A stretch of DNA of 64,000 nucleotides, from contig JAMPEA010000001.1 of NCBI GenBank assembly GCA_023665365.1, positions 1 to 64,000 on the forward strand, read 5' to 3'. How positions within the stretch are numbered: position 1 is the stretch's first letter; every line of letters starts with the position of its first letter. The notes below the pieces were generated by a model. The model worked only from the letters and a program-made list of their open reading frames with translations. It made no database searches and was not told the DNA's origin. A program made the translations under genes and the position numbers. Positions 1 through 64,000 of this stretch are shown in pieces. The stretch is from Bacillota bacterium. GTDB lineage: Bacteria > Bacillota > Clostridia > Christensenellales > CAG-917.

Positions 1-1
1 A

Positions 2-1201
2 CGCGATATTTCGCCTTTAAAAACGCGTACTTTTCAAGGCAAAAGTCAGGGCATAGATATTCCGCTTGCGACAGTTGCGGTGCTTCTCAGTTTGCTTGGA
101 TTGGTATTTATATATTCAGCGTCGAGCTATTCGGCAAACGCGCAACTCGGAGATTCGTTTCATTACGTAAAAACGCAAGCCGTCGCGCTTGCGCTCGGGC
201 TGTTTGCGATGCTCGGATTGTCCTTTGTAAATATCGAGAAAGTAAAAAAGGCTACGATCCCTCTCTATCTCGTTGGACTCGCGCTTTTGGGCATGGTATT
301 CTTGCCTGTCTTAGGCGTTGAAAGCTACGGCGCAAAGCGTTGGCTCAATCTCGGATTTTTTACGATACAACCCTCCGAGTACGCAAAGTTCTTTATGGTG
401 ATGATGATTTCGCTCATCGCCGCCAAAACGGATATGAGCAAGTTCCGCGGAGTGCTTGCGGTTTTGCTCGCGGGCGGCGCGGTCTGCGTACTTTTGATAA
501 TCGAGCCGAATATGTCGATAACCATGTGCTCGGTCGCGGTGATTTTCATAATGCTTTTTTCAAGCGGAGCGCGCATAAAACATCTTGTAATGCTTATCAT
601 TCCCGTAATAGTAGGCGCGGTTGTTTTGATAATCGCAGAGCCGTACAGAATGCAGAGAATGCTCGCGTTCTTAGACCCGTGGAAGTCGCCGCTTGAAGAG
701 GGATACCAACTTATTCAATCCTACTACGCGCTCGGGAGCGGAGGGCTGTTTGGCGTAGGGCTTTTCAATTCCCGTCAAAAGTATCTGTTTTTGCCGTTTG
801 CCGAAAGCGATTTCATTTTGTCCGTCATAGGCGAGGAAACGGGACTCGTTGGGGTGGCGATAATAATGATTTTGTTTTTGGTGATTGCGGTGCGCGGAAT
901 TAAAATAGCAAGGCAGGCGAGCGACAGATATTCTTGCTATCTCGCAATCGGCATAACCGCAGTCACTACGGTGCAGGCGCTTCTCAACGCCGCGGTCGTA
1001 TGCGGAGCCGTTCCGCCTACGGGACTGCCGTTGCCGTTCGTTAGCGCAGGCGGAAGCTCGCTTGTGGCGTATCTCGGCGCGATGGGCATATTGCTTTCAA
1101 TATCGCGTAACCGTCTGCCTTTCGTCAAAGCGGACACTTTCTACGCCGATGACAAAACAAACGGCGTCAAACACCCAAAAAGAAAATTGAGCATACGGTG
1201 A
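2..1201 (+). CDS. ftsW: FtsW, SEDS peptidoglycan glycosyltransferase (5' end cut off)
   Basis: Septal peptidoglycan polymerase of the SEDS family, a polytopic membrane protein that works with a class B PBP. The reading frame is open to the left edge, so the true start lies outside the window; a GTG at 80 falls inside the first membrane helix and is not a credible start. About nine to ten hydrophobic helices are visible. Family marks include the YSAS end of helix 1, the SDFILSVIGEE loop and the C-terminal PPTGLPLPFVSAGGSS segment. It overlaps the start region of murA, as expected in a division and cell-wall cluster. RodA is the alternative, but the context next to murA and ftsZ favours FtsW. 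Confidence 0.93.
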   Translation, partial: RDISPLKTRTFQGKSQGIDIPLATVAVLLSLLGLVFIYSASSYSANAQLGDSFHYVKTQAVALALGLFAMLGLSFVNIEKVKKATIPLYLVGLALLGMVFLPVLGVESYGAKRWLNLGFFTIQPSEYAKFFMVMMISLIAAKTDMSKFRGVLAVLLAGGAVCVLLIIEPNMSITMCSVAVIFIMLFSSGARIKHLVMLIIPVIVGAVVLIIAEPYRMQRMLAFLDPWKSPLEEGYQLIQSYYALGSGGLFGVGLFNSRQKYLFLPFAESDFILSVIGEETGLVGVAIIMILFLVIAVRGIKIARQASDRYSCYLAIGITAVTTVQALLNAAVVCGAVPPTGLPLPFVSAGGSSLVAYLGAMGILLSISRNRLPFVKADTFYADDKTNGVKHPKRKLSIR

Positions 1202-1206
1202 AGTGT

Positions 1207-2460
1207 ATGAGTGAAAAGTGTATTGTCATCAACGGCGGAAACGCGCTGAGCGGAAGCGTGGAGGTTCGCGGCGCGAAAAATGCGGTGCTTCCTTTGCTTG
1301 CGGTGAGCATTTTGACCAAAGACGACGTAATTATCGAAAACTGTCCCTACATATCCGATATTGAAAATATGACGCACATACTTGAAGAACTCGGCGCGCA
1401 AATAACGCGCGAGGGACTGCGCATACGCGTCCGCGGAAGCGTGACGCGCGGGTGCGCGGACGAGGTTTTGTATAAATCCATGCGCTCGTCTATGTTTATG
1501 CTCGGCGCGTTGCTCAGTGTACTCGGCGAGGTGGAGATGCCCACTCCCGGCGGATGCGCGATAGGCGCGAGACCTCTCGACATACACCTTGACGGGCTTA
1601 GGCGAATGGGGGCGCAAGCCTACTTTGACGGCGAAAATTTGAAATGCAAGGCAAAGCGTTTGCACGGAGCGAATATAGTTATGCGTTATCCGAGCGTGGG
1701 CGCGACTGAAAATCTGCTTATGTGCGCGTCGCTTGCCGAGGGCTGTACTACGCTTGTAAACTGCGCAAGAGAACCCGAAATAGTCACAATCGCGCACGCG
1801 CTTAAAAGCATGGGCGCGAAAATAAGCGGAGAGGGAACTTCCGTGATGCAAATCGAGGGCGTAAAGGAATTGAAAGGCGCGACATTAAAACCCTGCGGAG
1901 ACAGAATAGTCGCGGGCACGGTGCTTTCGGCAACCGCGCTTTGCGGCGGAGACGTTAGGGTGTACGGAGTAGACGCGGGTGATTTGCGCTCGATCATTCA
2001 AGCATACAAAAACGAGCGTTGCGAGGTGAGCGAAAACGGAGTAGGTTTTCGCATACGCTCGGACGGATTTATACAGGCAAAATCCGTGATAACCGCGCCT
2101 TTTCCGCTTTTTCCTACGGATATGCAACCGCAGTATCTCGCGTGTCAGTGCTTTTCAAACGGAGTGAGCAGAGTGCAGGAAACCGTATTCGAAAACAGAT
2201 TCGCGCACGTAGACGAACTATTAAAGCTCGGCGCAAAAATATCCGTTGACGGGAATTGCGCTACCGTGGAGGGCGGAGAATTGCACGGCGCAGACGTGTA
2301 CGCCACCGACTTGCGCGCAGGCGCAGGGCTCAGCGTAGCGTGCATGAAAATAAGTGAAAAAAGCAGAGTTTTCAACACTCGATTTATCGACAGAGGATAT
2401 GAAAATTTCGTAGGATTGTTTTCTTCGCTCGGCGTAAATATTTGCTTGGAAGAAAAATAA
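1207..2460 (+). CDS. murA: UDP-N-acetylglucosamine 1-carboxyvinyltransferase MurA
   Basis: Catalyses the first committed step of peptidoglycan synthesis, transfer of enolpyruvate from PEP to UDP-GlcNAc, in the cytoplasm. The two-lobed EPT fold is full length (417 residues). Visible marks are the GAKNAV motif near residues 22-27 with its Lys-Asn pair, the catalytic cysteine in PGGCAIGARPLDIH (Cys117, the fosfomycin target) and the FPTDMQ segment. I chose ATG 1207 because GGTG lies a few bases upstream; a GTG at 1198, overlapping the ftsW stop, is an alternative. No ftsQ/divIB gene follows, although one is usual between murA and ftsA in many Firmicutes. Confidence 0.97.
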   Translation: MSEKCIVINGGNALSGSVEVRGAKNAVLPLLAVSILTKDDVIIENCPYISDIENMTHILEELGAQITREGLRIRVRGSVTRGCADEVLYKSMRSSMFMLGALLSVLGEVEMPTPGGCAIGARPLDIHLDGLRRMGAQAYFDGENLKCKAKRLHGANIVMRYPSVGATENLLMCASLAEGCTTLVNCAREPEIVTIAHALKSMGAKISGEGTSVMQIEGVKELKGATLKPCGDRIVAGTVLSATALCGGDVRVYGVDAGDLRSIIQAYKNERCEVSENGVGFRIRSDGFIQAKSVITAPFPLFPTDMQPQYLACQCFSNGVSRVQETVFENRFAHVDELLKLGAKISVDGNCATVEGGELHGADVYATDLRAGAGLSVACMKISEKSRVFNTRFIDRGYENFVGLFSSLGVNICLEEK

Positions 2461-2566
2461 TTGCGATTTATTTGCGTCGTTTTATAAAATATGCTCGTTT
2501 TATCGCAAAAAACGCGGGTTTTAAAGGATTTTCCAAAATTTTTCAGAATGTATTTTCACTAAATCA

Positions 2567-2595
2567 TTGACACGGCTTTTAATAATATATATTAT
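2567..2595 (+). promoter_or_regulatory. Sigma-A type promoter upstream of ftsA
   Basis: TTGACA at 2567-2572 and TATTAT at 2590-2595 are separated by 17 bp, inside the 165-bp gap after murA. A TATAAT at 2593-2598 gives a poorer 20-bp spacing. It would let ftsA-ftsZ be transcribed apart from murA. Confidence 0.6.
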
Positions 2596-2625
2596 AATAA
2601 ATGTATATTTTACGGCGAGGAACAA

Positions 2626-3795
2626 ATGAGCGGATTGTTCACAAAAGATATAGTTGTGCTTGACGTGACCTCGCGTCTTATCAGCGCCATCGTTGGCGTG
2701 AAAAAGGCGCAGAGCGTTTTCGGTATAAAATCCATTGTGGAAACAGAACAGCCCGGTTATGCGGACGGCGAGTGGTTTGACAAAAACGAAACGCTTCAAG
2801 CCGCCGAGCAAGCGCTTTCGCAAGCTATGGTTGCCGCAAATTCCCGCGCCAAGCGTTTGTTTATAGGCGTCCCGAGCGAGTTCGTTTTGGTTGTATCCAA
2901 GCACGTATCCGTAAGGCTCGACCGCCGCAGACGCATCGCCGACGACGATATAGATTTTCTCTTGCGCAAGGGCAACGACTTTTATTTGTCGGATTTTATC
3001 GTAGTCAATACTTCTGCTGTATACTTTGCAATCAACGGCGATGAAAAACTCTACTCCGACGTTCGCGGAATGTATGCCGACAGCGTTGACGCGTGCGTAT
3101 CCTACGTGCTTGCCGAGCGCAGATTTGTAAATATGTTCGACGGCGTTGCGGACAAGCTCGGCTTCAAGGACGTGCGTTATATCGCGTCTAACTGGGCGGA
3201 GTGCGTCGCGCTTTTGGATAACGAACAGCGCGAAAATACTTACGTGCTCATCGACGTAGGCTATCTTTCAAGCAGCGTCTCGATTGCAAAGGGCGAGGGC
3301 GTTTTGGATATGAAATCCTTCTCGCTCGGAGGCGCGCATATATCCGCGGATATTTGCGAGGCGCTTGACGTGCCGTTTGAATACGCAGAGGAAGCCAAGA
3401 GCTTGGTCGATATAAATTTGAATTACAGCGACGGAAAGTGGCTTGTGCATAGGGACGAACAGGAAATCATGGCTTGCGAGGTCGTGCCCATCGTGAAGGG
3501 CAGGCTCGACGTGTTTGCAAGCGTGATTTCGAGCATTATCGACGGCTTTGCGGAAAATACTTCGTCATATTTGCCTATATATCTCACGGGCGAAGGCATC
3601 GCGTCCATGCGCGGCGCAAGGAAGTATTTAAGCGAAAAAATCGGCAAAAATATCGAGCTTGTCACGCCCAAACTCCCCGGGTTCGTCAAAGCAGAGGACA
3701 GCTCGAAAACAGCATTGTTGTTGATGGCGGATACGCTTTATAAAGAGGGTATCGGCGGTATGATAAAAAGTATTTTCAACGGAGGTAAAAAATAA
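2626..3795 (+). CDS. ftsA: Cell division protein FtsA-like actin homologue
   Basis: Actin-fold ATPase predicted to tether FtsZ filaments to the membrane. The 389-residue protein begins with the phosphate-1-like VVLDVTSRLISAIVG, has the VLIDVGYLSSSVSI phosphate-2-like region near residue 220, and ends in a short amphipathic stretch (GGMIKSIFNGGKK) like the FtsA membrane anchor. It is divergent; the call rests on the fold, the length and its position directly before ftsZ, with which its stop codon overlaps by one base. The start has a GAGGAA ribosome-binding site. A PilM-like relative is possible, but the context makes FtsA much more likely. Confidence 0.85.
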   Translation: MSGLFTKDIVVLDVTSRLISAIVGVKKAQSVFGIKSIVETEQPGYADGEWFDKNETLQAAEQALSQAMVAANSRAKRLFIGVPSEFVLVVSKHVSVRLDRRRRIADDDIDFLLRKGNDFYLSDFIVVNTSAVYFAINGDEKLYSDVRGMYADSVDACVSYVLAERRFVNMFDGVADKLGFKDVRYIASNWAECVALLDNEQRENTYVLIDVGYLSSSVSIAKGEGVLDMKSFSLGGAHISADICEALDVPFEYAEEAKSLVDINLNYSDGKWLVHRDEQEIMACEVVPIVKGRLDVFASVISSIIDGFAENTSSYLPIYLTGEGIASMRGARKYLSEKIGKNIELVTPKLPGFVKAEDSSKTALLLMADTLYKEGIGGMIKSIFNGGKK

Positions 3796-5201
3796 TGTTT
3801 TTTGAACAGTATACACCTGATAACGATCAGGTTTCCGATAAAGAGCAATCGCAAGATTATATCGAGTCGGACGGCGCGCAAACTGCCGAGGAAATCGTCG
3901 CGTCCGTTCTTTCGGATTCGATTGAAGAACCCGTTACTCAAAAAATCGACGGGCACGCAAATATCGTCGTAGTCGGCGTTGGCGGTGGCGGTTGCAACGC
4001 AGTCAATAACATGGTGCGCGCGGGCATTAAGAGCGCGAATTTCGTCGTTATGAATACCGACGTTCAAGCGCTCAATATGTCCTCCGTTCCGAGGTCGTGC
4101 AAAATCCAACTCGGAAGCGAAACTACAAGAGGTCTCGGCGCAGGTTCCGATCCCGATGTCGGCAAGCGCGCCGCGGAGGAATCTCGCAATCGCATAAAGA
4201 CCGCGCTTAAAGGCATCGACCTTTTGTTTATCACAGCAGGTATGGGCGGAGGCACAGGCACAGGCGCCGCTCCCGTCATTGCCGAAATTGCCCGTTCTAT
4301 GGGCATACTCACCGTGGCGGTAGTCACAAAACCCTTTGCCTTCGAGGGTGCGCGCCGTATGAAAAATGCGGAGCAAGGCATAAAAAATCTGAAAGACTTC
4401 GTAGACACCTTGCTTGTTATCCCCAATCAAAAACTCGTCGAGTGCTTTAAGGACCAAAAAATCACATTTAAGCGCGCGTTTGAAATCGCCGACGACGTGT
4501 TGCGTCAGGGCGTACAGGGTGTGAGCGACGTCATCGCAAATCCCGAGCTTGTCAACCTCGACTTTGCCGACGTACGCGCCATTCTCAAAAACAAGGGGCT
4601 CGCGCATATGGGCGTTGGCTACGGCAAGGGAGAAATGCGCATTGTCGAAGCCGTCAAGGGCGCAATAAGCAATCCGCTTCTCGAAGTCAGCATCGAGGGC
4701 GCGACAGGCGTTATCATCAACATTGTTGGCGGCGACGACCTCATGCTCGGCGAGGTCAGCGACGCTTGCGCGATGATAAGGGACGTTATCGACCCCGACG
4801 CAAACTTGATATTCGGCATGTCAAACGTGCCCAAGAAGCAGGACGTCGAAATTACTATTATCGCAACGGGCTTTGTGGATAAACGATACATACCTGCAAA
4901 GATTGCGGGCTCGGCTCCTACCCATCGCACGCAGTCGTTAGATACCGCGCTCGCCGCGGCGGATTTTCAGTCCGCTCCCGTGCAGGAACAACCAAAACAG
5001 TTCCCGACGGCGTATCCTACGCGTCCCGTTTTCCAAACGAGACAGCCGCAACAAAGTCAACCCGTTCAGCCTCAGCAGACGTATCAGCCGCCTCAGCAAT
5101 CTACACAACCCAAAACGTCGAGGATTGACGTGCCGGGTTATAACGTGCCTCATTTTCTGCGCAGATTGAGAGGGGAAAATAACGACGACAACAAACAATA
5201 A
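3795..5201 (+). CDS. ftsZ: Cell division GTPase FtsZ
   Basis: Tubulin-like GTPase that polymerises into the Z ring. The nucleotide-binding GVGGGGCNAV segment begins near residue 60, followed by the tubulin signature GGGTGTGA and a complete GTPase and C-terminal domain. A Q/P-rich linker leads to the conserved terminal peptide VPHFLRRLR that binds FtsA and SepF. The odd part is an acidic N-terminal extension of about 45 residues ahead of the GTPase domain; Bacillus FtsZ has only about a dozen residues there. The ATG overlaps the ftsA stop, and GGAGG is well placed. A terminator follows at 5228. Confidence 0.98.
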   Translation: MFFEQYTPDNDQVSDKEQSQDYIESDGAQTAEEIVASVLSDSIEEPVTQKIDGHANIVVVGVGGGGCNAVNNMVRAGIKSANFVVMNTDVQALNMSSVPRSCKIQLGSETTRGLGAGSDPDVGKRAAEESRNRIKTALKGIDLLFITAGMGGGTGTGAAPVIAEIARSMGILTVAVVTKPFAFEGARRMKNAEQGIKNLKDFVDTLLVIPNQKLVECFKDQKITFKRAFEIADDVLRQGVQGVSDVIANPELVNLDFADVRAILKNKGLAHMGVGYGKGEMRIVEAVKGAISNPLLEVSIEGATGVIINIVGGDDLMLGEVSDACAMIRDVIDPDANLIFGMSNVPKKQDVEITIIATGFVDKRYIPAKIAGSAPTHRTQSLDTALAAADFQSAPVQEQPKQFPTAYPTRPVFQTRQPQQSQPVQPQQTYQPPQQSTQPKTSRIDVPGYNVPHFLRRLRGENNDDNKQ

Positions 5202-5227
5202 TAGGGCATTATTTAATTAGATTATCG

Positions 5228-5257
5228 GAATATCCGTCATGCGACGGATATTCTTTT
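5228..5257 (+). terminator. Terminator after ftsZ
   Basis: Perfect 11-bp stem GAATATCCGTC/GACGGATATTC with loop ATGC, followed by TTTT. It separates the division cluster from the spoIIG genes. Confidence 0.9.
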
Positions 5258-5358
5258 ATAATTCGTATAAAATCCGCATGGCAAAATTTGCGAAGTTTAT
5301 TGTACGCGTGTGACATCAAAGGAAAGTATTTTACATTCGACGGACGTATGATAGGTGC

Positions 5359-6120
5359 GTGAATGTATATATTGAGCTTGTAATATTCAATAACTTCTTT
5401 TTGGATTTCATGCTGCTGTACGCTACGCTGTCGGTGCGGCGCAGAAAGATGAATATTCCTCGGGGAGTATTCGCGGCACTGTTGGGTGCAATCTGCGCGG
5501 CGGCTTATCCGATTGTCCCGAGCGTTGCCAAGATAGCAATCAAAGTTGCGCTTGCGCCGCTCATATGCTTAGTTTGCGCGACGCCCGTAGGCAAGGACGC
5601 TAAGCGCAAGGCGGGAGATTTTATAGGAACGATGCTGATATTTATACTGCTTACGTTTTTTACGGGCGGTGTGGTATACGGAATTTCATACGCGATAGGA
5701 ATGGACGTAAAATCCTATGCGGCGCTCGGATTTATGGCGATAGCGGTCATTGCATTGATTTTGTGCGCCAAGCTCATAGCGTTTAAGCGTAGCGTCGGGA
5801 CGAAATCCACCTGCAATACCACTTTGCAAATCGGGAACAAAACCGAAAGGGTGCAAGCGCTTTGCGACAGCGGCAATTTACTTGTGGACGACGTAAGCGG
5901 TTTGCCGATAGTGATTTTGTCGCAGGAGATAGAGGATAGATTGAACGCGCGAAAACTCGCGGGATTTATCAACGTCAATACGGTCAGCGGCGAGGACAGC
6001 CTCGCGCTTGTGCGCATAGACGGAATAAACGTAAACGGAAAACAGTTTAAAGCGCTTGGAGCACTGTCGCACAGGAACTTTGAAAATTTTGATATAATAC
6101 TGCAAAATTCGATGTTCTAA
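5359..6120 (+). CDS. spoIIGA: Sigma-E processing peptidase SpoIIGA
   Basis: Membrane-embedded aspartic protease that removes the pro-sequence from sigma-E in the mother cell after septation. The N-terminal half holds about five hydrophobic helices, and the C-terminal half carries the aspartic protease motif DSGN at residues 170-173. Length (253) and position directly before sigE match spoIIGA-sigE operons. The start is the GTG at 5359, as no ATG upstream is in frame and open. The ribosome-binding site is weak. A TATGAT at 5347-5352 could be a -10 element, but I see no convincing -35. Confidence 0.93.
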   Translation: MNVYIELVIFNNFFLDFMLLYATLSVRRRKMNIPRGVFAALLGAICAAAYPIVPSVAKIAIKVALAPLICLVCATPVGKDAKRKAGDFIGTMLIFILLTFFTGGVVYGISYAIGMDVKSYAALGFMAIAVIALILCAKLIAFKRSVGTKSTCNTTLQIGNKTERVQALCDSGNLLVDDVSGLPIVILSQEIEDRLNARKLAGFINVNTVSGEDSLALVRIDGINVNGKQFKALGALSHRNFENFDIILQNSMF

Positions 6121-6147
6121 TTGGCTTAATTTTAAATGGAGAGTTAT

Positions 6148-6891
6148 ATGGGAAACAGTATGAAAGACAAAATCAAACGGCTTTGGCACAAAATTTTGGA
6201 GTTTTTGGGGATAGAAAGCGCAAACTCTGTCAACTATATATCGGCAGGGAACAGCTTGCCGTCGCCACTCACCGCCGAGGAGGAAGCGGAGACTGTAAGG
6301 CAGTTTTTAAACGGAAGCGAGGAGGCGCGTTTAAAACTCATCGAACACAATTTGCGCCTTGTAGTTTACATATCCAAACGCTTCGACAACACAGGCATAG
6401 ATATGGACGATTTAGTGTCTATCGGCACGATTGGGCTCATAAAGGCAGTAAGCAGTTATAATCCCGACAAAAACATTAAGCTCGCCACGTTCGCCTCGCG
6501 TTGCATAGAGAACGAGATACTTATGTATTTGCGCAAGACCACCAAAACCCGCGCGGAAGTTTCGTTTGACGAGCCGCTCAACGTGGATTTCGAGGGGAAT
6601 ATGCTTCTACTCAGCGACGTGCTCGGCACAGACCCCGATTGCGTTTATAACGACGTAGAAGGAAGCGCGGAAAAGGAATTGCTCAAAAATACGTTCGACA
6701 AGCTCCCGCCCCGTGAAAAGCAAATCCTCGAATTGCGTTTCGGGTTGTATGGCAAGGACGAGATGACTCAAAAGGAGATTGCCGATATGATGGGAATATC
6801 CCAATCCTACATATCGCGGCTTGAAAAGAAGATAGTAAGCAATATGAAAAAGAATATGCAAAAGGACGCTTACGGCGACGCAAGGCGTTAA
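6148..6891 (+). CDS. sigE: Sporulation sigma factor sigma-E
   Basis: Mother-cell sigma factor of early sporulation. Regions 2 (NLRLVVYISKRF...DLVSIGTIGLIKAV) and 4 (MTQKEIADMMGISQSYISRLEKK) are complete. The N-terminal KDKIKRLWHKILEFLG stretch is the amphipathic pro-sequence cut by the SpoIIGA encoded just upstream. I chose ATG 6148 because GGAGAG lies four bases before it; ATG 6136 is in frame and would add four residues, but it has no such site. The protein aligns along its length with Bacillus SigE, including the SFDEPLN segment between regions 2 and 4. Confidence 0.95.
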   Translation: MGNSMKDKIKRLWHKILEFLGIESANSVNYISAGNSLPSPLTAEEEAETVRQFLNGSEEARLKLIEHNLRLVVYISKRFDNTGIDMDDLVSIGTIGLIKAVSSYNPDKNIKLATFASRCIENEILMYLRKTTKTRAEVSFDEPLNVDFEGNMLLLSDVLGTDPDCVYNDVEGSAEKELLKNTFDKLPPREKQILELRFGLYGKDEMTQKEIADMMGISQSYISRLEKKIVSNMKKNMQKDAYGDARR

Positions 6892-7003
6892 ATACAACTC
6901 GCAACGGCGAACGATACGCGTCAGAACGGAAAATATATAAAAATTTAATTTGCGTAAATATTTTTTGAGTTTATAACAATACTAATTTAAATATGAAATA
7001 AGC

Positions 7004-7032
7004 GACAACCTTACATAACTTAGGAGGTTGTC
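7004..7032 (+). promoter_or_regulatory. Hairpin covering the sigG ribosome-binding site
   Basis: GACAACCT (7004-7011) is the exact complement of AGGTTGTC (7025-7032), with a 13-nt loop. The 3' arm includes the last three bases of the AGGAGG ribosome-binding site at 7022-7027, and the loop holds the rest. The folded mRNA would hide the site from ribosomes. A translation-limiting hairpin in the sigG leader has been described in Bacillus subtilis; here it is inferred from sequence alone. Confidence 0.65.
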
Positions 7033-7039
7033 ATTTATT

Positions 7040-7810
7040 ATGGGTAGAGTGACGATTTGCGGAATAGATACTTCCGCGTTGCCAAAGCTGAACAGCAAAG
7101 AGTGCGACGTACTTCTGAAAAAGATAAAGGCGGGCGATAAGGACGCGAGGGATTTGTTTTTACGCGCGAATATGCGCCTCGTGCTTTCCTGCGTAGGCAG
7201 GTTTTCAAAGTCGCAGGAGAACGCGGACGACTTGTTTCAAGTAGGAATGGTGGGACTTTTGAAAGCGCTTGAAAACTTCGATATATCGCTTGACGTGCGC
7301 TTTTCGACTTACGCCGTGCCTATGATTTTGGGAGAAATCCGCCGTGTGCTAAGAGACAGAACGTCAATCAAGGTTTCGCGCAGTATGCGAGATACCGCGT
7401 ATAAGGCGTTAAAGGCGAGAGAGCGTATGATTGAAAACTCTGTCAACGAGCCGAATATGCTTGAAATCGCAGAAGAAATAGGCGTTCCGATAACGGAAGT
7501 CGCCTGTGCGCTCGACGCCGTCAGCGAACCTATATCCTTTTACGAACCCGTTTACAGCGACGGCGAGGAGAGCCTTTCGTTGCTTGATCAGCTTGCGGAT
7601 AAAAAGGAAAACAGCGACAACTGGTCTGAAAAAATATCCCTGTACGAGGCGTTGAAGGAAGTCCCCGAGCGTGAGCTCGAAGTGATAAAAATGCGCTACT
7701 TCGACGGAAGAACGCAAATAGAAATCAGTAAAGAGGTTGGCATATCGCAAGCGCAGGTTTCGAGGCTTGAAAAATCCGCTTTGGAAAGAATCCGCGCGGC
7801 TTTGGCTTAA
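7040..7810 (+). CDS. sigG: Sporulation sigma factor sigma-G
   Basis: Late forespore sigma factor. The N-terminal VTICGIDTSALPKL matches the sigma-G hallmark, which distinguishes it from sigma-F. Region 2 (DDLFQVGMVGLLKALENFD), region 3 (IKVSRSMRDTAYKALKARE) and region 4 (TQIEISKEVGISQAQVSRLEK) are complete in 256 residues. ATG 7040 lies 12 bases after AGGAGG; an in-frame TTG at 7028 abuts that site and is unlikely. The order sigE-sigG is standard in spore formers. Translation is probably restrained by the hairpin at 7004-7032. Confidence 0.96.
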   Translation: MGRVTICGIDTSALPKLNSKECDVLLKKIKAGDKDARDLFLRANMRLVLSCVGRFSKSQENADDLFQVGMVGLLKALENFDISLDVRFSTYAVPMILGEIRRVLRDRTSIKVSRSMRDTAYKALKARERMIENSVNEPNMLEIAEEIGVPITEVACALDAVSEPISFYEPVYSDGEESLSLLDQLADKKENSDNWSEKISLYEALKEVPERELEVIKMRYFDGRTQIEISKEVGISQAQVSRLEKSALERIRAALA

Positions 7811-7813
7811 AGT

Positions 7814-8251
7814 TCAAACGGTGTGCGAGCCGTCTTGCGTATGGTAGACGGTTTGCGCGCCGGCATCGGAGTACGCGGGGCAGGCGTAGCGGCTTTGGTC
7901 GTAGCTGTCGGACGGATATGCGCTTGCGTAAAGTGGGTCGGACGTTTCGCTTACGTCGTACGCGGTCGCTTGCAAGGGCTGGTCTTGTACGGAGCAGGCG
8001 CGGGCGTTGCCCACAAGCTCCACAAGTATCACGTCCGAGCCGATTTTTATAATTTTATTCCAAGGGATAAACACGTTTTCCGACGAAGTGATGCTTTTAA
8101 AAAAACTCTTTTTCCCCGGCACTACGAAGCCGATAATCCCGCCGCAGTTATTGAATACCATATCGCAAACGTGCCCGAGTTCTCTTCCGTCGGCGACGTT
8201 GATGACGTCCTTGCGAGACATTTCGGTAAAAGAGTATTGTTTTCGATTCAT
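7814..8251 (-). CDS. YlmC/YmxH-family PRC-barrel sporulation protein
   Basis: Small protein (145 residues) whose first 85 residues form a PRC-barrel (SRKDVINVADGRELGHVCDMVF, then GGIIGFVVPGK and ENVFIPWNKIIKIGSDVILVEL). Members of this family are common in Clostridia beside sigG and are annotated as sporulation proteins of unknown biochemical role. The C-terminal 60 residues are low complexity, rich in Ser, Tyr, Ala and Asp, and look disordered; typical members are shorter. It converges on sigG with a three-base gap, so the two may share a termination zone. Function is inferred from family and place only. Confidence 0.8.
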   Translation of the reverse strand: MNRKQYSFTEMSRKDVINVADGRELGHVCDMVFNNCGGIIGFVVPGKKSFFKSITSSENVFIPWNKIIKIGSDVILVELVGNARACSVQDQPLQATAYDVSETSDPLYASAYPSDSYDQSRYACPAYSDAGAQTVYHTQDGSHTV

Positions 8252-8344
8252 ACCAAATTATATTATTTTATTTAAATTTGTATGCAAATTTTGCTTCAAA
8301 TAAATTCCGCGCCGTCCGTTTTAAGGATAAAATATTAAATTTTG

Positions 8345-8351
8345 TGTCGAA
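8345..8351 (+). promoter_or_regulatory. Possible Spo0A box (TGTCGAA) upstream of nrdR
   Basis: An exact TGTCGAA heptamer lies four bases before the -35 element of the nrdR promoter. It matches the consensus 0A box, but a single 7-mer is weak evidence. Confidence 0.3.
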
Positions 8352-8354
8352 AAC

Positions 8355-8383
8355 TTTACTTTCTACACAAAATATTGTATCAT
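8355..8383 (+). promoter_or_regulatory. Promoter of nrdR
   Basis: TTTACT at 8355-8360, a 17-bp spacer and TATCAT at 8378-8383 lie 21 bases before the nrdR start. Confidence 0.5.
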
Positions 8384-8404
8384 TTTAACGAAAGAGGTTT
8401 TGCT

Positions 8405-8887
8405 ATGAAATGTATTTATTGCGGTTGCATAGACAGTAAAGTTGTGGATTCCCGTCAAAACGAGGACGGCACTTCCATTCGTCGCCGTAGGGAATGTGTT
8501 GAATGCGGCAAGCGCTTTACAACGTATGAAACGGTCGAGAGCACGCCTATTCTCGTTATAAAAAAGGACGGCTCGCGTCAAATGTTCGATATTAACAAGG
8601 TCAAAATCGGCATAATGAAGTCCTGCGAAAAGCGTCCTATCTCTATGACGAGCATAGACAAATTGGTCGGCGACATACAGCGTACGGTGCTCAACTCGCT
8701 TGATCAGGAAGTCCCATCGACGTACATAGGCGATTTGGTTATGGAAGGCTTGAAAAATATCGACGAAGTTGCGTACGTGCGTTACGCCTCGGTGCACAGG
8801 CAGTTTAGAGATATAAACACTCTGCTTGACGAGATAGAAAGCCTCGTAAAGCTAAAAGCCGAACGCGATGCCGCTAAAAAGGAATAA
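8405..8887 (+). CDS. nrdR: Transcriptional repressor NrdR
   Basis: Nucleotide-sensing repressor of ribonucleotide reductase genes. The N-terminal zinc ribbon has Cys3/Cys6 and Cys31/Cys34, followed by basic RRRRE and the ATP-cone domain from about residue 49 (ILVIKKDGSRQMFD). The 160-residue length is near the family norm. ATG 8405 follows the ribosome-binding site GAAAGAGG. In Clostridia nrdR commonly sits next to the sigE-sigG-ymxH block, as here. No ribonucleotide reductase gene is in the window. Confidence 0.96.
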   Translation: MKCIYCGCIDSKVVDSRQNEDGTSIRRRRECVECGKRFTTYETVESTPILVIKKDGSRQMFDINKVKIGIMKSCEKRPISMTSIDKLVGDIQRTVLNSLDQEVPSTYIGDLVMEGLKNIDEVAYVRYASVHRQFRDINTLLDEIESLVKLKAERDAAKKE

Positions 8888-8944
8888 TCCGCGATATTCA
8901 CGCGCGATTATATTACAAAAGCAGTCGAAGTACGTATGAAAACG

Positions 8945-8976
8945 ATAAGCGCCTTGTAAAAGGGCGCTTATTTTAT
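8945..8976 (+). terminator. Terminator after nrdR
   Basis: Nine-bp stem ATAAGCGCC/GGCGCTTAT followed by a T-rich run; it lies between the convergent nrdR and sigK and may serve both. Confidence 0.75.
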
Positions 8977-9671
8977 AAATATAATTCCTCTTGCGAAACG
9001 TGTTCCTTGATTTTTTCGAGCGCCTTTTTTTCTATCCTCGAAACGTAGGAGCGCGATATGTTAAACAGCGCGGCGACCTCTCGCTGGGTGAGTGCACTCG
9101 TGCCGCCAAGACCGTAGCGCATGCGGATTATCTCGTACTCGCGCTCGTCGAGGACGGCTTTTGTGATTTTCAGCAGTCTTTCCATAAGGATATTGTTTTC
9201 CACGTCGTCAATGACGGAGCAGTCGTCGGACAGCATATCGAGTATGGTCAACTCGTTGCCATCCTTATCTACGCCGATAGGGTCGTTCAGCGACACGTTG
9301 GAGCGGTGCTTTTTGGACGTGCGCATAGTCATGAGTATCTCGTTTTCTATACACCTCGACGCATAAGTCGCAAGTTGAGTGCCTTTGTCGGGCTTGAAAC
9401 TTTCAAGAGCTTTGATAAGTCCGATTGAGCCTATCGAGATAAGTTCGTCGTTGTCGCCGTAGTTCGTATATTTTTTTGCGATGTGCGCGACGAGTCTCAG
9501 ATTGTGCTTGATAAGTATTTCTTTTGCCTCCTTATCGCCGTTGGCGTAGGCGACAAGGTATTCGTGTTCCTTTTCTTTGGAGAGTGGCTTTGGAAATGAA
9601 CTTTTTTCCGTCACATAGGAAGAAAATATGATTAGGTTTTTTAAAAGAATCATCAAACTGTCCAAAGCCAT
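8973..9671 (-). CDS. sigK: Sporulation sigma factor sigma-K (uninterrupted gene)
   Basis: Late mother-cell sigma factor. The N terminus (LKNLIIFSSYV then FPKPLS) matches the hydrophobic pro-sequence that SpoIVFB removes, and regions 2 (NLRLVAHIAKKY...ELISIGSIGLIKALESF) and 4 (LTQREVAALFNISRSYVSRIEKK) are complete. The gene is whole: no skin-like element splits it, so no excision is needed. ATG 9671 has GGAGGG at good spacing. Upstream, CATAAAAT resembles a sigma-E -10 element, but no clear -35 accompanies it. The divergent neighbour is spoIVB, whose product triggers pro-sigma-K processing. Confidence 0.95.
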   Translation of the reverse strand: MALDSLMILLKNLIIFSSYVTEKSSFPKPLSKEKEHEYLVAYANGDKEAKEILIKHNLRLVAHIAKKYTNYGDNDELISIGSIGLIKALESFKPDKGTQLATYASRCIENEILMTMRTSKKHRSNVSLNDPIGVDKDGNELTILDMLSDDCSVIDDVENNILMERLLKITKAVLDEREYEIIRMRYGLGGTSALTQREVAALFNISRSYVSRIEKKALEKIKEHVSQEELYL

Positions 9672-9734
9672 TTAAGCCCTCCAAGTTGTATATTTTATGC
9701 CGACAAAATTAAAAGTTGACAAAATAGGGTAAAA

Positions 9735-9741
9735 TTCGACA
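9735..9741 (-). promoter_or_regulatory. Possible Spo0A box between sigK and spoIVB
   Basis: TTCGACA, the exact complement of the 0A box TGTCGAA, lies in the divergent gap. Suggestive only. Confidence 0.25.
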
Positions 9742-9807
9742 ATTCCGAAATTTAAATTTACAGTTATTTACACGTAAAATTTCAGTCGATAGACTTATGC
9801 TAATCGT

Positions 9808-10986
9808 ATGCAATACTCAGACGAAATCAACAATCACAGCGGACGGAGAAAAGATTATAAGAAAATTATACTTATACTGTTTATCTGCCTTTTTGCAGTT
9901 GTAATGGGTGTAACTATTACAAAAAACGACGCAAATTATAATACTGACAGCGTTAATAATGAAAATATTGTCAATACTACGGGTGTTAGGCGAATGCTTG
10001 TCAATAAAGTCGATAAAGCTGTTTTAAACGATAACGTGTACGTAAAAATCGGCGGAACGCCTATCGGCATATCAGTAAACGCGGGCGGGCTTATCGTCAT
10101 CGGACAAAGCGAGGTCGTCACCGAAAACGGAACGGCAGACCCCGCATCCAAATCGGGCTTGCAGGTCGGCGACGTTATACGTTCTATAAACGGCGAGGAT
10201 TTAACTTCGATTTACCAGCTTAAAAAAATCTTGGAAACCGCAGAGGGGGCGGTCAAACTCTCCGTTATGCGCGACGGGCAGGCGTTCGATACGTATATAA
10301 CTCCCGCGCTCGATAAACTGACGGGGCAAAATCGGCTCGGACTGATGCTCAAAGAGGATATAGGAGGGGTCGGCACGCTCACGTTCGTTACGCAAGACGG
10401 ACATTTCGGCGCACTCGGTCACTATATAGCAGACGCCGAAAGCGGACTTTCCTACGAGCTCAATTCGGGACACATATATTCCACAAGCATTGACGGAGTA
10501 GTAAAAGGCGAACGCGGAAAAGCTGGCGGTCTCGTCGCGGACGTAAACAGACTGTCCGCTCCGATAGGCGATATAAATCAAAACACCGACATAGGTATTT
10601 ACGGCACTTTCAGCGCAGACAGCGACGGAGAACTGTATAAAATCGCCGCTAAGGGCGAAGCTATGATAGGACCTGCCAAAGTTTTGACTACCGTTGACGG
10701 CACGCAACCTAAGTTCTACGACATAGATATAGTAAAGGTGGTGTCTCAAAGCGAGGCGGGCGAAAAGGGAATGGTCATTGCCGTCCGCGATAAGGAACTG
10801 CTTGAAAAGACGGGCGGAATCGTGCAGGGAATGAGCGGCAGTCCCATAGTGCAAAACGGAGTTTTGATAGGCGCAGTCACGCACGTATTCGTACAAGACT
10901 CCACTCGCGGATACGCAGTGCACAGTAGGTTTATGTACGATTACGCGATAAGTTCTAATGAGTCGGCTTTTATAGAAGCGGCATAA
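9808..10986 (+). CDS. spoIVB: SpoIVB signalling serine peptidase (S55)
   Basis: Secreted by the forespore into the intermembrane space, where it cleaves SpoIVFA and so starts sigma-K activation. A single N-terminal membrane anchor (about residues 19-36) is followed by a PDZ domain (about 90-170) and the S55 peptidase domain. The catalytic triad by alignment is His205 (GALGHY), Asp328 and Ser343 (GMSGSP). In Bacillus and many Clostridia full-length spo0A comes next; here the following gene encodes only a Spo0A DNA-binding domain on the other strand. A strong terminator follows at 11066. Confidence 0.95.
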   Translation: MQYSDEINNHSGRRKDYKKIILILFICLFAVVMGVTITKNDANYNTDSVNNENIVNTTGVRRMLVNKVDKAVLNDNVYVKIGGTPIGISVNAGGLIVIGQSEVVTENGTADPASKSGLQVGDVIRSINGEDLTSIYQLKKILETAEGAVKLSVMRDGQAFDTYITPALDKLTGQNRLGLMLKEDIGGVGTLTFVTQDGHFGALGHYIADAESGLSYELNSGHIYSTSIDGVVKGERGKAGGLVADVNRLSAPIGDINQNTDIGIYGTFSADSDGELYKIAAKGEAMIGPAKVLTTVDGTQPKFYDIDIVKVVSQSEAGEKGMVIAVRDKELLEKTGGIVQGMSGSPIVQNGVLIGAVTHVFVQDSTRGYAVHSRFMYDYAISSNESAFIEAA

Positions 10987-11065
10987 GAACGCAACCGTAT
11001 CTTTACGTCATTCGACGGGAGATTTTGCGTCAAGATATATTTTGTCACACTACGCATTGTGACAG

Positions 11066-11096
11066 GGAAAAAGCAACCTAATCGGTTGCTTTTTCC
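11066..11096. terminator. Bidirectional terminator between spoIVB and the Spo0A-C gene
   Basis: Thirteen-bp perfect stem GGAAAAAGCAACC/GGTTGCTTTTTCC with a five-base loop; the A and T runs in the stem allow it to act on both strands. Confidence 0.85.
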
Positions 11097-11135
11097 GTCC
11101 GAGAGGGATACATATGCGGCAAAATGACGATAAAA

Positions 11136-11471
11136 TCAATATATTCTTTCAAGCGCGGTGAGCACAAACTGCTTATTTGTGGGCTTTCCCTTGTTTTCGT
11201 CGAGCGTTTCGCCGAACTCGCGGTAGAGAGTATCGACGTTTCCTCTGAGCCAAGCGGAGGATATTGCGTTTTGAATATCCTTTTCCACGCTTGCGGCGTC
11301 TACTCCGAACTCCCGCGACAGCAGAGGGTATCCGCTGTATTTGAGCGGAAGTATCTCGCCGCCGTCCATAGCGTACTCGATTAGTCTGCTAAGCAGCGAA
11401 TAGCCCTTTAAGTTGGGCTGAAATCCTAATTGCAACAGATATTTTTTAGCTTTTATTTCGTTCTCTTTCAC
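11136..11471 (-). CDS. Stand-alone Spo0A C-terminal DNA-binding domain protein
   Basis: About 111 residues that align along their whole length with the effector domain of Spo0A: LGFQPNLKGYSLL, then DAASVEKDIQNAISSAW (recognition helix region), RGNVDTLYREFG and KPTNKQFV. There is no receiver domain and no aspartate to phosphorylate. I chose the GTG at 11471; a TTG at 11495 is in frame, but a TGCTATAAT promoter lies inside that extension. The -10 ends seven bases before the GTG and no ribosome-binding site is present, so the mRNA may be leaderless. It could compete with or replace Spo0A at 0A boxes. Whether a full spo0A exists elsewhere cannot be seen here. Confidence 0.88.
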   Translation of the reverse strand: MKENEIKAKKYLLQLGFQPNLKGYSLLSRLIEYAMDGGEILPLKYSGYPLLSREFGVDAASVEKDIQNAISSAWLRGNVDTLYREFGETLDENKGKPTNKQFVLTALERIY

Positions 11472-11478
11472 AGGAAAA

Positions 11479-11506
11479 ATTATAGCATACGCCAAGAGCG
11501 ATACAA
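11479..11506 (-). promoter_or_regulatory. Extended -10 promoter of the Spo0A-C gene
   Basis: On the minus strand, TTGTAT, a 16-bp spacer, then TGCTATAAT. The expected transcription start falls at or next to the GTG at 11471. Confidence 0.6.
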
Positions 11507-11583
11507 TCTGAAAAATTCTTACTGTTTTGTATGTGTTTGACCCATTTTGTCATAATATCTCGCAATGGCGAGTAAGATAGGAT

Positions 11584-12174
11584 ATGTCAACTTTGCGCAC
11601 AAGAATGATAGCCTCGTCGTTGCAGACTTTCTTTGAAAAAAACAAGAAAGTGATTATCTCTGCGACCGTGCTTTTTATCGTGGGAATAATCGTGGGAATT
11701 ACGTACGCGCTAAGAGCGGTGGACGGTTCGTTTGAGCGGGTTATACGCTCCGAGGTGGAGACGGGTGCGGCAAAGGTATTTTTTTTCTCCCTGCTCGGGA
11801 TTATAGGCGGCTACGCGATTATTCTGATATCGGGCGTAAACAATAAAACTGTATTTTTGATTTGCATTCCGTTTACTGTGCTCGGATTTTTTCTCGGCAA
11901 ATATTCCTGCGCGCTCGTAGGCAGATATGAGGGCTTCGGGGTACTCAATCTGCTGTTGGTGTATCTGCCGTTTTTCCTTATAACATTCGTCTTGATGGTG
12001 ATAGCGTCTGCCGCCGTTCTGTCTGCGGGCTGTACGGATTACAGCGCAAACTCCTCGCTCAAACCGTCGTTTGTGAAAACTCTTAAAATACTCGGAATAA
12101 ACGCCGCGTGTTCGCTCGTTTTGTTTTTGATAGTAGGCTCGATAACGGGAGTAATAATAGTTTCGCTGTTCTGA
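11584..12174 (+). CDS. SpoIIM-like integral membrane protein
   Basis: A 196-residue protein with about five membrane helices (near 22-42, 66-86, 88-108, 120-150 and 172-195) and short basic loops. Length, helix pattern and place, between spoIVB and a dacF-type carboxypeptidase, resemble stage II sporulation protein M, a part of the DMP wall-remodelling complex in engulfment. Sequence similarity is weak by eye, so the family call is tentative. Upstream, CATAATAT vaguely resembles a sigma-E -10 element. A different small membrane protein remains possible. Confidence 0.5.
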   Translation: MSTLRTRMIASSLQTFFEKNKKVIISATVLFIVGIIVGITYALRAVDGSFERVIRSEVETGAAKVFFFSLLGIIGGYAIILISGVNNKTVFLICIPFTVLGFFLGKYSCALVGRYEGFGVLNLLLVYLPFFLITFVLMVIASAAVLSAGCTDYSANSSLKPSFVKTLKILGINAACSLVLFLIVGSITGVIIVSLF

Positions 12175-12219
12175 GCAAAAGTTGAATTCCAATTAAATAA
12201 TCTCGCGCATTTCGCGTCG

Positions 12220-12244
12220 ATACGGCTTGTTCCGTATATTTTTT
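12220..12244 (+). terminator. Weak terminator after the SpoIIM-like gene
   Basis: Six-bp stem ATACGG/CCGTAT with a six-base loop, followed by six T residues. Confidence 0.5.
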
Positions 12245-12286
12245 CCTTATTGAGGTATGCTATGAAAAAAGAAATGCGAGGGCATT

Positions 12287-13483
12287 ATGAAAAATTTAAA
12301 ATTATCTCTTATGTCAATCTCGGTCGTAGCGATGTTTGTGATAGCGGCGGCGCTTGCGTCGTTCGCGTCGATGGCGACTACGCTTGTCGCAGATGCCGCA
12401 ACCGATTTTAAAGGCGTAGGCAAATCGGCATATCTTATGGATTATGGCACGGGTACGGTCATCTATTCGCGCAACGAAAACGAGCGACTTCCGATAGCGA
12501 GTATGATGAAAATTATGACCGCGCTTTTGACTTTCGAGGCGGTGGAGCGCGGCGACGTTACGCTTGACGACGACGTTGCCGTGAGCGAAAACGCGGCGTC
12601 GATGGGCGGCTCGCAAGTGTTTTTAGACGCTGATACTACTCATAAACTCGGCGATTTATTGCGCACGGTCATCGTAGCGTCGGCAAACGACAGTTGTGTT
12701 GCGCTCGCGGAGCATATCGAAGGCAGTGTAGGCGGATTTGTAGCCAAGATGAATGCACGCGCAAAGGAACTCGGAATGGTAAATACCTCTTTTAAAAACT
12801 GTACGGGTCTGCCTGCCGCAGAGGCGTATTCGAGCGCGAAAGACGTTTCGATTATGTTTGCCGAGCTGTTAAAGTATCCTAAATACTTCGACTATGCAAA
12901 GGTTTGGCTTGAAGACTACGAACACCCCGACGGCAGAAAGACAACTATAACAAATACCAATAAGCTCGTAAAATTTTACGAGGGATGCGACGGCGGAAAG
13001 ACAGGTTACACCAACGAGGCGAAATTCTGTCTGTCGGCAACCGCAATGCGCCAAAATATGAGGGTCATTGCCGTAATTATAGGCGCGGACAGCTCCAAAA
13101 TCCGCAATGCCGCGGTAAGCGCAATGTTCGATTACGCGTTTGCAAATTACAGCAATCAAATTCTGCTTAAAGCGGGCGAAAACGTAGATAACGACGTTGA
13201 AGTCTTGGGCGGAAAACAAAACCACGTAGCTCTCACGGTCGAGCGAGACGTTGCGCAGTTTATGTCGAGGCAGGATAGCGGAGATTACGAGCTTAAATAC
13301 GATTTGCCGAGCAACGTAAAAGCTCCCGTCAAACTCGGCGATAAGGTGGGCAAGGTATATCTTGTCAAAGACGGCGTAATCGTAAGCGAGACGAACGTAG
13401 TTGCAAACGAAACCGTTGAGCGTATGAGCTTGTTCGACGCGATAGGCATAATCGGAAAGCACTGGTCCACGCAAGTAAAATAG
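12287..13483 (+). CDS. dacF: D-alanyl-D-alanine carboxypeptidase, DacF type
   Basis: Penicillin-binding protein of peptidase family S11 that trims the terminal D-Ala of peptidoglycan pentapeptides outside the membrane. It has a signal peptide of about 37 residues ending near DAA, the S-M-M-K motif at 72-75, S-A-N at 132-134 and K-T-G at 238-240, plus a C-terminal beta domain. Length (398) fits DacF/DacA. Its place next to spoIVB and a SpoIIM-like gene suggests the sporulation-linked DacF, which tunes cortex cross-linking. A short GGG-containing ribosome-binding site precedes the ATG. Confidence 0.9.
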   Translation: MKNLKLSLMSISVVAMFVIAAALASFASMATTLVADAATDFKGVGKSAYLMDYGTGTVIYSRNENERLPIASMMKIMTALLTFEAVERGDVTLDDDVAVSENAASMGGSQVFLDADTTHKLGDLLRTVIVASANDSCVALAEHIEGSVGGFVAKMNARAKELGMVNTSFKNCTGLPAAEAYSSAKDVSIMFAELLKYPKYFDYAKVWLEDYEHPDGRKTTITNTNKLVKFYEGCDGGKTGYTNEAKFCLSATAMRQNMRVIAVIIGADSSKIRNAAVSAMFDYAFANYSNQILLKAGENVDNDVEVLGGKQNHVALTVERDVAQFMSRQDSGDYELKYDLPSNVKAPVKLGDKVGKVYLVKDGVIVSETNVVANETVERMSLFDAIGIIGKHWSTQVK

Positions 13484-13518
13484 TGCGTTAGAACACTTAA
13501 AATAAATATCCATTATGC

Positions 13519-13558
13519 AATCGGGCGACGGCAAAGCATATCCGTCGCCCGATTATAT
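13519..13558 (+). terminator. Terminator after dacF
   Basis: Thirteen-bp perfect stem AATCGGGCGACGG/CCGTCGCCCGATT with a ten-base loop; the T run is short. Confidence 0.7.
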
Positions 13559-13586
13559 TTACTAAATTTATCAAAAGGGAATTGCT

Positions 13587-13615
13587 TTGACAATTTTTTA
13601 CGCGCGTGATATAAT
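13587..13615 (+). promoter_or_regulatory. Consensus promoter of scpA-scpB
   Basis: TTGACA at 13587-13592, a 17-bp spacer and TATAAT at 13610-13615: a perfect sigma-A match 28 bases before scpA. Confidence 0.9.
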
Positions 13616-13643
13616 GCTATTGTTTTGATAATTACTTTACGTT

Positions 13644-14561
13644 ATGCGAGAAGATATGGCGACGACTGACGACGTTATCACTGCCGTTCAAAATACGGAC
13701 GAAAACAATATTTCCGTTCTCTCCGAAAGCGATTCGGAGAGTTCCGCATTGCCGTCCGCGGGTTTGGGCGTGGACTTTCTCGTCGAAAAGCCGAAGATTG
13801 TATATAAGCTCAGTGATTACGAAGGTCCTATCGAGTTGCTTTACGAGCTGATTAAGGCGGCTAAAATCCCGATAGAGGATATTTTTATTTCGGACATTAC
13901 AAGTCAATACGTACAGATTATAAAGGATACCCCGAAGGAGGAGCTCGATTACGATTACGCGGGCGACTTTATATCTATGGCGGCAGAGTTGATTTATCTC
14001 AAATCCGTGCGCACTTTGCCTAAGGACGACGAGGAAAACGACGGCGACAACGGCGAGGACGAGCATCAACAGCTCATCAACAAGATAAAGCAGTATGCTT
14101 TAATAAGAGAGAAGAGCGAAAAGTTGAGGGATATAGAAACCATCAATCGCTTTTACCGTCCGCCTACGTATACCGATAAGGATTACCGCGTCGCGCTCGT
14201 AAACTTTTCGTTGCCCAAGCTCGTCGAAGCGTTTGCAAAAGTGCTTGCCAACGCCGACAAGCACGAGAGGGAAATCATTCCCAAAAAAGTTATGAAGGAC
14301 AGGTTCTCCGTCCACGAGCAGATGCAACATATAAGTATGATGATTGCCGTGCGCGGAGAAATGAAATTTACCGAAATATTCGAGCCCGACTACGATAAGT
14401 CTGACATAGTGACTACTTTCCTCGCAATGTTGGAACTGCTTAAATACGGCAGACTTCGCGCCGTGCAGGAAGAAGTGTTCGGCGAGATAATCATATCGGC
14501 GGTCGAGGGCACGGATAATTTGCCTATTGAGTTTGAGGAGGGCGACGATGGAAAATATTGA
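13644..14561 (+). CDS. scpA: Segregation and condensation protein ScpA
   Basis: Kleisin subunit of the SMC-ScpAB condensin. The conserved N-terminal SMC-neck-binding part (YEGPIELLYELIKAAKIPIEDIFISDI) begins near residue 57, and a C-terminal winged helix ends the protein. About 50 extra, acidic, Ser-rich residues precede the conserved part. ATG 13644 is used; ATG 13656 is possible and neither has a clear ribosome-binding site. The gene overlaps scpB by 14 bases. Confidence 0.94.
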   Translation: MREDMATTDDVITAVQNTDENNISVLSESDSESSALPSAGLGVDFLVEKPKIVYKLSDYEGPIELLYELIKAAKIPIEDIFISDITSQYVQIIKDTPKEELDYDYAGDFISMAAELIYLKSVRTLPKDDEENDGDNGEDEHQQLINKIKQYALIREKSEKLRDIETINRFYRPPTYTDKDYRVALVNFSLPKLVEAFAKVLANADKHEREIIPKKVMKDRFSVHEQMQHISMMIAVRGEMKFTEIFEPDYDKSDIVTTFLAMLELLKYGRLRAVQEEVFGEIIISAVEGTDNLPIEFEEGDDGKY

Positions 14562-15267
14562 TAAAGTCGTTGAAGCCATTATCTTTGCAAGCGGAACTCC
14601 CATTGCAAAGGCGGATATTTGTCAAAAAGTGCCGGAGCTTACCACGCAGAAGTTGAACGGCATAGTTAAAACGCTTTGCAAGCGATATAGCGACGACAGC
14701 GGCATAGTCCTTGCCGAGTTCAACGGCAAACTGCAATTCATGTCCAATCCAAAGTACGGCGACACCGTTGCCGACGTGCTTACGCCGCTAAAAGAAAAGG
14801 AACTTACAAAGACCTTGCTCGAAGTGCTGGCGACGGTGGCGTATAAACAGCCGATTACGAGGCTCGAAATCGACGATATGAGAGGGGGAACGAACTCCGA
14901 ATACGCTTTGTCCGCACTGCTAAAAGCGGGCTTGGTCGAGGCGGTTGGAAGAAAGGACACCGTCGGTCGTCCCTTGCTTTACGGCACTACGGACGAATTT
15001 TTGAAAAAGTTCCAGCTGACGGAGATTGACGACTTGCCGGATTACTCCGAAGTCCTCGAAAAACTTATGCTCATCAACAGCGAAACGCAGGCGACCCTGT
15101 TCCATACGCGCAGTATCCTCAACGATGAGAACGCCGAGAACGCGACAGAGGTGCAAGAGGAAGCCGCCTCCGACGCAGAGGGCGACGACGCATCGCAGGA
15201 AAATATCGACGACGGGATTGAAATTCCTGATTTTCTTGCCGGCGACGAGGTGGAAATCTACGATTGA
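14548..15267 (+). CDS. scpB: Segregation and condensation protein ScpB
   Basis: Winged-helix partner of ScpA that dimerises and regulates the condensin complex. Two winged-helix domains span about residues 1-165 (NIDKVVEAIIFASGTP at the start; YKQPITRLEIDDMRG in the second). An acidic tail of about 60 residues follows. ATG 14548 has AGGAGG four bases upstream, inside the end of scpA, so I prefer it to in-frame starts further 5'. A terminator follows. Confidence 0.95.
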   Translation: MENIDKVVEAIIFASGTPIAKADICQKVPELTTQKLNGIVKTLCKRYSDDSGIVLAEFNGKLQFMSNPKYGDTVADVLTPLKEKELTKTLLEVLATVAYKQPITRLEIDDMRGGTNSEYALSALLKAGLVEAVGRKDTVGRPLLYGTTDEFLKKFQLTEIDDLPDYSEVLEKLMLINSETQATLFHTRSILNDENAENATEVQEEAASDAEGDDASQENIDDGIEIPDFLAGDEVEIYD

Positions 15268-15296
15268 GCTACGCATGCTGGCATAAAATTTGATTT

Positions 15297-15320
15297 AAGA
15301 CGGATTTTTCCGTCTTTTTT
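15297..15320 (+). terminator. Terminator after scpB
   Basis: AAGACGGA/TCCGTCTT stem with TTTT loop, followed by a run of T. Confidence 0.85.
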
Positions 15321-15363
15321 CTTATCCTTTAATATAAATTGAATTTTTACGCAAAATAGTAGC

Positions 15364-15870
15364 GTGACTATTGCTGTTATGGGATTTTTAGTTGCGGTGC
15401 AGTTGTTGATCGCGATGCTGTTTTATCCGCTTAGAATAGGCGCATACGGGCACGTATCGCTCGCCCGCGACAAAATAGACTTAAATGTAACCGTGCTGGG
15501 ACTGTCGATAGCGCGACTGCGCGTAAAAAGAGAAAGCGGACGCTTCAAACTGCTTGTCAACGGAAAGCCGTTCAAGACGGATAAAAAAATATCCGTCGGA
15601 CAGCTTAAAAGCATAGGTCGGCAGTATAAAATCGAGGGACTGAAACTAAGAGGAAGCCTGCTTGCGCTCATCGGCACGCAAGACGCAAAAAATACAGCGA
15701 TGCTGTGCGCGCTCGCAAACGCGATAGCTCAGCCTTTGTCGCAAGGCTTCAACGCGTATACGGCTATAACCTCGGATACGTTTGAAATAGACGGCAGAGT
15801 AAATATAAAAATAAACCTTCTGCAAATCGCAAGTTTGGCGTTTGCGGGATTGAGAGGTAGCAATGGATAA
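15364..15870 (+). CDS. YtfI-like (DUF2953) protein
   Basis: A 168-residue protein with one N-terminal membrane helix (about residues 4-22) and a mostly beta, basic remainder (IDLNVTVLGLSIARLRV). Proteins of the DUF2953/YtfI type sit directly upstream of ytfJ in Bacillus and Clostridia, and this gene overlaps ytfJ by eight bases. It is shorter than Bacillus YtfI. Biochemical role unknown; linked to sporulation only through its neighbour. The GTG at 15364 lacks a good ribosome-binding site; ATG 15379 is an alternative. Confidence 0.6.
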   Translation: MTIAVMGFLVAVQLLIAMLFYPLRIGAYGHVSLARDKIDLNVTVLGLSIARLRVKRESGRFKLLVNGKPFKTDKKISVGQLKSIGRQYKIEGLKLRGSLLALIGTQDAKNTAMLCALANAIAQPLSQGFNAYTAITSDTFEIDGRVNIKINLLQIASLAFAGLRGSNG

Positions 15871-16213
15871 TCTCGATGAAGTGTTGAAAAGAACTTTGGA
15901 CAGCGTAAGATACGCCGCCGAAAACGACGACGTAATCGGCAAGCCGTTCGTAACGTCAGACGGCACCGTCATAATGTCTGTCAATAAGCTAAGCTATGGC
16001 TTTGTAGTTGGCGGAGGGGAGTACGGCGAACCCAAAAATAATTTGCCTGCTTATCCTTATAGCGCGGTGTCGGGCGGAGGAGTTACTTTGACTCCGATAG
16101 GATTTTTGATATGCGGGCGCGAAAAACGATTCGTAAGCGTCGATAAAGAAGGCGGCGCAAATAAATGGGTCGAGCTTTTGGGCAATATCATCGAAACGAT
16201 AAAGAAGGATTGA
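15863..16213 (+). CDS. ytfJ: YtfJ/GerW-family sporulation protein
   Basis: Small protein (116 residues) of the GerW family, required for normal germination in Bacillus. The hallmark glycine-rich stretch (GFVVGGGEYG, then AVSGGGVTLTPIGFLI) fills the middle. The ATG follows GAGAGGT and overlaps the YtfI-like gene. It lies four bases before a D-Ala-D-Ala carboxypeptidase, a frequent arrangement in Clostridia. The family's molecular function is not settled. Confidence 0.9.
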   Translation: MDNLDEVLKRTLDSVRYAAENDDVIGKPFVTSDGTVIMSVNKLSYGFVVGGGEYGEPKNNLPAYPYSAVSGGGVTLTPIGFLICGREKRFVSVDKEGGANKWVELLGNIIETIKKD

Positions 16214-16216
16214 CTG

Positions 16217-17404
16217 ATGGATAAGAAAAAGATTTATTCGATAGTAGCGTTTTTGTTTGTTGCGCTTGTGCTCGTAAACAGTGTGATTTTGATAGGCGCA
16301 AACGGCAATTTCGACGCTAAAAACATTAAAAGTATTATTAAAAATGCCGAAATCGAGAATTCTATTGAAACTTCGGCAGATGAAATCTTCTCGGACGAGC
16401 TGGACGAGGATTTCAGTTATGACGATAGTAATTCCGACGCCATAGGCGATAACGTTGTAGACGGAACGAAGCGCGACAGCAAGCGTAAAAAAATGCCTAA
16501 ACGCGACGGCGACCGTCCTATTGAGACAGCTTTTGCGGTACAGAAGTCAAGTAGCGGCGTAGTAATCGAACAGTCATCGCGCAGAGTTTTACTCAACGAG
16601 GGAATGAACGAAAGATGTTATCCCGCAAGCACCACTAAGGTTTTGACGGCGCTTGTGGTTTTAAACAATCTGCCTCTTGACAAAATAGTTAGCGTGCCTA
16701 AAAAGGCTGAGGGCGTCGAGGGGTCGTCGATATATTTGCGCGCAGGGCAAAAAATATCCGTTGAAGATTTGTTGTTCGGATTGATGCTCCGCAGCGGAAA
16801 CGACGCGGCTACCGCGCTCGCAATAGAAACGTCCGGCAGTGTAGAGAAGTTTGCCGAGCTTATGAATAAGACCGCAAAGGAACTCGGCGCGGTTAATTCC
16901 AACTTCGTAAATCCGCACGGACTGCACGACGACGAGCATTATACGACTGCTTACGACCTTGCGCTTATCACTGCCGCCGCGTATGAAAAATCGGATTTTG
17001 TGCGCATAGCTTCCTCGCAAAAGGCTAAAATCACTATCGACGGCGAAGCGCGCTATATCGGAAACAAAAACAAAATGCTCAATCTCTACGAGGGTGCAAA
17101 CGGCGTAAAGACTGGGTATACCAAGCGTAGCGGCAGGTGCCTCGTAAGCGGCGCGCTTAGAAACAATATGCAACTCATTTCGGTGGTTTTAAACTATAAC
17201 GATATGTGGAACGACTCGATTAGAATGCTGAATTACGGCTTTGACAATTACGAAATGACGTCATACGAGCAGTCGCTTATAAATTGTAAAGACGGCGCAA
17301 ACAGGATTGAAGTAACCGTGCCTACGTCGGATTTCGATTTTAGTCAATTCCGCTATCCATTGCGACGGGATAAGAGCGAGTATCTGGCGCTTAAAGCCGC
17401 ATAA
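16217..17404 (+). CDS. D-alanyl-D-alanine carboxypeptidase, DacB-like
   Basis: Second S11 carboxypeptidase in the window. An N-terminal membrane helix (about 7-27) is followed by a charged, apparently disordered segment to about residue 105 and then the catalytic domain, with S-T-T-K at 138-141, S-G-N at 192-194 and K-T-G at 297-299. The sporulation setting (ytfJ upstream) suggests a DacB-type enzyme for cortex synthesis. Compared with the DacF homologue it lacks most of the C-terminal beta domain and has the long linker instead. The N-terminal helix may be an anchor rather than a cleaved signal. Confidence 0.87.
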   Translation: MDKKKIYSIVAFLFVALVLVNSVILIGANGNFDAKNIKSIIKNAEIENSIETSADEIFSDELDEDFSYDDSNSDAIGDNVVDGTKRDSKRKKMPKRDGDRPIETAFAVQKSSSGVVIEQSSRRVLLNEGMNERCYPASTTKVLTALVVLNNLPLDKIVSVPKKAEGVEGSSIYLRAGQKISVEDLLFGLMLRSGNDAATALAIETSGSVEKFAELMNKTAKELGAVNSNFVNPHGLHDDEHYTTAYDLALITAAAYEKSDFVRIASSQKAKITIDGEARYIGNKNKMLNLYEGANGVKTGYTKRSGRCLVSGALRNNMQLISVVLNYNDMWNDSIRMLNYGFDNYEMTSYEQSLINCKDGANRIEVTVPTSDFDFSQFRYPLRRDKSEYLALKAA

Positions 17405-17432
17405 GTCATATTAAATATCAAAACTACTACGT

Positions 17433-17465
17433 AAATCCGCATCGAATATTCTTTGCGGATTTTGA
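17433..17465 (+). terminator. Terminator after the DacB-like gene
   Basis: Nine-bp stem AAATCCGCA/TGCGGATTT with a twelve-base loop and terminal T residues. Confidence 0.65.
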
Positions 17466-17525
17466 GTTTGGCGGAAGTCTCAAAATGGCAGCTTATAAAT
17501 TATTTTTGTCGGAAGCGCGTTTTGC

Positions 17526-17554
17526 TTGCTAAGATAACTAAATTACTGTATACT
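17526..17554 (+). promoter_or_regulatory. Promoter upstream of the pseudouridine synthase gene
   Basis: TTGCTA, 17-bp spacer, TATACT, about 60 bases before the start at 17616. Confidence 0.5.
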
Positions 17555-17615
17555 TTAATAAATTGTAGATATATCGAACACGGTGACGAGCGTTGTCGTT
17601 TCGATTGGGAGTTTT

Positions 17616-18452
17616 ATGCGTATCAATAAGTATCTGGCGGAGTGCGGAGTGTGTTCGAGGCGTAAAGCCGACGAGTACGTGAAAGCAGGTCGCGTCAGCG
17701 TAAACAAAAAAATCGTGCGAGAGGTCGGCACGGAGATAAACGAGGATAGCGACGTGGTGTACGTGGACGGAAAAAAAGTAGTGCACGCGACGCATTACGA
17801 CTATATTATGTTCAACAAGCCCAAGGGTTGCGTGACTACTATGGACGACAGCCGCGACGATAAAAGCGGACGCAAAAAGCAGGAAGATAGCGCTAAAAAT
17901 ACCGCTAAACAGTCTGTTTTAGGCGCGGATAACGCACGGCAAAATGCCGCGCCAGAGGTCAAAAAGCCTCGCAAAACCGTCGTCGATTATCTTGGAGAGT
18001 ACAAGGACAAAAGACTTCATCCCGTCGGCAGGCTCGACTATGACAGCGAGGGGCTTTTGCTGCTTACAAACGACGGAGACATGACCTTTAAACTTACGCA
18101 CCCGTCAAGCGAAATTCCAAAGACGTATATAGTGAAAATAGAAGGCTCGATTGAGGAGAGCGACCTTGCCATATTGCGCAAAGGCGTGAGCGTTGACGGT
18201 GTGAAATACGGGCGTTGCAAGGTCAAAGTGACGGGCGTAGAGGACGGGAATACGCGCCTCGAAGTCGTCATATTCGAGGGAAAGAACAGAGAAATCCGCC
18301 GTATGTTCGAGGCGGTGGAGAAAAACGTGACGTTTTTGAAGCGCGTCGCCATAGGCGAGCTACGTCTCGGCGGGCTTTCGCGCGGAGGTTATAGGGAGCT
18401 GAACGAGGGCGAAATTGCATATCTCGTTAAGCTGTGCGGTCTTGAAAGATGA
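17616..18452 (+). CDS. rluB: Pseudouridine synthase, RsuA/RluB family
   Basis: Isomerises a uridine in rRNA. An N-terminal S4 RNA-binding domain (MRINKYLAECGVCSRRKADEYV) precedes the synthase domain with the catalytic aspartate in GRLDYDSEGLLLLTNDG. Between the first synthase strand (NKPKGCVTT) and VDYL there is a Lys/Asp/Ala-rich insert of about 45 residues, absent from most relatives. ATG 17616 follows GGGAG. In Bacillus, rluB also follows the scpA-scpB and ytfJ/dacB region. Exact target base not proven. Confidence 0.88.
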   Translation: MRINKYLAECGVCSRRKADEYVKAGRVSVNKKIVREVGTEINEDSDVVYVDGKKVVHATHYDYIMFNKPKGCVTTMDDSRDDKSGRKKQEDSAKNTAKQSVLGADNARQNAAPEVKKPRKTVVDYLGEYKDKRLHPVGRLDYDSEGLLLLTNDGDMTFKLTHPSSEIPKTYIVKIEGSIEESDLAILRKGVSVDGVKYGRCKVKVTGVEDGNTRLEVVIFEGKNREIRRMFEAVEKNVTFLKRVAIGELRLGGLSRGGYRELNEGEIAYLVKLCGLER

Positions 18453-19219
18453 AGAAGTTGAATATACTCATTGCCAATGACGACGGATATTTTGCGCCGG
18501 GGATACGCACGCTTGCCGCGCGGCTTAGTGCAGAACACAACATAGTTGTGTCCGCTCCTTTAAGCGAGCGTTCGGGCTATTCGCATCAAGTCCATTTTTT
18601 CAGCGGAATTTCCTATGAGAAAAAGGAAATGCCGGATGGAATAGAGACTTACGCCGTGGACGGGTCGCCCGCGGACTGCGTGATATTCGCCTTAAAACAT
18701 TTGTGCAGAGGGCGCAAGTTCGACGTAGTGCTTTCGGGCATAAATTCCGTGCGAAATATCGGCTCGGACGTTATGTATTCCGGCACGGTCGGAGCGGCGC
18801 AAGAGGGGACGTTCCACCGCGTTCCGTCGATAGCGGTGTCTTTGCGCACGCGCGGCGCCGACGACTATGCGTATTGCGCGGAATTTATCGCAAAAAATCT
18901 CCACGAGCTTATAAAATACGCGACGGAAAACATAACTCTCAACGTAAACGTTCCCTCTACGAAAAAGGAGGACATACTCGGAGTGCGCGTTACGCCCGTC
19001 GCATATCGTCCTTACGTCGAAAACTATATTTGCCAAACCGATAGCGACGGAAAAGAGATTTTCATCGTCAACGGCAAACCCGACAGAAGCCATATCTACG
19101 ACGAAAATTGCGACGTTGTGCTGTCGGATAAGGGCTACATTACCATAACTCCGATACAGATGATTTGCAACGACCGCGAGGCTTTAAACGCTATGCGCTC
19201 GGCGGAGTTCGACCTATGA
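18449..19219 (+). CDS. surE: 5'/3'-nucleotidase SurE
   Basis: Metal-dependent nucleoside monophosphatase. The signature NDDGYFAPGI supplies metal ligands Asp11 and Asp12, with Ser42 and Asn99 (SGINS) completing the site; DVMYSGTVGAAQEG is typical of the dimer interface. Full length at 256 residues. The start overlaps the preceding stop by four bases and the end overlaps the next gene by four, so the three are probably translationally coupled. Confidence 0.95.
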   Translation: MKKLNILIANDDGYFAPGIRTLAARLSAEHNIVVSAPLSERSGYSHQVHFFSGISYEKKEMPDGIETYAVDGSPADCVIFALKHLCRGRKFDVVLSGINSVRNIGSDVMYSGTVGAAQEGTFHRVPSIAVSLRTRGADDYAYCAEFIAKNLHELIKYATENITLNVNVPSTKKEDILGVRVTPVAYRPYVENYICQTDSDGKEIFIVNGKPDRSHIYDENCDVVLSDKGYITITPIQMICNDREALNAMRSAEFDL

Positions 19220-20448
19220 ACGTATGCGTAATCGGAGGCGGAGCGGCAGGCTGTATGACCGCGATTATGCTTGCTCGGCAGGGAATATCCGTCACTCTCG
19301 TCGAAAAAAACGAGAAAATCGGAAAAAAGCTGTATTTAACGGGCAAGGGGCGTTGCAATCTGACTAACGACTGCGATTTCGATGTGCTTTTCGAGCATAT
19401 CGTGCACGGCGAAAAGTATTTGCGTTCCGCGCTGTATTCGTTTTCTCCGCGGGACACGATGAGCTTTTTTGAAAGCGCGGGTCTCTCGCTCTCAGTCGAA
19501 AGGGGCAATCGAGTTTTTCCCGAGTCGCAAAAGTCGTCGGACGTTATAAAGACGCTTGTAAACGAACTCAAAAAGGCGGGAGTAAACCTAAAACTAAACT
19601 GTGCCGCGCTTAATATAGAAGCGACGGACGACGGATTTAAAGTTTCAACCGACTTACGCTCGCTCGATGCGGTCGTATTCGACAAAGTTGTCGTGGCTAC
19701 GGGAGGGGTGAGCTATCCGTCTACCGGCTCGACGGGCGACGGATACGGATTTGCCAAGGCGTTTGGGCATACGATAGTAGAGCCTAAGCAAGCGCTCGCG
19801 CCCATTCTCGTTGCAGAAAACGTGTCGTCTTTGCAAGGAATTTCGCTAAAAAACGTCAGACTCGACGCGATTGACTGCAACGGGAAGGTCGTTGCAGGGA
19901 AATTCGGCGAACTGATGTTCACCGGTCGCGGACTTAGCGGACCTGTCGCGCTTACGCTGTCGTCTTACGTCAACCGCATGAGCGGCGTAACGCTATCGCT
20001 CGATTTAAAACCGTCGCTTGACGATAGACAACTCGAAGCGCGTATCCTTCGTGACTTCGACGAGCGAAAAAATCAGGACATTAAAAACGTCACGCGCGCA
20101 CTGCTTCCCGAGCGACTCAATACTTATGTGTTGAAGCGCGCCGATATAGCGGAAAATAAAAAGGTGAACGCAATAACCAAAGACGAGAGGTCAAGGCTTG
20201 CGCATACGGTCAAAAATCTCACGTTCAAAATGACGGGGCTTGCGCCGTTCGGCGAGGCGGTCGTGACTTCGGGCGGAGTCGCGCTAAAATCGCTTTATCC
20301 GTCGGGAGAGAGCAGGTTGCGTAGCGGGCTGTATTTCGTAGGCGAGACCGTAGACGTTGACGCTTTGACTGGCGGGTTCAATTTGCAAATCGCATTTGCG
20401 ACAGCTGTCGCTTGCGCAAGAGATATAATAAAAAAGTGCGGATTGTAA
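19216..20448 (+). CDS. BaiN/HI0933-family FAD-dependent oxidoreductase
   Basis: Flavoprotein of about 410 residues with a Rossmann dinucleotide motif at the N terminus (VIGGGAAGCMTAI) and the family stretch GKKLYLTGKGRCNLTND. GGVSYPSTGSTGDGYGFAKAFGH and the C-terminal GETVDVDALTGGFNLQIA are typical. Substrate not assigned; relatives have been linked to bile acid reduction, but that cannot be read from this sequence. ATG 19216 overlaps the surE stop (ATGA). Confidence 0.9.
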   Translation: MNVCVIGGGAAGCMTAIMLARQGISVTLVEKNEKIGKKLYLTGKGRCNLTNDCDFDVLFEHIVHGEKYLRSALYSFSPRDTMSFFESAGLSLSVERGNRVFPESQKSSDVIKTLVNELKKAGVNLKLNCAALNIEATDDGFKVSTDLRSLDAVVFDKVVVATGGVSYPSTGSTGDGYGFAKAFGHTIVEPKQALAPILVAENVSSLQGISLKNVRLDAIDCNGKVVAGKFGELMFTGRGLSGPVALTLSSYVNRMSGVTLSLDLKPSLDDRQLEARILRDFDERKNQDIKNVTRALLPERLNTYVLKRADIAENKKVNAITKDERSRLAHTVKNLTFKMTGLAPFGEAVVTSGGVALKSLYPSGESRLRSGLYFVGETVDVDALTGGFNLQIAFATAVACARDIIKKCGL

Positions 20449-20532
20449 AATCGAATAAAACTCAATCCGTTTAAACGCAGAAATACTATAACAATAAAGG
20501 TCTTACACGCATATAACGTGCAAGGAGGATTT

Positions 20533-21957
20533 ATGATAAACATCGCAATAGACGGACCTGCCGGAGCAGGCAAGAGCACCGTGGCAAAAGCGGTCGCAAA
20601 GGACCTCGGGATAATTTATCTCGATACGGGGGCAATGTACCGCGCGACTGCGTACTGCGCTTTGCAACAGAATATCGCAGTGAACGATGAAGAAGCCGTC
20701 AAAAATATGCTCGACACTATGATTATGGACATTGTGTACGAAAACGGCGCGCAACAGATTTATGTCAACGGAGTAAACGCCACGCCTTACCTGCGCGAGC
20801 ATTACATGTCTAAGGCGGCAAGCGATATATCCGCGCTCCCTCCCGTGCGATACAAGATGGTCGAACTGCAAAGAGAGTTTGCAAAGTTGCACGACGTGGT
20901 GCTCGACGGCAGGGATATAGGCACGTTCGTACTTCCCGACGCTAACTGCAAATTTTATATGACCGCCACTGCCGAGGAACGCGCCACGCGCAGATATAAG
21001 GAGCTTATCGAAAAGGGGCAAACCGTCGATTACGATACGCTGTTGCAGGATATAATACAGCGCGACTACAACGATTCGCACCGTGAGGTCGCTCCGCTAA
21101 AACAAGCCGACGATGCTGAATTTGTAGATACAACGCATATGAGGATCGAAGAAGTCGTCTCGCATATTATCGAAGCGGTGCACGCAAAAACGCAATCCGA
21201 AATGATTGAACGGCAGTCGGACGAATACGACGGCAACAGCGTCGAAGATAATAAAAAAAAAGTAAATAACCGTCAATCTAAACGGATGAAAAAGTATTAT
21301 AAGCTGCAAACGCGCTTCGGCTTTTATCGCTTTTTCAGAGCGCTGTTGCGCCCCTTGCAACGTCTGCTTTGGCCCACCGCGATAGTCAATAAACAAAATG
21401 CGCTCGTCGAGGGAAATGCGGTTTACACTTGCAATCACTATTCGGCGGTGGACTCGTTTATTCCGTGCTTTGCGCTGTTCAAAAAGGAAGCTCATATTCT
21501 TGCAAAGGAAGAACTTTTCAAATCGTCGATAGGCGGTTGGTTTTTGCACAAGATAGGCGCTATTCCGATACGCCGTGACGAGGCGGATATAGCCGCTGTC
21601 AAAAACGTGCTCGAAGTGCTTAAAGGCGGAAAAAAGTTGCTTATATTCCCCGAGGGCACGAGAAACAAAGAGGGTACGCAGGAGATGGCGGAGTTCAAAA
21701 AGGGAACGGCGCGTTTTGCGATAAAAACAAAGTCGCCGATCGTGCCTATGCTGTACTACGCTCCGCCGAAGTTGTTTAAAAAGAACTGGTTGTATGTCGG
21801 CGAGCCGTTTACGCTCGAAGAGTTTTACGGCGAGCATAATCCAGAGCAGATGAACAGAGCTACCGAGATTGTGCGCGAGCATATGGACGAGACGCGCAGG
21901 TTTTGCAATGAATACGTGAAAAATATCAAATCCAAAGGAAAAAAGAAAGCGGAGTGA
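20533..21957 (+). CDS. cmk: Fusion of cytidylate kinase and 1-acylglycerol-3-phosphate acyltransferase
   Basis: Residues 1-220 are cytidylate kinase, with P-loop GPAGAGKST at 8-16 and LDGRDIGTFVLP; it phosphorylates CMP and dCMP. After a charged linker of about 35 residues, residues 260-475 form a PlsC acyltransferase with NHYSAVD and FPEGTRN, which makes phosphatidic acid at the membrane. The two genes are usually neighbours (cmk-plsC-ispH-rpsA) in Clostridia; here they are joined in one frame with no stop. AAGGAGG precedes the start. The next gene begins inside its stop codon. Confidence 0.93.
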   Translation: MINIAIDGPAGAGKSTVAKAVAKDLGIIYLDTGAMYRATAYCALQQNIAVNDEEAVKNMLDTMIMDIVYENGAQQIYVNGVNATPYLREHYMSKAASDISALPPVRYKMVELQREFAKLHDVVLDGRDIGTFVLPDANCKFYMTATAEERATRRYKELIEKGQTVDYDTLLQDIIQRDYNDSHREVAPLKQADDAEFVDTTHMRIEEVVSHIIEAVHAKTQSEMIERQSDEYDGNSVEDNKKKVNNRQSKRMKKYYKLQTRFGFYRFFRALLRPLQRLLWPTAIVNKQNALVEGNAVYTCNHYSAVDSFIPCFALFKKEAHILAKEELFKSSIGGWFLHKIGAIPIRRDEADIAAVKNVLEVLKGGKKLLIFPEGTRNKEGTQEMAEFKKGTARFAIKTKSPIVPMLYYAPPKLFKKNWLYVGEPFTLEEFYGEHNPEQMNRATEIVREHMDETRRFCNEYVKNIKSKGKKKAE

Positions 21958-24338
21958 GGGTAGAGATTGCAAAACACGCCGGCTTTTGCAGCGGCGTCAA
22001 ATCGGCGGTCGAGAAGGCTTTGAACCTTGCGAAAACGTATGGGCACGTCTATACGCTGGGCGAGCTCGTTCACAATGAGCTTGTGACGGAATTTCTGCAT
22101 TCTAACAGTGTGGATAGCATAGAGTTGAGCGACATCGAACGCCTTAAAGAGGGCGACGTTGCGTTAATCCGCGCTCACGGCGTGCCTGCCGAAACGGAGC
22201 GACGTTTGCGCGAGCGCGGAATTAGGGTTGAGGATGCCACGTGTCCCGTCGTAAAGCGCAATCAACGGATTGCGAGCGAAAGAGCGTCCGCAGGCGACGA
22301 GGTTATAATTTTCGGAGATGAGAAACACGATGAAGTTGTAGGCGTAGCGAGTTATGCTGGCGACAAAGTAAATATCGTTCCTGCGAACGAAATGCCCAAA
22401 ATCGGCGAAAATCCGACCTCGATACTCTTTCAAACCACCGTTTTGGAGGAAAATTTTAAAAAAATCAGCGATTTTGTCACGAAAATCAAAAAAAATACGC
22501 ACAAATCAGTTGGCATTTTTAATACGATTTGCTACAATACAACAGTAAGACAAGAAGAGGTGCGCGCGCTTGCGCAGTCCACGGACGCCGTTTTGGTTTT
22601 GGGCGCAAAGCACAGCGCAAATACCCGCAGGCTTGCCGAGGTCGCAAGGGAATATAATTCCAACGTGATTTTCGCAAACAGCGTCGGCGAGGTCAAATCG
22701 AGTCTTAAAGCGTTTAAGGATATTCAAAGTGTATCAATCGTCGCAGGAGCTTCGACTCCACCGTGGTTGATACGGGAGGTAAATAAACTTATGAGTGAAA
22801 CAACTCAAATCACAGCCGAAAATTCGGCAGAAGTTGAAGTGAACAAAGAGGCAACACTTCAAGAGCAAACGGCACCCGCTCAGGGCAAAGAACCCGAGAC
22901 TATGGCGGATTTGATGAAAACTACAAACGTAGGCGGCAATTATACCAATTATCAAGTCGGCAGACGCATAAAGGGCACTGTCATCAGCGTCGGCGAGTCG
23001 GGTATCTACGTCGCATTCGGCGGCAAAAAAGACGGTTTCATTGATAAGACGGAAACCTCCATCGACGGCAACTACAATCCGTCGGATTTCCAAGTCGGCG
23101 ACACGGTCTATGCAAAGATCAAGTCCGTCGAAAAAGAGTACGTCAAACTCTCCAAGAAAGACGTTGACGTAGATCGCGCGGCAGAGGAAGAGGCTGAAAA
23201 GGCGCTCGCCGCGGGCGAGTTCTCGCTCGTGATGACCGAGGTCGTCAAAGACGGTCTGCGCGGACGTATGGGACAATATACGGTGTTCGTGCCTGCAAGC
23301 CAAATCAGAATTGGATACGTAAACAATCTCGAAGACTACAAGGGCAAAAAACTCCGCCTCATGATTATGCCTCCCAAGGCAAAAGCAAACGCCGAAGCGC
23401 AGGAGGGCGAGGAAACCGCAGAGGTCGCCGAGGTCAAGGCGGAAGAAACCGCAAAGCCGCAACATAGAAAGAAATATCTCGTCGCCTCTCAGCGTATGAT
23501 ACTCGAAAAGGAGAAAAAAGAAAAGGAGGACGCGTTCTGGGGCAAGATGCACGTCAACGACATCGTGACGGGCAAAGTCAAGAGATTTACTCCGTTCGGC
23601 GCGTTCGTAAGCGTAGACGGCTTCGATTGCCTTGCGCATATCTCCGAGCTTAGCTGGAACAGAATAACCGACCCGTCTACTGTCCTTAAAATCGGCGACG
23701 TAAAGGATTTCGTCGTGCTCAAACTCGATAGAGAAGCAGGCAGAATTTCGCTTGGATACAAACAACTTCAAAAGAAGCCCTATGAAATCGCCGCCGAAAA
23801 ATATCCTGTCGGCACGGTCGTCAAGGGCAAAGTCGAGAGGATTTTCCCTTATGGCGCGTTCGTCTCAATCGAGGACGGCATAGACGGCTTGGTTCACGTG
23901 TCGCAGATTTCGCACAACTGGATTAAGGACGCAAGCGAGGCGTTGACCGCAGGTCAAGAGGTCGAAGCGAAGATTATCGGCTTTGAGGATACTCGCATAA
24001 CGCTTTCCATCAAGGATTTGTTGCCCACACCCGACGAGTCGATTACGGCTATTGAGGTCGATGGCGAAGCTACCGAGGAAGAGAAGGCAAGCAAGCGCAG
24101 TTCGAGGATGAAGAAATTCGAGCAAAAGGTCGCCGACGGCGAGGGCAGAAAGCGCGCTCCCAAGAAAGAGGCTTCAAACGAGCCGAAAGAGTGGGTATCG
24201 GGCAGTGGTTCTGCGTCTTTGGGCGAACTCTTTAAGGGCTTAAATCTTGACCTCGCGGAAGATGCGGAACAGAGCGAGGAAGCTCCTAAGAAAAAGACGA
24301 CTCGCAAGAAGAAAACCGAAACAACCGACGCAGAATAA
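21954..24338 (+). CDS. ispH: Fusion of 4-hydroxy-3-methylbut-2-enyl diphosphate reductase (IspH) and ribosomal protein S1
   Basis: Residues 1-278 are IspH, the last enzyme of the MEP isoprenoid pathway, with [4Fe-4S] ligands Cys12, Cys97 and Cys193 and conserved His40 and His75. After a linker come four S1 RNA-binding repeats (about 325-395, 420-495, 540-610 and 625-695) and a basic tail rich in Lys and Glu. Such fusions are known in Clostridia. An in-frame ATG at 22791 preceded by GGGAGG (22774-22779) could give free S1 as well. The GTG start overlaps the preceding stop. Confidence 0.95.
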   Translation: MRVEIAKHAGFCSGVKSAVEKALNLAKTYGHVYTLGELVHNELVTEFLHSNSVDSIELSDIERLKEGDVALIRAHGVPAETERRLRERGIRVEDATCPVVKRNQRIASERASAGDEVIIFGDEKHDEVVGVASYAGDKVNIVPANEMPKIGENPTSILFQTTVLEENFKKISDFVTKIKKNTHKSVGIFNTICYNTTVRQEEVRALAQSTDAVLVLGAKHSANTRRLAEVAREYNSNVIFANSVGEVKSSLKAFKDIQSVSIVAGASTPPWLIREVNKLMSETTQITAENSAEVEVNKEATLQEQTAPAQGKEPETMADLMKTTNVGGNYTNYQVGRRIKGTVISVGESGIYVAFGGKKDGFIDKTETSIDGNYNPSDFQVGDTVYAKIKSVEKEYVKLSKKDVDVDRAAEEEAEKALAAGEFSLVMTEVVKDGLRGRMGQYTVFVPASQIRIGYVNNLEDYKGKKLRLMIMPPKAKANAEAQEGEETAEVAEVKAEETAKPQHRKKYLVASQRMILEKEKKEKEDAFWGKMHVNDIVTGKVKRFTPFGAFVSVDGFDCLAHISELSWNRITDPSTVLKIGDVKDFVVLKLDREAGRISLGYKQLQKKPYEIAAEKYPVGTVVKGKVERIFPYGAFVSIEDGIDGLVHVSQISHNWIKDASEALTAGQEVEAKIIGFEDTRITLSIKDLLPTPDESITAIEVDGEATEEEKASKRSSRMKKFEQKVADGEGRKRAPKKEASNEPKEWVSGSGSASLGELFKGLNLDLAEDAEQSEEAPKKKTTRKKKTETTDAE
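22774..22793 (+). promoter_or_regulatory. rpsA: Internal ribosome-binding site and start at the S1 boundary
   Basis: GGGAGG at 22774-22779 lies 11 bases before an in-frame ATG at 22791, exactly at the junction of the IspH domain and the S1 part. Confidence 0.5.
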
Positions 24339-24356
24339 GGATAATTAAATCACTAT

Positions 24357-24386
24357 AAAATCCGCCGAGAACTTCGGCGGATTTTT
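24357..24386 (+). terminator. Terminator after ispH-rpsA
   Basis: AAATCCGCCGA/TCGGCGGATTT stem followed by T residues; positioned to end the operon before convergent rnhA. Confidence 0.9.
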
Positions 24387-24408
24387 ATATGCTTTTTGGA
24401 TAAAATAG

Positions 24409-24858
24409 TTATTTTGCAGTAAGTTGTTTGATTGCCGTGCGAGCAAGCATGTCGCAACGGTTATTCAATTCGTTGTCGGCATGTCCTTTGACTTTTACGA
24501 AAGTTACGTCATGTTTTGAGGTGAGCGCAAGCAGTTTTTTCCATAGGTCTACGTTTTTCACGGGGGACTTGCTTGCGGTGCGCCATCCGCGGGCAATCCA
24601 ACCGCTAATCCAGTCTTTCAAAAACGGGTCAACGGAATACGCGCTGTCGCTGTACAGAGTGACCTTGCAAGGTTCTTTTAGCATATTCAGACCCTCGATG
24701 ATAGCGGTGAGTTCCATCCGATTATTGGTTGTGTCAACCTCTCCGCCGCTGATTTCCTTGCTGTGCCCGTTATAAAGCAGTACAGCCGCCCAGCCGCCCG
24801 CGCCGGGATTTCCCGAGCAAGCGCCGTCGGTATATATTTCGACCGTCTTTTTTGCCAT
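24409..24858 (-). CDS. rnhA: Ribonuclease HI
   Basis: Degrades the RNA strand of RNA-DNA hybrids. The acidic catalytic residues are Asp11 (YTDGACSGNPG), Glu49 (NRMEL), Asp71 (YSDSAY) and Asp135, with His125 in VKGHADN. At 149 residues it is a normal RNase HI without an N-terminal hybrid-binding domain. ATG 24858 follows AAAGGA; a TTG two codons earlier is less likely. It converges on the ispH-rpsA operon. Confidence 0.95.
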   Translation of the reverse strand: MAKKTVEIYTDGACSGNPGAGGWAAVLLYNGHSKEISGGEVDTTNNRMELTAIIEGLNMLKEPCKVTLYSDSAYSVDPFLKDWISGWIARGWRTASKSPVKNVDLWKKLLALTSKHDVTFVKVKGHADNELNNRCDMLARTAIKQLTAK

Positions 24859-24905
24859 ATGCAATTCCTTTATTTTGTAAATTTATGCTAATTAAAGCAA
24901 TTCGT

Positions 24906-24934
24906 TTGACTATTCGTTGCAGGTTTGCTATACT
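24906..24934 (+). promoter_or_regulatory. Promoter of tRNA-Trp
   Basis: TTGACT, 17-bp spacer, TATACT ending 17 bases before the tRNA. Confidence 0.75.
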
Positions 24935-24951
24935 GAACGAGCTTGATATAC

Positions 24952-25025
24952 AGGGGTGTAGTTTAGTGGTAAAACTACGGTCTCCAAAACCGTTGTTGAG
25001 GGTCCGATTCCTTCCACCCCTGCCA
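24952..25025 (+). tRNA. trnW: tRNA-Trp (anticodon CCA)
   Basis: Cloverleaf with acceptor AGGGGTG/CACCCCT, anticodon stem ACGGT/ACCGT around loop CTCCAAA, discriminator G and encoded CCA. It is transcribed alone from its own promoter and followed by a hairpin terminator. Confidence 0.95.
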
Positions 25026-25050
25026 AAGAAACCGAAAGGTTTCTTTTTTT
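25026..25050 (+). terminator. Terminator after tRNA-Trp
   Basis: AAAGAAACC/GGTTTCTTT stem with GAAA tetraloop and a seven-T run. Confidence 0.85.
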
Positions 25051-25133
25051 ATGCAAGGGCAAAAGCCTTATGCGCTCGTTCTAAAATTATAATAGCACAA
25101 TTCGGCTATTAAATAAAGCACATATTTACAATA

Positions 25134-25163
25134 AAAAAACCGCCGCTGTTGCGACGGTTTTAA
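25134..25163 (-). terminator. Terminator of the padR gene
   Basis: On the minus strand AAACCGTCGC/GCGGCGGTTT (one mismatch) with a four-base loop, followed by seven T residues. Confidence 0.75.
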
Positions 25164-25168
25164 AATAG

Positions 25169-27232
25169 TTATGCGATATGATATTTTCTTGTGCGATAGA
25201 GCAACCAGTATATGAGGGAGCTTATCGGCAGATTTAGCAGTATAACCGCGGGTATGACCATTGAGCAGAGTATCAAATCAATGTCGTTGACGCTTGCGCC
25301 GAGTGCGAAGAAGCCTATCAAAATGCAGATTACGGTCAACTCGATAAACAGCATAGCGCGGTTGAGTATGGACAGCTTGAAGTTGAAGTTAGCTCGCGTT
25401 CGCCGCGTCGGGTTCAGGAAGTAAATGACAGTCGGGAGGAGGCACAGCACAGCGCCTACAAGCGTAATCGGCAGGAAGTACACGTAGCTTATTCGCGTTG
25501 CGAGGGACAGCCACATGACAGCAATTTCCGCGAGGAAGAGTGCGAGCACGATTAGGAAAGTGTCGCGGTTTATGCGGTTTGACTGAATGAAGTTAAACGT
25601 ATAATATTCCGACGTGTTGCCTTTGTCGTACGGGCGGATTTTAAAGCCCTTGGAGTACAGGCGGGTTTTGATGTCGGCATCTGTATAGGCTGGTTGTTGG
25701 GTCGGCTTGCTTTCGTACTCTTCCGCCTGCGCGTTTTCGTCGGCAATGGAGTTGAAGAAATCGCGGTAGTTGACGTGATTTTTTTCGTACTCGAAACCGT
25801 CCTCGTTTTGAGTGACGACGGCGGACGTTGCGCCGTACGAGTTGTCAGAGGCATACGTATCGAGTTCCGACTGAGCGTACTCTCTTTCATATGCGAGGGC
25901 GTCGGCGGCAAGCTCCTGTTGCTGTCTTTCAAATTCCTCTTGTTGACGGCGAAGCTCCTCGGCTTGTTGACGAAGCCGTTCCGCTTCGATTTCGGCGGCT
26001 TTTTCGTCCATTTGTCTAAACAGGTCTTGGAGAGTAGCTTGCGGTTGAGCGTTTTCTTGCGCGTCGGCGGGCTGTTCCAAATAGATATTTTCCGTTTCGG
26101 GGACGTTGGCGTAAATCTGTGTGGGACGCGCGACGGGGTAATGATATTCCGATTGAGCGTCGAGTTTTGCAAACAGCTCGTCCACGGTGGTGGAGGGGCG
26201 GCTTTGCTCAATGCGTCTGCGTTCCTCTTCCTCTGCGCGTTCCTCCTGCAATCTGCGGAGTTCCTCCTCGACGGCGGCGCGCTGGATTTCGGATACGTAA
26301 AGCTGTTCCTCCGTGGAGGAGCGCTCCTGTTCGAGTTGACGCAGTTGCTCCTCGATTTCGGCGTACTGCTCTTTGGATAGGCGAAGCTGTTCTTCCGCCT
26401 CGCGCAGTTGCTCCTCGGTGGAAGTGCGTTCCTGCTCGACTTGATGCAACTGTACTTCGCTGTTTATGCGATGCTCCTCGGCGATGCGGAGTTGTTCCTC
26501 CTTTTCGCGTTCGGACGCAGAAACGTTGCGCAGTTCCTCTTCCTTATCGAGACGGGCTTGTTCGGCGAGTTTTAACTCCTCCTCGTATTTTGCCTGTGCG
26601 TCCTCGATTTCGCGCAGTTTAGCAAGTGCGGCGGCAAGTTCCTCCTCGGTTTTGCGGGCTTGCTCGTCGTCGAGCGTCGCTTGCGTGAGCGCGCGCTCGT
26701 ACTCTTCCTCTGAAAGCGGATTGCCGAAGCGGTCTATGTATATGCGTTTTTCAACCTCTACGGGCTTTTCGACTTCTACGATTTTTTCCTTATAAACCAC
26801 TTTTTGAGTATCGTCCGAACTGCTTTCGCGCTTGGAGTAGGGGCGAAGCTCGGACGCATCGAAGGGAATATCCTTTGTGAAGTCGAATTCGCTGTCGGAT
26901 ACGAGCTTATCCAAAATGGTGCGGGCATACTCATACTCGCCTTTTTCTTTCAATAGGTAGTTTCTCCCCTCGGGCGTCAGGGCGTAGTAACGACGTTTGC
27001 CGCCGCCCGTGTCGTCGGGAGCGCCGTCGTAAGAGCTTACCAGCCCTTGCTTTTCGAGGCGTTTCAACTGATTATACAGCGTAGCCTGTTTGAGCGCATA
27101 CTGACTGTGGCTTTTGTCCTCGATTTCTTTGAGGATTTCATAGCCGTACTTATCATCGTCTTTCAGACAGCCGAGGATAATAGTCGTGACGTTGCCTCTG
27201 ATGAGGTCGCTGTTGACGGATGAAATATCCAT
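25169..27232 (-). CDS. Membrane-anchored PadR-type regulator with long coiled coil
   Basis: Residues 1-105 are a PadR winged helix (LGCLKDDDKYGYEILKEIE, TLYNQLKRLEKQGLV, GKRRYYALTPEG). Residues 125-460 are mostly Glu/Gln-rich coiled coil with imperfect repeats of the type EEQLREAE, followed by a Gln/Ala/Tyr-rich stretch. Four membrane helices (about 558-579, 583-608, 627-645, 651-679) end the 687-residue protein, leaving both termini in the cytoplasm. Normal PadR proteins have about 110-180 residues and no membrane part. Target genes unknown; a dyad inside its own promoter suggests autoregulation. ATG 27232 has GGGAG upstream. The acidic coiled coil produces long open frames on the other strand that are not genes. 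Confidence 0.85.
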   Translation of the reverse strand: MDISSVNSDLIRGNVTTIILGCLKDDDKYGYEILKEIEDKSHSQYALKQATLYNQLKRLEKQGLVSSYDGAPDDTGGGKRRYYALTPEGRNYLLKEKGEYEYARTILDKLVSDSEFDFTKDIPFDASELRPYSKRESSSDDTQKVVYKEKIVEVEKPVEVEKRIYIDRFGNPLSEEEYERALTQATLDDEQARKTEEELAAALAKLREIEDAQAKYEEELKLAEQARLDKEEELRNVSASEREKEEQLRIAEEHRINSEVQLHQVEQERTSTEEQLREAEEQLRLSKEQYAEIEEQLRQLEQERSSTEEQLYVSEIQRAAVEEELRRLQEERAEEEERRRIEQSRPSTTVDELFAKLDAQSEYHYPVARPTQIYANVPETENIYLEQPADAQENAQPQATLQDLFRQMDEKAAEIEAERLRQQAEELRRQQEEFERQQQELAADALAYEREYAQSELDTYASDNSYGATSAVVTQNEDGFEYEKNHVNYRDFFNSIADENAQAEEYESKPTQQPAYTDADIKTRLYSKGFKIRPYDKGNTSEYYTFNFIQSNRINRDTFLIVLALFLAEIAVMWLSLATRISYVYFLPITLVGAVLCLLPTVIYFLNPTRRTRANFNFKLSILNRAMLFIELTVICILIGFFALGASVNDIDLILCSMVIPAVILLNLPISSLIYWLLYRTRKYHIA

Positions 27233-27259
27233 AACTCATCTCCCATGGTTGATAGCTCA

Positions 27260-27288
27260 ATTTTAGCAAACTATTATCGAATAGTCAA
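27260..27288 (-). promoter_or_regulatory. padR promoter with embedded operator-like dyad
   Basis: On the minus strand TTGACT (27283-27288), 17-bp spacer, TAAAAT (27260-27265). A perfect dyad, ACTATT-N4-AATAGT at 27270-27285, fills the spacer and touches the -35. A second dyad, TACAT-A-ATGTA at 27312-27322, lies upstream. Binding at the first would block RNA polymerase. Confidence 0.65.
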
Positions 27289-27354
27289 TATTATATAATA
27301 GTTTATATTAGTACATAATGTAATAAATTGTATGATTGATAAAGGATTGGCGCG

Positions 27355-28425
27355 TTATTCGGACTTATCGCGCAGTTTTATGACCTGCGAAGCGATTTTG
27401 CGATGGTCCTCCTCGATGGCGGCGTAGTGTTTTTTTGTGGTGTTTACGTCGCGGTGTCCGAGGACGTCGGCAACCATATATATGTCGCCGGTTGCGCGAT
27501 ATAGATTTGTGCCGAACGTACTGCGGAGTTTATGCGGCGAGATTTTTTTTAGGGGAGTCGCTTCTACCGCGTACTTTTTCACGAGGTTTTCTACGGCGCG
27601 TACTGATATGCGCTTGACTTGCAAGGATAAAAACAGAGCGTCGGTGTCTCCTGTGGCGAGCTTTTCGCAACGGTTTATAAGGGCTTTGCGCTCGCCGTCG
27701 ATATACTCGATTAAAGCCGCCGCAACCTCATCGCCGAAGTATAAAATGGCACGGTTGCCGCCTTTGCGGGTTACGGTGAACGCGTTCGTTTCAAAATCTA
27801 TATCTGTTAAGTTTAGCCCGACGCATTCGCTGACGCGGATACCCGTGCCGAGCAACAGGGTGAGGATAGCAACGTCGCGGTAGCGCGTGTTGCGCTGTAT
27901 TTTGCGCTGATGCTCGCTCATGCCTTCGCCGTTTTCGGCAATGTCGAGGATGCGCGTAATCTCTCGTTCTTCAAGGCGGATGATTTCCTTGTCGTGTTGT
28001 TTTGGCATAGTGAGCTTCGCAGATACGTTCGCGCTCAATTTGTCATGATTGAAAAAGTATTTGAAAAACGTGCGCACCGTCGAAATCTTGCGCGCCTTGC
28101 CTTTGTTGCCGTTTGTGTATTCCTTGCCGTCGAATTCGTAGAGGCTGAGATATTCCATATACGCTTCGAGGTGTTGGGCAGTAATTTTTTCAAGGTCGTG
28201 CAAGGTGAAGTCGGCTATGTCGCTATAACCTCTGAATGCGCGCACATGTCCTAAAAGATAATCGAAAAATATACGCAAATCGTATGCGTAATATAGCCTT
28301 GTAAGCGGGGTAGTGAGAGGTTCGATGCCGATAAAAAACTCGTCGCAGAATTCGGGCAGAATATCGCGCAATTCTCTTAGGCGCAGAGTGACTTTTTTAT
28401 CGCGTTCGTTAAAGTAGTTTGCCAT
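27355..28425 (-). CDS. Tyrosine recombinase, XerS-like
   Basis: Integrase-family recombinase of 356 residues with a SAM-like core-binding domain (about 20-140) and a catalytic domain carrying Arg197, Lys221, His298-x-x-Arg301, His324 and nucleophile Tyr334. The N-terminal part (LPEFCDEFFIG...YDLRIFFDYLL) and the length resemble XerS, the single-protein chromosome dimer resolvase of streptococci, more than XerC/XerD. It could also be an integrase of the adjacent accessory segment. I found no convincing dif-like site beside it. Confidence 0.85.
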   Translation of the reverse strand: MANYFNERDKKVTLRLRELRDILPEFCDEFFIGIEPLTTPLTRLYYAYDLRIFFDYLLGHVRAFRGYSDIADFTLHDLEKITAQHLEAYMEYLSLYEFDGKEYTNGNKGKARKISTVRTFFKYFFNHDKLSANVSAKLTMPKQHDKEIIRLEEREITRILDIAENGEGMSEHQRKIQRNTRYRDVAILTLLLGTGIRVSECVGLNLTDIDFETNAFTVTRKGGNRAILYFGDEVAAALIEYIDGERKALINRCEKLATGDTDALFLSLQVKRISVRAVENLVKKYAVEATPLKKISPHKLRSTFGTNLYRATGDIYMVADVLGHRDVNTTKKHYAAIEEDHRKIASQVIKLRDKSE

Positions 28426-28497
28426 ACGAACATTGTAGCAAACTCTTCGTAAAATAGCAATCGGAAGCTCTAATTTTGCGAATAACTTTATAAAATT

Positions 28498-28790
28498 TTA
28501 ATCATTATTTTTCAAATTTATTTTCATTACGTCTATGCCCATGAGTACGCCGAAACTGAAACCTGCTACGTAGAAGTCCACTTCGGCGGTGGCTTGGACT
28601 GCATCTTGGGCGGTGCAAAATTCGTTAAAATCGGCGATTAGCTCGGGATTATCGGTATATTTTCATGGAAATTTTGATATTTTTCCATAAACTTTTCAAA
28701 GGCTTCGTAGTGTTCTTGACTGTGTTCGACGGATTCGATATTTCCGTGTTTTCCCATCAGCATTTGTCTTATTGCAGATATGTTTTCCAT
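28498..28790 (-). pseudogene. Frameshifted small gene (about 97 codons)
   Basis: From ATG 28790 (AGGAGGT upstream) the frame encodes about 50 residues (ENISAIRQMLMGKHG onward) and stops at 28638. Just before that stop, near 28663, the -1 frame continues smoothly with DNPELIADFNEFC and ends in AGFSFGVLMGIDVM, stopping at 28498. The helical layout and the F-x-x-G-F-x-x-G-type C terminus resemble small clostridial proteins of the DUF6809 kind. One missing base explains the break. It could be a true mutation or a sequencing error. It is divergent from the XRE genes and shares their operators. Confidence 0.6.
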
Positions 28791-28805
28791 AGTACCTCCT
28801 GTTTG

Positions 28806-28819
28806 ATGACTATTGTCAT
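28806..28819. promoter_or_regulatory. XRE operator 1
   Basis: ATGACT-AT-TGTCAT, a near-perfect copy of the dyad at 28832. It lies between the -10 of the leftward promoter and the start of the frameshifted gene. Confidence 0.55.
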
Positions 28820-28824
28820 TATAA

Positions 28825-28853
28825 AGAATATATGACAAATGTCATTAAGTCAA
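28825..28853 (-). promoter_or_regulatory. Leftward promoter of the frameshifted gene
   Basis: On the minus strand TTGACT, 17-bp spacer, TATTCT; operator 2 lies inside the spacer. Confidence 0.5.
28832..28845. promoter_or_regulatory. XRE operator 2 (perfect dyad)
   Basis: ATGACA-AA-TGTCAT. Its left half is also the -35 of the rightward promoter, and it lies in the spacer of the leftward one, so one bound dimer could block both. Confidence 0.65.
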
Positions 28854-28860
28854 GCATAAT
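28832..28860 (+). promoter_or_regulatory. Rightward promoter of the XRE-KilA-N genes
   Basis: ATGACA at 28832-28837, 17-bp spacer, CATAAT at 28855-28860, each one base from consensus. Confidence 0.6.
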
Positions 28861-28861
28861 A

Positions 28862-28875
28862 ATGACATTTGTGAT
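28862..28875. promoter_or_regulatory. XRE operator 3
   Basis: ATGACA-TT-TGTGAT, one mismatch from a perfect dyad, placed over the expected start of the rightward transcript. Confidence 0.55.
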
Positions 28876-28886
28876 TAAATATTTAT

Positions 28887-29111
28887 ATGAAAAAAATTAC
28901 TTATGCAGAAAGAATTAAACAACTAAGAGAAGAGGACGGCATTTCACAGGCTAAACTTGCAAAAGCGATAGGCGTAAATCAATCTGCTATTGCATTATGG
29001 GAGAATGGCAACAGAAAACCTAATTCCGATGCTATTATCGATTTAGCGGCATATTTTGAAGTTACGACGGACTATCTTTTGGGCGTAAGCGACGATAGTA
29101 ATCCGCGTTAA
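28887..29111 (+). CDS. XRE-family transcriptional regulator (first of two)
   Basis: A 74-residue single-domain Cro/cI-type helix-turn-helix protein: RIKQLREEDGISQAKLAKA, then VNQSAIALWENGNRKPN and the usual ATDYLLG-like end (TTDYLLGVSDD). It is very similar to the next gene, indicating tandem duplication. It probably binds the three ATGACA-NN-TGTCAT dyads just upstream and represses itself and the divergent small gene. Base composition is more A/T-rich than in the core genes around it. Confidence 0.9.
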   Translation: MKKITYAERIKQLREEDGISQAKLAKAIGVNQSAIALWENGNRKPNSDAIIDLAAYFEVTTDYLLGVSDDSNPR

Positions 29112-29130
29112 TTAGGAATTTGTATTTATT

Positions 29131-29334
29131 ATGAAAACTTATGTGGAAAGAATTAAAGAATTGAGAGTAGAGGAAGGAATTTCTCAATCGCAACTTGCAA
29201 AGGCGACGGGGCTATCTCAAAGCGCAATCGCCGCTTGGGAAGTCGGGAAAAACGTAATTAACGCAAACGCAATAATAACGTTAGCTAAATATTTCGGGGT
29301 TACGACGGACTATCTTTTAGGCGTTAGCGAGTAA
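29131..29334 (+). CDS. XRE-family transcriptional regulator (second of two)
   Basis: A 67-residue helix-turn-helix protein (RIKELRVEEGISQSQLAKA, LSQSAIAAWEVGKN, TTDYLLGVSE), a paralogue of the gene 19 bases upstream. Differences concentrate in and after the recognition helix (QSAIALWENGNRK versus QSAIAAWEVGKNV), so the two may differ in operator preference. Probably cotranscribed with its partner and the KilA-N gene. Confidence 0.9.
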   Translation: MKTYVERIKELRVEEGISQSQLAKATGLSQSAIAAWEVGKNVINANAIITLAKYFGVTTDYLLGVSE

Positions 29335-29356
29335 TTTGTGAGGTTAATGAGAGTTT

Positions 29357-30181
29357 ATGGCAAATAAGGAAGTTATTGTAAAAGGCTTTAACATTCATTA
29401 CCGCGAGTTGAGAAAAGAAGATTATATTTCCTTGACGGATATTGCTAAATATAAAAATTCGGAAGACCCGCGCTTTACTGTATATAACTGGTTGCGTAGC
29501 AAAGAGACGTTAAGATTTCTTTGTGTATGGGAAGAATTACATAATCCAAATTTTAACCGTGTCGATTTCGATACGGTTACAAAGGATGCGGGTACGCATG
29601 CATTTATGATGACTCCGTCTAAATGGATAGATAAGTTGAATGGAATAGGACTCACGGTTTCCGCCGGCAAATATAACAGTGGGATATACGCACATCAGGA
29701 TATTGCGTTCGAGTTTGCTAGCTGGGTGTCTGCGGAATTTAAGCTATATCTTATAAAAGAATTCCAAAGATTGAAAGTCGAAGAACAAAATACATTAGAG
29801 TGGTCTGCGAAACGCGAACTAGCAAAGGTAAATTATCGTATTCATACAGATGCCATTAAAGAAAACATCATTCCTGTTTTAACAGAAGACCAGTTACGAT
29901 ACGTTTACGCTGACGAGGCGGACTTGTTAAATGTTGCTTTGTTTGGAAAAACCGCGTTGCAGTGGCGAAACGAAAATCCTACGCTTAAAGGCAATATTAG
30001 AGATTACGCTACGGTCGAGCAGTTATTGGTTATAGCAAATATGGAAAGCTACAACGCAATATTAATAGAACAAAATGTGCCGCAATGCGAACGGTTAAAG
30101 CAACTCAACAGTATGGCAAAATCACAGTTGAGAGTTTTACAGCAGAGTAACTCAAAACTACTTAGCGGTAAATTAAACTAA
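29357..30181 (+). CDS. KilA-N domain protein of phage origin
   Basis: A 274-residue protein. Residues 15-125 form a KilA-N domain (YISLTDIAKYKNSEDPRFTVYNWLRSK, then YAHQDIAFEFASWVSAEF and LYLIKEFQRLK), a DNA-binding fold of phages and large DNA viruses. The remainder is helical and also typical of phage antirepressor-like proteins. Next to paired XRE regulators it looks like a regulatory remnant of a prophage or other element. Exact role unknown; an antirepressor or toxic inhibitor are options. Confidence 0.88.
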   Translation: MANKEVIVKGFNIHYRELRKEDYISLTDIAKYKNSEDPRFTVYNWLRSKETLRFLCVWEELHNPNFNRVDFDTVTKDAGTHAFMMTPSKWIDKLNGIGLTVSAGKYNSGIYAHQDIAFEFASWVSAEFKLYLIKEFQRLKVEEQNTLEWSAKRELAKVNYRIHTDAIKENIIPVLTEDQLRYVYADEADLLNVALFGKTALQWRNENPTLKGNIRDYATVEQLLVIANMESYNAILIEQNVPQCERLKQLNSMAKSQLRVLQQSNSKLLSGKLN

Positions 30182-30211
30182 TATTGTATATTATTTAGAT
30201 AAATTGCAACC

Positions 30212-30240
30212 CCCACAAAACAGCAGGTTTTGTGGGTTCT
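30212..30240. terminator. Terminator between the KilA-N gene and sigF
   Basis: Ten-bp stem CCCACAAAAC/GTTTTGTGGG with a five-base loop between convergent genes; T run modest on the plus strand. Confidence 0.65.
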
Positions 30241-30955
30241 ATTCCGATATTTCTTCTTTAAATTGCTTTAATATTTTGCTTTCGATTCGGCTGACTTGCA
30301 CTTGCGATACGCCGAGTTCTTTTGCAACCTCGCTTTGCGTCTTATCTCTGAAATAGCGCAGAATGATTATCTTCTTTTCGCGCTCGGGCAGATTTTGTAT
30401 GCAGTCGCGCAGCATCAACGTATCGAGGCTTTCGTCGGGGGAGGTGTCGCCGACTATTTTGTCGCCGAGCGATGCGCCGTCCTCGTCGCCGAGAGGCTCG
30501 GATAATGATAGCAAATAGTGGGTTGTATCCATTGCAAAAACTACGTCCTGCGGTTCTACGCCGAAGTGCTTGGCGAGCTCATCAGCGGATGGCTCGGGCT
30601 TTCCCGTCTTTTGCACCTCGTCGATATATTGCGAGATTTTGGCGGATAGGGTTTTAGCCCAACGCGATACTTTGACCGCGCCGTCGTCTCGCAAAAATCT
30701 TTTGATTTCGCCGCTTATCATCGGCACGGCATACGTCGAAAAGCGCACCCCGTAGGACACGTCGAAGTTGGATACGGCTTTGACGAGTCCCATTGCGCCG
30801 AGCTGCATAAGGTCGTCGTATTCCAGCCGTCCGCTAAATCGCTTTACGATTGACTTGATTAAGGGTAGATTTTCGGAAATCAGCTTTTCTTTGGCGTCGT
30901 TGTCTCCCGCCTGCGACTTGGCTATGAGCGAGAGAGTTTCCTCGTGACTAAGCAT
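30239..30955 (-). CDS. sigF: Sporulation sigma factor sigma-F
   Basis: First forespore-specific sigma factor. Region 2 (YDDLMQLGAMGLVKAVSNFD, VRFSTYAVPMISGEIKRFLRDDG), region 3 (VKVSRWAKTLSAKISQYI) and region 4 (TQSEVAKELGVSQVQVSRIESK) are complete in 238 residues. It is the last gene of the spoIIAA-spoIIAB-sigF operon and overlaps spoIIAB by eight bases. The absence of the sigma-G ICGIDTS start and the operon partners identify it as sigma-F. Confidence 0.97.
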   Translation of the reverse strand: MLSHEETLSLIAKSQAGDNDAKEKLISENLPLIKSIVKRFSGRLEYDDLMQLGAMGLVKAVSNFDVSYGVRFSTYAVPMISGEIKRFLRDDGAVKVSRWAKTLSAKISQYIDEVQKTGKPEPSADELAKHFGVEPQDVVFAMDTTHYLLSLSEPLGDEDGASLGDKIVGDTSPDESLDTLMLRDCIQNLPEREKKIIILRYFRDKTQSEVAKELGVSQVQVSRIESKILKQFKEEISE

Positions 30956-31376
30956 TTTTGAATACCTTTTTCATTGTGACGGTCGTGCCTTCGCCGACTT
31001 TGGAGCGCACTGTCATTTCGTCGGTAAACGTTTCGATGATTGTAAAGCCCATTCCGCTTCGCTCGTCGTCCGCGCGAGTGGTGAAAAACGGCTCTTTTGC
31101 CGCTTCTACGTCGGCTATTCCGCAACCGAAATCGGTGATGCTTACGCTTATGCTGCGCTCGTTTTCGTCCACTTCCGCAAGCAGTTCGATTATCCCGTTT
31201 TCGTCCGGATAGGCGTGTACGATAGCGTTAGTCACCGCCTCGCTTACGGCGGTTTTAAGGTCGTTGATTTCCTCTAAGGTGGGCGAGCAGGCAAGGGCAA
31301 ACGTCGCTACCGCGCTACGCGCAAACGCCTCGTTTTTTCCGTTAGCCAACATTTTCATATCAAAATAATTGTTCAT
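30948..31376 (-). CDS. spoIIAB: Anti-sigma-F factor and kinase SpoIIAB
   Basis: GHKL-fold serine kinase that holds sigma-F inactive and phosphorylates SpoIIAA. The N box (AVSEAVTNAIVHAYP), G1 box (ITDFGCGI) and G2 region (ERSGMGFTIIETF) are intact. 142 residues, normal length. It sits between spoIIAA and sigF, ten bases after spoIIAA and overlapping sigF, as in Bacillus. Confidence 0.97.
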   Translation of the reverse strand: MNNYFDMKMLANGKNEAFARSAVATFALACSPTLEEINDLKTAVSEAVTNAIVHAYPDENGIIELLAEVDENERSISVSITDFGCGIADVEAAKEPFFTTRADDERSGMGFTIIETFTDEMTVRSKVGEGTTVTMKKVFKNA

Positions 31377-31385
31377 AGCTACTCC

Positions 31386-31694
31386 TTATCTCACAATCGG
31401 CACAAACGAATAAAGTCCGCTTGTGCGGAATACTTTGTCCACTTGCGGTGGCACGTTTTTAAGCAATAATTCCGCGCGTTTTTGGCGTAGTTTTTTGTAG
31501 CGTCCGACTACAAGCCCGAAACCCGTGCTATCTACAAACGTCACGCCTTTCATATCAAACGTCATCGTGCGAAAACCCTGCGCCTCTATGAGTTTGTCCA
31601 AATCCTCGCGCAGACTGCGGGCGGTGTACTCGTCGATTTCGCCCACGAGTTTTACGCAAATATCGTTGTCTACTATCTTAAAATCCAAGTTCAT
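31386..31694 (-). CDS. spoIIAA: Anti-anti-sigma factor SpoIIAA
   Basis: STAS-domain protein that frees sigma-F by binding SpoIIAB when unphosphorylated. The phosphorylated serine is Ser56 in VDSTGFGLVVGRYK, aligned with Ser58 of Bacillus SpoIIAA. 102 residues. ATG 31694 has GGAGG four bases upstream; an in-frame start five codons earlier lacks one. First gene of the operon; I could not define a sigma-H promoter with confidence in the 220 bp upstream. Confidence 0.95.
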   Translation of the reverse strand: MNLDFKIVDNDICVKLVGEIDEYTARSLREDLDKLIEAQGFRTMTFDMKGVTFVDSTGFGLVVGRYKKLRQKRAELLLKNVPPQVDKVFRTSGLYSFVPIVR

Positions 31695-31864
31695 AGCGCC
31701 TCCTTGCAAAGAATACCAAAAATCGCGCCGTACTTTTTGTATGCTTTTGTAAGTTATTTTTCTTCATTGCGGAATATTGTCATTTGCAAATACGGCAAAG
31801 TTTTAAAAATTCGTCGGTCGCAAAATTTTCGGTCAAAAAATATTCAAATCTGATTGAAAAATTA

Positions 31865-31893
31865 TTGACATAACTTTTTTTTTATAGTATATT
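31865..31893 (+). promoter_or_regulatory. Promoter of the six-gene tRNA cluster
   Basis: TTGACA, 17-bp spacer, TATATT, ending 26 bases before the first tRNA. Confidence 0.85.
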
Positions 31894-31919
31894 GTGTAGG
31901 TCGTCAACACAACGGTTTT

Positions 31920-31996
31920 CGGGGTGTAGCGCAGCTTGGTAGCGCATCTGCTTTGGGAGCAGAGGGTCGGGAGTTCAAATCTCTTCACCCCGACCA
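31920..31996 (+). tRNA. trnP: tRNA-Pro (anticodon TGG)
   Basis: 77 nt; acceptor CGGGGTG/CACCCCG, anticodon stem TCTGC/GCAGA around TTTGGGA, CCA encoded. First gene of the cluster. Confidence 0.96.
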
Positions 31997-32038
31997 AACG
32001 TAACGCTTGCGTCAGAGCGACTTCATAGATGATGATTC

Positions 32039-32115
32039 GGGCCTTTAGCTCAGTTGGTTAGAGCAGTCGGCTCATAACCGATCGGTCCGCGGTTCGAGTC
32101 CGTGAAGGCCCACCA
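32039..32115 (+). tRNA. tRNA with anticodon CAT (elongator Met, or Ile2)
   Basis: 77 nt; acceptor GGGCCTT/AAGGCCC, anticodon stem GTCGG/CCGAT around CTCATAA, CCA encoded. It is not an initiator tRNA, as the acceptor is fully paired. Elongator Met and the lysidine-modified Ile2 species share this anticodon and cannot be separated by eye. Confidence 0.93.
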
Positions 32116-32134
32116 AAATCAATCTAAAAAACGT

Positions 32135-32211
32135 GGCCCGGTAGTACAGTTGGTCAGTACGCCAGCCTGTCACGCTGGAGGTCAGGGGTTCGAGCCCCCT
32201 TCGGGTCGCCA
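32135..32211 (+). tRNA. trnD: tRNA-Asp (anticodon GTC)
   Basis: 77 nt; acceptor GGCCCGG/TCGGGTC with two G-U pairs, anticodon stem CCAGC/GCTGG around CTGTCAC, discriminator G, CCA encoded. Confidence 0.96.
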
Positions 32212-32217
32212 AACAAT

Positions 32218-32253
32218 TATATGTGGCAGTGACGCTTGTCACTGCCACATATA
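32218..32253. repeat. Perfect 16-bp palindrome between tRNA-Asp and tRNA-Phe
   Basis: TATATGTGGCAGTGAC pairs with GTCACTGCCACATATA around a GCTT loop. No T run follows, so it is not an ordinary terminator, and three further tRNAs lie downstream. Confidence 0.8.
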
Positions 32254-32279
32254 TGAAAGTCGCAATCAAAACGACAAAT

Positions 32280-32355
32280 GCCTCGGTAGCTCAGGTGGTA
32301 GAGCAAGGGACTGAAAATCCCTGTGTCGGTGGTTCGAGTCCGCCCCGAGGCACCA
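32280..32355 (+). tRNA. trnF: tRNA-Phe (anticodon GAA)
   Basis: 76 nt; acceptor GCCTCGG/CCGAGGC, anticodon stem AGGGA/TCCCT around CTGAAAA, CCA encoded. Confidence 0.96.
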
Positions 32356-32360
32356 ATTAT

Positions 32361-32436
32361 GCTGGTGTAGCTCAACAGGCAGAGCAACTGATTTGTAATC
32401 AGTAGGTTGTTGGTTCGATTCCGATCACCAGCTCCA
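32361..32436 (+). tRNA. trnT: tRNA-Thr (anticodon TGT)
   Basis: 76 nt; acceptor GCTGGTG/CACCAGC, anticodon stem ACTGA/TCAGT around TTTGTAA, CCA encoded. Confidence 0.96.
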
Positions 32437-32447
32437 AAACTGAATAC

Positions 32448-32532
<85 letters not shown>

Positions 32533-32534
32533 CG

Positions 32535-32557
32535 AAAACACGCGCAAGCGTGTTTTT
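32535..32557 (+). terminator. Terminator of the tRNA cluster
   Basis: ACACGC/GCGTGT stem with GCAA loop, flanked by AAAA and TTTTT. Confidence 0.85.
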
Positions 32558-32801
32558 GTAATTTGTGGGGCAGAGTGGATTTAGCGCAATTACATTGCGC
32601 CACCGCTAAGCGGTGCGAACCACCGTTCGGTGCTGACCGCAAGCGAGGGAGAAGCAAGCACGAAGTATTTGCAAAAACCGAGTGCAGTGGACATAGATAA
32701 CAAAAACAAATGCGCGCAACGCGCGTAGATTGCAAAAGCAATCGTTTTGTTATCGTAGACGCTTCGAGCGTAGCGAGCAAGCTCAGCTCTGCGCTATTAA
32801 A
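32558..32801. other. Hairpin-rich DNA between the two copies of the tRNA-Tyr end
   Basis: No plausible gene. Short perfect hairpins follow one another: GCGCAA-TTACA-TTGCGC, ACCGC-TAA-GCGGT, CACCG-TTC-GGTG, and GATTGC-AAAA-GCAATC. GATAACAAAA near 32695 and TTTTGTTATC near 32745 form a 10-bp outer stem enclosing the last of these plus GCGCGCAACGCGCG, which makes a three-way junction possible. At 32565-32580 there is an imperfect inverted copy of the tRNA end. It could be the remnant of an excised element or a structured RNA. Confidence 0.5.
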
Positions 32802-32822
32802 CGAATCCACCCCTGCCCACCA
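32802..32822 (+). repeat. Direct repeat, copy 2 (displaced tRNA-Tyr 3' end)
   Basis: Exact 21-base copy of 32512-32532 with no tRNA body in front of it. Confidence 0.85.
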
Positions 32823-32995
32823 TGTAAAGCCCAAAACGATTGCGTTTTGGGCTTTACAATGAAGCGCCGACAAAAGTCGGCATGAAAAATGAAGACGCAC
32901 TGCTAATGAAGACGCTTGCGCTAATTGGCAGAATTCGGCGCTTCGCTTCATTATTCATTAGGAGTGAAACGACGACTTCATTATTCATTTATTTT
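32823..32995. repeat. Palindromes and short repeats before the four-helix-bundle gene
   Basis: A perfect 16-bp palindrome (32823-32858, ATTG loop) is followed by GCCGAC-AAAA-GTCGGC, an inverted pair GAAGCGCCGA (32861-32870) / TCGGCGCTTC (32935-32944), and direct repeats of AATGAAGACGC and CTTCATTATTCATT. No reading frame here looks coding. Confidence 0.65.
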
Positions 32996-33007
32996 AGAGG
33001 TGACAAA

Positions 33008-33364
33008 ATGCGCGACGATAAACTTTCAATTCAATCTATTGATTTTGCTGTTGAAATTATTAATCTTATCAAAGACTTGAAATCAAAACACGAGTCGATA
33101 ATTTCTAACCAGATAGGTCGTAGTGGTACATCGATAGGCGCAAATATATATGAGGCACAGTATGCCCATAGTAAGTCGGATTTTATCGCTAAATTGCAAA
33201 TAGCCTTAAAAGAATCAAATGAAACGTCTTATTGGTTAGAACTTTTGTTTAAAACTAATTACATTGGCGAATTACAATATAAAAAACTTGAAAGCGCAAA
33301 TACAAGCATTCGTGCGATGCTCATCTCGTCGATAAATACGGCAAAGGGCAAAGCTGAAAGCTAA
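33008..33364 (+). CDS. Four-helix-bundle protein (23S rRNA intervening-sequence family)
   Basis: A 118-residue all-helical protein with the family marks FAVEIINLIKDLK, QIGRSGTSIGANIYEAQ, FIAKLQIALKESNETSYWLELL and a final long helix. Relatives are encoded in 23S rRNA intervening sequences, as bAvd-like accessory proteins of diversity-generating retroelements, and as isolated genes of unknown role. No reverse transcriptase or variable repeat is visible here, so it belongs to the isolated type. ATG 33008 follows GAGGTG. Repeats directly upstream and the tRNA-end duplication suggest an acquired segment. Confidence 0.88.
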   Translation: MRDDKLSIQSIDFAVEIINLIKDLKSKHESIISNQIGRSGTSIGANIYEAQYAHSKSDFIAKLQIALKESNETSYWLELLFKTNYIGELQYKKLESANTSIRAMLISSINTAKGKAES

Positions 33365-33473
33365 TTGTTTCGCTAACGAGTTGACGGGGATAGATGGAGA
33401 GATAAAATAAGTATATAGTGCGTTGGATTGTGTGTCTTGCATAGTACTTTTTAGTTTTTAGCTATGTCATAGC

Positions 33474-33502
33474 TTGAAAATACAAGCTATTTATGCTATA
33501 AT
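33474..33502 (+). promoter_or_regulatory. Promoter of the first lipoprotein gene
   Basis: TTGAAA, 17-bp spacer, TATAAT with an extended TG motif, 53 bases before ATG 33556. Confidence 0.75.
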
Positions 33503-33555
33503 ATTTTTGCTCATATAAAGCGATAAAGAGTAATCTATAATTGGTAAAATTTTGT

Positions 33556-34236
33556 ATGAAAAAATTATGGTTAATTCTCGTGGGGGTCATTGTGGCAAAT
33601 CTTGTTTTGCTCACAAGTTGCGTGTACATAGGGCTACCCGCTGAAAAAGTTAAACGCCATAACGAAGCGATTAAGCAACAGTTGCCTGACTTTTCCTTAG
33701 ATAATTTCAGCGGAAGTTTTTATTACATACCCGAAAGTGAGGGAAAATCAATTTACTTTTCATCTAAAAACGGGAAAAGAGAATATCTTATAAAGACTAA
33801 TGAAAAGCTATCGTATTTTGACGGAATTACAGAAAAAACTTATACCTTTTCTACAAAAGTCGAAGAAAATACATCGGAGAATACAGCAGATTATCAATCG
33901 ATTGAAAACGATATTCAAAATATCTTGGACTTAGTTCATTCCTACAACGGAACGTACGATAAAATCACAAGTATATCGGGTTCGCAAAAATGCGGAGAAG
34001 AAGTCTATGACGAGATAGAACATGACGTCTATTCTATGGAATGGAAATATTCCTCAATCGCGTTATTTCTGTTTTACATAAACACTGAGACATCTGTCCT
34101 GCATTCCATCTATTTAAGAGACATTTCTGAAAATATGAATGAGGAAAAACCGCATTTTGATTTATTCATTTACTCAAACGAGTCCTTTGTTTCGAGCTTG
34201 AAATATGAATATGAGACACTAAAAAGCGTCTCATAA
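33556..34236 (+). CDS. Putative lipoprotein of unknown function
   Basis: A 226-residue protein with a lipoprotein signal: MKKLW, a hydrophobic stretch, then the lipobox LTSC with Cys22. The mature part is charged, mixed alpha/beta, with no motif I recognise. ATG 33556 gives a normal signal peptide; an in-frame TTG at 33541 would add five residues. A promoter stands directly upstream and no partner gene overlaps, so it is probably a single unit on the outer face of the membrane. Confidence 0.65.
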   Translation: MKKLWLILVGVIVANLVLLTSCVYIGLPAEKVKRHNEAIKQQLPDFSLDNFSGSFYYIPESEGKSIYFSSKNGKREYLIKTNEKLSYFDGITEKTYTFSTKVEENTSENTADYQSIENDIQNILDLVHSYNGTYDKITSISGSQKCGEEVYDEIEHDVYSMEWKYSSIALFLFYINTETSVLHSIYLRDISENMNEEKPHFDLFIYSNESFVSSLKYEYETLKSVS

Positions 34237-34340
34237 AAATTATTTTTATAATTTTAAATTACAATTTAGAGGTTAATTGTGTTATTCATTGACAATTTCT
34301 CCATATTTACTGTAATTTCTTAAATATTATAGATAAATTT

Positions 34341-34367
34341 CATCTTAATGACAAGCAAATTAAGATG
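34341..34367. other. Hairpin in the 285-bp gap between the two lipoprotein genes
   Basis: CATCTTAAT/ATTAAGATG with a nine-base loop and no adjacent T run. Apart from this and the promoter at 34429, the gap 34237-34521 is A/T-rich and shows nothing else. Confidence 0.4.
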
Positions 34368-34428
34368 CGGAATTTGTTTTACAAAATTATCAAGGTTTTA
34401 TGTAAGATTATTTTATTAAGATTGCCTG

Positions 34429-34456
34429 TTGCCAATTTGAGTTCTTGTGTTATAAT
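34429..34456 (+). promoter_or_regulatory. Promoter of the second lipoprotein gene
   Basis: TTGCCA, 16-bp spacer, TATAAT, about 65 bases before the start. Confidence 0.6.
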
Positions 34457-34521
34457 AGGACTGGTTCAATATGATTGCATTGAAAATCAATGGCAAATAA
34501 AATGAGTCAAAGAGGTAAAAT

Positions 34522-35142
34522 ATGAAAAAATCAAGTAAAGTTATTTTGTTGATGCTCGTTGTTGCTTTAACGATTACGTGCTGCGTAGGGCTTGTAGCCT
34601 GCGGAGACGGAAATAATACCCCTCCGCCGAATGACAGACTTCCATATGCGGGCGAGTATGAGTTTGCGGGCTTCAAGGTTTATAAGTGGGTCAGGGAAAA
34701 CAATAACTTTATGACTGTGCCATACGACGGTGACGAGGACGACGCTTTTGCCGAGTGCTACTTGCATTTCACAAAGGAATACGCTTTGGAGGAAGCGAAT
34801 AAGCAATCATTTACGCTCAACGCCGACGGAACTGCTACTTGGACTGTGCCCTCAAACATAGGCGGCTTTGGCGCGGCGTCCTCGCCGACGCTTAGCGGAA
34901 CGTGGAATATATGGATTGATGAGGAAGTCCCATATTTTTCCTATTCATTTAATGACGGCGGTCACACTTACACAAGGGACTACACTGATTTCAGCGAGGC
35001 GACCATCGAGTGCACGCTGTGGCTGTTGAGCGATTTCCATAGTGATTTCAAATATCAATTTTCGGGCGCTGCGGCACCCGAGGGCTATTCAACTGATAAT
35101 ACATGGGAAATCCATGCGCTATATAAAAGAGTAGCCGAGTAA
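34522..35142 (+). CDS. Putative lipoprotein of unknown function
   Basis: A 206-residue protein with a lipoprotein signal peptide ending in the lipobox LVAC (Cys27), then a short Asn/Pro linker and a domain rich in aromatic and acidic residues (GEYEFAGFKVYKW, LSGTWNIW, FKYQFSGAA) that looks beta-rich. The GTW strand pattern resembles small lipocalin-like lipoproteins of gut Clostridia, but I cannot assign a family. It ends nine bases before luxS and may be cotranscribed with it. Confidence 0.65.
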   Translation: MKKSSKVILLMLVVALTITCCVGLVACGDGNNTPPPNDRLPYAGEYEFAGFKVYKWVRENNNFMTVPYDGDEDDAFAECYLHFTKEYALEEANKQSFTLNADGTATWTVPSNIGGFGAASSPTLSGTWNIWIDEEVPYFSYSFNDGGHTYTRDYTDFSEATIECTLWLLSDFHSDFKYQFSGAAAPEGYSTDNTWEIHALYKRVAE

Positions 35143-35151
35143 CGCTTAAAA

Positions 35152-35619
35152 ATGGAAAAGATAGAGAGTTTCACTGTCAATCATTTGGTTTTGCAACCGG
35201 GGCTATACGTCTCGCGCAGGGACATGCACGGCGGAGTAGTCGTCACCACGTTCGACCTGCGTATGACCGTGCCAAACCGCGAGCCTGTTATCGACACGCC
35301 TGCGCTACATACGATAGAGCACTTAGCCGCTACGTTTCTGCGCAATCATGAGCGCAAGGATGAAATCATATATTTCGGACCGATGGGATGCAGAACGGGT
35401 TGCTATCTCGTTATGTTTGGAGATTTAAAGCCCTGCGACGTTTACGACCTGATTATCGAAACGTGCGATTTCATCATCGGACATGAGGGAGAAATCCCGG
35501 GCACGACTCCCGTGGAGTGCGGAAATTATTCCGAGCAAAATCTGAATATGGCGAAATATTATATACGAAAATACAAATCCGCCTTGATAGAATATCGAAA
35601 TTTTGAATATCAAGCCTAA
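35152..35619 (+). CDS. luxS: S-ribosylhomocysteine lyase LuxS
   Basis: Cleaves S-ribosylhomocysteine to homocysteine and the AI-2 precursor DPD in the activated methyl cycle. Metal ligands His53, His57 (HTIEH) and Cys123 (ECGNY) and the catalytic Cys84 (RTGCY) are in place. 155 residues, full length. No methyl-cycle partner (mtn/pfs, metH) is adjacent. The ribosome-binding site is weak (AACGCTTAAAA precedes the ATG), consistent with readthrough from the gene upstream. Confidence 0.97.
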   Translation: MEKIESFTVNHLVLQPGLYVSRRDMHGGVVVTTFDLRMTVPNREPVIDTPALHTIEHLAATFLRNHERKDEIIYFGPMGCRTGCYLVMFGDLKPCDVYDLIIETCDFIIGHEGEIPGTTPVECGNYSEQNLNMAKYYIRKYKSALIEYRNFEYQA

Positions 35620-35681
35620 ATTTTAGGTGTAAGCAGTATACGTTTACGTTGAAAATAATTCTTTATGACTCTCAGTAAAAA

Positions 35682-35716
35682 AAATAATCCGTCGATTATC
35701 GGCGGATTATTTTTTA
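35682..35716 (+). terminator. Terminator after luxS
   Basis: AATAATCCGTCG/CGGCGGATTATT (one G-U pair), TTTTTT after it. Also positioned to stop the convergent membrane-protein gene. Confidence 0.85.
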
Positions 35717-35730
35717 AAACTTATCTTTGA

Positions 35731-36555
35731 TTACGGCGTGTAAAATTTGCCAATCCAGTTGCCTGCGCCGTCCGTTTGAGGTCCGAGCATTCCGAGGCTT
35801 CCCGAGATTATCAGCAGGAGTACGACAACCGCAAGTATTATTCCTACGCCGATTATCTGCCACTTGCGAGGCAAATCGTGTATGCAGACCGCCGCAAAGA
35901 AGAACGGGCAGTAGCCTATTAGGAAGAGCACAAGAGGCATACTCGGTTGCCACCAATCCTTTTCCCACGTGAGTACGCCGCATTTGTTGAGCAAAATTTC
36001 GATAATGACGGCAAGCACAGAGCCGACAACGGCGGTGATAACGCGCCCGAGCACCGCTTTGAGTTTGATTTTGCGTTCCTCGACGGTCAAATCGGCGTGT
36101 TTTACGTTGGCTTTATAATACATATTGCGCGGGTCGTTTAGCCAATTTTTGTTGCCGTCCATAAACTTTACACTCTCGAAGCCGTCGCTGACGGTGAGGA
36201 GCTTACAGGTCATCATGCCCAAAATAAAGAACATAAACGATATTTCGATATTGTATCCCACGAGGATTTGGAGGGCAGAGCCGCCCGCCGCCGTCGTACC
36301 CCATACGGGCTGACCCGTAGTCGCATAGACCATAGCGTTCCAAGTCTCGTTGAAAACGTCCATAAGCCAGAAAGCCGCCGCGCCGAATACCGTGCTGTAA
36401 TTCTTCTTTCTGATTTCGGAGATGATGAGATAAAGAGTTATGACAAAAATCGGAACAATATACCATTTAAGCTGTTTTGGGTCTTGCATGACCTCTTCTA
36501 AGTTTAAAGGCGTAGTCGTACCGGGCGCTTTTGCTGCAAAAAGTGCGTTAAACAT
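35731..36555 (-). CDS. Integral membrane protein of unknown function
   Basis: A 274-residue protein with about six membrane helices (near 32-47, 55-72, 92-118, 170-195, 208-225 and 232-255). A conserved-looking stretch, WLMDVFNETWNAMVY, lies between helices two and three, and a hydrophilic loop (about 125-165) follows the third. I do not recognise the family. Its promoter spacer contains a TetR-like dyad, which suggests control by a repressor encoded elsewhere. Confidence 0.7.
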   Translation of the reverse strand: MFNALFAAKAPGTTTPLNLEEVMQDPKQLKWYIVPIFVITLYLIISEIRKKNYSTVFGAAAFWLMDVFNETWNAMVYATTGQPVWGTTAAGGSALQILVGYNIEISFMFFILGMMTCKLLTVSDGFESVKFMDGNKNWLNDPRNMYYKANVKHADLTVEERKIKLKAVLGRVITAVVGSVLAVIIEILLNKCGVLTWEKDWWQPSMPLVLFLIGYCPFFFAAVCIHDLPRKWQIIGVGIILAVVVLLLIISGSLGMLGPQTDGAGNWIGKFYTP

Positions 36556-36577
36556 ATAAATCCCCCTTGATAAGTGA

Positions 36578-36606
36578 ATTCTAACCGACTAAACAGTCAA
36601 AGTCAA
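36578..36606 (-). promoter_or_regulatory. Promoter with TetR-like operator upstream of the membrane protein
   Basis: On the minus strand TTGACT, 17-bp spacer, TAGAAT. The spacer holds GACT-GTTT-AGTC (36587-36598), of the kind seen at TetR-family operators in Firmicutes. Confidence 0.55.
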
Positions 36607-36620
36607 TAGGCGATTGAAAT

Positions 36621-37406
36621 TTATTCTTCTTCGGGGGAAATATTTTGTTGAAGTACCCAAATTTTCATAAGCAGACGTTGGGGCAACAGTTTGGACATAA
36701 GGTGAGATAGTTTGATTGCAAGCCCGTAAACGGACATATCCTTATTGTTTTTCGCGTCGTCAAGCGCTTTTTTCGCAACGGGATATGGCTCGACCATAAA
36801 TGGAAACTCATTCGTAGCCTTATTTGCGCCTATATCTGCGCGCTCGATTAAGTTAGTATCCATCCAACCGGGGCATACGGCGGTTGCGCTTATGCCTTTG
36901 CCGTTTAGCTCGACGTTCAATGCGCGGGTGTAATTTCTTACAAACGCCTTGGTTGCGCTGTACACGTTTTGATAAGGCACTGGCTGAAAGCTCGCCTGCG
37001 AAGCCATGTTGATAATATGCGAATTTTCTTTCATATAGGGCAGGCACGCGTTGCACATATAGACGAGCGCATTGATATTTAGGTCTATCATATTTAGACA
37101 AAGCTCATTCGATACGGCAGAATAGTCGCCGAATTCGGCAGCGCCCGCGCAGTTTACAAGATACTTGACGCGCGGATTTTCCGTTTGAAGCAGCAGTTCG
37201 ATAGCGGTTAAGTTGTTGCGGTCGGTCAAATCCATAGAAAATATCCTAATCTTTTCTCCGAAAGCGCGCTTTACCTCATTTAGTTTGTCCACGTCGAGCG
37301 CGATAGCCCAAATCTCGTCAATCTCGTTGTAGTCGGAAATGATTTTAGTAAATTCTTTTCCGATCCCGCTGTTTGCTCCCGTTATAATTGCAATCTGCTT
37401 TGACAT
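36621..37406 (-). CDS. Short-chain dehydrogenase/reductase
   Basis: Classical SDR of 261 residues: cofactor motif TGANSGIG at 9-16, NCAG near 85-88, catalytic Tyr149 and Lys153 (YSATK) with Ser136 or Ser139 upstream. The C-terminal tail (LSHLMSKLLPQRLLMKIWVLQ) resembles DltE/YqjQ-type reductases. Substrate unknown. ATG 37406 follows GAGGTG; a GTG two codons earlier is part of that site. It lies behind the membrane-protein promoter and is probably a separate unit. Confidence 0.88.
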   Translation of the reverse strand: MSKQIAIITGANSGIGKEFTKIISDYNEIDEIWAIALDVDKLNEVKRAFGEKIRIFSMDLTDRNNLTAIELLLQTENPRVKYLVNCAGAAEFGDYSAVSNELCLNMIDLNINALVYMCNACLPYMKENSHIINMASQASFQPVPYQNVYSATKAFVRNYTRALNVELNGKGISATAVCPGWMDTNLIERADIGANKATNEFPFMVEPYPVAKKALDDAKNNKDMSVYGLAIKLSHLMSKLLPQRLLMKIWVLQQNISPEEE

Positions 37407-37514
37407 ATTCACCTCGTCGGAATTAGTATTATCAAATTTTCGCCGTTTAACACGTGGCGCAAATAAAAAGAAGTCGAAGCGTTTATAATTTTCAGTCTTG
37501 GCAAAAATCTACGT

Positions 37515-37637
37515 ATGGATAAGTTGTTTTCGGCAAATTTCGAGGATAAAGAGGTGTATAACGTTACACTTGTGGAAACCGAAAATCTGCGGGACAATCC
37601 GCCCGCAAGCGCCGTCAAAGGCAAAGAAAAATGTTAA
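37515..37637 (+). CDS. Possible small protein ahead of spoVAC
   Basis: A 40-codon frame (MDKLFSANFEDKEVYNVTLV at its start) ends 16 bases before spoVAC. Composition is protein-like and it lies in the leader of the spoVA operon, but there is no clear ribosome-binding site and no relative that I know. An overlapping frame continuous with spoVAC is less likely because spoVAC has its own start signal. Confidence 0.3.
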   Translation: MDKLFSANFEDKEVYNVTLVETENLRDNPPASAVKGKEKC

Positions 37638-37653
37638 GACGAACGAGGGCAGT

Positions 37654-38094
37654 ATGATAGAGAGAAAAGCATATCAAGATTACGTAAACAACGCGCAACC
37701 TAAATCGCCTATGGTGAGAACGCTCGTAGCGGCGTTTATCGTCGGCGGCTTAATTTGCTGTATCGGCGAGGGCATCGGCGACATAATCAAGCTGATTTTC
37801 AAAGAGATGAGCGAAAAAGACGTTGCCACGTGGGAAAGCTGCATAATGATTTTCTTGGGCAGTTTATTTACGGCGCTCGGGTTGTACGATAAACTCGGAC
37901 ACTACGCCGGCGGAGGTTCAATCATTCCGATAACGGGTTTTGCGAACTCCGTCGTGTCGCCTGCTATGGAGTATAACCGCGAGGGAGTATTCTTCGGCAT
38001 ATGCGCAAAGATGTTTGTCATAGCAGGTCCGATTATAGTGTTCGGCGTTACGGCGAGCTTCCTCGTGGGATTTATAGGCTACTTTGTAGTGTGA
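37654..38094 (+). CDS. spoVAC: Stage V sporulation protein AC
   Basis: Membrane component of the SpoVA channel that moves dipicolinate into the spore and out at germination; SpoVAC itself acts as a mechanosensitive channel in Bacillus. 146 residues with about four helices and the family segment YAGGGSIIPITGFANSVVSPAMEYNREG. ATG 37654 follows GAGGGC. First assigned gene of a spoVAC-spoVAD-spoVAE set; each follows the last closely. Confidence 0.95.
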   Translation: MIERKAYQDYVNNAQPKSPMVRTLVAAFIVGGLICCIGEGIGDIIKLIFKEMSEKDVATWESCIMIFLGSLFTALGLYDKLGHYAGGGSIIPITGFANSVVSPAMEYNREGVFFGICAKMFVIAGPIIVFGVTASFLVGFIGYFVV

Positions 38095-38103
38095 GGTGGC
38101 GTT

Positions 38104-39315
38104 ATGCGAACGTTTGAAATTAAAACTCCCGTGTATATCAAAAGCGGCTTCACCGTCGTAGGACCGAAAGAGGGCGACGGCAATTTCGGCGACTGTTTCG
38201 ATATGGTGCTCAACGACGACCTATGGTGCGAAAAATCCTATGAAAAGTGCGAAAGCAAAATGCACAGGAGCGCGATAGACGGCGCAATAGTCAAAGCGGG
38301 ACTGAAAAAAGAGGATATAGACATACTGCTTGGCGGCGATTTGCTCAACGAACTGTCGTCAACGAGTCTCGCCGCGCGCAATTTTCCGTCCGCGTTTTTG
38401 GGAATGTACAATGCCTGTTCCACTTTCAGCGAAGCGATTTTGGTCGGCTCTATGTTGATTTCGGGCGGATACGCCAATAACGTAACGTGTTCGACGTCAA
38501 GTCACTTTTCGTCGGCGGAGCGTCAATACCGATTTCCGCTCGAACTCGGCAATCAACGTCCGCCCACGGCGCAATGGACGGTGACGGGAGCAGGGTGCAC
38601 GGTGCTTAGCAATAGAAAACCGAATAATATGCATGCGCGCGTATCCGAGGACGACATAATCGAACTGGATAAGACAATAAACACCGACGACAAAGCCTAC
38701 GAAAAGTATATGAAAAACGTAGATAAACAGAAAAAAGTTATCAACCGCGACAGGTCGAATATATACGAAGAAAATTTTGACAAGCAAAATAACGACTACA
38801 ACAAGGATATAACCCATTGTGTGCGCGTGACAGGCGGAACTATGGGCAGAGTGATAGACCTCGGCATCGACGATGAGGCGAATATGGGTGCGGCAATGGC
38901 GCCTGCCGCGTGCGACACGATATTGACGCATTTTAAAGAAAGCGGACGCGACCCGAGCTATTATGACGGAATATTTACGGGCGACCTTGGAAGATTCGGA
39001 AAACAAGCGCTTGAATATCTGCTTTCAAAAGAGGGGATAACTTTGCCGGAATACTATATGGATACGGGCGCGAGCTATTTCACACCCGAGCAAAAGACTT
39101 TTCAAGGCGGAAGCGGGGCGGGTTGCGTAAATACTGCGTTTAACAGTTATATCTTAAAACGCCTGCAAAGAGGGGAATTAAAGCGAGTGCTTATTGTGCC
39201 GACAGGCGCACTCTTGAATAAGGATACGCCTTTGCAAAAAGAAACTATCCCCGGAATTGCGCATGCTTTTACCTTGGAAAGTGAATCGTTAAACGGTGAA
39301 AGTATTCTAATTTAA
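38104..39315 (+). CDS. spoVAD: Stage V sporulation protein AD with a charged insertion
   Basis: Thiolase-fold protein that binds dipicolinic acid for the SpoVA channel. Conserved parts include GGDLLNELSSTSLAARNFP, NACSTFSE near 103-110, NMGAAMAPAACDT and TGDLGRFG. At 403 residues it is about 60 longer than Bacillus SpoVAD. The excess is a single, highly charged stretch at about 181-236 (rich in Asp, Lys, Asn and Tyr) between TVLSNRK and THCVRVTGG, in a surface loop position. Spacing to spoVAC is nine bases. Confidence 0.94.
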   Translation: MRTFEIKTPVYIKSGFTVVGPKEGDGNFGDCFDMVLNDDLWCEKSYEKCESKMHRSAIDGAIVKAGLKKEDIDILLGGDLLNELSSTSLAARNFPSAFLGMYNACSTFSEAILVGSMLISGGYANNVTCSTSSHFSSAERQYRFPLELGNQRPPTAQWTVTGAGCTVLSNRKPNNMHARVSEDDIIELDKTINTDDKAYEKYMKNVDKQKKVINRDRSNIYEENFDKQNNDYNKDITHCVRVTGGTMGRVIDLGIDDEANMGAAMAPAACDTILTHFKESGRDPSYYDGIFTGDLGRFGKQALEYLLSKEGITLPEYYMDTGASYFTPEQKTFQGGSGAGCVNTAFNSYILKRLQRGELKRVLIVPTGALLNKDTPLQKETIPGIAHAFTLESESLNGESILI

Positions 39316-39386
39316 CCTAAAAATTATAATACTTTTGTAAAAATTTGCATTATAACATCAACATTGGAATAAGATAGGTGACGAAT

Positions 39387-39758
39387 ATGGAAATGTTTTT
39401 AACTTATTTAAAAGTGTTTGCAATCGGCGGACTTGTGTGTATGATTGGACAAATACTTATAAACAAGACAAAAATGTCGTCTGCGCGCATACTCGTTTTA
39501 TATATGATAGTAGGCGTTATACTCGAAATCACGGGAGCGTTTGAGTATATGAAAGAGTTTGCGGGTTCGGGTGTAACTATCCCGATTATGGGATTTGGTT
39601 CCAATTTGGCAAAGGGTGCGCTCGAAGGGGTTAAAGAGCAGGGCTTTTTGGGCGCTATCGCAGGCGGAATGAGCGGAGTTGCCGCAGGGCTTACGACTGC
39701 CATAGTCTGCGGATTTGTGTTTGGACTTATAGCAAAATCGAGAAGCAAAAAGATTTGA
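39387..39758 (+). CDS. spoVAE: Stage V sporulation protein AE
   Basis: Third SpoVA component, 123 residues with about four membrane helices. The FAGSGVTIPIMGFGSNLAKGALEGVKEQG segment parallels the one in SpoVAC and marks the SpoVAE (SpoVAEb) family. ATG 39387 lies just after ATAGGTG; an in-frame GTG at 39378 is part of that region. It ends the operon and faces yunB. Confidence 0.93.
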   Translation: MEMFLTYLKVFAIGGLVCMIGQILINKTKMSSARILVLYMIVGVILEITGAFEYMKEFAGSGVTIPIMGFGSNLAKGALEGVKEQGFLGAIAGGMSGVAAGLTTAIVCGFVFGLIAKSRSKKI

Positions 39759-39789
39759 CAATTTATTGAAAATCGGCTATCTAATTGAG

Positions 39790-40467
39790 TCAAGGGCTCA
39801 AATCGAGCATATCGGATATATCGGTCATATTTAGATACGTGTCCGGAATTTCGCCTACTATCACGTTTTCGCAAACCAATATTTCCGCCTTTACTTGCAC
39901 GGTCGGCTCGTCTATCGGCGTGATTATGCTGACGTCAGCATACACGTCGATATATATTTTATGAAGCGTTTGGTTTATTCCCGCGGACTGAAAACAGGAT
40001 ACGAAATCACAGTTAGCCGCTCCTATCGGGACGATTTTTATAGTTACGTCCGGACCGAAGCCTGTAAGCAGAGCAAAACCTGTAAACGTGCCGACGGCTA
40101 TGGATATTTCCTGCACGCCTAAATCGTCGAGATTTGCCTGCGCGAGATTGGCTATTTCGCGCGCAATGGTGTTTATACGCGGCGAATTTGCCTGTATCAT
40201 AGTAATTTTTCCGTTATTATCGTATTTCACTTCAAACAATTCGTCGTAAGTCAGTCCGCCGTTGATGACGGTCGTCGCCGCGAGGTTCACGGCGTTTGTG
40301 GCGATGGCGCGGACCTGCGCAATGGAGCTGTCCATAACCGTAGGAACTACGTTGTTGCGAAAATAAATAGTGCAAAAGATAAAAATCACGATGAAAACTA
40401 CTATCGCAATGACGACGCGCAAAACCTTAGGGCGCATATCCTTTGATATTTTCGATTGCCTCGACAC
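39790..40467 (-). CDS. yunB: Sporulation protein YunB
   Basis: Mother-cell sporulation protein of unknown biochemical role. A single N-terminal membrane helix (about 14-34) is followed by a domain that starts with an AIATNAVNLAATTVI helix and contains LTYDELFEVKYDNNGKI and a Gly-rich ALLTGFGPDVTI stretch, as in YunB of Bacillus. 225 residues, normal. It is divergent from rarA and converges on spoVAE. Confidence 0.85.
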   Translation of the reverse strand: MSRQSKISKDMRPKVLRVVIAIVVFIVIFIFCTIYFRNNVVPTVMDSSIAQVRAIATNAVNLAATTVINGGLTYDELFEVKYDNNGKITMIQANSPRINTIAREIANLAQANLDDLGVQEISIAVGTFTGFALLTGFGPDVTIKIVPIGAANCDFVSCFQSAGINQTLHKIYIDVYADVSIITPIDEPTVQVKAEILVCENVIVGEIPDTYLNMTDISDMLDLSP

Positions 40468-40497
40468 GCGACATTATATGAATTGAGCCTTTAAATC

Positions 40498-40526
40498 TTT
40501 ACAAATTGCGACATAATTGCTATAAT
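40498..40526 (+). promoter_or_regulatory. Promoter of rarA, probably giving a leaderless mRNA
   Basis: TTTACA, 17-bp spacer, TGCTATAAT ending at 40526. The rarA ATG is at 40535, eight bases later, where transcription is expected to start. Confidence 0.7.
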
Positions 40527-40534
40527 TTATAACT

Positions 40535-41842
40535 ATGGATATATTTGATTTACAAAACAATGTCGAAAGACTCGCGCCGCTTGCCGAGCGTATGCGCCCT
40601 CGCACCCTGCAAGAGTTCTTGGGACAGGGCAAAATCGTAGGCGAAGGGTCGCTGTTGCGCCGCGCAATATCGGCGGATAGACTTGGCAGTTGCATTTTCT
40701 ACGGACCTCCCGGGACGGGCAAGACTACGCTTGCAAACATAATCGCAGAGAGTACGAATGCGAATTTCGTCAAGCTCAACGCCGTTACGAGCGGCGTAGC
40801 GGACGCAAAAAAGGTCATCGAGGAGGCAAAGGAGCTTTTGCGCGTTTACGGAAAGCGCACTTATCTGCTGCTCGACGAATGTCATAGGTGGAACAAAGCC
40901 CAGTCGGATAGCGTACTCGCCGCAATCGAGCAGGGATATATCATCTTTATAGGTTCGACAACGGAAAACCCTTACGTCAGCATGACGCGCGCTATCGTTT
41001 CGAGATGCAGAGTGTTCAGCTTTTCGCGCCTTAAAGAGGAGGATATTCGCGCAGGGCTCAAACGTGCCTTATCCGATAAGGAAAGAGGACTCGGCAATAT
41101 GAACTTAAACGTCTCCGACGAGGCGCTAAATCATATCGCATGGGCGAGCGGCGGAGATATGCGCACTGCGCTCAACGCACTCGAACTTGCCTGCATGACC
41201 ACTCATGCCGACGAAAGCGGCGCAATAATCGTGGGCAAAGACGAGGCGGAGCAGTCGATACAGCAAAAGTCGCTCAGCGTGACCGAAGACATGTACTACG
41301 ATATGATTTCCGCCTTTATAAAGAGTATGCGAGGGAGCGATTCGTCTGCGGCGCTTTACTGGGCGGAGCGGCTCATCGAGGCGGGTTGCGACCCGATGTT
41401 GATTGCAAGAAGGATAATGATACACGCTTGCGAGGACGTTGGGCTTGCCGACCCAAACGCGATAGTCGTTGCGCAGTCCTGCGTGAGCGCGTTTGAGCGT
41501 ATCGGTTTGCCGGAGGGCAGAATTCCGCTTGCCGAGGGCATAATCTACGTATCCGAAGCGCCGAAGTCGAATACTGTCGTAGAGGCGTTGGAGCTTGCCG
41601 ATAACGCGGTCAAAACCGTCAAGCACGAAAGCGTGCCTATCTATCTTAGAGACCCGAGCTATAAGGGCAAGGACGAGGTAGTCAGCGGCTACAAATATCC
41701 GCACAGCTACGGCGGTTGGGTGGAGCAGCAGTATCTGCCCGACGAGCTTAAAGACGCAAAATTTTACGTTCCGTCCGACCACGGCTTTGAAAAGGTCATA
41801 AGGGAGCGTCAAAGTCTGCGAGTCCCAAAAAAATCGGAATAG
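40535..41842 (+). CDS. rarA: Replication-associated recombination protein RarA
   Basis: AAA+ ATPase of the MgsA/RarA/WRNIP1 family acting at stalled replication forks. Walker A GPPGTGKT at 57-64, Walker B LLLDECH at 111-117 (Cys replaces the usual Ile or Val), sensor STTENP, and the C-terminal tetramerisation part with SYKGKDEVV and KYPHSYGGWVEQQYLP. 435 residues. No ribosome-binding site precedes the ATG, and a strong extended -10 promoter ends eight bases before it, which suggests translation from a leaderless transcript. Confidence 0.96.
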   Translation: MDIFDLQNNVERLAPLAERMRPRTLQEFLGQGKIVGEGSLLRRAISADRLGSCIFYGPPGTGKTTLANIIAESTNANFVKLNAVTSGVADAKKVIEEAKELLRVYGKRTYLLLDECHRWNKAQSDSVLAAIEQGYIIFIGSTTENPYVSMTRAIVSRCRVFSFSRLKEEDIRAGLKRALSDKERGLGNMNLNVSDEALNHIAWASGGDMRTALNALELACMTTHADESGAIIVGKDEAEQSIQQKSLSVTEDMYYDMISAFIKSMRGSDSSAALYWAERLIEAGCDPMLIARRIMIHACEDVGLADPNAIVVAQSCVSAFERIGLPEGRIPLAEGIIYVSEAPKSNTVVEALELADNAVKTVKHESVPIYLRDPSYKGKDEVVSGYKYPHSYGGWVEQQYLPDELKDAKFYVPSDHGFEKVIRERQSLRVPKKSE

Positions 41843-41879
41843 CGGATTTTGCGGCATATCTGCCGCTCGATAAAATCTG

Positions 41880-41908
41880 TTGACAATATTTAAAAAGTGG
41901 AATAAATT
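41880..41908 (+). promoter_or_regulatory. Promoter upstream of the ABC transporter genes
   Basis: TTGACA, 17-bp spacer, TAAATT, giving a leader of about 155 bases. A hairpin, GCGGCA-TATC-TGCCGC at 41851-41866, precedes it but has no T run. Confidence 0.6.
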
Positions 41909-42069
41909 AGGAATTGTCAAAAACCCTAATACGCCAAATCAGACACTTTTATTTCGATAACAAGTGCAGATCGTTACGTCTATTTTTGGTGGACGGGTTT
42001 TTGACAAAATCTAACGTAATGCGCTTGTTATATTTTTTTGAAAAGTTTTCGGGCGCAAGGAGTGCAAAT

Positions 42070-42810
42070 ATGTTTAAAATCAGCAATTTGACAAAAACCT
42101 ATGCGGGCAGTAAAAAACCGTCCGTGGAAAATCTGTCCCTCGAAGTCGGCGACGGCGAGATATTCGGATTTATAGGACCTAACGGCGCGGGAAAGTCAAC
42201 GACCATCAAATGTATTACAAGCATAATAAATTTTGAAGAGGGAAACATATCCGTTGACGGAATTTCTTTGAAAGATAATCCTTGCGAAGTCAAAAAACTC
42301 GTCGGATACGTCAGCGACGACCACGTGCTGTACGAGGGATTGACGGGGATAGAATACGTAAATTTTATCTGCGACGTGTTTGACGTGCCGTCCGCGCTCA
42401 GAGAGGAAAGGTTAAATAGATACCTTGAAATGTTTGCGTTGGAAGGGGCGATAAAAAATCAGATTTCATCGTATTCGCACGGAATGAAGCAAAAGTTGAA
42501 TATCATCGGAGCGCTCATTCACGAGCCGAGAGTTTGGATACTCGACGAGCCTATGACGGGGCTTGACCCAAAATCAGCCTATCATCTCAAAACGCTTATG
42601 CGCGAGCATGCCGACAAGGGCAACTGCGTATTTTTCAGCTCGCACGTGCTCGAAGTCGTGGAAAAAATTTGCGACAGAATAGGCATAATCGACAACGGGA
42701 AGCTCATCACTACGTGCACCATATCCGAACTCAAAGAGCGCGACCGCGATAGTTCGTTGGAAGAACTCTTTTTGAAACTGACGGAAGATACTGCTTCCGA
42801 AAATCTATAA
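42070..42810 (+). CDS. ABC transporter ATP-binding protein
   Basis: ATPase subunit of 246 residues: Walker A GPNGAGKST at 36-44, Q-loop region replaced by GYVSDDHVLYEG, signature SYSHGMKQK near 134-142, Walker B VWILDEP near 155-161, and the switch His in FFSSHVLEV. ATG 42070 follows AAGGAG; an in-frame start at 41914 lies in front of a domain-free segment and is unlikely. The partner permease gene starts 16 bases after its stop. Substrate unknown. Confidence 0.93.
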   Translation: MFKISNLTKTYAGSKKPSVENLSLEVGDGEIFGFIGPNGAGKSTTIKCITSIINFEEGNISVDGISLKDNPCEVKKLVGYVSDDHVLYEGLTGIEYVNFICDVFDVPSALREERLNRYLEMFALEGAIKNQISSYSHGMKQKLNIIGALIHEPRVWILDEPMTGLDPKSAYHLKTLMREHADKGNCVFFSSHVLEVVEKICDRIGIIDNGKLITTCTISELKERDRDSSLEELFLKLTEDTASENL

Positions 42811-42825
42811 ATTTGCGGCGTGCTT

Positions 42826-44577
42826 ATGAAAGACTTTATATTGGTATTTAAGGTTCTGTTTAGAAATCAAAACGCGCGTCGCATATCCGCAAGCGGCAAG
42901 CGCAAACTTCCTCAAAACGTCGTCACTCTGCTTTGTATGCTTCCTCTTGCGCTTTTAATGTGCGTCGTATTCGGATTGCTTGCTGTGATAGTGCCCGACG
43001 CAAAAACGCTGTCGCTCGTGAGCAACGTTGTGGTGTCGGCAGTGCAGTTGTTCGCGCTGTTCACCTCTATGTTTACGGTGATGAACACGCTTTACCATTC
43101 GTCTGACACTCCGTTTTTAAACACCTTGCCGATCAGCCATATATCGGTATTTTTCGCAAAATTCTCGATAGCGTATCTGAATATGCTCCTGTTTATCGCT
43201 TCGTTTACAGTGCCGACGCTACTGACGGTATCCATAGTTTACGCCGCGTTCGGTCGAGCTATGTTCTACGGTTATTTCGCGCTGATATTTCTAATAACAA
43301 TCGTCGCGCCGATACTGCCTCTGTTTATACTGACGCTGTTTTCGATGCCGATTTCCTATATCGGCTCCTTTTTCAAGGGCAAATCCGTACTCAAAACGAT
43401 ATTGGCGCTTCTGTTTTACGTTGCGATAATGGTAGGATATTTGCTTTTGGTCTACTATCTCGGAAAAGACGACGACAGCGAGCTTGATAACATACAGATG
43501 ACGGGCAGTGCGCTTGCCGGGCTCGGCGTATTTGCAAAGGTCATGTATCCAAACGCCGTATTGATAGAATTCTGTCTCGGGATAGACGCAGGGAAGAACT
43601 TCGGAATATCGGTCGGCATAACCGTGGGAATGATTGTAGTTATGCTCCTTCTCGCAATGCTTTTCTATCGCAGGATAAACCAGCGCAGGCTCGAAACCAA
43701 CAACGACTGCTCCCATAGCGCCGTGAGTTACAAGCAGAGCAACTCGCTCGTGTTGTCGCTTATGAAAAAGGATTTCAAGGACATTATGCGCAACCCGAGC
43801 CTTGCCGCGTCGAGCTTGGCTACGATTTTGATGTGTCCCGTCATATCCGCCATCATGTATTTCGTAAGCGATATGCAAACCTCTAACGATGCCGTCCCCG
43901 AATACCTCAACGCGATTTTGAAGCTGTCGTATTTGGTGCTGTACTCCTTGATTTTCCTTGCGGGAACTAATGGAATGGCGATGATAGCCTACACGCGAGA
44001 GGGACACTCCTTCTATCTCACAAAAACACTCCCGATCAGCGCAAAGGACAGTATAAGGGCAAAATTCGCACTTTCGATAATACCGTCGGGGATAATTTTG
44101 ATAGTGCAGACTATTATTGCGATTGCTCTGTACAGGCTTGACGTTTTAAGCGTAATTCTGTTTTTAATCTGTATGGCGTTTGCAATAGTAGGCGCAACGG
44201 CGTTGCTCATATACTGCGACATGCGCTTCGGCAACGTAAACTGGAATACAAGGCAGGATTTAAAACAGGTGTCAAACGCGAACAAGGGCTCGCTTATAGT
44301 GGCGTTTAGCGCAGTGGGCATCGGCTGTATTGCGCTCGTAAGCGGAATACTGCTTGCAACCTATGCCTATCAAATCGGAGGGAAAACGGTTGTGCTCGCA
44401 GTATTTTGGAGCGTGCTATTTGCGCTGACGCTTGCAATGCTTATCGCGGGAATACTCGTTTTGAAATTCAAAGCCGAACCCTATTACGACCTTATCGGAG
44501 AGAGAAAATTCAGTCCTAAAAGCGGTTTAATAAGAGGACGTGCCAATAGCGGGAACGGCAACACGCTGATGAAATGA
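42826..44577 (+). CDS. ABC transporter permease, ABC-2-like
   Basis: A 583-residue membrane protein with about 12 hydrophobic helices in two halves (near 35-230 and 330-560) joined by a cytoplasmic segment containing LVLSLMKKDFKDIMRNP, which parallels the start of the protein (MKDFILVFKVLFRNQN). The repeat suggests internal duplication of an ABC-2 permease unit. It pairs with the ATPase encoded just upstream. Substrate unknown; large two-gene systems of this type in Clostridia serve drug, peptide or lipid export. ATG 42826 has no strong ribosome-binding site. Confidence 0.82.
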   Translation: MKDFILVFKVLFRNQNARRISASGKRKLPQNVVTLLCMLPLALLMCVVFGLLAVIVPDAKTLSLVSNVVVSAVQLFALFTSMFTVMNTLYHSSDTPFLNTLPISHISVFFAKFSIAYLNMLLFIASFTVPTLLTVSIVYAAFGRAMFYGYFALIFLITIVAPILPLFILTLFSMPISYIGSFFKGKSVLKTILALLFYVAIMVGYLLLVYYLGKDDDSELDNIQMTGSALAGLGVFAKVMYPNAVLIEFCLGIDAGKNFGISVGITVGMIVVMLLLAMLFYRRINQRRLETNNDCSHSAVSYKQSNSLVLSLMKKDFKDIMRNPSLAASSLATILMCPVISAIMYFVSDMQTSNDAVPEYLNAILKLSYLVLYSLIFLAGTNGMAMIAYTREGHSFYLTKTLPISAKDSIRAKFALSIIPSGIILIVQTIIAIALYRLDVLSVILFLICMAFAIVGATALLIYCDMRFGNVNWNTRQDLKQVSNANKGSLIVAFSAVGIGCIALVSGILLATYAYQIGGKTVVLAVFWSVLFALTLAMLIAGILVLKFKAEPYYDLIGERKFSPKSGLIRGRANSGNGNTLMK

Positions 44578-44633
44578 GCTAATTAGATACACTAAAACGC
44601 AATATTGTAATGCGATAAATAAACGAGGTGATT

Positions 44634-45062
44634 ATGCTTAAACATAAAATTGCGCTCGACGTAGGCGACGTTCGCATCGGGGTTGCGGTGAGCGATTTGC
44701 TTGGGATAACCGCAAATCCGCGCGAAACTTACGTGCGCAAAAAAGGTGACTCAAACGCCGATATAGCGTATTTTTGCGAATATGCAAAACGCGAGGACGC
44801 GGACGCTTTCGTGCTCGGATTGCCCAAGAATATGGACGGCACAGAGGGCGAGCGCGCAAAAATTACGCGCGAATTCGGCGATACTTTGAGCGCTGCTTCG
44901 GGATTGCCCGTGTATTATCAGGACGAGCGACTGACTACGGTTTCTGCCGAGCGTATGCTTATTGGCGCCGACGTGCGTAGGGAAAAGCGAAAGCAGGTCG
45001 TAGACAAGGTTGCCGCAACTATCATATTGCAATCCTATCTCGACAGCCAAAATTTTAGATAA
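44634..45062 (+). CDS. ruvX: RuvX/YqgF-family putative Holliday junction resolvase
   Basis: RNase H-fold nuclease with a proposed role in pre-16S rRNA 5' end processing. LDVGDVRIGVAVSD gives the first catalytic Asp (Asp9); GLPKNMDG, YQDERLTTVSAE and VVDKVAATIILQSYL complete the family pattern. 142 residues. ATG 44634 follows GAGGTG. Followed by a DUF1292 gene, as in the Bacillus yrrK-yrzB pair. Confidence 0.93.
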   Translation: MLKHKIALDVGDVRIGVAVSDLLGITANPRETYVRKKGDSNADIAYFCEYAKREDADAFVLGLPKNMDGTEGERAKITREFGDTLSAASGLPVYYQDERLTTVSAERMLIGADVRREKRKQVVDKVAATIILQSYLDSQNFR

Positions 45063-45132
45063 TCGTATTGCATTTGTCAAAAACCGTGTTATACTAACTG
45101 AGTGGACTAAGCGTCCGAAGGAGAAAACCGCT

Positions 45133-45456
45133 ATGGCAGATTTTTTTGAAGATAACAACAATATCGACGACGATGACGATATAATCGTCTTGCACAACGA
45201 AAATACCGATATGGATGAGGAGTTCTATCATCTCGCCACGCTCGACGTTGACCAAAAATGGTACGTGGTGATGAAGCCCGTCGAAAAACTCGACGATATT
45301 GCCGACGACGAAGTGCTCATTTACGAGATAGTCGAGGACGAGGAAGGCAACGACGCATTCGCGCCCATCGAGGACGAGGACGTGCTCGACAAAGTTTTCG
45401 AGGAGTTTATGGCGGAAGTCGCCAAGTATGAGGACGAAAACGGCGACGAGGAATAA
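45133..45456 (+). CDS. DUF1292 (YrzB-like) acidic protein
   Basis: A very acidic 107-residue protein. After an Asp-rich N terminus, the family core is EEFYHLATLDVDQKWYVVMKPVE followed by DEVLIYEIVEDEEGNDAFAPIEDEDVLDKVFEEF. Role unknown; conserved beside ruvX in Firmicutes. ATG 45133 follows GGAG. A long-stem terminator comes next. Confidence 0.9.
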   Translation: MADFFEDNNNIDDDDDIIVLHNENTDMDEEFYHLATLDVDQKWYVVMKPVEKLDDIADDEVLIYEIVEDEEGNDAFAPIEDEDVLDKVFEEFMAEVAKYEDENGDEE

Positions 45457-45477
45457 TATTTTTATCCGCTGAGCCCT

Positions 45478-45526
45478 AAGCCGTCGGCGTTATTTGCATT
45501 TACAGCGCGCGACGGCTTTTGTTTTG
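45478..45526 (+). terminator. Terminator before rpsB
   Basis: AAGCCGTCG/CGACGGCTT outer stem around a 23-base loop, then TTTTGTTTT. Confidence 0.75.
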
Positions 45527-45568
45527 CAAAAATAATAAAAAAAATTTTGCCAAACCGCTTTATTTTGT

Positions 45569-45597
45569 TTGCAAAAATATTTTATATATAATATAAT
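45569..45597 (+). promoter_or_regulatory. Promoter of rpsB-tsf
   Basis: TTGCAA, 17-bp spacer, TATAAT in a very A/T-rich stretch. Confidence 0.75.
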
Positions 45598-45603
45598 CCA
45601 AAA

Positions 45604-45690
45604 CGAACCCACACTGCGACGGAGTTCGGATAGTTCCTAAGGGTCGTCTGAGCGGCGAAATCGCGGGAGGTAAAAACTAATCAGGAGGAC
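45604..45690 (+). promoter_or_regulatory. rpsB: Structured rpsB leader
   Basis: About 90 untranslated bases precede rpsB. They include GCGAC...GTCGT and GCGA-AA-TCGC pairings and a second GGAGG at 45666. Leaders of this kind on ribosomal genes often mediate autoregulation by the encoded protein; that is inference here. Confidence 0.35.
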
Positions 45691-45695
45691 CTATT

Positions 45696-46532
45696 ATGGC
45701 CGTCACATCAATGAAAGCCCTGCTTGAAGCGGGCGTACACTTCGGACATCAGACAAAACGCTGGAATCCGAAAATGAGCAAGTATATCTATGCAACGAGA
45801 AACGACATTCACATCATCGACTTGCAAATCTCCGTCGATCACGTCGAAGCCGCGTATCAGTTTGTCAAGAGCGTTGCGCAAGAGGGCAAATCCGTACTCT
45901 TCGTCGGTACGAAAAAGCAAGCGCAGGACGCTATCAAGCAAGAAGCCCAGCGTTGCGATATGTTCTACATCAACCAGAGATGGCTCGGCGGAACGCTGAC
46001 AAACTTCAAGACCATTCGCACGAGAATCGACCGCTTGAACAAAATCAATCAGATGGAACTCATCGGCGAATTCGAACTTCTCCCCAAGAAAGAGGTTTCA
46101 AAGCTCAAAAAGGAGCGCGACGACCTTGAAAAGAACCTCGGCGGCATCAAAAATATGCGCAATCTACCCGGCTGTCTGTTCGTCGTAGACCTCAAAAAAG
46201 AGGAAAACGCGGTGAGAGAGGCTCGCAAACTCAATATTCCGATCGTTGCGGTCGTCGATACCAACTGCGACCCCGACCTTGTCGATTACGTTATCCCCGG
46301 CAACGACGACGCTATCCGCGCAATACAACTCTTTGCGTCGCTGATGGCTGATGCGGTTATCGAAGCAAATCAAGGCGAATCCTTTGTTGCCGCCAAGGTT
46401 GAGAAAGCCGCTCCCGAAACCGTCGAAGTTGAAGAAGTTGTCGAACAAGTCGTTGAAGAACCCGTTCAACCCCTCACTCCCGAAGAGGCTCTCGAAAAAG
46501 CCATCGCAGAGAAAGAGGCTTCCGAAAACTAA
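45696..46532 (+). CDS. rpsB: 30S ribosomal protein S2
   Basis: Small-subunit protein. [27 protein letters not shown] at the start and [27 protein letters not shown] and [24 protein letters not shown] are diagnostic. The core is complete by about residue 228; an acidic, Glu/Pro/Val-rich tail of about 45 residues follows. AGGAGG precedes the ATG. Followed by tsf, the usual order. Confidence 0.98.
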
Positions 46533-46640
46533 TCGTTTACGGCGAAATGCCGCAAACCATTTAAGTTTATGACACGGCAAATTGCCGCAAATCTACAAGG
46601 CGTATAGACGCGCCGCTAAATTCAGATAATAGGAGTATAT

Positions 46641-47513
46641 ATGGCATTTACAAGTAAAGACGTTATGGAACTTCGCCAGCGTACCGGTGTAGGTATGATG
46701 GATTGCAAAAAGGCTCTCGTCGCCACCGACGGCGATATGGAAGCCGCTATCGACTACTTGCGCGAAAGAGGAATGGCGCAAGCCGCTAAGAAAGAATCGC
46801 GTATCGCCGCAGAGGGCATCGTTTACGCGGCGGGCAAGGACGGCAAGTATGCGCTGGTTGAAGTCAACTGCGAATCCGACTTCGTTGCGGGCGGTCCCGT
46901 GTTTAAAGAGTACGTCGCAAAGGTTGCGGATTATATTCTCGACAATCCCTCCGCAAGCGTAGAGGACGTTGTCGCGGCAATGCAACCCGTGACGAACGAG
47001 TACGTTTTGAAGATGGGCGAGAAACTCTCTATCCGTCGCTTCACGGTTTACGAGGCGCACGACACCGAGGTTGATACCTATATCCATATGGGCGGAAAAA
47101 TCGGCGTTATGGTCGAGGCGAGCAAGGGCGCGGGCAAGGACGTCATTCACGACGTGGCTTTGCAAATTGCCGCCGCAAACGCTCAATACGTGACCCGCGA
47201 TGAAGTCCCCGCGTCGGAAGTCGAGCACGAAAAGGAAATTCTCAAAGCTCAGGCTCTCAACGAGGACAATCCCAAGCCCGAGGCAATCATCGAAAAGATG
47301 ATGGTCGGCAGAATTAACAAATTCTACAAGGATATTTGCCTCGTCGAACAGCCTTTCGTCAAGAACGGCGACCTTACTATTGCGCAGTACCTTAAAAACA
47401 ACGGCAACGCGACGGTTATCCGCTTCACGCGTTACGCTATGGGCGAGGGCTTGCAAAAGAGAGAGGACGATTTCGTCGGCGAAGTAATGGCGCAAGCCGG
47501 TATGATAAAATAA
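46641..47513 (+). CDS. tsf: Elongation factor Ts
   Basis: Nucleotide exchange factor of EF-Tu. MELRQRTGVGMMDCKKAL is the family signature, followed by the core domain (ALVEVNCESDFVA, YIHMGGKIGVMVE). 290 residues, full length. The 108-bp gap after rpsB holds two short CGGCAA-type hairpins but no terminator, so the genes are probably cotranscribed. A terminator follows. Confidence 0.98.
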   Translation: MAFTSKDVMELRQRTGVGMMDCKKALVATDGDMEAAIDYLRERGMAQAAKKESRIAAEGIVYAAGKDGKYALVEVNCESDFVAGGPVFKEYVAKVADYILDNPSASVEDVVAAMQPVTNEYVLKMGEKLSIRRFTVYEAHDTEVDTYIHMGGKIGVMVEASKGAGKDVIHDVALQIAAANAQYVTRDEVPASEVEHEKEILKAQALNEDNPKPEAIIEKMMVGRINKFYKDICLVEQPFVKNGDLTIAQYLKNNGNATVIRFTRYAMGEGLQKREDDFVGEVMAQAGMIK

Positions 47514-47517
47514 TCTT

Positions 47518-47547
47518 AAAGGGAATGCAAATCGCATTCCCTTTTTT
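47518..47547 (+). terminator. Terminator after tsf
   Basis: AAAGGGAATGC/GCATTCCCTTT stem, five-base loop, run of T. Confidence 0.92.
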
Positions 47548-47607
47548 AGAGGTTAAATTCGTAGCTTTGCAAACCTATCGTTTGCAGGGCATAAATATAG
47601 GTAGAAT

Positions 47608-48375
47608 ATGGACAACACATTAGATAACTGCGCAACCCAAATCGTCAACGTAAAATTGGACTCAAACGTCAAATATAAGCGCGTCATAATCAAACTTTCG
47701 GGCGAGGCGCTCGCAAGCGACGCTACGGGCATGGGCATCGACATGAAAAAGCTCGACTACGTTTGCGACGAGATTGCCGATATAAGGAAGCTCGGCGTTG
47801 AGGTAGGCATAGTCATAGGCGGAGGCAACTTTTGGCGCGGTCGTCAAGCCGACGAAAAGATGAACCGCTCGACCGCCGACCATATGGGAATGCTCGCAAC
47901 CGTGATGAACGCGCTTGCAATACAGGACAGGCTCGAACAGCACGGAATTCCAGTCAGAGTGCAGACCGCGCTTACGATAACCAAAGTCGCCGAGCCCTAT
48001 ATACTTCGTAAAGCCGTGCGCCACTTTGAAAAGGGAAGAATAGTCATCTTCGCTTGCGGAACGGGCAATCCGTATTTTTCGACGGATACGGGCGCGGCGC
48101 TTCGCTCCTGCGAAATCGGCGCGGACGCACTGTTGCTTGCCAAAAACGTGGACGGAGTTTACGACAGCGACCCCAAACTCAACAAAGGCGCTAAAAAATT
48201 CGACAAACTCAGTTATATGCAAGTCATATCTATGGGGCTCAAAGCGATGGACACTACGGCTATAACCATGTGTATGGATAACAACGTGCCGATTATCGCT
48301 TTCAGCCTTATGGAAAAGGACAGCATAAAAAAAGCCGTCTGCGGCGAGCAAATCGGGACGGTCATCTCAAAATAA
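47608..48375 (+). CDS. pyrH: UMP kinase PyrH
   Basis: Makes UDP from UMP. Amino-acid-kinase fold with IIKLSGEAL near residue 29, IVIGGGNFWRG, TADHMGMLATVMNAL and ACGTGNPYFSTDTGAALRSCEI. About 22 extra residues precede the usual start, so the true start could be further in, but no later ATG with a better ribosome-binding site precedes the first strand. Followed by a terminator and frr. Confidence 0.96.
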   Translation: MDNTLDNCATQIVNVKLDSNVKYKRVIIKLSGEALASDATGMGIDMKKLDYVCDEIADIRKLGVEVGIVIGGGNFWRGRQADEKMNRSTADHMGMLATVMNALAIQDRLEQHGIPVRVQTALTITKVAEPYILRKAVRHFEKGRIVIFACGTGNPYFSTDTGAALRSCEIGADALLLAKNVDGVYDSDPKLNKGAKKFDKLSYMQVISMGLKAMDTTAITMCMDNNVPIIAFSLMEKDSIKKAVCGEQIGTVISK

Positions 48376-48392
48376 ACGCGCTAACGCTTTAT

Positions 48393-48424
48393 AAGCCCTC
48401 CCAAAAACGGGAGGGTTTTATTAT
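48393..48424 (+). terminator. Terminator after pyrH
   Basis: CCCTCCC/GGGAGGG stem with a six-base loop and TTTTATT. Confidence 0.9.
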
Positions 48425-48473
48425 GCCGTATTTATCGTTAGATATTATATAATAAATAAAGTTATATTAGTTA

Positions 48474-48502
48474 TTGATTTATGCTTTGAAATTTGTTATA
48501 AT
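48474..48502 (+). promoter_or_regulatory. Promoter of frr and the lipid-isoprenoid genes
   Basis: TTGATT, 17-bp spacer, TATAAT, 30 bases before frr. Confidence 0.7.
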
Positions 48503-48531
48503 TTATCCAATATAAAAACGGAGGATTTCCT

Positions 48532-49107
48532 ATGTCGTACAACATTGACGAAGTGGATTTGATTTTCGACGAGTTTGACGAGCGTATTTTAAAGACCGTC
48601 AACAATTTCAAAAACGAGATGCGCTCGATACGCGCGGGCAGAGCCAATCCGCATATTCTCGATAAAATTACCGTGGACTATTACGGCACTCCCACGCCTA
48701 TCAACAATATGGCAAACGTATCCGTGCCCGAAGCTCGTCTGCTCGTGATTTCTCCTTGGGACAAGTCGCAGTTGAAGCCGATCGAAAAGGCGATACTTGC
48801 CGCCAATATCGGCATCACGCCCAACAACGACGGGCAGGTTATAAGGCTCGTATTCCCCGAGCTTACAGAGGATCGCCGCCGCAGTACCGTAAAAGAGGCG
48901 AAGTCGATAGTCGAGGAGAGCAAAATCGTTATGCGCAACGCCCGCCGCGACGCTATCGACGAGTTGAAAAAATTGCAAAAATCGTCGGTGATTACAGAGG
49001 ACGATTTGAAAAACTTCTCTGCCGAAATCGACAAAAAACTCTCCGTTCAAACCGACGACGTAGACAAAACTTTCAAAGAAAAAGAGCAGGAGATTTTGTC
49101 AATCTGA
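48532..49107 (+). CDS. frr: Ribosome recycling factor
   Basis: Splits post-termination ribosomes with EF-G. FKNEMRSIRAGRANPHILDKITVDYYGTPTPINNMANVSVPEARLL is the diagnostic N-terminal part. 191 residues, a few longer than usual at the N terminus. AGGA precedes the ATG; its stop overlaps the uppS start. Confidence 0.97.
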   Translation: MSYNIDEVDLIFDEFDERILKTVNNFKNEMRSIRAGRANPHILDKITVDYYGTPTPINNMANVSVPEARLLVISPWDKSQLKPIEKAILAANIGITPNNDGQVIRLVFPELTEDRRRSTVKEAKSIVEESKIVMRNARRDAIDELKKLQKSSVITEDDLKNFSAEIDKKLSVQTDDVDKTFKEKEQEILSI

Positions 49108-49760
49108 TGCCCCTAAGACATATCGCATTTATCATGGACGGAAACGGTCGATGGGCAACCGCCCGATCTCTGCCTCGTACCGAGGGCTACTCGGCGGGGC
49201 TCGACGCGCTTAAACGCGTAGCAGATGAGTGCGCTCGCCGCGGTGTCGAAGTCGTTTCCGTCTATGCGTTTTCCACTGAAAACAACGCGCGTCCCGAGGC
49301 GGAAAAGCAGGCGATATTCGACGTAGTAAAAAAATTTAACGCCTCCTATGACGGCGATATGCGGATTTTATACATGGGCGACGTTGACGCGCTTCCCGCA
49401 GACGTAGCAGAGTCGGTGCGCGACGTGGAATATAAAACCGCAAACAACGTCGGATTGACCTTGAATATCGCGCTCAACTACGGCGCAAAGGACGATATTA
49501 TACACGCCTGCAAACTCACCTGCGACCACGGCGATTTTACTGTCGAAGGCTTTGAAAGCAATCTTGCAACTTGCGGACTTCCCGCACTCGACGCGATAGT
49601 GCGCACGGGCGGGGAAAAGCGGCTGTCAAACTTTATGCTGTACGAATGCGCGTATGCGGAGTTGTTTTTCATCGACAAACTCTGGCCGGATATGTCCGTT
49701 AAGGACGTGGATAATATAATAGTCGAATTTGAACACCGCAACCGAAAATTCGGCAAATAA
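49107..49760 (+). CDS. uppS: Isoprenyl (undecaprenyl) diphosphate synthase
   Basis: cis-Prenyltransferase that makes the lipid carrier for wall synthesis. The FIMDGNGRWA motif with catalytic Asp11, VYAFSTEN, LNIALNYG and VRTGGEKRLSNFMLYECAYAELFF are present. At 217 residues it is short for the family, with the loss in the middle region. The usual histidine of the GHxxG motif is Tyr here (EGYSAG), and the Trp of STENW is Asn. ATG 49107 shares a base with the frr stop; a longer open frame from 48756 is out of register with frr and not real. Confidence 0.93.
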   Translation: MPLRHIAFIMDGNGRWATARSLPRTEGYSAGLDALKRVADECARRGVEVVSVYAFSTENNARPEAEKQAIFDVVKKFNASYDGDMRILYMGDVDALPADVAESVRDVEYKTANNVGLTLNIALNYGAKDDIIHACKLTCDHGDFTVEGFESNLATCGLPALDAIVRTGGEKRLSNFMLYECAYAELFFIDKLWPDMSVKDVDNIIVEFEHRNRKFGK

Positions 49761-49776
49761 ATCGAATAGGCTGACT

Positions 49777-50811
49777 ATGTTAAAAAGAACGCTCACAGGA
49801 ATAACTTTGGTGATAATACTCGCGGCATTTATGCTATGCGGTTATTTCGTAAGTCCGATTTTCATAGATATGTTGATTTTGATTTTCCTTGCAGGCTCGG
49901 TTTACGAAATGCGGAAGTGTTTTAAAGAGACGGGCTACGATATGTACGTTTTGCCGTCAATCGTAATGCTTATATGCGCCTATCCCGCTTTCTATCTCAT
50001 GCAACGTTTTATAGGCAAGGGTGCTGCGAGCGTAAGCGCGGGAGTGCAAGGTCTGCTTATCGTTTTGCTTGTAAGCGTAATGCTTTGTCTTAGCATTTTT
50101 ACGTTCAGACCGCTTATGAAAAAGCGCGGGAAATCTTCGGATTGCAAAGCGGACGCGCCGTCGCTTTCCGATAATGCCGATGAAACTGCAATCGACAATC
50201 AATCCGACGCCGCGGGGCAAGTTTTAAAGGGCAACCTAAACGACCTGCTCGCTAACGTGTTTATCATTGTATATCCTATGCTGTTTTTGTCTGCGGCATG
50301 GATTTTGAGCTACAAATACAGCGCGATTTTCGCGGTGCTGTTTGCGATATTTGTGCCCATCATCGGCAGCGATACGTTTGCGTATTTCGTAGGGTCGCTG
50401 ATAGGCGGAAAAAAACTCTGTCCGTCCATAAGTCCCAAAAAGACCGTAGCGGGAGCTGTCGGCGGTCTGATTGGCGGAATGGTCGTCGCCATTCTGTTTT
50501 GGGTGGTGTTCGAATACGTAGGCAGTATAGCGCCGACGTTTGCCGAGGGCTGTAACTATGTTCCGTTTATCTCGCGCTCGGACGGCGGCTGGATGTGGAA
50601 AAGCGCACTGATATATCTTGCAATCGGGTTGATTTGCGGCGCGATTTCAGAAATCGGAGACCTCGCGGCATCGAGTATAAAGAGGGCAATCGGCATAAAG
50701 GACTACGGCAAAATATTCCCCGGTCACGGCGGATTTATGGACAGAATCGATAGCGTTATGTACTGTTTGGTCGTGCTGTTGATTGCCTTTACTTGCATAT
50801 ACGGACACTGA
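49777..50811 (+). CDS. cdsA: Phosphatidate cytidylyltransferase CdsA
   Basis: Makes CDP-diacylglycerol from CTP and phosphatidate. About eight membrane helices; the family signature is spread over SPKKTVAGAVGGLIGG and GKIFPGHGGFMDRIDSV near the end. 344 residues with a Ser/Asp-rich insert near residues 115-150. ATG 49777 is just after the uppS stop. Order uppS-cdsA-dxr-rseP is classic. Confidence 0.94.
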   Translation: MLKRTLTGITLVIILAAFMLCGYFVSPIFIDMLILIFLAGSVYEMRKCFKETGYDMYVLPSIVMLICAYPAFYLMQRFIGKGAASVSAGVQGLLIVLLVSVMLCLSIFTFRPLMKKRGKSSDCKADAPSLSDNADETAIDNQSDAAGQVLKGNLNDLLANVFIIVYPMLFLSAAWILSYKYSAIFAVLFAIFVPIIGSDTFAYFVGSLIGGKKLCPSISPKKTVAGAVGGLIGGMVVAILFWVVFEYVGSIAPTFAEGCNYVPFISRSDGGWMWKSALIYLAIGLICGAISEIGDLAASSIKRAIGIKDYGKIFPGHGGFMDRIDSVMYCLVVLLIAFTCIYGH

Positions 50812-50864
50812 TTTTAACGCTCGTTTAAGCGTACGAAAGAATACTGTAATAAACGGAATAAAAT

Positions 50865-52016
50865 ATGAAAACGATAACTATACTTGGCAGTACGGGTTCA
50901 GTAGGCACGCAGGTACTGGACGTAATCTCAAAATATCCCAACCAATACAAGGTGGTGGGGCTTTCGGCGTACAAAAACGAAACGTTACTGCGCGAGCAGG
51001 TCGAAAAGTATAATCCGACGTATTATTATTTCCCGAGCGGCGCGATAGAAGTACAGCCGTCCGTATTTGATTTTTTGGAGGACAAGGCTTATACAAAATG
51101 CCTGTCCTCGCTTGAAGAACTTGCGAGTATGCCGTCGGACATCGTAGTATCGGCGGTGAGCGGCATCGCGGGACTTTGGTCGGCGGTCAGCGTTCTGACG
51201 CGCGGAGGGACGCTTGCAATAGCCAATAAGGAGACTATCGTTTGCGCGGGCAGACATTTAAAAGCGCTTGAAAAGAAGTACGGCGGAAAAATTCTTCCGC
51301 TCGACACCGAGCACTCCGCGATTTTCAACTGTCTGAGAGGCGAGGATAAAAAGCAGGTCAAAAGCCTTGTTCTTACGGCAAGCGGCGGAGCGCTGAGAGA
51401 TTTGCCGCAGGAAAAGTTGTCAAAGATAAAAGCGGACGACGCGCTCAGGCATCCCGTATGGAAGATGGGCAAAAAGGTAACTATTGATAGTGCGACGCTT
51501 TTCAATAAAGGGCTTGAAGTGATAGAGGCGATGCGCCTATTCGAGACGGACGCGGACAGCGTAAGCGTGGTCATGCACCGCGAAAGCATAGTTCACTCGC
51601 TTGTGGAGTTTAAAGACAACAGCATGAAAGGGTTGCTTTCCGTTCCCGATATGCGACTTGCTATCGACACGGCGTTATCTTATCCCGCGCACGGAAAGGA
51701 AATAATAGAGCCGCTCAGCCTTAAAGACGTCGGGAGACTTACGTTTTCTGCACCCGATTATGACAGATACCCGTGCTTAAAACTCGCTATCGAGGCGGCA
51801 AAGGCGGGAGAGGGCGCGTGTATAGCTTTGTCCGCCGCGGACGAGGTGCTCGTAGAGGAGTTTTTGAAAGACAAAATCAAATTTAACGATATTGCCGAGA
51901 CTCTTGCAAAAGTGCTCAACAAATTCCGCCACGTTGGAGACGTAAAGCTCGAAGATATACTTAGCATAGATGAGAAAGCGCGCAAATATACTTACAGTGT
52001 TATAGGAGTCAAATAG
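50865..52016 (+). CDS. dxr: 1-deoxy-D-xylulose 5-phosphate reductoisomerase
   Basis: Second enzyme of the MEP pathway; NADPH-dependent. ITILGSTGSVGTQVLDVI binds NADPH; IANKETIV, LPLDTEHSAIFNCL and MHRESIVHSLVEF hold metal and substrate. 383 residues, complete. Its stop overlaps the GTG of rseP by one base. Confidence 0.97.
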   Translation: MKTITILGSTGSVGTQVLDVISKYPNQYKVVGLSAYKNETLLREQVEKYNPTYYYFPSGAIEVQPSVFDFLEDKAYTKCLSSLEELASMPSDIVVSAVSGIAGLWSAVSVLTRGGTLAIANKETIVCAGRHLKALEKKYGGKILPLDTEHSAIFNCLRGEDKKQVKSLVLTASGGALRDLPQEKLSKIKADDALRHPVWKMGKKVTIDSATLFNKGLEVIEAMRLFETDADSVSVVMHRESIVHSLVEFKDNSMKGLLSVPDMRLAIDTALSYPAHGKEIIEPLSLKDVGRLTFSAPDYDRYPCLKLAIEAAKAGEGACIALSAADEVLVEEFLKDKIKFNDIAETLAKVLNKFRHVGDVKLEDILSIDEKARKYTYSVIGVK

Positions 52017-53335
52017 TGCAGATAGGTATATTGGCAGTTACGGCGGGCGAAGTTTTCACCTATATCGGCTACGTAATCGTGGCGCTGCTTGCGCTTATGA
52101 TTATGATTGTAGTCCACGAACTCGGACATTATACGGCTGGAAGGTTGCTCGGCTTTAAGATAGACGAATTTGCGATAGGATTCGGACCTGCCATTTTCAA
52201 GCGTAAAATCAAAAAGACGGGCGTATTGTTTACAATCCGTCCTTTTCCCATCGGCGGTTTCTGCTCATTTCACGGCGAGGACGCAGAGGGCGCTTTGCTC
52301 GACGAAAAGGGCGAGCGCGTCTTAGACGAAAACGGAAAAATAGTCAAAGACCCCGAAGCGTTCAACAATCAAAAACCTTGGAAGAGGCTTATCGTTTTAT
52401 TTGCGGGCGCGTTTATGAATTTCGTAAGCGCAATCGTCATTATCACGATATATTTTGCCGCTTACGGACAACCCCTGCCAAACGTGGTCGGCGTTTACAA
52501 AAACAGTAATGCCGAAAGCGTGTTCGAGGTCGGGGACGTAATCTTGAATATTAACGGAAAGCAGGTCAATATCGTATCCGACGAGGACATAACTGGCGCG
52601 TTTTCGGGCTTGGGAGATACGGCGAAATTCAAAGTTCTGCGAAACGGAAAGCGTATATCGTTTAGCGCAAGCAAGTTCTATTACAGCCCTTTTGAGAAAG
52701 GCGACTTCATTACCCACGTAAACGGCGAGGAACTTGCGCATCCGATAATGTATTCGCAACTAAGCGAGCTTAGCGAGGCGGATACCGACAGCGCTATTTC
52801 GTTGACGGTCGTCAACTACGACGATGAGGGAAATATCGTCGGGTCAAGCAACGTCACCGTGCAAAAGGGCGCAAATCCCGACGACGCGGAGGGCTTTTAC
52901 AGCTACGGCTTCGGCATAACTCGCAGTCTTGCGCGAACTAAATTGCCGTTCTTCCTTGCGTTTGGGCGCTCGTTCGGCTTTTGCTTCTTTATAGTGTTTA
53001 AGATACTCGCATCGCTCGGCGCGTTGATAACGGGCAAAATAGGCGCGGAAGCGGCGGGCGGAACGTTGACGACTATCGGAGTTATGGCAAAGGTATCGTC
53101 GCTCGGATTTGACAGCTTCTTATACGTGGTGGCGGTCATATCCGCAAATCTCGCGGTCATGAACCTGTTGCCGTTCCCCGCGCTTGACGGAAGTCGAATG
53201 TTGTTTACGCTTATCGAGATGATATTCAGAAAACCCGTTCCGCGAAAAGTGGAAGCCGTCATTCATACCGTGGGGCTAATCCTGCTTATTGTGCTTGCGG
53301 TGTTCCTCGACATATTCCACTTAGTCAAAACGTAG
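52016..53335 (+). CDS. rseP: RseP-type intramembrane zinc metalloprotease
   Basis: Site-2 protease family. The zinc motif HELGH lies at residues 34-38 in the first helix and the third ligand in NLLPFPALDG near the C terminus. A PDZ domain occupies the middle, with an unusually long hydrophilic stretch (FHGEDAEGALLDEKGERV) before it. Likely role: cleavage of anti-sigma factors or signal-peptide remnants. Start is the GTG overlapping the dxr stop. Confidence 0.95.
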   Translation: MQIGILAVTAGEVFTYIGYVIVALLALMIMIVVHELGHYTAGRLLGFKIDEFAIGFGPAIFKRKIKKTGVLFTIRPFPIGGFCSFHGEDAEGALLDEKGERVLDENGKIVKDPEAFNNQKPWKRLIVLFAGAFMNFVSAIVIITIYFAAYGQPLPNVVGVYKNSNAESVFEVGDVILNINGKQVNIVSDEDITGAFSGLGDTAKFKVLRNGKRISFSASKFYYSPFEKGDFITHVNGEELAHPIMYSQLSELSEADTDSAISLTVVNYDDEGNIVGSSNVTVQKGANPDDAEGFYSYGFGITRSLARTKLPFFLAFGRSFGFCFFIVFKILASLGALITGKIGAEAAGGTLTTIGVMAKVSSLGFDSFLYVVAVISANLAVMNLLPFPALDGSRMLFTLIEMIFRKPVPRKVEAVIHTVGLILLIVLAVFLDIFHLVKT

Positions 53336-53336
53336 C

Positions 53337-53355
53337 GCGCACTTCGTGCGGTTTT
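53337..53355 (+). terminator. Weak terminator after rseP
   Basis: CGCAC-TTC-GTGCG followed by GTTTT. Confidence 0.45.
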
Positions 53356-53455
53356 AACTGCAAATAGCTTCAAAAAGCAAATGATATAGCACTAAAAATG
53401 ATAGCTTCAAATAAAACGTTATGATGCAAACATAATACATCGGCAAAATAGAATT

Positions 53456-54508
53456 ATGGACATTAAAAGAAGATTATCAAGACAAGTCGCAGTAGGCGAT
53501 ATAAAGATAGGCGGCGACGCGCCAATATCGGTGCAGTCGATGCTAAATACCAAAACTACGGACGTAGAGGGCAGTATAAGGCAGATAAACGCTTTGAAAG
53601 AAGTCGGGTGCGACCTCATACGCCTTGCCGTTCCCGACGAGGCGTCTTGCGAGGCGTTTGGCAAAATAGCTCGCCGTACAGGCTTGCCGCTTATTGCAGA
53701 CGTGCATTACAGCTATAAACTTGCGCATCTCGCACTCGATAACGGCGCAAAGAAAATACGTATCAACCCGGGGAATATGCGCGACTTTGCCGAGATAAAA
53801 CCGCTTGCAAAACACATGATTGATATGGGAGTCCCCGTGCGAGTAGGCGTAAACGGCGGCTCGCTCGACCCAAAGTATAAGGGAATGGACGAGGCAAAAG
53901 CCCTGTCGGAAAGTGCGCTCGAATGTGCAAACGTTTTCGAAAGCCAAGGTATGCGCGATATAGTCGTTGCAATCAAGGCAAGCGATACAAATATCAATAT
54001 AGAGGCAAACCGTATTCTTGCCAAAGCGTGCGACTATCCTTTGCATATAGGAGTCACCGAGGCGGGTACTCTGCGCACGGGACTCATAAAATCCGCAATA
54101 GGTATAGGAACGCTACTGAGCGAGGGCATTGGCGATACGATACGCGTATCGCTTTCAGCCGACGTAACGGAAGAAGTGCTTGCAGGGAAGAAGATTTTGC
54201 AGACGCTCGGCGTAAAGAAAAACGCTGTCGAAGTTGTATCCTGTCCCACCTGCGCCCGCACAGAAATCGACGTGGAAGGGCTTGCAAACACCGTCGAGCG
54301 AATGACCGTCGGCATAAGCAAACCTCTTATAATTTCCGTGCTCGGTTGTCCGCTTAACGGCATAGGCGAGGGCGAAAACAGCGATTTGGGCATAGCGGGA
54401 GGCAAGGATAAATCGGTCATACTGCTTGACGGCAAAATCTACAAGACAGTGGACAATTCGTCGCTTTTAGACGAATTTAAACGTCTGCTTGATATGAAAA
54501 CAAAATAA
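53456..54508 (+). CDS. ispG: 4-hydroxy-3-methylbut-2-en-1-yl diphosphate synthase (IspG)
   Basis: Penultimate enzyme of the MEP pathway, an iron-sulfur reductase. TIM-barrel start with PISVQSMLNTKTTDVEGS, then the [4Fe-4S] ligands Cys263 and Cys266 (SCPTCART) and Cys298 (GCPLNGIGE), with Glu305. 350 residues, the short bacterial form. With dxr here and ispH at 22 kb, three MEP genes lie in the window. Confidence 0.97.
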   Translation: MDIKRRLSRQVAVGDIKIGGDAPISVQSMLNTKTTDVEGSIRQINALKEVGCDLIRLAVPDEASCEAFGKIARRTGLPLIADVHYSYKLAHLALDNGAKKIRINPGNMRDFAEIKPLAKHMIDMGVPVRVGVNGGSLDPKYKGMDEAKALSESALECANVFESQGMRDIVVAIKASDTNINIEANRILAKACDYPLHIGVTEAGTLRTGLIKSAIGIGTLLSEGIGDTIRVSLSADVTEEVLAGKKILQTLGVKKNAVEVVSCPTCARTEIDVEGLANTVERMTVGISKPLIISVLGCPLNGIGEGENSDLGIAGGKDKSVILLDGKIYKTVDNSSLLDEFKRLLDMKTK

Positions 54509-54589
54509 ACCATTACAAAAATCGACATTTTTCGTAATACTTACAACAAAATCGAGAACATTCACAAGGTGTCTGCAAACGAGGAAAAT

Positions 54590-56179
54590 ATGTACACTAA
54601 GTTTTTCGACGAATTTATAAAAGCGACGGACGGCAAATATCCTATGTTGAAGTTTTGCGGAGCAAAGTACTCTCGCAAAAAAAATCTGCTTACCGTAAAT
54701 TTTATCATATCCGCTTTTGAAATACAGCAGTTTTCAGAGGAACAAAAGGCGGGAGTTTTAAACGCGGTCAAATCCATTTTCCCCGGAATTGAGGTGCAAA
54801 TAGCGTATACTCGCACGTTCGCGGACGATTTGGTTGTGAAAAACAAAATTTTGGAATTTTTTAACAAAAATAATCAAATGCTTTTCAGAAGCATCGGCGA
54901 GGATAATTTGAGTATGAATATCGACGAAGAACATATCAACGTCACTTTCAAACTCGATACGCCGATATACAAAATGTTCACAGCCGGCACTCTCAGAGAG
55001 GATTTGACCGATTATCTCGATAAATCTTTCAATCAAACCGTTTCCATTCGCGCAGCGGAGTGCGTTTTGTCCGATACGGACGCAGATTGGGATTTTTCGG
55101 CAACGTCCAACATATCGACCGCCGATATTGCAAACCTTAGACTGATAAAAATCGACGTGGGCGAAAAGGCTATGGCGCGCGCGAAGATAGACGGAATTTC
55201 TCAAATGCCGCGTTACATATCCGACGTTAAATCCGAGAGTAAAAGCTGCGTTCTGTGCGGAAAGGTGTCAAACGTATCCAAGAGGTTTTACAACAATAAA
55301 AAATTCAATCCCGACGATAAAAAATCGGGTCCCGAAAAACTTCCGCTCATCAAGTTTATGATTGACGACAGCACAGGCAAGATGGATTGCACGTGTTTTC
55401 CTCGCGTAGACGACGCAGACGACCTCGAAACTATGCTCAACACCACTCCCGAAGTTGTTTGCACGGGCGACATATCACGATATAACGGCGCGCTGTCAAT
55501 GACGGCATCGGCGGTATTCGCTTGCAAAATCGACTATAACAGCATCAACGTAGCAACAAGCAAACCCGTTCCGTCTCATTATAACTTCGTCTATCCCGAA
55601 AATTACGTCTCTATGTCCCAACAAAGCCTGTTAGATAGCGGAAAAGACGTAGTTTATCCGTATCTGCTCGGAAAAACTTTTGTGATTTTCGACCTCGAAA
55701 CTACTTCCAAATTTACAGAAGAAGCCGATATAATTCAGCTTTCGGCGCTTAAAATAACGGACGGAGTTGAAAAGCAAGTGTTTACGACGTTCGTAAAACC
55801 GCCGAACAAAATTCCCGCCGAAATAACGGAGCTCACTTCCATAGACGACGCTATGGTTGCAAACGCGCCCAAGATTGCGGACGTGTTGCCCGATTTTTAT
55901 AAGTTTACGCGCGGCGCGATACTCGTGGGGCACAACGTCATAGGATACGACTTTCCCATTATCAGACGTTTTGCCGAACCGCTCGGATATATGTTCGACA
56001 ACGATTTACTCGATACGCTCGTGCTGTCGCGTAAGTATCTGACCGAGATGACAAACCACAAACTTACGACTTTGAGCAAATCCCTCAAAATCGAGCACGC
56101 AAACGCCCACCGCGCCGACGCGGACGTGCTCGCCACGTGGGGAGTGCTTAAAGAAATAGCGAAAAGAATGGATAGTTAA
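54590..56179 (+). CDS. PolC-like protein reduced to N-terminal, OB and exonuclease parts
   Basis: A 529-residue protein at the position polC normally holds (rseP/ispG before, rimP-nusA after). The first 200 residues resemble the PolC N-terminal region. An OB-fold segment (LIKFMIDDSTGKMDCTCF) follows, with CxxC and CxC cysteines that may bind zinc. Residues about 362-525 form a DEDDh exonuclease: DLETT, HNVIGYDFPI, DTLVLSR and HRADADV. The split PHP domain that flanks the exonuclease in PolC is absent, and the gene stops where the polymerase should begin. It may proofread in trans or do repair. ATG 54590 follows GAGG; GTG 54569 is an alternative. Confidence 0.85.
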   Translation: MYTKFFDEFIKATDGKYPMLKFCGAKYSRKKNLLTVNFIISAFEIQQFSEEQKAGVLNAVKSIFPGIEVQIAYTRTFADDLVVKNKILEFFNKNNQMLFRSIGEDNLSMNIDEEHINVTFKLDTPIYKMFTAGTLREDLTDYLDKSFNQTVSIRAAECVLSDTDADWDFSATSNISTADIANLRLIKIDVGEKAMARAKIDGISQMPRYISDVKSESKSCVLCGKVSNVSKRFYNNKKFNPDDKKSGPEKLPLIKFMIDDSTGKMDCTCFPRVDDADDLETMLNTTPEVVCTGDISRYNGALSMTASAVFACKIDYNSINVATSKPVPSHYNFVYPENYVSMSQQSLLDSGKDVVYPYLLGKTFVIFDLETTSKFTEEADIIQLSALKITDGVEKQVFTTFVKPPNKIPAEITELTSIDDAMVANAPKIADVLPDFYKFTRGAILVGHNVIGYDFPIIRRFAEPLGYMFDNDLLDTLVLSRKYLTEMTNHKLTTLSKSLKIEHANAHRADADVLATWGVLKEIAKRMDS

Positions 56180-56232
56180 ATAAGATATTTTATATAAATA
56201 TTAAATTTATTTTAACAATTTTATCCAATCGC

Positions 56233-56261
56233 TTGCAATGCGAAAAATAATATGTTATCTT
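56233..56261 (+). promoter_or_regulatory. Promoter of the rimP-nusA-infB operon
   Basis: TTGCAA, 17-bp spacer, TATCTT, just upstream of the rimP leader hairpin. Confidence 0.65.
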
Positions 56262-56270
56262 TTAATTACG

Positions 56271-56316
56271 ATAAGTAATCCTTACTTAGAGTGAGCCTGT
56301 GCTCACTCTTTGTTTT
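56271..56316 (+). promoter_or_regulatory. rimP leader with terminator hairpin (probable attenuator)
   Basis: A 9-bp stem AGAGTGAGC/GCTCACTCT with CTGT loop (56288-56309) and TTGTTTT lies after the promoter and before rimP. A TAAGTAA-TCC-TTACTTA hairpin just 5' overlaps it by one base. A terminator inside the leader implies regulated readthrough, as known for rimP leaders in Firmicutes. Confidence 0.6.
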
Positions 56317-56358
56317 AGGAGGCTTGACAAGTATAAATTTACTAAAATAAGAGGACGT

Positions 56359-56835
56359 ATGGCAAACGAAGTCACATTTATAAGCGAGTCGGATATAGCG
56401 GCTGTAAACGCCGCGCTTACAAGCGTCGTTGCGGACGGCTTCGACGGCGTGGAGGTTGTCGAAGTCAAATTCTTCAAGCAATACGGCACGCCTGCGGTGG
56501 AGTTGCTTATTTGGAAGAAGGGCGGCGTTACGTTAAACGACTGCGAGGCGGTGCATAACGTCGTTTCGGCGGAGCTTGATAAATTCGATGCCGCATTTTC
56601 GGAGGCGTACAACCTCAACGTATCCTCGCTCGGTCTTGACAGAAAGATTGTCACCGACGACGATTTCCGCCGCGCGCTCGATACCGAAATCGAGTGCATA
56701 GACTCAAACAAAAAGAAAATACACGGGGTGCTTAAAGCATACGATAGCGAAAATATCGTTTTGTCGGACGGCGCTCACGAAAAAAATATTAAAAGAAACA
56801 TTTTGACCAAGGTACAACCGTACGTTAGGTTTTAG
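56359..56835 (+). CDS. rimP: Ribosome maturation factor RimP
   Basis: Assists 30S assembly. N-terminal domain with VEVVEVKFFKQYGTPAVELLIWKKGGVTLNDCEAVHNVV and EAYNLNVSSLGLDRKI (family YxLEVSSPGLDR, here with Leu for Pro), then an SH3-like C-terminal domain. 158 residues. ATG 56359 follows GAGGA. First gene of the nusA-infB operon, 12 bases before nusA. Confidence 0.94.
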   Translation: MANEVTFISESDIAAVNAALTSVVADGFDGVEVVEVKFFKQYGTPAVELLIWKKGGVTLNDCEAVHNVVSAELDKFDAAFSEAYNLNVSSLGLDRKIVTDDDFRRALDTEIECIDSNKKKIHGVLKAYDSENIVLSDGAHEKNIKRNILTKVQPYVRF

Positions 56836-56847
56836 GAGGACAGAGCA

Positions 56848-57924
56848 ATGATTAACAGAGAGTTCTTCCAAGCGTTAGATGAGTTGGAAAGAGAGTACAG
56901 AATTCCAAAGGAATCTATGGTGGAATCAATCGAAGCGGGTATGGCGTCGGCTTACAAAAAAGAATACGGCTTTACGAGTCCGATTTCCGTCCGCCTCAAC
57001 GAGGAGAAGATGACGTATAAAGTATACGCGCATAAGCTCGTCGTCGAAGAGGTCGAGGACGACGATACTCAAATCTGCCTCGAAGACGCGCAGTATATCG
57101 ACAAAAAATACAAAGTCGGCGATGTCGTTATCGAGGACATTACCCCCAAAGATTTTTCGAGAATTGCCGCTCAAACCGCAAAGCAAGTCATCTTGCAACG
57201 CATCAACGATATCAAGAAGGATATGATTCTCAACGAGATGAGCCGCCGTCAAGGCGAGATAATCAGCGCAATCGTCAGACGCAAGGAGGGCAACACGGTT
57301 TTCGTGGAAATCTCCGGCACGCAGATGGAAGGCGTTTTGATGCAGTCCGACCAAGTCCCGACAGAGACTTACAACGTAAACGACGTTATCAAAGTTTACG
57401 TCAAAAAAATCAGAGAATCTTTACGCGGCGGAGCGCAAGTCGTGGTTTCGAGAAGCGCGGCGGGATTTGTACGCCGTCTGTTCGAGCTCGAAGTTCCCGA
57501 AATCAAGGCGGGGCTCGTCAAAATCGTCAATATCGTCCGTGAAGCGGGCTTCCGCACTAAACTTTCGGTCAGAAGCGAGGACCCGAATATCGACGCAGTA
57601 GGCTCGTGCATTGGAAACAAGGGTGTTCGCGTGAATAATATAATAGCGGAACTCGGCGGAAACGAAAAAATCGACGTTGTGGAATACTGCGACGATTCAA
57701 TCGAATATATAGCCCGCGCTTTGAGTCCCGCGCAGGTCTTGCTCGTGTCCATCAACGAGGAGGAAAAAAACGCCCGCGTAATCGTCCCCGACGAGAAGCT
57801 CAGCCTTGCAATCGGCAGAAACGGTCAGAACGCAAGACTTGCCGCCAAGTTGACCGGTTGGAAGATAGACGTAAAGCCCTATTCCACTCTCAGCGCAACC
57901 GAAGAAGAGCAAGATGCCGAGTAA
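56848..57924 (+). CDS. nusA: Transcription termination/antitermination factor NusA
   Basis: RNA polymerase-binding factor. N-terminal domain (FFQALDELEREYRIPKESMVESIEAGMASAYKKEYG), S1 domain near 135-200, and two KH domains (DPNIDAVGSCIGNKGVRV, LSLAIGRNGQNARLAAKLTGW). 358 residues, the short Firmicute form without acidic repeats. AGGAGG precedes the ATG. Its 3' end overlaps the next gene by 11 bases. Confidence 0.97.
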   Translation: MINREFFQALDELEREYRIPKESMVESIEAGMASAYKKEYGFTSPISVRLNEEKMTYKVYAHKLVVEEVEDDDTQICLEDAQYIDKKYKVGDVVIEDITPKDFSRIAAQTAKQVILQRINDIKKDMILNEMSRRQGEIISAIVRRKEGNTVFVEISGTQMEGVLMQSDQVPTETYNVNDVIKVYVKKIRESLRGGAQVVVSRSAAGFVRRLFELEVPEIKAGLVKIVNIVREAGFRTKLSVRSEDPNIDAVGSCIGNKGVRVNNIIAELGGNEKIDVVEYCDDSIEYIARALSPAQVLLVSINEEEKNARVIVPDEKLSLAIGRNGQNARLAAKLTGWKIDVKPYSTLSATEEEQDAE

Positions 57925-58168
57925 CGCAAAAAATATTCGTATGTGTTGCGCCTGCCGCGAGCGGGCGGACAAGTCGCAGATGTTGCGCGTCGTAAAAACT
58001 ACGAACGGCGAAATCGTGATTGACGAAAGCCAACGCATGGACGGCAGGGGAGTATGGTTGCACGATAGCGACGCTTGCAAGGCGAAAGCCGTCAAGCGCA
58101 AGCTGTTCAACGTCGCATTTAAGACTTGCGTGTCGGAGGAAATTTATGAGCAAATTAAAGGCGAATAA
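57914..58168 (+). CDS. rnpM: RNase P modulator RnpM (YlxR, DUF448)
   Basis: An 84-residue RNA-binding protein with MCCACRERADKSQMLRVVKT, then GRGVWLHDSDACKAKAVKRKLF, the family's two conserved blocks. Its Bacillus counterpart binds and modulates RNase P. It lies between nusA and ylxQ and overlaps both, as usual. Confidence 0.93.
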   Translation: MPSNAKNIRMCCACRERADKSQMLRVVKTTNGEIVIDESQRMDGRGVWLHDSDACKAKAVKRKLFNVAFKTCVSEEIYEQIKGE

Positions 58169-58436
58169 TATTTCTCCCTACGTCGGGCTTGCTCAGCGCG
58201 CAAACGCCATTCTGTACGGCGAAGACATTATCGCAGAGCGAGTAAAACTCGCAAAAGTCGTCCTTATCGATGCGTCCGCAACGGATAAATATAAGGATAG
58301 GCTTAAAAGCAAAATCAAGAATTGCCCCGTATTCGTTACGGACGATTTGAAAACTGCCTTGCATAAGGACGGCGTATACGCCGTCGCCGTCACTAACGAC
58401 GGACTTGCAAACGCAATAATCGAACTATTGAGGTGA
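58146..58436 (+). CDS. ylxQ: YlxQ, ribosomal L7Ae-family protein
   Basis: A 96-residue L7Ae/L30e/Gadd45-fold RNA-binding protein: YVGLAQRANAILYGED, AKVVLIDASATDKYKDRL and YAVAVTNDGLANAIIELL. It likely binds K-turn RNA. GGAGGAA precedes the ATG, which lies inside rnpM. Confidence 0.92.
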   Translation: MSKLKANNISPYVGLAQRANAILYGEDIIAERVKLAKVVLIDASATDKYKDRLKSKIKNCPVFVTDDLKTALHKDGVYAVAVTNDGLANAIIELLR

Positions 58437-58438
58437 AT

Positions 58439-61018
58439 ATGCCCGAAAACAAAAAAGAAACAAACCTTGACGTCGTCAGAACTCTGAACGATTTTAAAAA
58501 GGACAAACTCAGCGTGCTTAGCGGTGAAATTTCACGCGAGAAGTCGAAAGCCGCCGTGTTAATTGCCACTATAAAGGCAAAACGCGACGCGCTTAACGCT
58601 AAGTTGGAAGAAGAAGCGAGGCTCAAACAGGAGCAGGAAGCGGCATTGGCAAAAGCCAACGCCTCGACGGCGAAATCCGAAAGTGCGCCCGCGGTCGCTA
58701 AAAAAGAAGAACCTAAAAAGCAGGAAAAGGACGCTAAGGTCGTTTCCAAACCCGAGCAAGGCGCAAAAGAAGCAAAACAAGCCTCAAAACCGCAAGTCGA
58801 GGCAAAAACTCCGTTCGAGCAGGTTATAGTATCGGAGGACGGCGCGGTCAGACGCGTATACGTGCCGCCGACTCCGACCGCTAAGCCGAAAGTCCAAACG
58901 CGCGTTTTCGGCGGAGGTGGCTATCAGCAGCCCCGTCAACCCAGATTGCAGGGAGGCACGAGACAACAGGGCGTAGGCGGCATGCCGCGCCGTCCGCTGG
59001 ATTCGCGTATGCCTGCCGTCGCGCCGCAACCGTTTCCGCCGACTAAGCCCAACGGTCAAAAAGGCAAGGGCGGAAAGCCGAACGGAGCGAATAACTCCAA
59101 TAAGTTCGACGACCGCACGATGAATAAGCGCGCGCTCCTCAAAAAGGGCTATATCGTTGACGACCGCATATCCTATGACGAGGACGGCGAAATCGTAGTG
59201 CGCAACTATAAGGTCAACAGAAACCGCGAGGGCGGAAACAGTTCCACCGTCGTCATCGAAAACGCCGTGATTACTACCGATCCCGTGTCAATCAAGACGC
59301 TTAGCGAAAAAATCGGAAAATCCGCCGCGGAAATCGTCAAAACTCTGTTTGTCCTCGGCATAATGAAAACGATAAACGACAGCATAGATTTTGCTACCGC
59401 CGAGCTTGTTGCGGATGAATTCCATATTACGCTGGAATATAAGCCCGAGGTTACGCTCGAAGATACTCTCACCGCGCAACTCGAAGTCGATGACGTCGAG
59501 GACCTCGACAACCTTGTATCGCGTCCCCCGATTATCACAATCATGGGACACGTTGACCACGGCAAAACTTCGTTGCTCGACTATATCAGAAAGACGCAGG
59601 TCACAAAGGGCGAAGCGGGCGGAATTACGCAACATATCGGCGCATATACGATTACGCTGAACGGAAGCCCTATAACCTTCCTCGACACCCCCGGACACGA
59701 AGCGTTTACGTCGATGCGTGCCCGCGGCGCGCAAGTGACGGATATTGCAATCCTCGTAGTCGCGGCGGACGACGGCATTATGCCGCAAACAATCGAGGCT
59801 ATCAGCCACGCAAAGCAGGCGAAAGTTCCTATTATCGTCGCAGTCAACAAGATTGATAAAGCGGGAGCAAATCCCGACAGGGTTCTACAACAGCTCACCG
59901 AGCACGACATTACGCCCGAACAGTGGGGCGGTGAAACGCCCGTAGTCAACGTGTCGGCAAAAACAGGACAGGGCGTGGAGGAGCTCCTCGAACAAATTCT
60001 CGTAAGAGCCGAATTTGAAGAACTGCGCGCCAATCCCAAGCGCAATGCGCACGGCACTATTATCGAAGCTAAACTCGACAAAGGGCTCGGAAAGATTGCT
60101 ACTATCCTCGTTCAGACAGGCACTTTACACGTCGGAGACAACGTAGTCGCAGGTGTATGCACAGGCAAAATCCGCGCCATGATTGACGACAAGGGCAGAA
60201 AGGTCAAGACGGCAGGTCCGTCTATGCCTGTGTCCGTCACGGGCTGGGACGACGTGCCCGAAGCCGGCGACCGTATCGACGTCGTCGCCGACGAGAAATT
60301 TGCAAGAGAACTTGCCGAAGAGCGCAAACTCAAACTCGCAAGCTCGCAACAACAGAGTACAGCCGTTTCCCTTAACGACCTGTTCGATAAAATCTCCAAG
60401 GGTGAACTTAAATCGGTCAAACTCATCATCAAAGCCGACGTTCAAGGTTCGGTCGAGGCAGTCAAGCAGTCGCTCGCAAAACTCGGCAACGAAGAAGTTA
60501 CAATCGACATTATCCACAGCGCTGTCGGCGGCATAAAGGAAAGCGACGTTTTGCTTGCCGAAACCGCAGGCGCTATCATCATCGGCTTCAACGTGCGTCC
60601 CGACACCAATGCCAAAGCCCTCGCGTCGCAAAAGAAAATCGACATTCGCTTTTACGACATTATCTACAACGCAATCGAGGACGTCGAGAAAGCGGTCAAA
60701 GGCTTGCTTGCTCCAAAATTCCGCGAAGTCGTACTCGGAAGTGCCGAAATCCGCAGGGTTTACAAAATCAAGGGCATCGGAGCTATCGCGGGTTGCTACG
60801 TCGTCGACGGCAAAATCGCGCGTAACGCCAAAGCGAGGCTCATCCGCAACGGCACGGTCGAGTATACGGGCGAAATCGCGTCTTTGCGCCACGAAAAGGA
60901 CGACGTTAAAGAGATGGCAAGAGGCTTCGAGTGCGGCGTGACGCTCTCCAATTATCAGGACATCAAAGAGGGCGACGTCATCGAGGCTTTCGTAATGGAG
61001 ACGCAAAATGAAAATTAA
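58439..61018 (+). CDS. infB: Translation initiation factor IF-2
   Basis: GTPase that brings initiator tRNA to the ribosome. A Lys/Ala/Glu-rich and then Pro/Gly/Arg-rich N-terminal region (1-270) leads to the IF2 N-terminal helix domain and the G domain, with G1 GHVDHGKTS near residue 369, G3 DTPGHEAF and G4 NKIDKAG, then domains II to IV. About 859 residues. ATG 58439 follows GAGGTG; an in-frame GTG two codons earlier is part of that site. rbfA overlaps its end. Confidence 0.98.
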
Positions 61019-61397
61019 AATGGAGCGTATCAACGCCGAACTTGCCCGCCAAATCGCAAAGGTCATCTCTGAGGATATAAAGGACCCGCGCCTCGGCGAC
61101 GCGATAATAGGCGTGACCAAGGTCCGCACCACACCCGACCTCAAATACGCAAAAGTATACGTGTCGGTGTATGCGCCATCTAAGGAGCTTGTAACCGAGG
61201 CGTATTATACAGTCTGTCGCGCGTCAACGTTTATTCGCAACAGATTGAAAGATTGCGTGCAAATGCGTCTGTTGCCGGAGCTTACGTTCGTGCTCGACGA
61301 AACCGAGGAGCATAGCGTAGTCATCGAAAATCTGCTCGCCCGTATAAAGAATTCGCAGAACGGACAGCCTGTCGAAAATTCGACAGATGAAGAGTGA
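61008..61397 (+). CDS. rbfA: Ribosome-binding factor A
   Basis: 30S maturation factor with a KH-like fold: RINAELARQIAKVISEDIKDPRL, VTKVRTTPDLKYAKVYVSV and LRLLPELTFVLDET-type end (QMRLLPELTFVLDE). 129 residues. ATG 61008 follows GGAGACGCAAA and lies within infB; an ATG at 61020 is an alternative. Confidence 0.95.
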   Translation: MKIKMERINAELARQIAKVISEDIKDPRLGDAIIGVTKVRTTPDLKYAKVYVSVYAPSKELVTEAYYTVCRASTFIRNRLKDCVQMRLLPELTFVLDETEEHSVVIENLLARIKNSQNGQPVENSTDEE

Positions 61398-61400
61398 TAT

Positions 61401-62363
61401 ATGACGGATGAAAAATATTCGCAGATAATCCAATCCATAAACCGCGCAAACAGTATCGCGGTTTATTGTCATACTACTCCCGACGGAGACACTCTTGCAA
61501 GTTCGCTTGCGCTCTATACGGCGCTTAAAAAGCAGGGGAAGGACGCGGACATTTATTGCGATGCGCCCGTGCCTAAAAAATATCGCAGTCTTATCAACAG
61601 TGCGGATATATCGTTTCCCTGTAAGGGCGTACACGAGCTCGCAATCAGTGTGGACTGCGCAAGTATCGACCGTCTCGGTCAGTGTATGAAATCATATTTG
61701 TCGGCAAAGTCGCACGTTGCAATCGACCACCATAAGAGTTTTTCGCGTTTCGCGGAAATCAACCTCGTAGACAGCGATGCCGCGGCTTGCGCGCAAATCA
61801 TTTTCAAGTTGTTAAAGGAAATGAACGCGCTCGATAAAGACGTTGCTGGGCTCTTGTTTGCAGGTATAGTGACCGATAGCGGTTGCTTTGCGTATTCGAG
61901 CGTTACAAAGGAAACCCACGCCGTTGCTTGCGAACTTCTCGAATATGGTATTGATGGTTCGGATATAATATTCGACGTGTTTAGAAGTACGGAAATTGAC
62001 AAATTTCAGTTGAAATGCCGAGTGCTTAACAAGACGAAACTTTATGAAAACAACAATATAGCGATTATAGTTTTTTCAAAAGACGATTTTGACGCAACAA
62101 ACACTTCGACGGCGGATACCGAGGGCATTATTTCCGAGCTTATCGCAATACGCGACGTTCAAGTTGCGTACGCGCTCGCTGAGGTAAGTCCGCACAGTTA
62201 CAAGTTGAGTATACGCACAAAATCCGTTGACGCTTCCGAGATAGCGTCCGCAATGGGCGGTGGCGGTCACTCGGCTGCCGCAGGGTGCAGAATCAACGGC
62301 TTTTTGGAAGACGTGATAGAAAAGATTGTCAAGCTCGCAAAAGACAGACTGCCGCTTGCTTAG
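61401..62363 (+). CDS. nrnA: DHH-family bifunctional oligoribonuclease/pAp phosphatase NrnA
   Basis: Degrades nanoRNAs and pAp. DHH domain with HTTPDGDTLASSLAL, SVDCASIDR and AIDHHKSF, then DHHA1 with GGGGHSAAAGCR near the C terminus. 320 residues. It lies between rbfA and truB, the Bacillus arrangement. Confidence 0.93.
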   Translation: MTDEKYSQIIQSINRANSIAVYCHTTPDGDTLASSLALYTALKKQGKDADIYCDAPVPKKYRSLINSADISFPCKGVHELAISVDCASIDRLGQCMKSYLSAKSHVAIDHHKSFSRFAEINLVDSDAAACAQIIFKLLKEMNALDKDVAGLLFAGIVTDSGCFAYSSVTKETHAVACELLEYGIDGSDIIFDVFRSTEIDKFQLKCRVLNKTKLYENNNIAIIVFSKDDFDATNTSTADTEGIISELIAIRDVQVAYALAEVSPHSYKLSIRTKSVDASEIASAMGGGGHSAAAGCRINGFLEDVIEKIVKLAKDRLPLA

Positions 62364-62369
62364 TATTTT

Positions 62370-63323
62370 ATGCAGATTAAAGGTTTCGTCAACGTTTTAA
62401 AACCATTAAATATGACGTCGAGCGACGTCGTTGTCAAAGTCCGCGGAATATTGAGGAAATTCACCTGCGAAAAGCAAAAAGTCGGACATCTCGGGACGCT
62501 CGACCCGCTTGCAATCGGCGTACTGCCGATAGCGGTCGGCAACGCAACGAGACTTTTCGACTATATGCAAAAAAAGCAAAAGACTTATATTGCCGCTTTT
62601 AAATTCGGTTCTGCGACTGATACTCTCGACCGAGGCGGAAAAATCACGGCAATCGACGATAAAATCATAGATAAATCAATGCTGTCTGATATTATCCCGA
62701 CTTTTATAGGCGAAGTAATGCAGATGCCGCCGCAGTATTCCGCAAAAAGCGTAGGAGGAAAAAAAGCATACGACATTGCGCGCGAGGGCGGCATAGCCGA
62801 TTTACAGCCAAAAAAAATCAATATTTACGATATGCAAATGCTCGGAGCTCCCGATGAAACCGTAAGTTTGCCGTCATCGATGTTCGGCGGCAGTGGAGAT
62901 TTCGGCTCGCAATTTAAAAATTCCGATTATACGTTGTCAACCAACGAATACGCTTTTAAGATTACTTGCGGAAGCGGCACGTATATACGCGCCATAGCTC
63001 GTGACGTAGCTTCACGGTTGAATACCGTCGGATATATGAGCGGTCTCTGCCGCACGCGAGTTGGCGATTTTGATATAGACAGCGCAGTCACGTTGAAAGA
63101 ATTTGAAAAAAATCCGCTTGCCTATATTTTGCCTATCGACGTGGCGCTGAAAAGCTACGATAAACTGGATTTGAACGAGGTTGACGGCAATAAAGCGTTA
63201 AACGGGATTCAAATCGACTGCGATAGATTGCTTAAATCGCCTATTGCAGTATCCGTTTGCGGAAAGACTGTCGGGCTTGGCGAAATCCATTGCGGCAAGC
63301 TCCGCATAAAGACGAGATTATGA
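62370..63323 (+). CDS. truB: tRNA pseudouridine-55 synthase TruB
   Basis: Makes pseudouridine 55 in the T loop of tRNAs. FVNVLKPLNMTSSDVV, the catalytic Asp45 in GHLGTLDPLAIGVLP, and FKITCGSGTYIRAIARDVA are diagnostic. 317 residues with an insert of about 30 residues near 165-190. Its stop overlaps the ribF ATG (ATGA). Confidence 0.96.
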   Translation: MQIKGFVNVLKPLNMTSSDVVVKVRGILRKFTCEKQKVGHLGTLDPLAIGVLPIAVGNATRLFDYMQKKQKTYIAAFKFGSATDTLDRGGKITAIDDKIIDKSMLSDIIPTFIGEVMQMPPQYSAKSVGGKKAYDIAREGGIADLQPKKINIYDMQMLGAPDETVSLPSSMFGGSGDFGSQFKNSDYTLSTNEYAFKITCGSGTYIRAIARDVASRLNTVGYMSGLCRTRVGDFDIDSAVTLKEFEKNPLAYILPIDVALKSYDKLDLNEVDGNKALNGIQIDCDRLLKSPIAVSVCGKTVGLGEIHCGKLRIKTRL

Positions 63324-64000
63324 GAATACTCGATTTTAAAGACAAATTAAACACTCCTATTGCCGTTGCGCTCGGGTTCTTTGACTGTATACACAAAGGA
63401 CATTGTCTGCTTGTGCGTTCGGCTTGCGAGTATGCAAGCGCACACTTGGGAGTAGAAAGTGCATTGTTTACCTTTTCAAACGACCCGTCAAGTTGTTTGA
63501 CCGATAAGGAAAAACAAATTTACAACTTTGACGAGAGGGCGGAAGCGCTTAAAAATCTCGGACTCGAAAATTTGATTTATACTGAATTCAATAAAAGTTT
63601 TTCATCATTAGAACCTATCGAATTCCTTGACACACTTACAGAAAATCTGAATATAAAAGCCGTGATAATAGGACATGATTATACGTTCGGCAAAGAGGCA
63701 AAAGGGAATATTTCTTTAATTAGGTCCTATTTCAAGGACAAATCGGTTGACGTCATAACTGTACCTTACGAGCGATTAGACGGGAAAAAAATTTCCACGT
63801 CATCACTGAAAGCGCTTGTAAAAGAGGGCAATATAGAAACCCTAAATTCTCAATTATCCGAACCTTACTTTATGTTGGGAAAAGTCGTTCACGCCCGTCA
63901 CGTAGGCACTGAACTCGGATTTCCAACTGCAAATATAAACGTATCCGAAACAAGATTGCCGCTTGCCGAAGGCGTTTATGCTACAATTTTACAGGCGGAC
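63320..64000 (+). CDS. ribF: Bifunctional riboflavin kinase/FAD synthetase RibF (3' end cut off)
   Basis: Makes FMN and FAD. The nucleotidyltransferase part has GFFDCIHKGH at 19-28, IIGHDYTFGKEAKG and ISTSSLKALVKEGN; the kinase part begins with FMLGKVVHARHVGTELGFPTANI. The frame is open to the right edge, about 227 codons in. Order truB-ribF is typical. Confidence 0.95.
   Translation, partial: MRILDFKDKLNTPIAVALGFFDCIHKGHCLLVRSACEYASAHLGVESALFTFSNDPSSCLTDKEKQIYNFDERAEALKNLGLENLIYTEFNKSFSSLEPIEFLDTLTENLNIKAVIIGHDYTFGKEAKGNISLIRSYFKDKSVDVITVPYERLDGKKISTSSLKALVKEGNIETLNSQLSEPYFMLGKVVHARHVGTELGFPTANINVSETRLPLAEGVYATILQAD

Follow-up and report, generated by a model that had tools for sequence, protein, structure and literature searches.

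Locus organization

The window, a stretch of 64,000 nucleotides comprising positions 1–64,000 of contig JAMPEA010000001.1 from a Bacillota bacterium of the order Christensenellales, contains a polC locus with the order rseP-ispG-X-rimP-nusA, in which X is a short polC-derived gene. The upstream genes, named from their translations, are pyrH, frr, uppS, cdsA, dxr, rseP and ispG, and those downstream are rimP, nusA, ylxR, an L7Ae-like gene, infB, rbfA, nrnA, truB and ribF. Elsewhere in the window six tRNA genes are clustered at 31920–32529, and a probably spurious minus-strand ORF of 244 aa (32217–32951) overlaps part of this cluster. The features of the locus are as follows.

53456–54508, + strand: ispG, upstream neighbour (polC-locus synteny)
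54590–56179, + strand: stand-alone exonuclease gene derived from polC; product of 529 aa, or of 536 aa from GTG 54569
54590–55069, + strand: PolC N-terminal domains NI and NII, two type II KH-like folds, residues 1–160 (hhalign and AlphaFold2)
55157–55534, + strand: OB domain, residues about 190–315 (hhalign and profile match)
55535–55672, + strand: linker in place of the N-terminal half of the PolC PHP domain, carrying a clamp-type motif
55619–55633, + strand: candidate sliding-clamp-binding motif QQSLL
55673–56173, + strand: DEDDh exonuclease domain (RNase_T and PolC exonuclease matches)
55691–55705, 55931–55951 and 56108–56125, + strand: exonuclease motifs DLETT, HNVIGYD and H..D, respectively
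56288–56309, + strand: terminator-like hairpin 3′ of the short gene (consensus scan only)
56359–56835, + strand: rimP, downstream neighbour (polC-locus synteny)
56848–57924, + strand: nusA, downstream neighbour (polC-locus synteny)

The reading frame is open from GTG 54569 or ATG 54590 and stops at 56179; ATG 54590 is the likely start because GAGG lies just upstream and the starts of homologues coincide with it. The ORF ends at the exonuclease and contains no polymerase core, and is followed by the hairpin and by rimP, which starts at 56359. Neither half of a PHP domain was found in searches before and after the exonuclease, and the short chain, stopping where it does, has no C-terminal QxxLF clamp motif of the PolC type. 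The sequence-only reading of this region, that polC gene order persists with neither PHP domain nor polymerase, is thus upheld.

Relationship of the short protein to PolC

The short protein is what remains of PolC at its own locus. Profiles of 68 short-form N-termini and of full-length PolCs from the same order align over 275 columns (hhalign probability 99.7, E 6e-26), with probabilities of 97.2 for the N-terminal domains alone and 99.0 for the OB domain alone; the OB profile also matches the OB domain of G. kaustophilus PolC (E 2.4e-9). The exonuclease matches Pfam RNase_T with E 4.7e-30 and, within NCBIfam, scores best against the PolC exonuclease (E 5e-41), and all five DEDDh residues are satisfied by DLETT, HNVIGYD and HRADAD in the window's protein. 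A PolC-like N terminus and OB segment joined to a complete DEDDh exonuclease, as first read from the sequence, are therefore confirmed by hhalign, the Pfam and NCBIfam matches and the motif check.

An AlphaFold2 model built from the family alignment has a mean pLDDT of 90.6 for the whole protein, with an arrangement of domains that is without confidence (pTM 0.52), and its top Foldseek match is the full-length PolC 9qpc_A. Because the exonuclease dominates the fold search of the full model, the N-terminal 165 residues were folded alone, giving two KH-like halves at pLDDT 94.6. PolC NI and NII are likewise reported as KH-like (PMC3919608). Tau domain V is absent among the matches listed for the N-terminal fold search, an absence that carries no weight against a relationship. 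In a tree of exonuclease domains with just three outgroups, the short forms join PolC and lie apart from the three other DEDDh domains with support of 97/99, though the tree does not bring them together in a single clade.

A zinc site had been suggested for CxxC/CxC cysteines near the OB domain. C227 is present in nine of 70 homologues and C276 in 25 of 70, and a conserved metal site at these residues is rejected for lack of conservation.

Polymerase content of the genome and of the order

The genome containing the window is 1.59 Mb and 99.5% complete. Profile searches give a single PF07733 match, which is DnaE at a whiA-dnaE locus, and TIGR01405 picks out only the short PolC, DnaE and two exonuclease or OB matches of lower score; no PolC polymerase was found elsewhere in the genome with either profile. 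The second exonuclease match is rejected as a part of PolC; it is a 443-aa protein with a membrane anchor (contig C29, L158:630–1961), and its C-terminal DEDDh-like domain is degenerate.

Across the order, 120 genomes from 33 families were sampled, all of them draft assemblies. DnaE is the only polymerase beside the short form in 16 families, and it accompanies full-length PolC in the other 17. By our count a PolC polymerase is present in none of 82 genomes of the short-form families versus 36 of 38 genomes of the remaining families, and genomes of the short-form families have one full DnaE each as against no PolC polymerase in any sampled. As the earlier reading had proposed, replication has moved to another polymerase, and these genome searches identify DnaE as the sole C-family replicase of the lineage. 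A complete polC elsewhere, coupled with grouping of the short gene among DnaQ-type or DinG-type exonucleases, is contradicted by the genome searches, hhalign and the exonuclease tree. The short gene is in every genome of the short-form families that is at least 90% complete, and the genomes in which it was not detected are 64–87% complete. It encodes the only RNase_T-type exonuclease found in several genomes (G013, G026, G069, G078 and G065).

The two exceptions among the 38 genomes (G079 and G104) have a DnaE like that of the PolC-bearing group as judged by PF07733 match length. In G079 (family f10) PolC was not found though other members of the family carry it, and its DnaE is of the PolC-bearing type; the gene lies in a gap of the assembly or was lost independently. 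An exonuclease match in G079 is rejected as PolC, as it is a Cas2-DEDDh fusion within a pair of Cas1 and Cas2-DEDDh genes (L157). An extra PF07733 match in G003, a genome of the same genus as the window's, is also rejected as PolC; it lies in an 806-aa ORF (L155:1403–3823) with a metallo-beta-lactamase-like half and a degraded C-family polymerase palm.

Distribution and origin of the short form

Short-form sequences from 15 families were aligned (70 sequences), and a variant occurs in a sixteenth (f30). A survey of the locus in related genomes places the short form at the polC locus; nearly all 70 aligned sequences have the same neighbours, and short form and full-length PolC occupy one and the same locus across the order. 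The f30 variant (G071, L156:2154–3500) encodes 448 aa at the same ispG-rimP locus and has the N-terminal domains and exonuclease with the OB domain absent. The N-terminal domains are the sole module common to all variants.

Among 341 genomes of the class, a clear short form is found within the order only, with full-length PolC alone elsewhere; no clear case was found in about 320 genomes of the class outside the order, where two frames of 479–502 aa are probably contig ends. Since the class as a whole has full-length PolC, the short form appears to be derived. In a DnaE tree of 20 genomes a branch with support of 100 divides those with DnaE only from those with PolC, and full-PolC genomes cluster in a NusA plus IspG tree with weak deep support; both trees are compatible with one origin of the short form. 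The whiA-dnaE synteny is common to the two groups, which argues that DnaE was inherited and not imported. With this synteny, and with a DnaE tree that follows the split, horizontal replacement of DnaE is unsupported. The DnaEs of DnaE-only genomes (L102–L114) have an NNR/NDR signature where those of PolC-bearing relatives (L115–L121) have NS, and their PF07733 match is longer.

Most of the pairs compared from families with an active exonuclease show their highest conservation in that domain (76%, against 47% in the N-terminal domains, in a close pair). Where measurable, dN in the short form is well below dS, with ratios of 0.03–0.30.

A clamp-type motif in the linker

The linker between the OB and exonuclease domains usually contains a clamp-type motif, Q-x-S/D/N-L-F or, as the broader clade consensus, Q-x-[SDN]-[LIMF]-[FL]. 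The clamp-binding consensus is QxxLF and the PolC version is QLSLF (PMC12309361). Counted as Q-x-[SDNTAGKE]-[LIMF]-[FL], it is present in 29 of 37 linkers from other families than the window's, against a mean of 0.7 and a maximum of 4 after shuffling, and in 13 of 33 from that family (shuffled mean 0.43, maximum 3). Kinship inflates these counts, since shuffling takes no account of relatedness between sequences, but most families with the short form have the motif, and its pattern is rare in the rest of the proteins. Nearly all full-length PolCs have theirs at the extreme C-terminus. Versions in the window's own family are often weak (QQSLL, GFLDD), and the window's QQSLL is a weak match. A clamp-type motif at the position of the PHP N-terminal half is a new feature, absent from the sequence-only reading, and by its sequence it is likely a candidate clamp-docking site.

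Loss of the exonuclease active site in two families

The DEDDh residues are complete in 64 of the 70 aligned sequences. The six exceptions all belong to families f16 (L073, L075 and L077) and f19 (L074, L076 and L078), in which every DEDDh residue is lost and the protein is kept. As f16 and f19 sit apart in the DnaE tree, exonuclease death probably happened twice. Between relatives the dead domain is conserved like the remainder of the protein (70% vs 62% for the N-terminal domains in one pair), so the f16 and f19 proteins seem to be still under selection; saturation of synonymous sites makes a rate ratio for the dead domain unobtainable. Retention of the protein after loss of the active site in two families suggests that it probably has a non-catalytic role as well. 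Two f16 members (G105 and G057) additionally have separate DnaQ-like proteins.

Proposed function

The short PolC is probably a clamp-docked trans proofreader for DnaE, descended from an ancestral PolC without its PHP and polymerase parts. Within a Christensenellales-like clostridial order, the PolC of the forebear of a large clade lost both PHP halves and the entire polymerase, leaving the N-terminal domains, OB domain and exonuclease as the one small protein now seen at the polC locus, and the vertically inherited DnaE at whiA-dnaE became the sole C-family replicase, as the genomes now show. The linker motif may dock on the sliding clamp, the OB domain may bind the single-stranded 3′ end and the KH-like N-terminal domains may touch DnaE or the clamp loader, while the DEDDh domain, with a predicted 3′-5′ activity, would trim misincorporations by DnaE. 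In f16 and f19, where the catalytic residues are gone, catalysis was lost later, with perhaps only a docking or scaffold role left. In B. subtilis the PolC exonuclease corrects DnaE errors in trans within a stable DnaE-PolC-template complex (PMC5627055), and by this analogy trans proofreading can be inferred with good reason. The simplest reading is that the clade may have fixed in evolution the division of labour seen between PolC and DnaE of B. subtilis.

Several observations complicate this proposal. Each of 20 DnaEs examined has a complete PHP site (HHDHEHCDH), and DnaE may therefore do its own proofreading, which would make that by the short PolC redundant. With this and the dead exonucleases of two families, proofreading cannot account for the protein in every family. 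The missing OB domain of f30, the often weak motif of the window's family and the low-confidence domain arrangement of the AlphaFold2 model also count against the proposal. It is conceivable, if tentatively so, that the PolC front end of KH-like N-terminal domains, OB domain and clamp-docking linker is a non-catalytic replisome tether in its own right. If so, its job survived the loss of the polymerase, a single event for the whole clade, and later two losses of exonuclease activity, and would reveal that the N-terminus of PolC, which is poorly understood, has a function apart from catalysis.

A rather unlikely reading is that the protein is mainly a non-catalytic replisome adaptor with a secondary exonuclease that can be dropped. 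Its N-terminal domains and linker would connect the clamp and single-stranded DNA with either DnaE or the clamp loader. The f16 and f19 proteins, which keep ORF, locus and even identity along their length (dead domain included), would fit such an adaptor, as would the presence of the N-terminal domains in every variant. However, the perfect active sites of the other 64 sequences and the high conservation of the exonuclease in active families indicate that catalysis is strongly selected in most of the clade. It is unlikely that the protein is instead a clamp-associated exonuclease for repair or Okazaki fragments, with DnaE proofreading for itself by its PHP domain. The intact PHP residues favour this, as do the several genomes with no other RNase_T-type exonuclease, in which other exonuclease jobs may have passed to the short PolC, but its descent from a replicative proofreader and the trans proofreading of DnaE in B. 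subtilis (PMC5627055) point the other way.

A decaying polC relic with no selected role, to which the dead exonucleases and the few incomplete genomes of the window's genus with an undetected short gene might point, is extremely improbable and largely refuted by the conservation data, namely an ORF intact over 16 families, the low dN/dS ratios, the complete catalytic residues in most sequences and the presence of the gene in all the more complete genomes. Equally improbable is a split PolC with its polymerase half elsewhere, or loss in assembly, which is rejected in spite of the draft assemblies because TIGR01405 and PF07733 are blank for PolC polymerase in this genome and the 16 families, yet positive in 36 of the 38 others.

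The short form represents a natural experiment in replisome evolution within a large group of gut Clostridia, in which an essential replicative polymerase was discarded and a proofreading module was kept and apparently gained a new clamp-type motif. It offers a direct test case for the role of the PolC N-terminus and exonuclease toward DnaE, a question that arises from the trans proofreading of B. subtilis and from the PolC plus DnaE1 system of Clostridia, which is uncharacterized. Ibezapolstat and other PolC inhibitors are predicted to have no target in this large bacterial group, which also provides matched lineages for testing whether PolC causes the strand bias of Firmicutes.

Comparison with known systems

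Surveys of C-family polymerases describe DnaE1-only, PolC plus DnaE1 and PolC plus DnaE3 systems, PolC lacking the exonuclease, and DnaE1-only Clostridia (PMC3919608, PMC12926913). No description of a short PolC with exonuclease but no polymerase was found in the searchable full-text literature, outside which subscription papers and preprints largely fall. The PolC without an exonuclease that occurs in Clostridia and Negativicutes (PMC3919608) also reflects loss of a PolC domain in the same broad group, but is the mirror image of the short form, with the exonuclease gone and the polymerase kept. Clostridia without PolC resemble the present clade in having DnaE as sole replicase, but a kept N-terminal, OB and exonuclease remnant is not described in the parts of the reports consulted (PMC4070872, PMC3919608).

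PolC-type DNA polymerase III of Firmicutes lies at the same locus as the short form and has the same succession of N-terminal domains, OB domain and DEDDh exonuclease. The short form differs in having neither PHP half, no polymerase core and no clamp motif at the C terminus; its clamp-type motif lies in the linker between the OB and exonuclease domains. E. coli DnaQ, the epsilon subunit of Pol III, is likewise a separate DEDDh protein of the proofreading type alongside a DnaE replicase, and the linker motif of the short form is a candidate counterpart of its clamp-type motif. Close homology to DnaQ was not found for the short form, which is PolC-derived, with the PolC exonuclease as its best family match and with PolC N-terminal and OB domains before the exonuclease. 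Its motif precedes the exonuclease, whereas that of DnaQ follows it, and the DnaE of its genomes, unlike that of the E. coli system, has an intact PHP site. The arrangement would parallel the alpha-epsilon-clamp assembly of E. coli, made of PolC parts.
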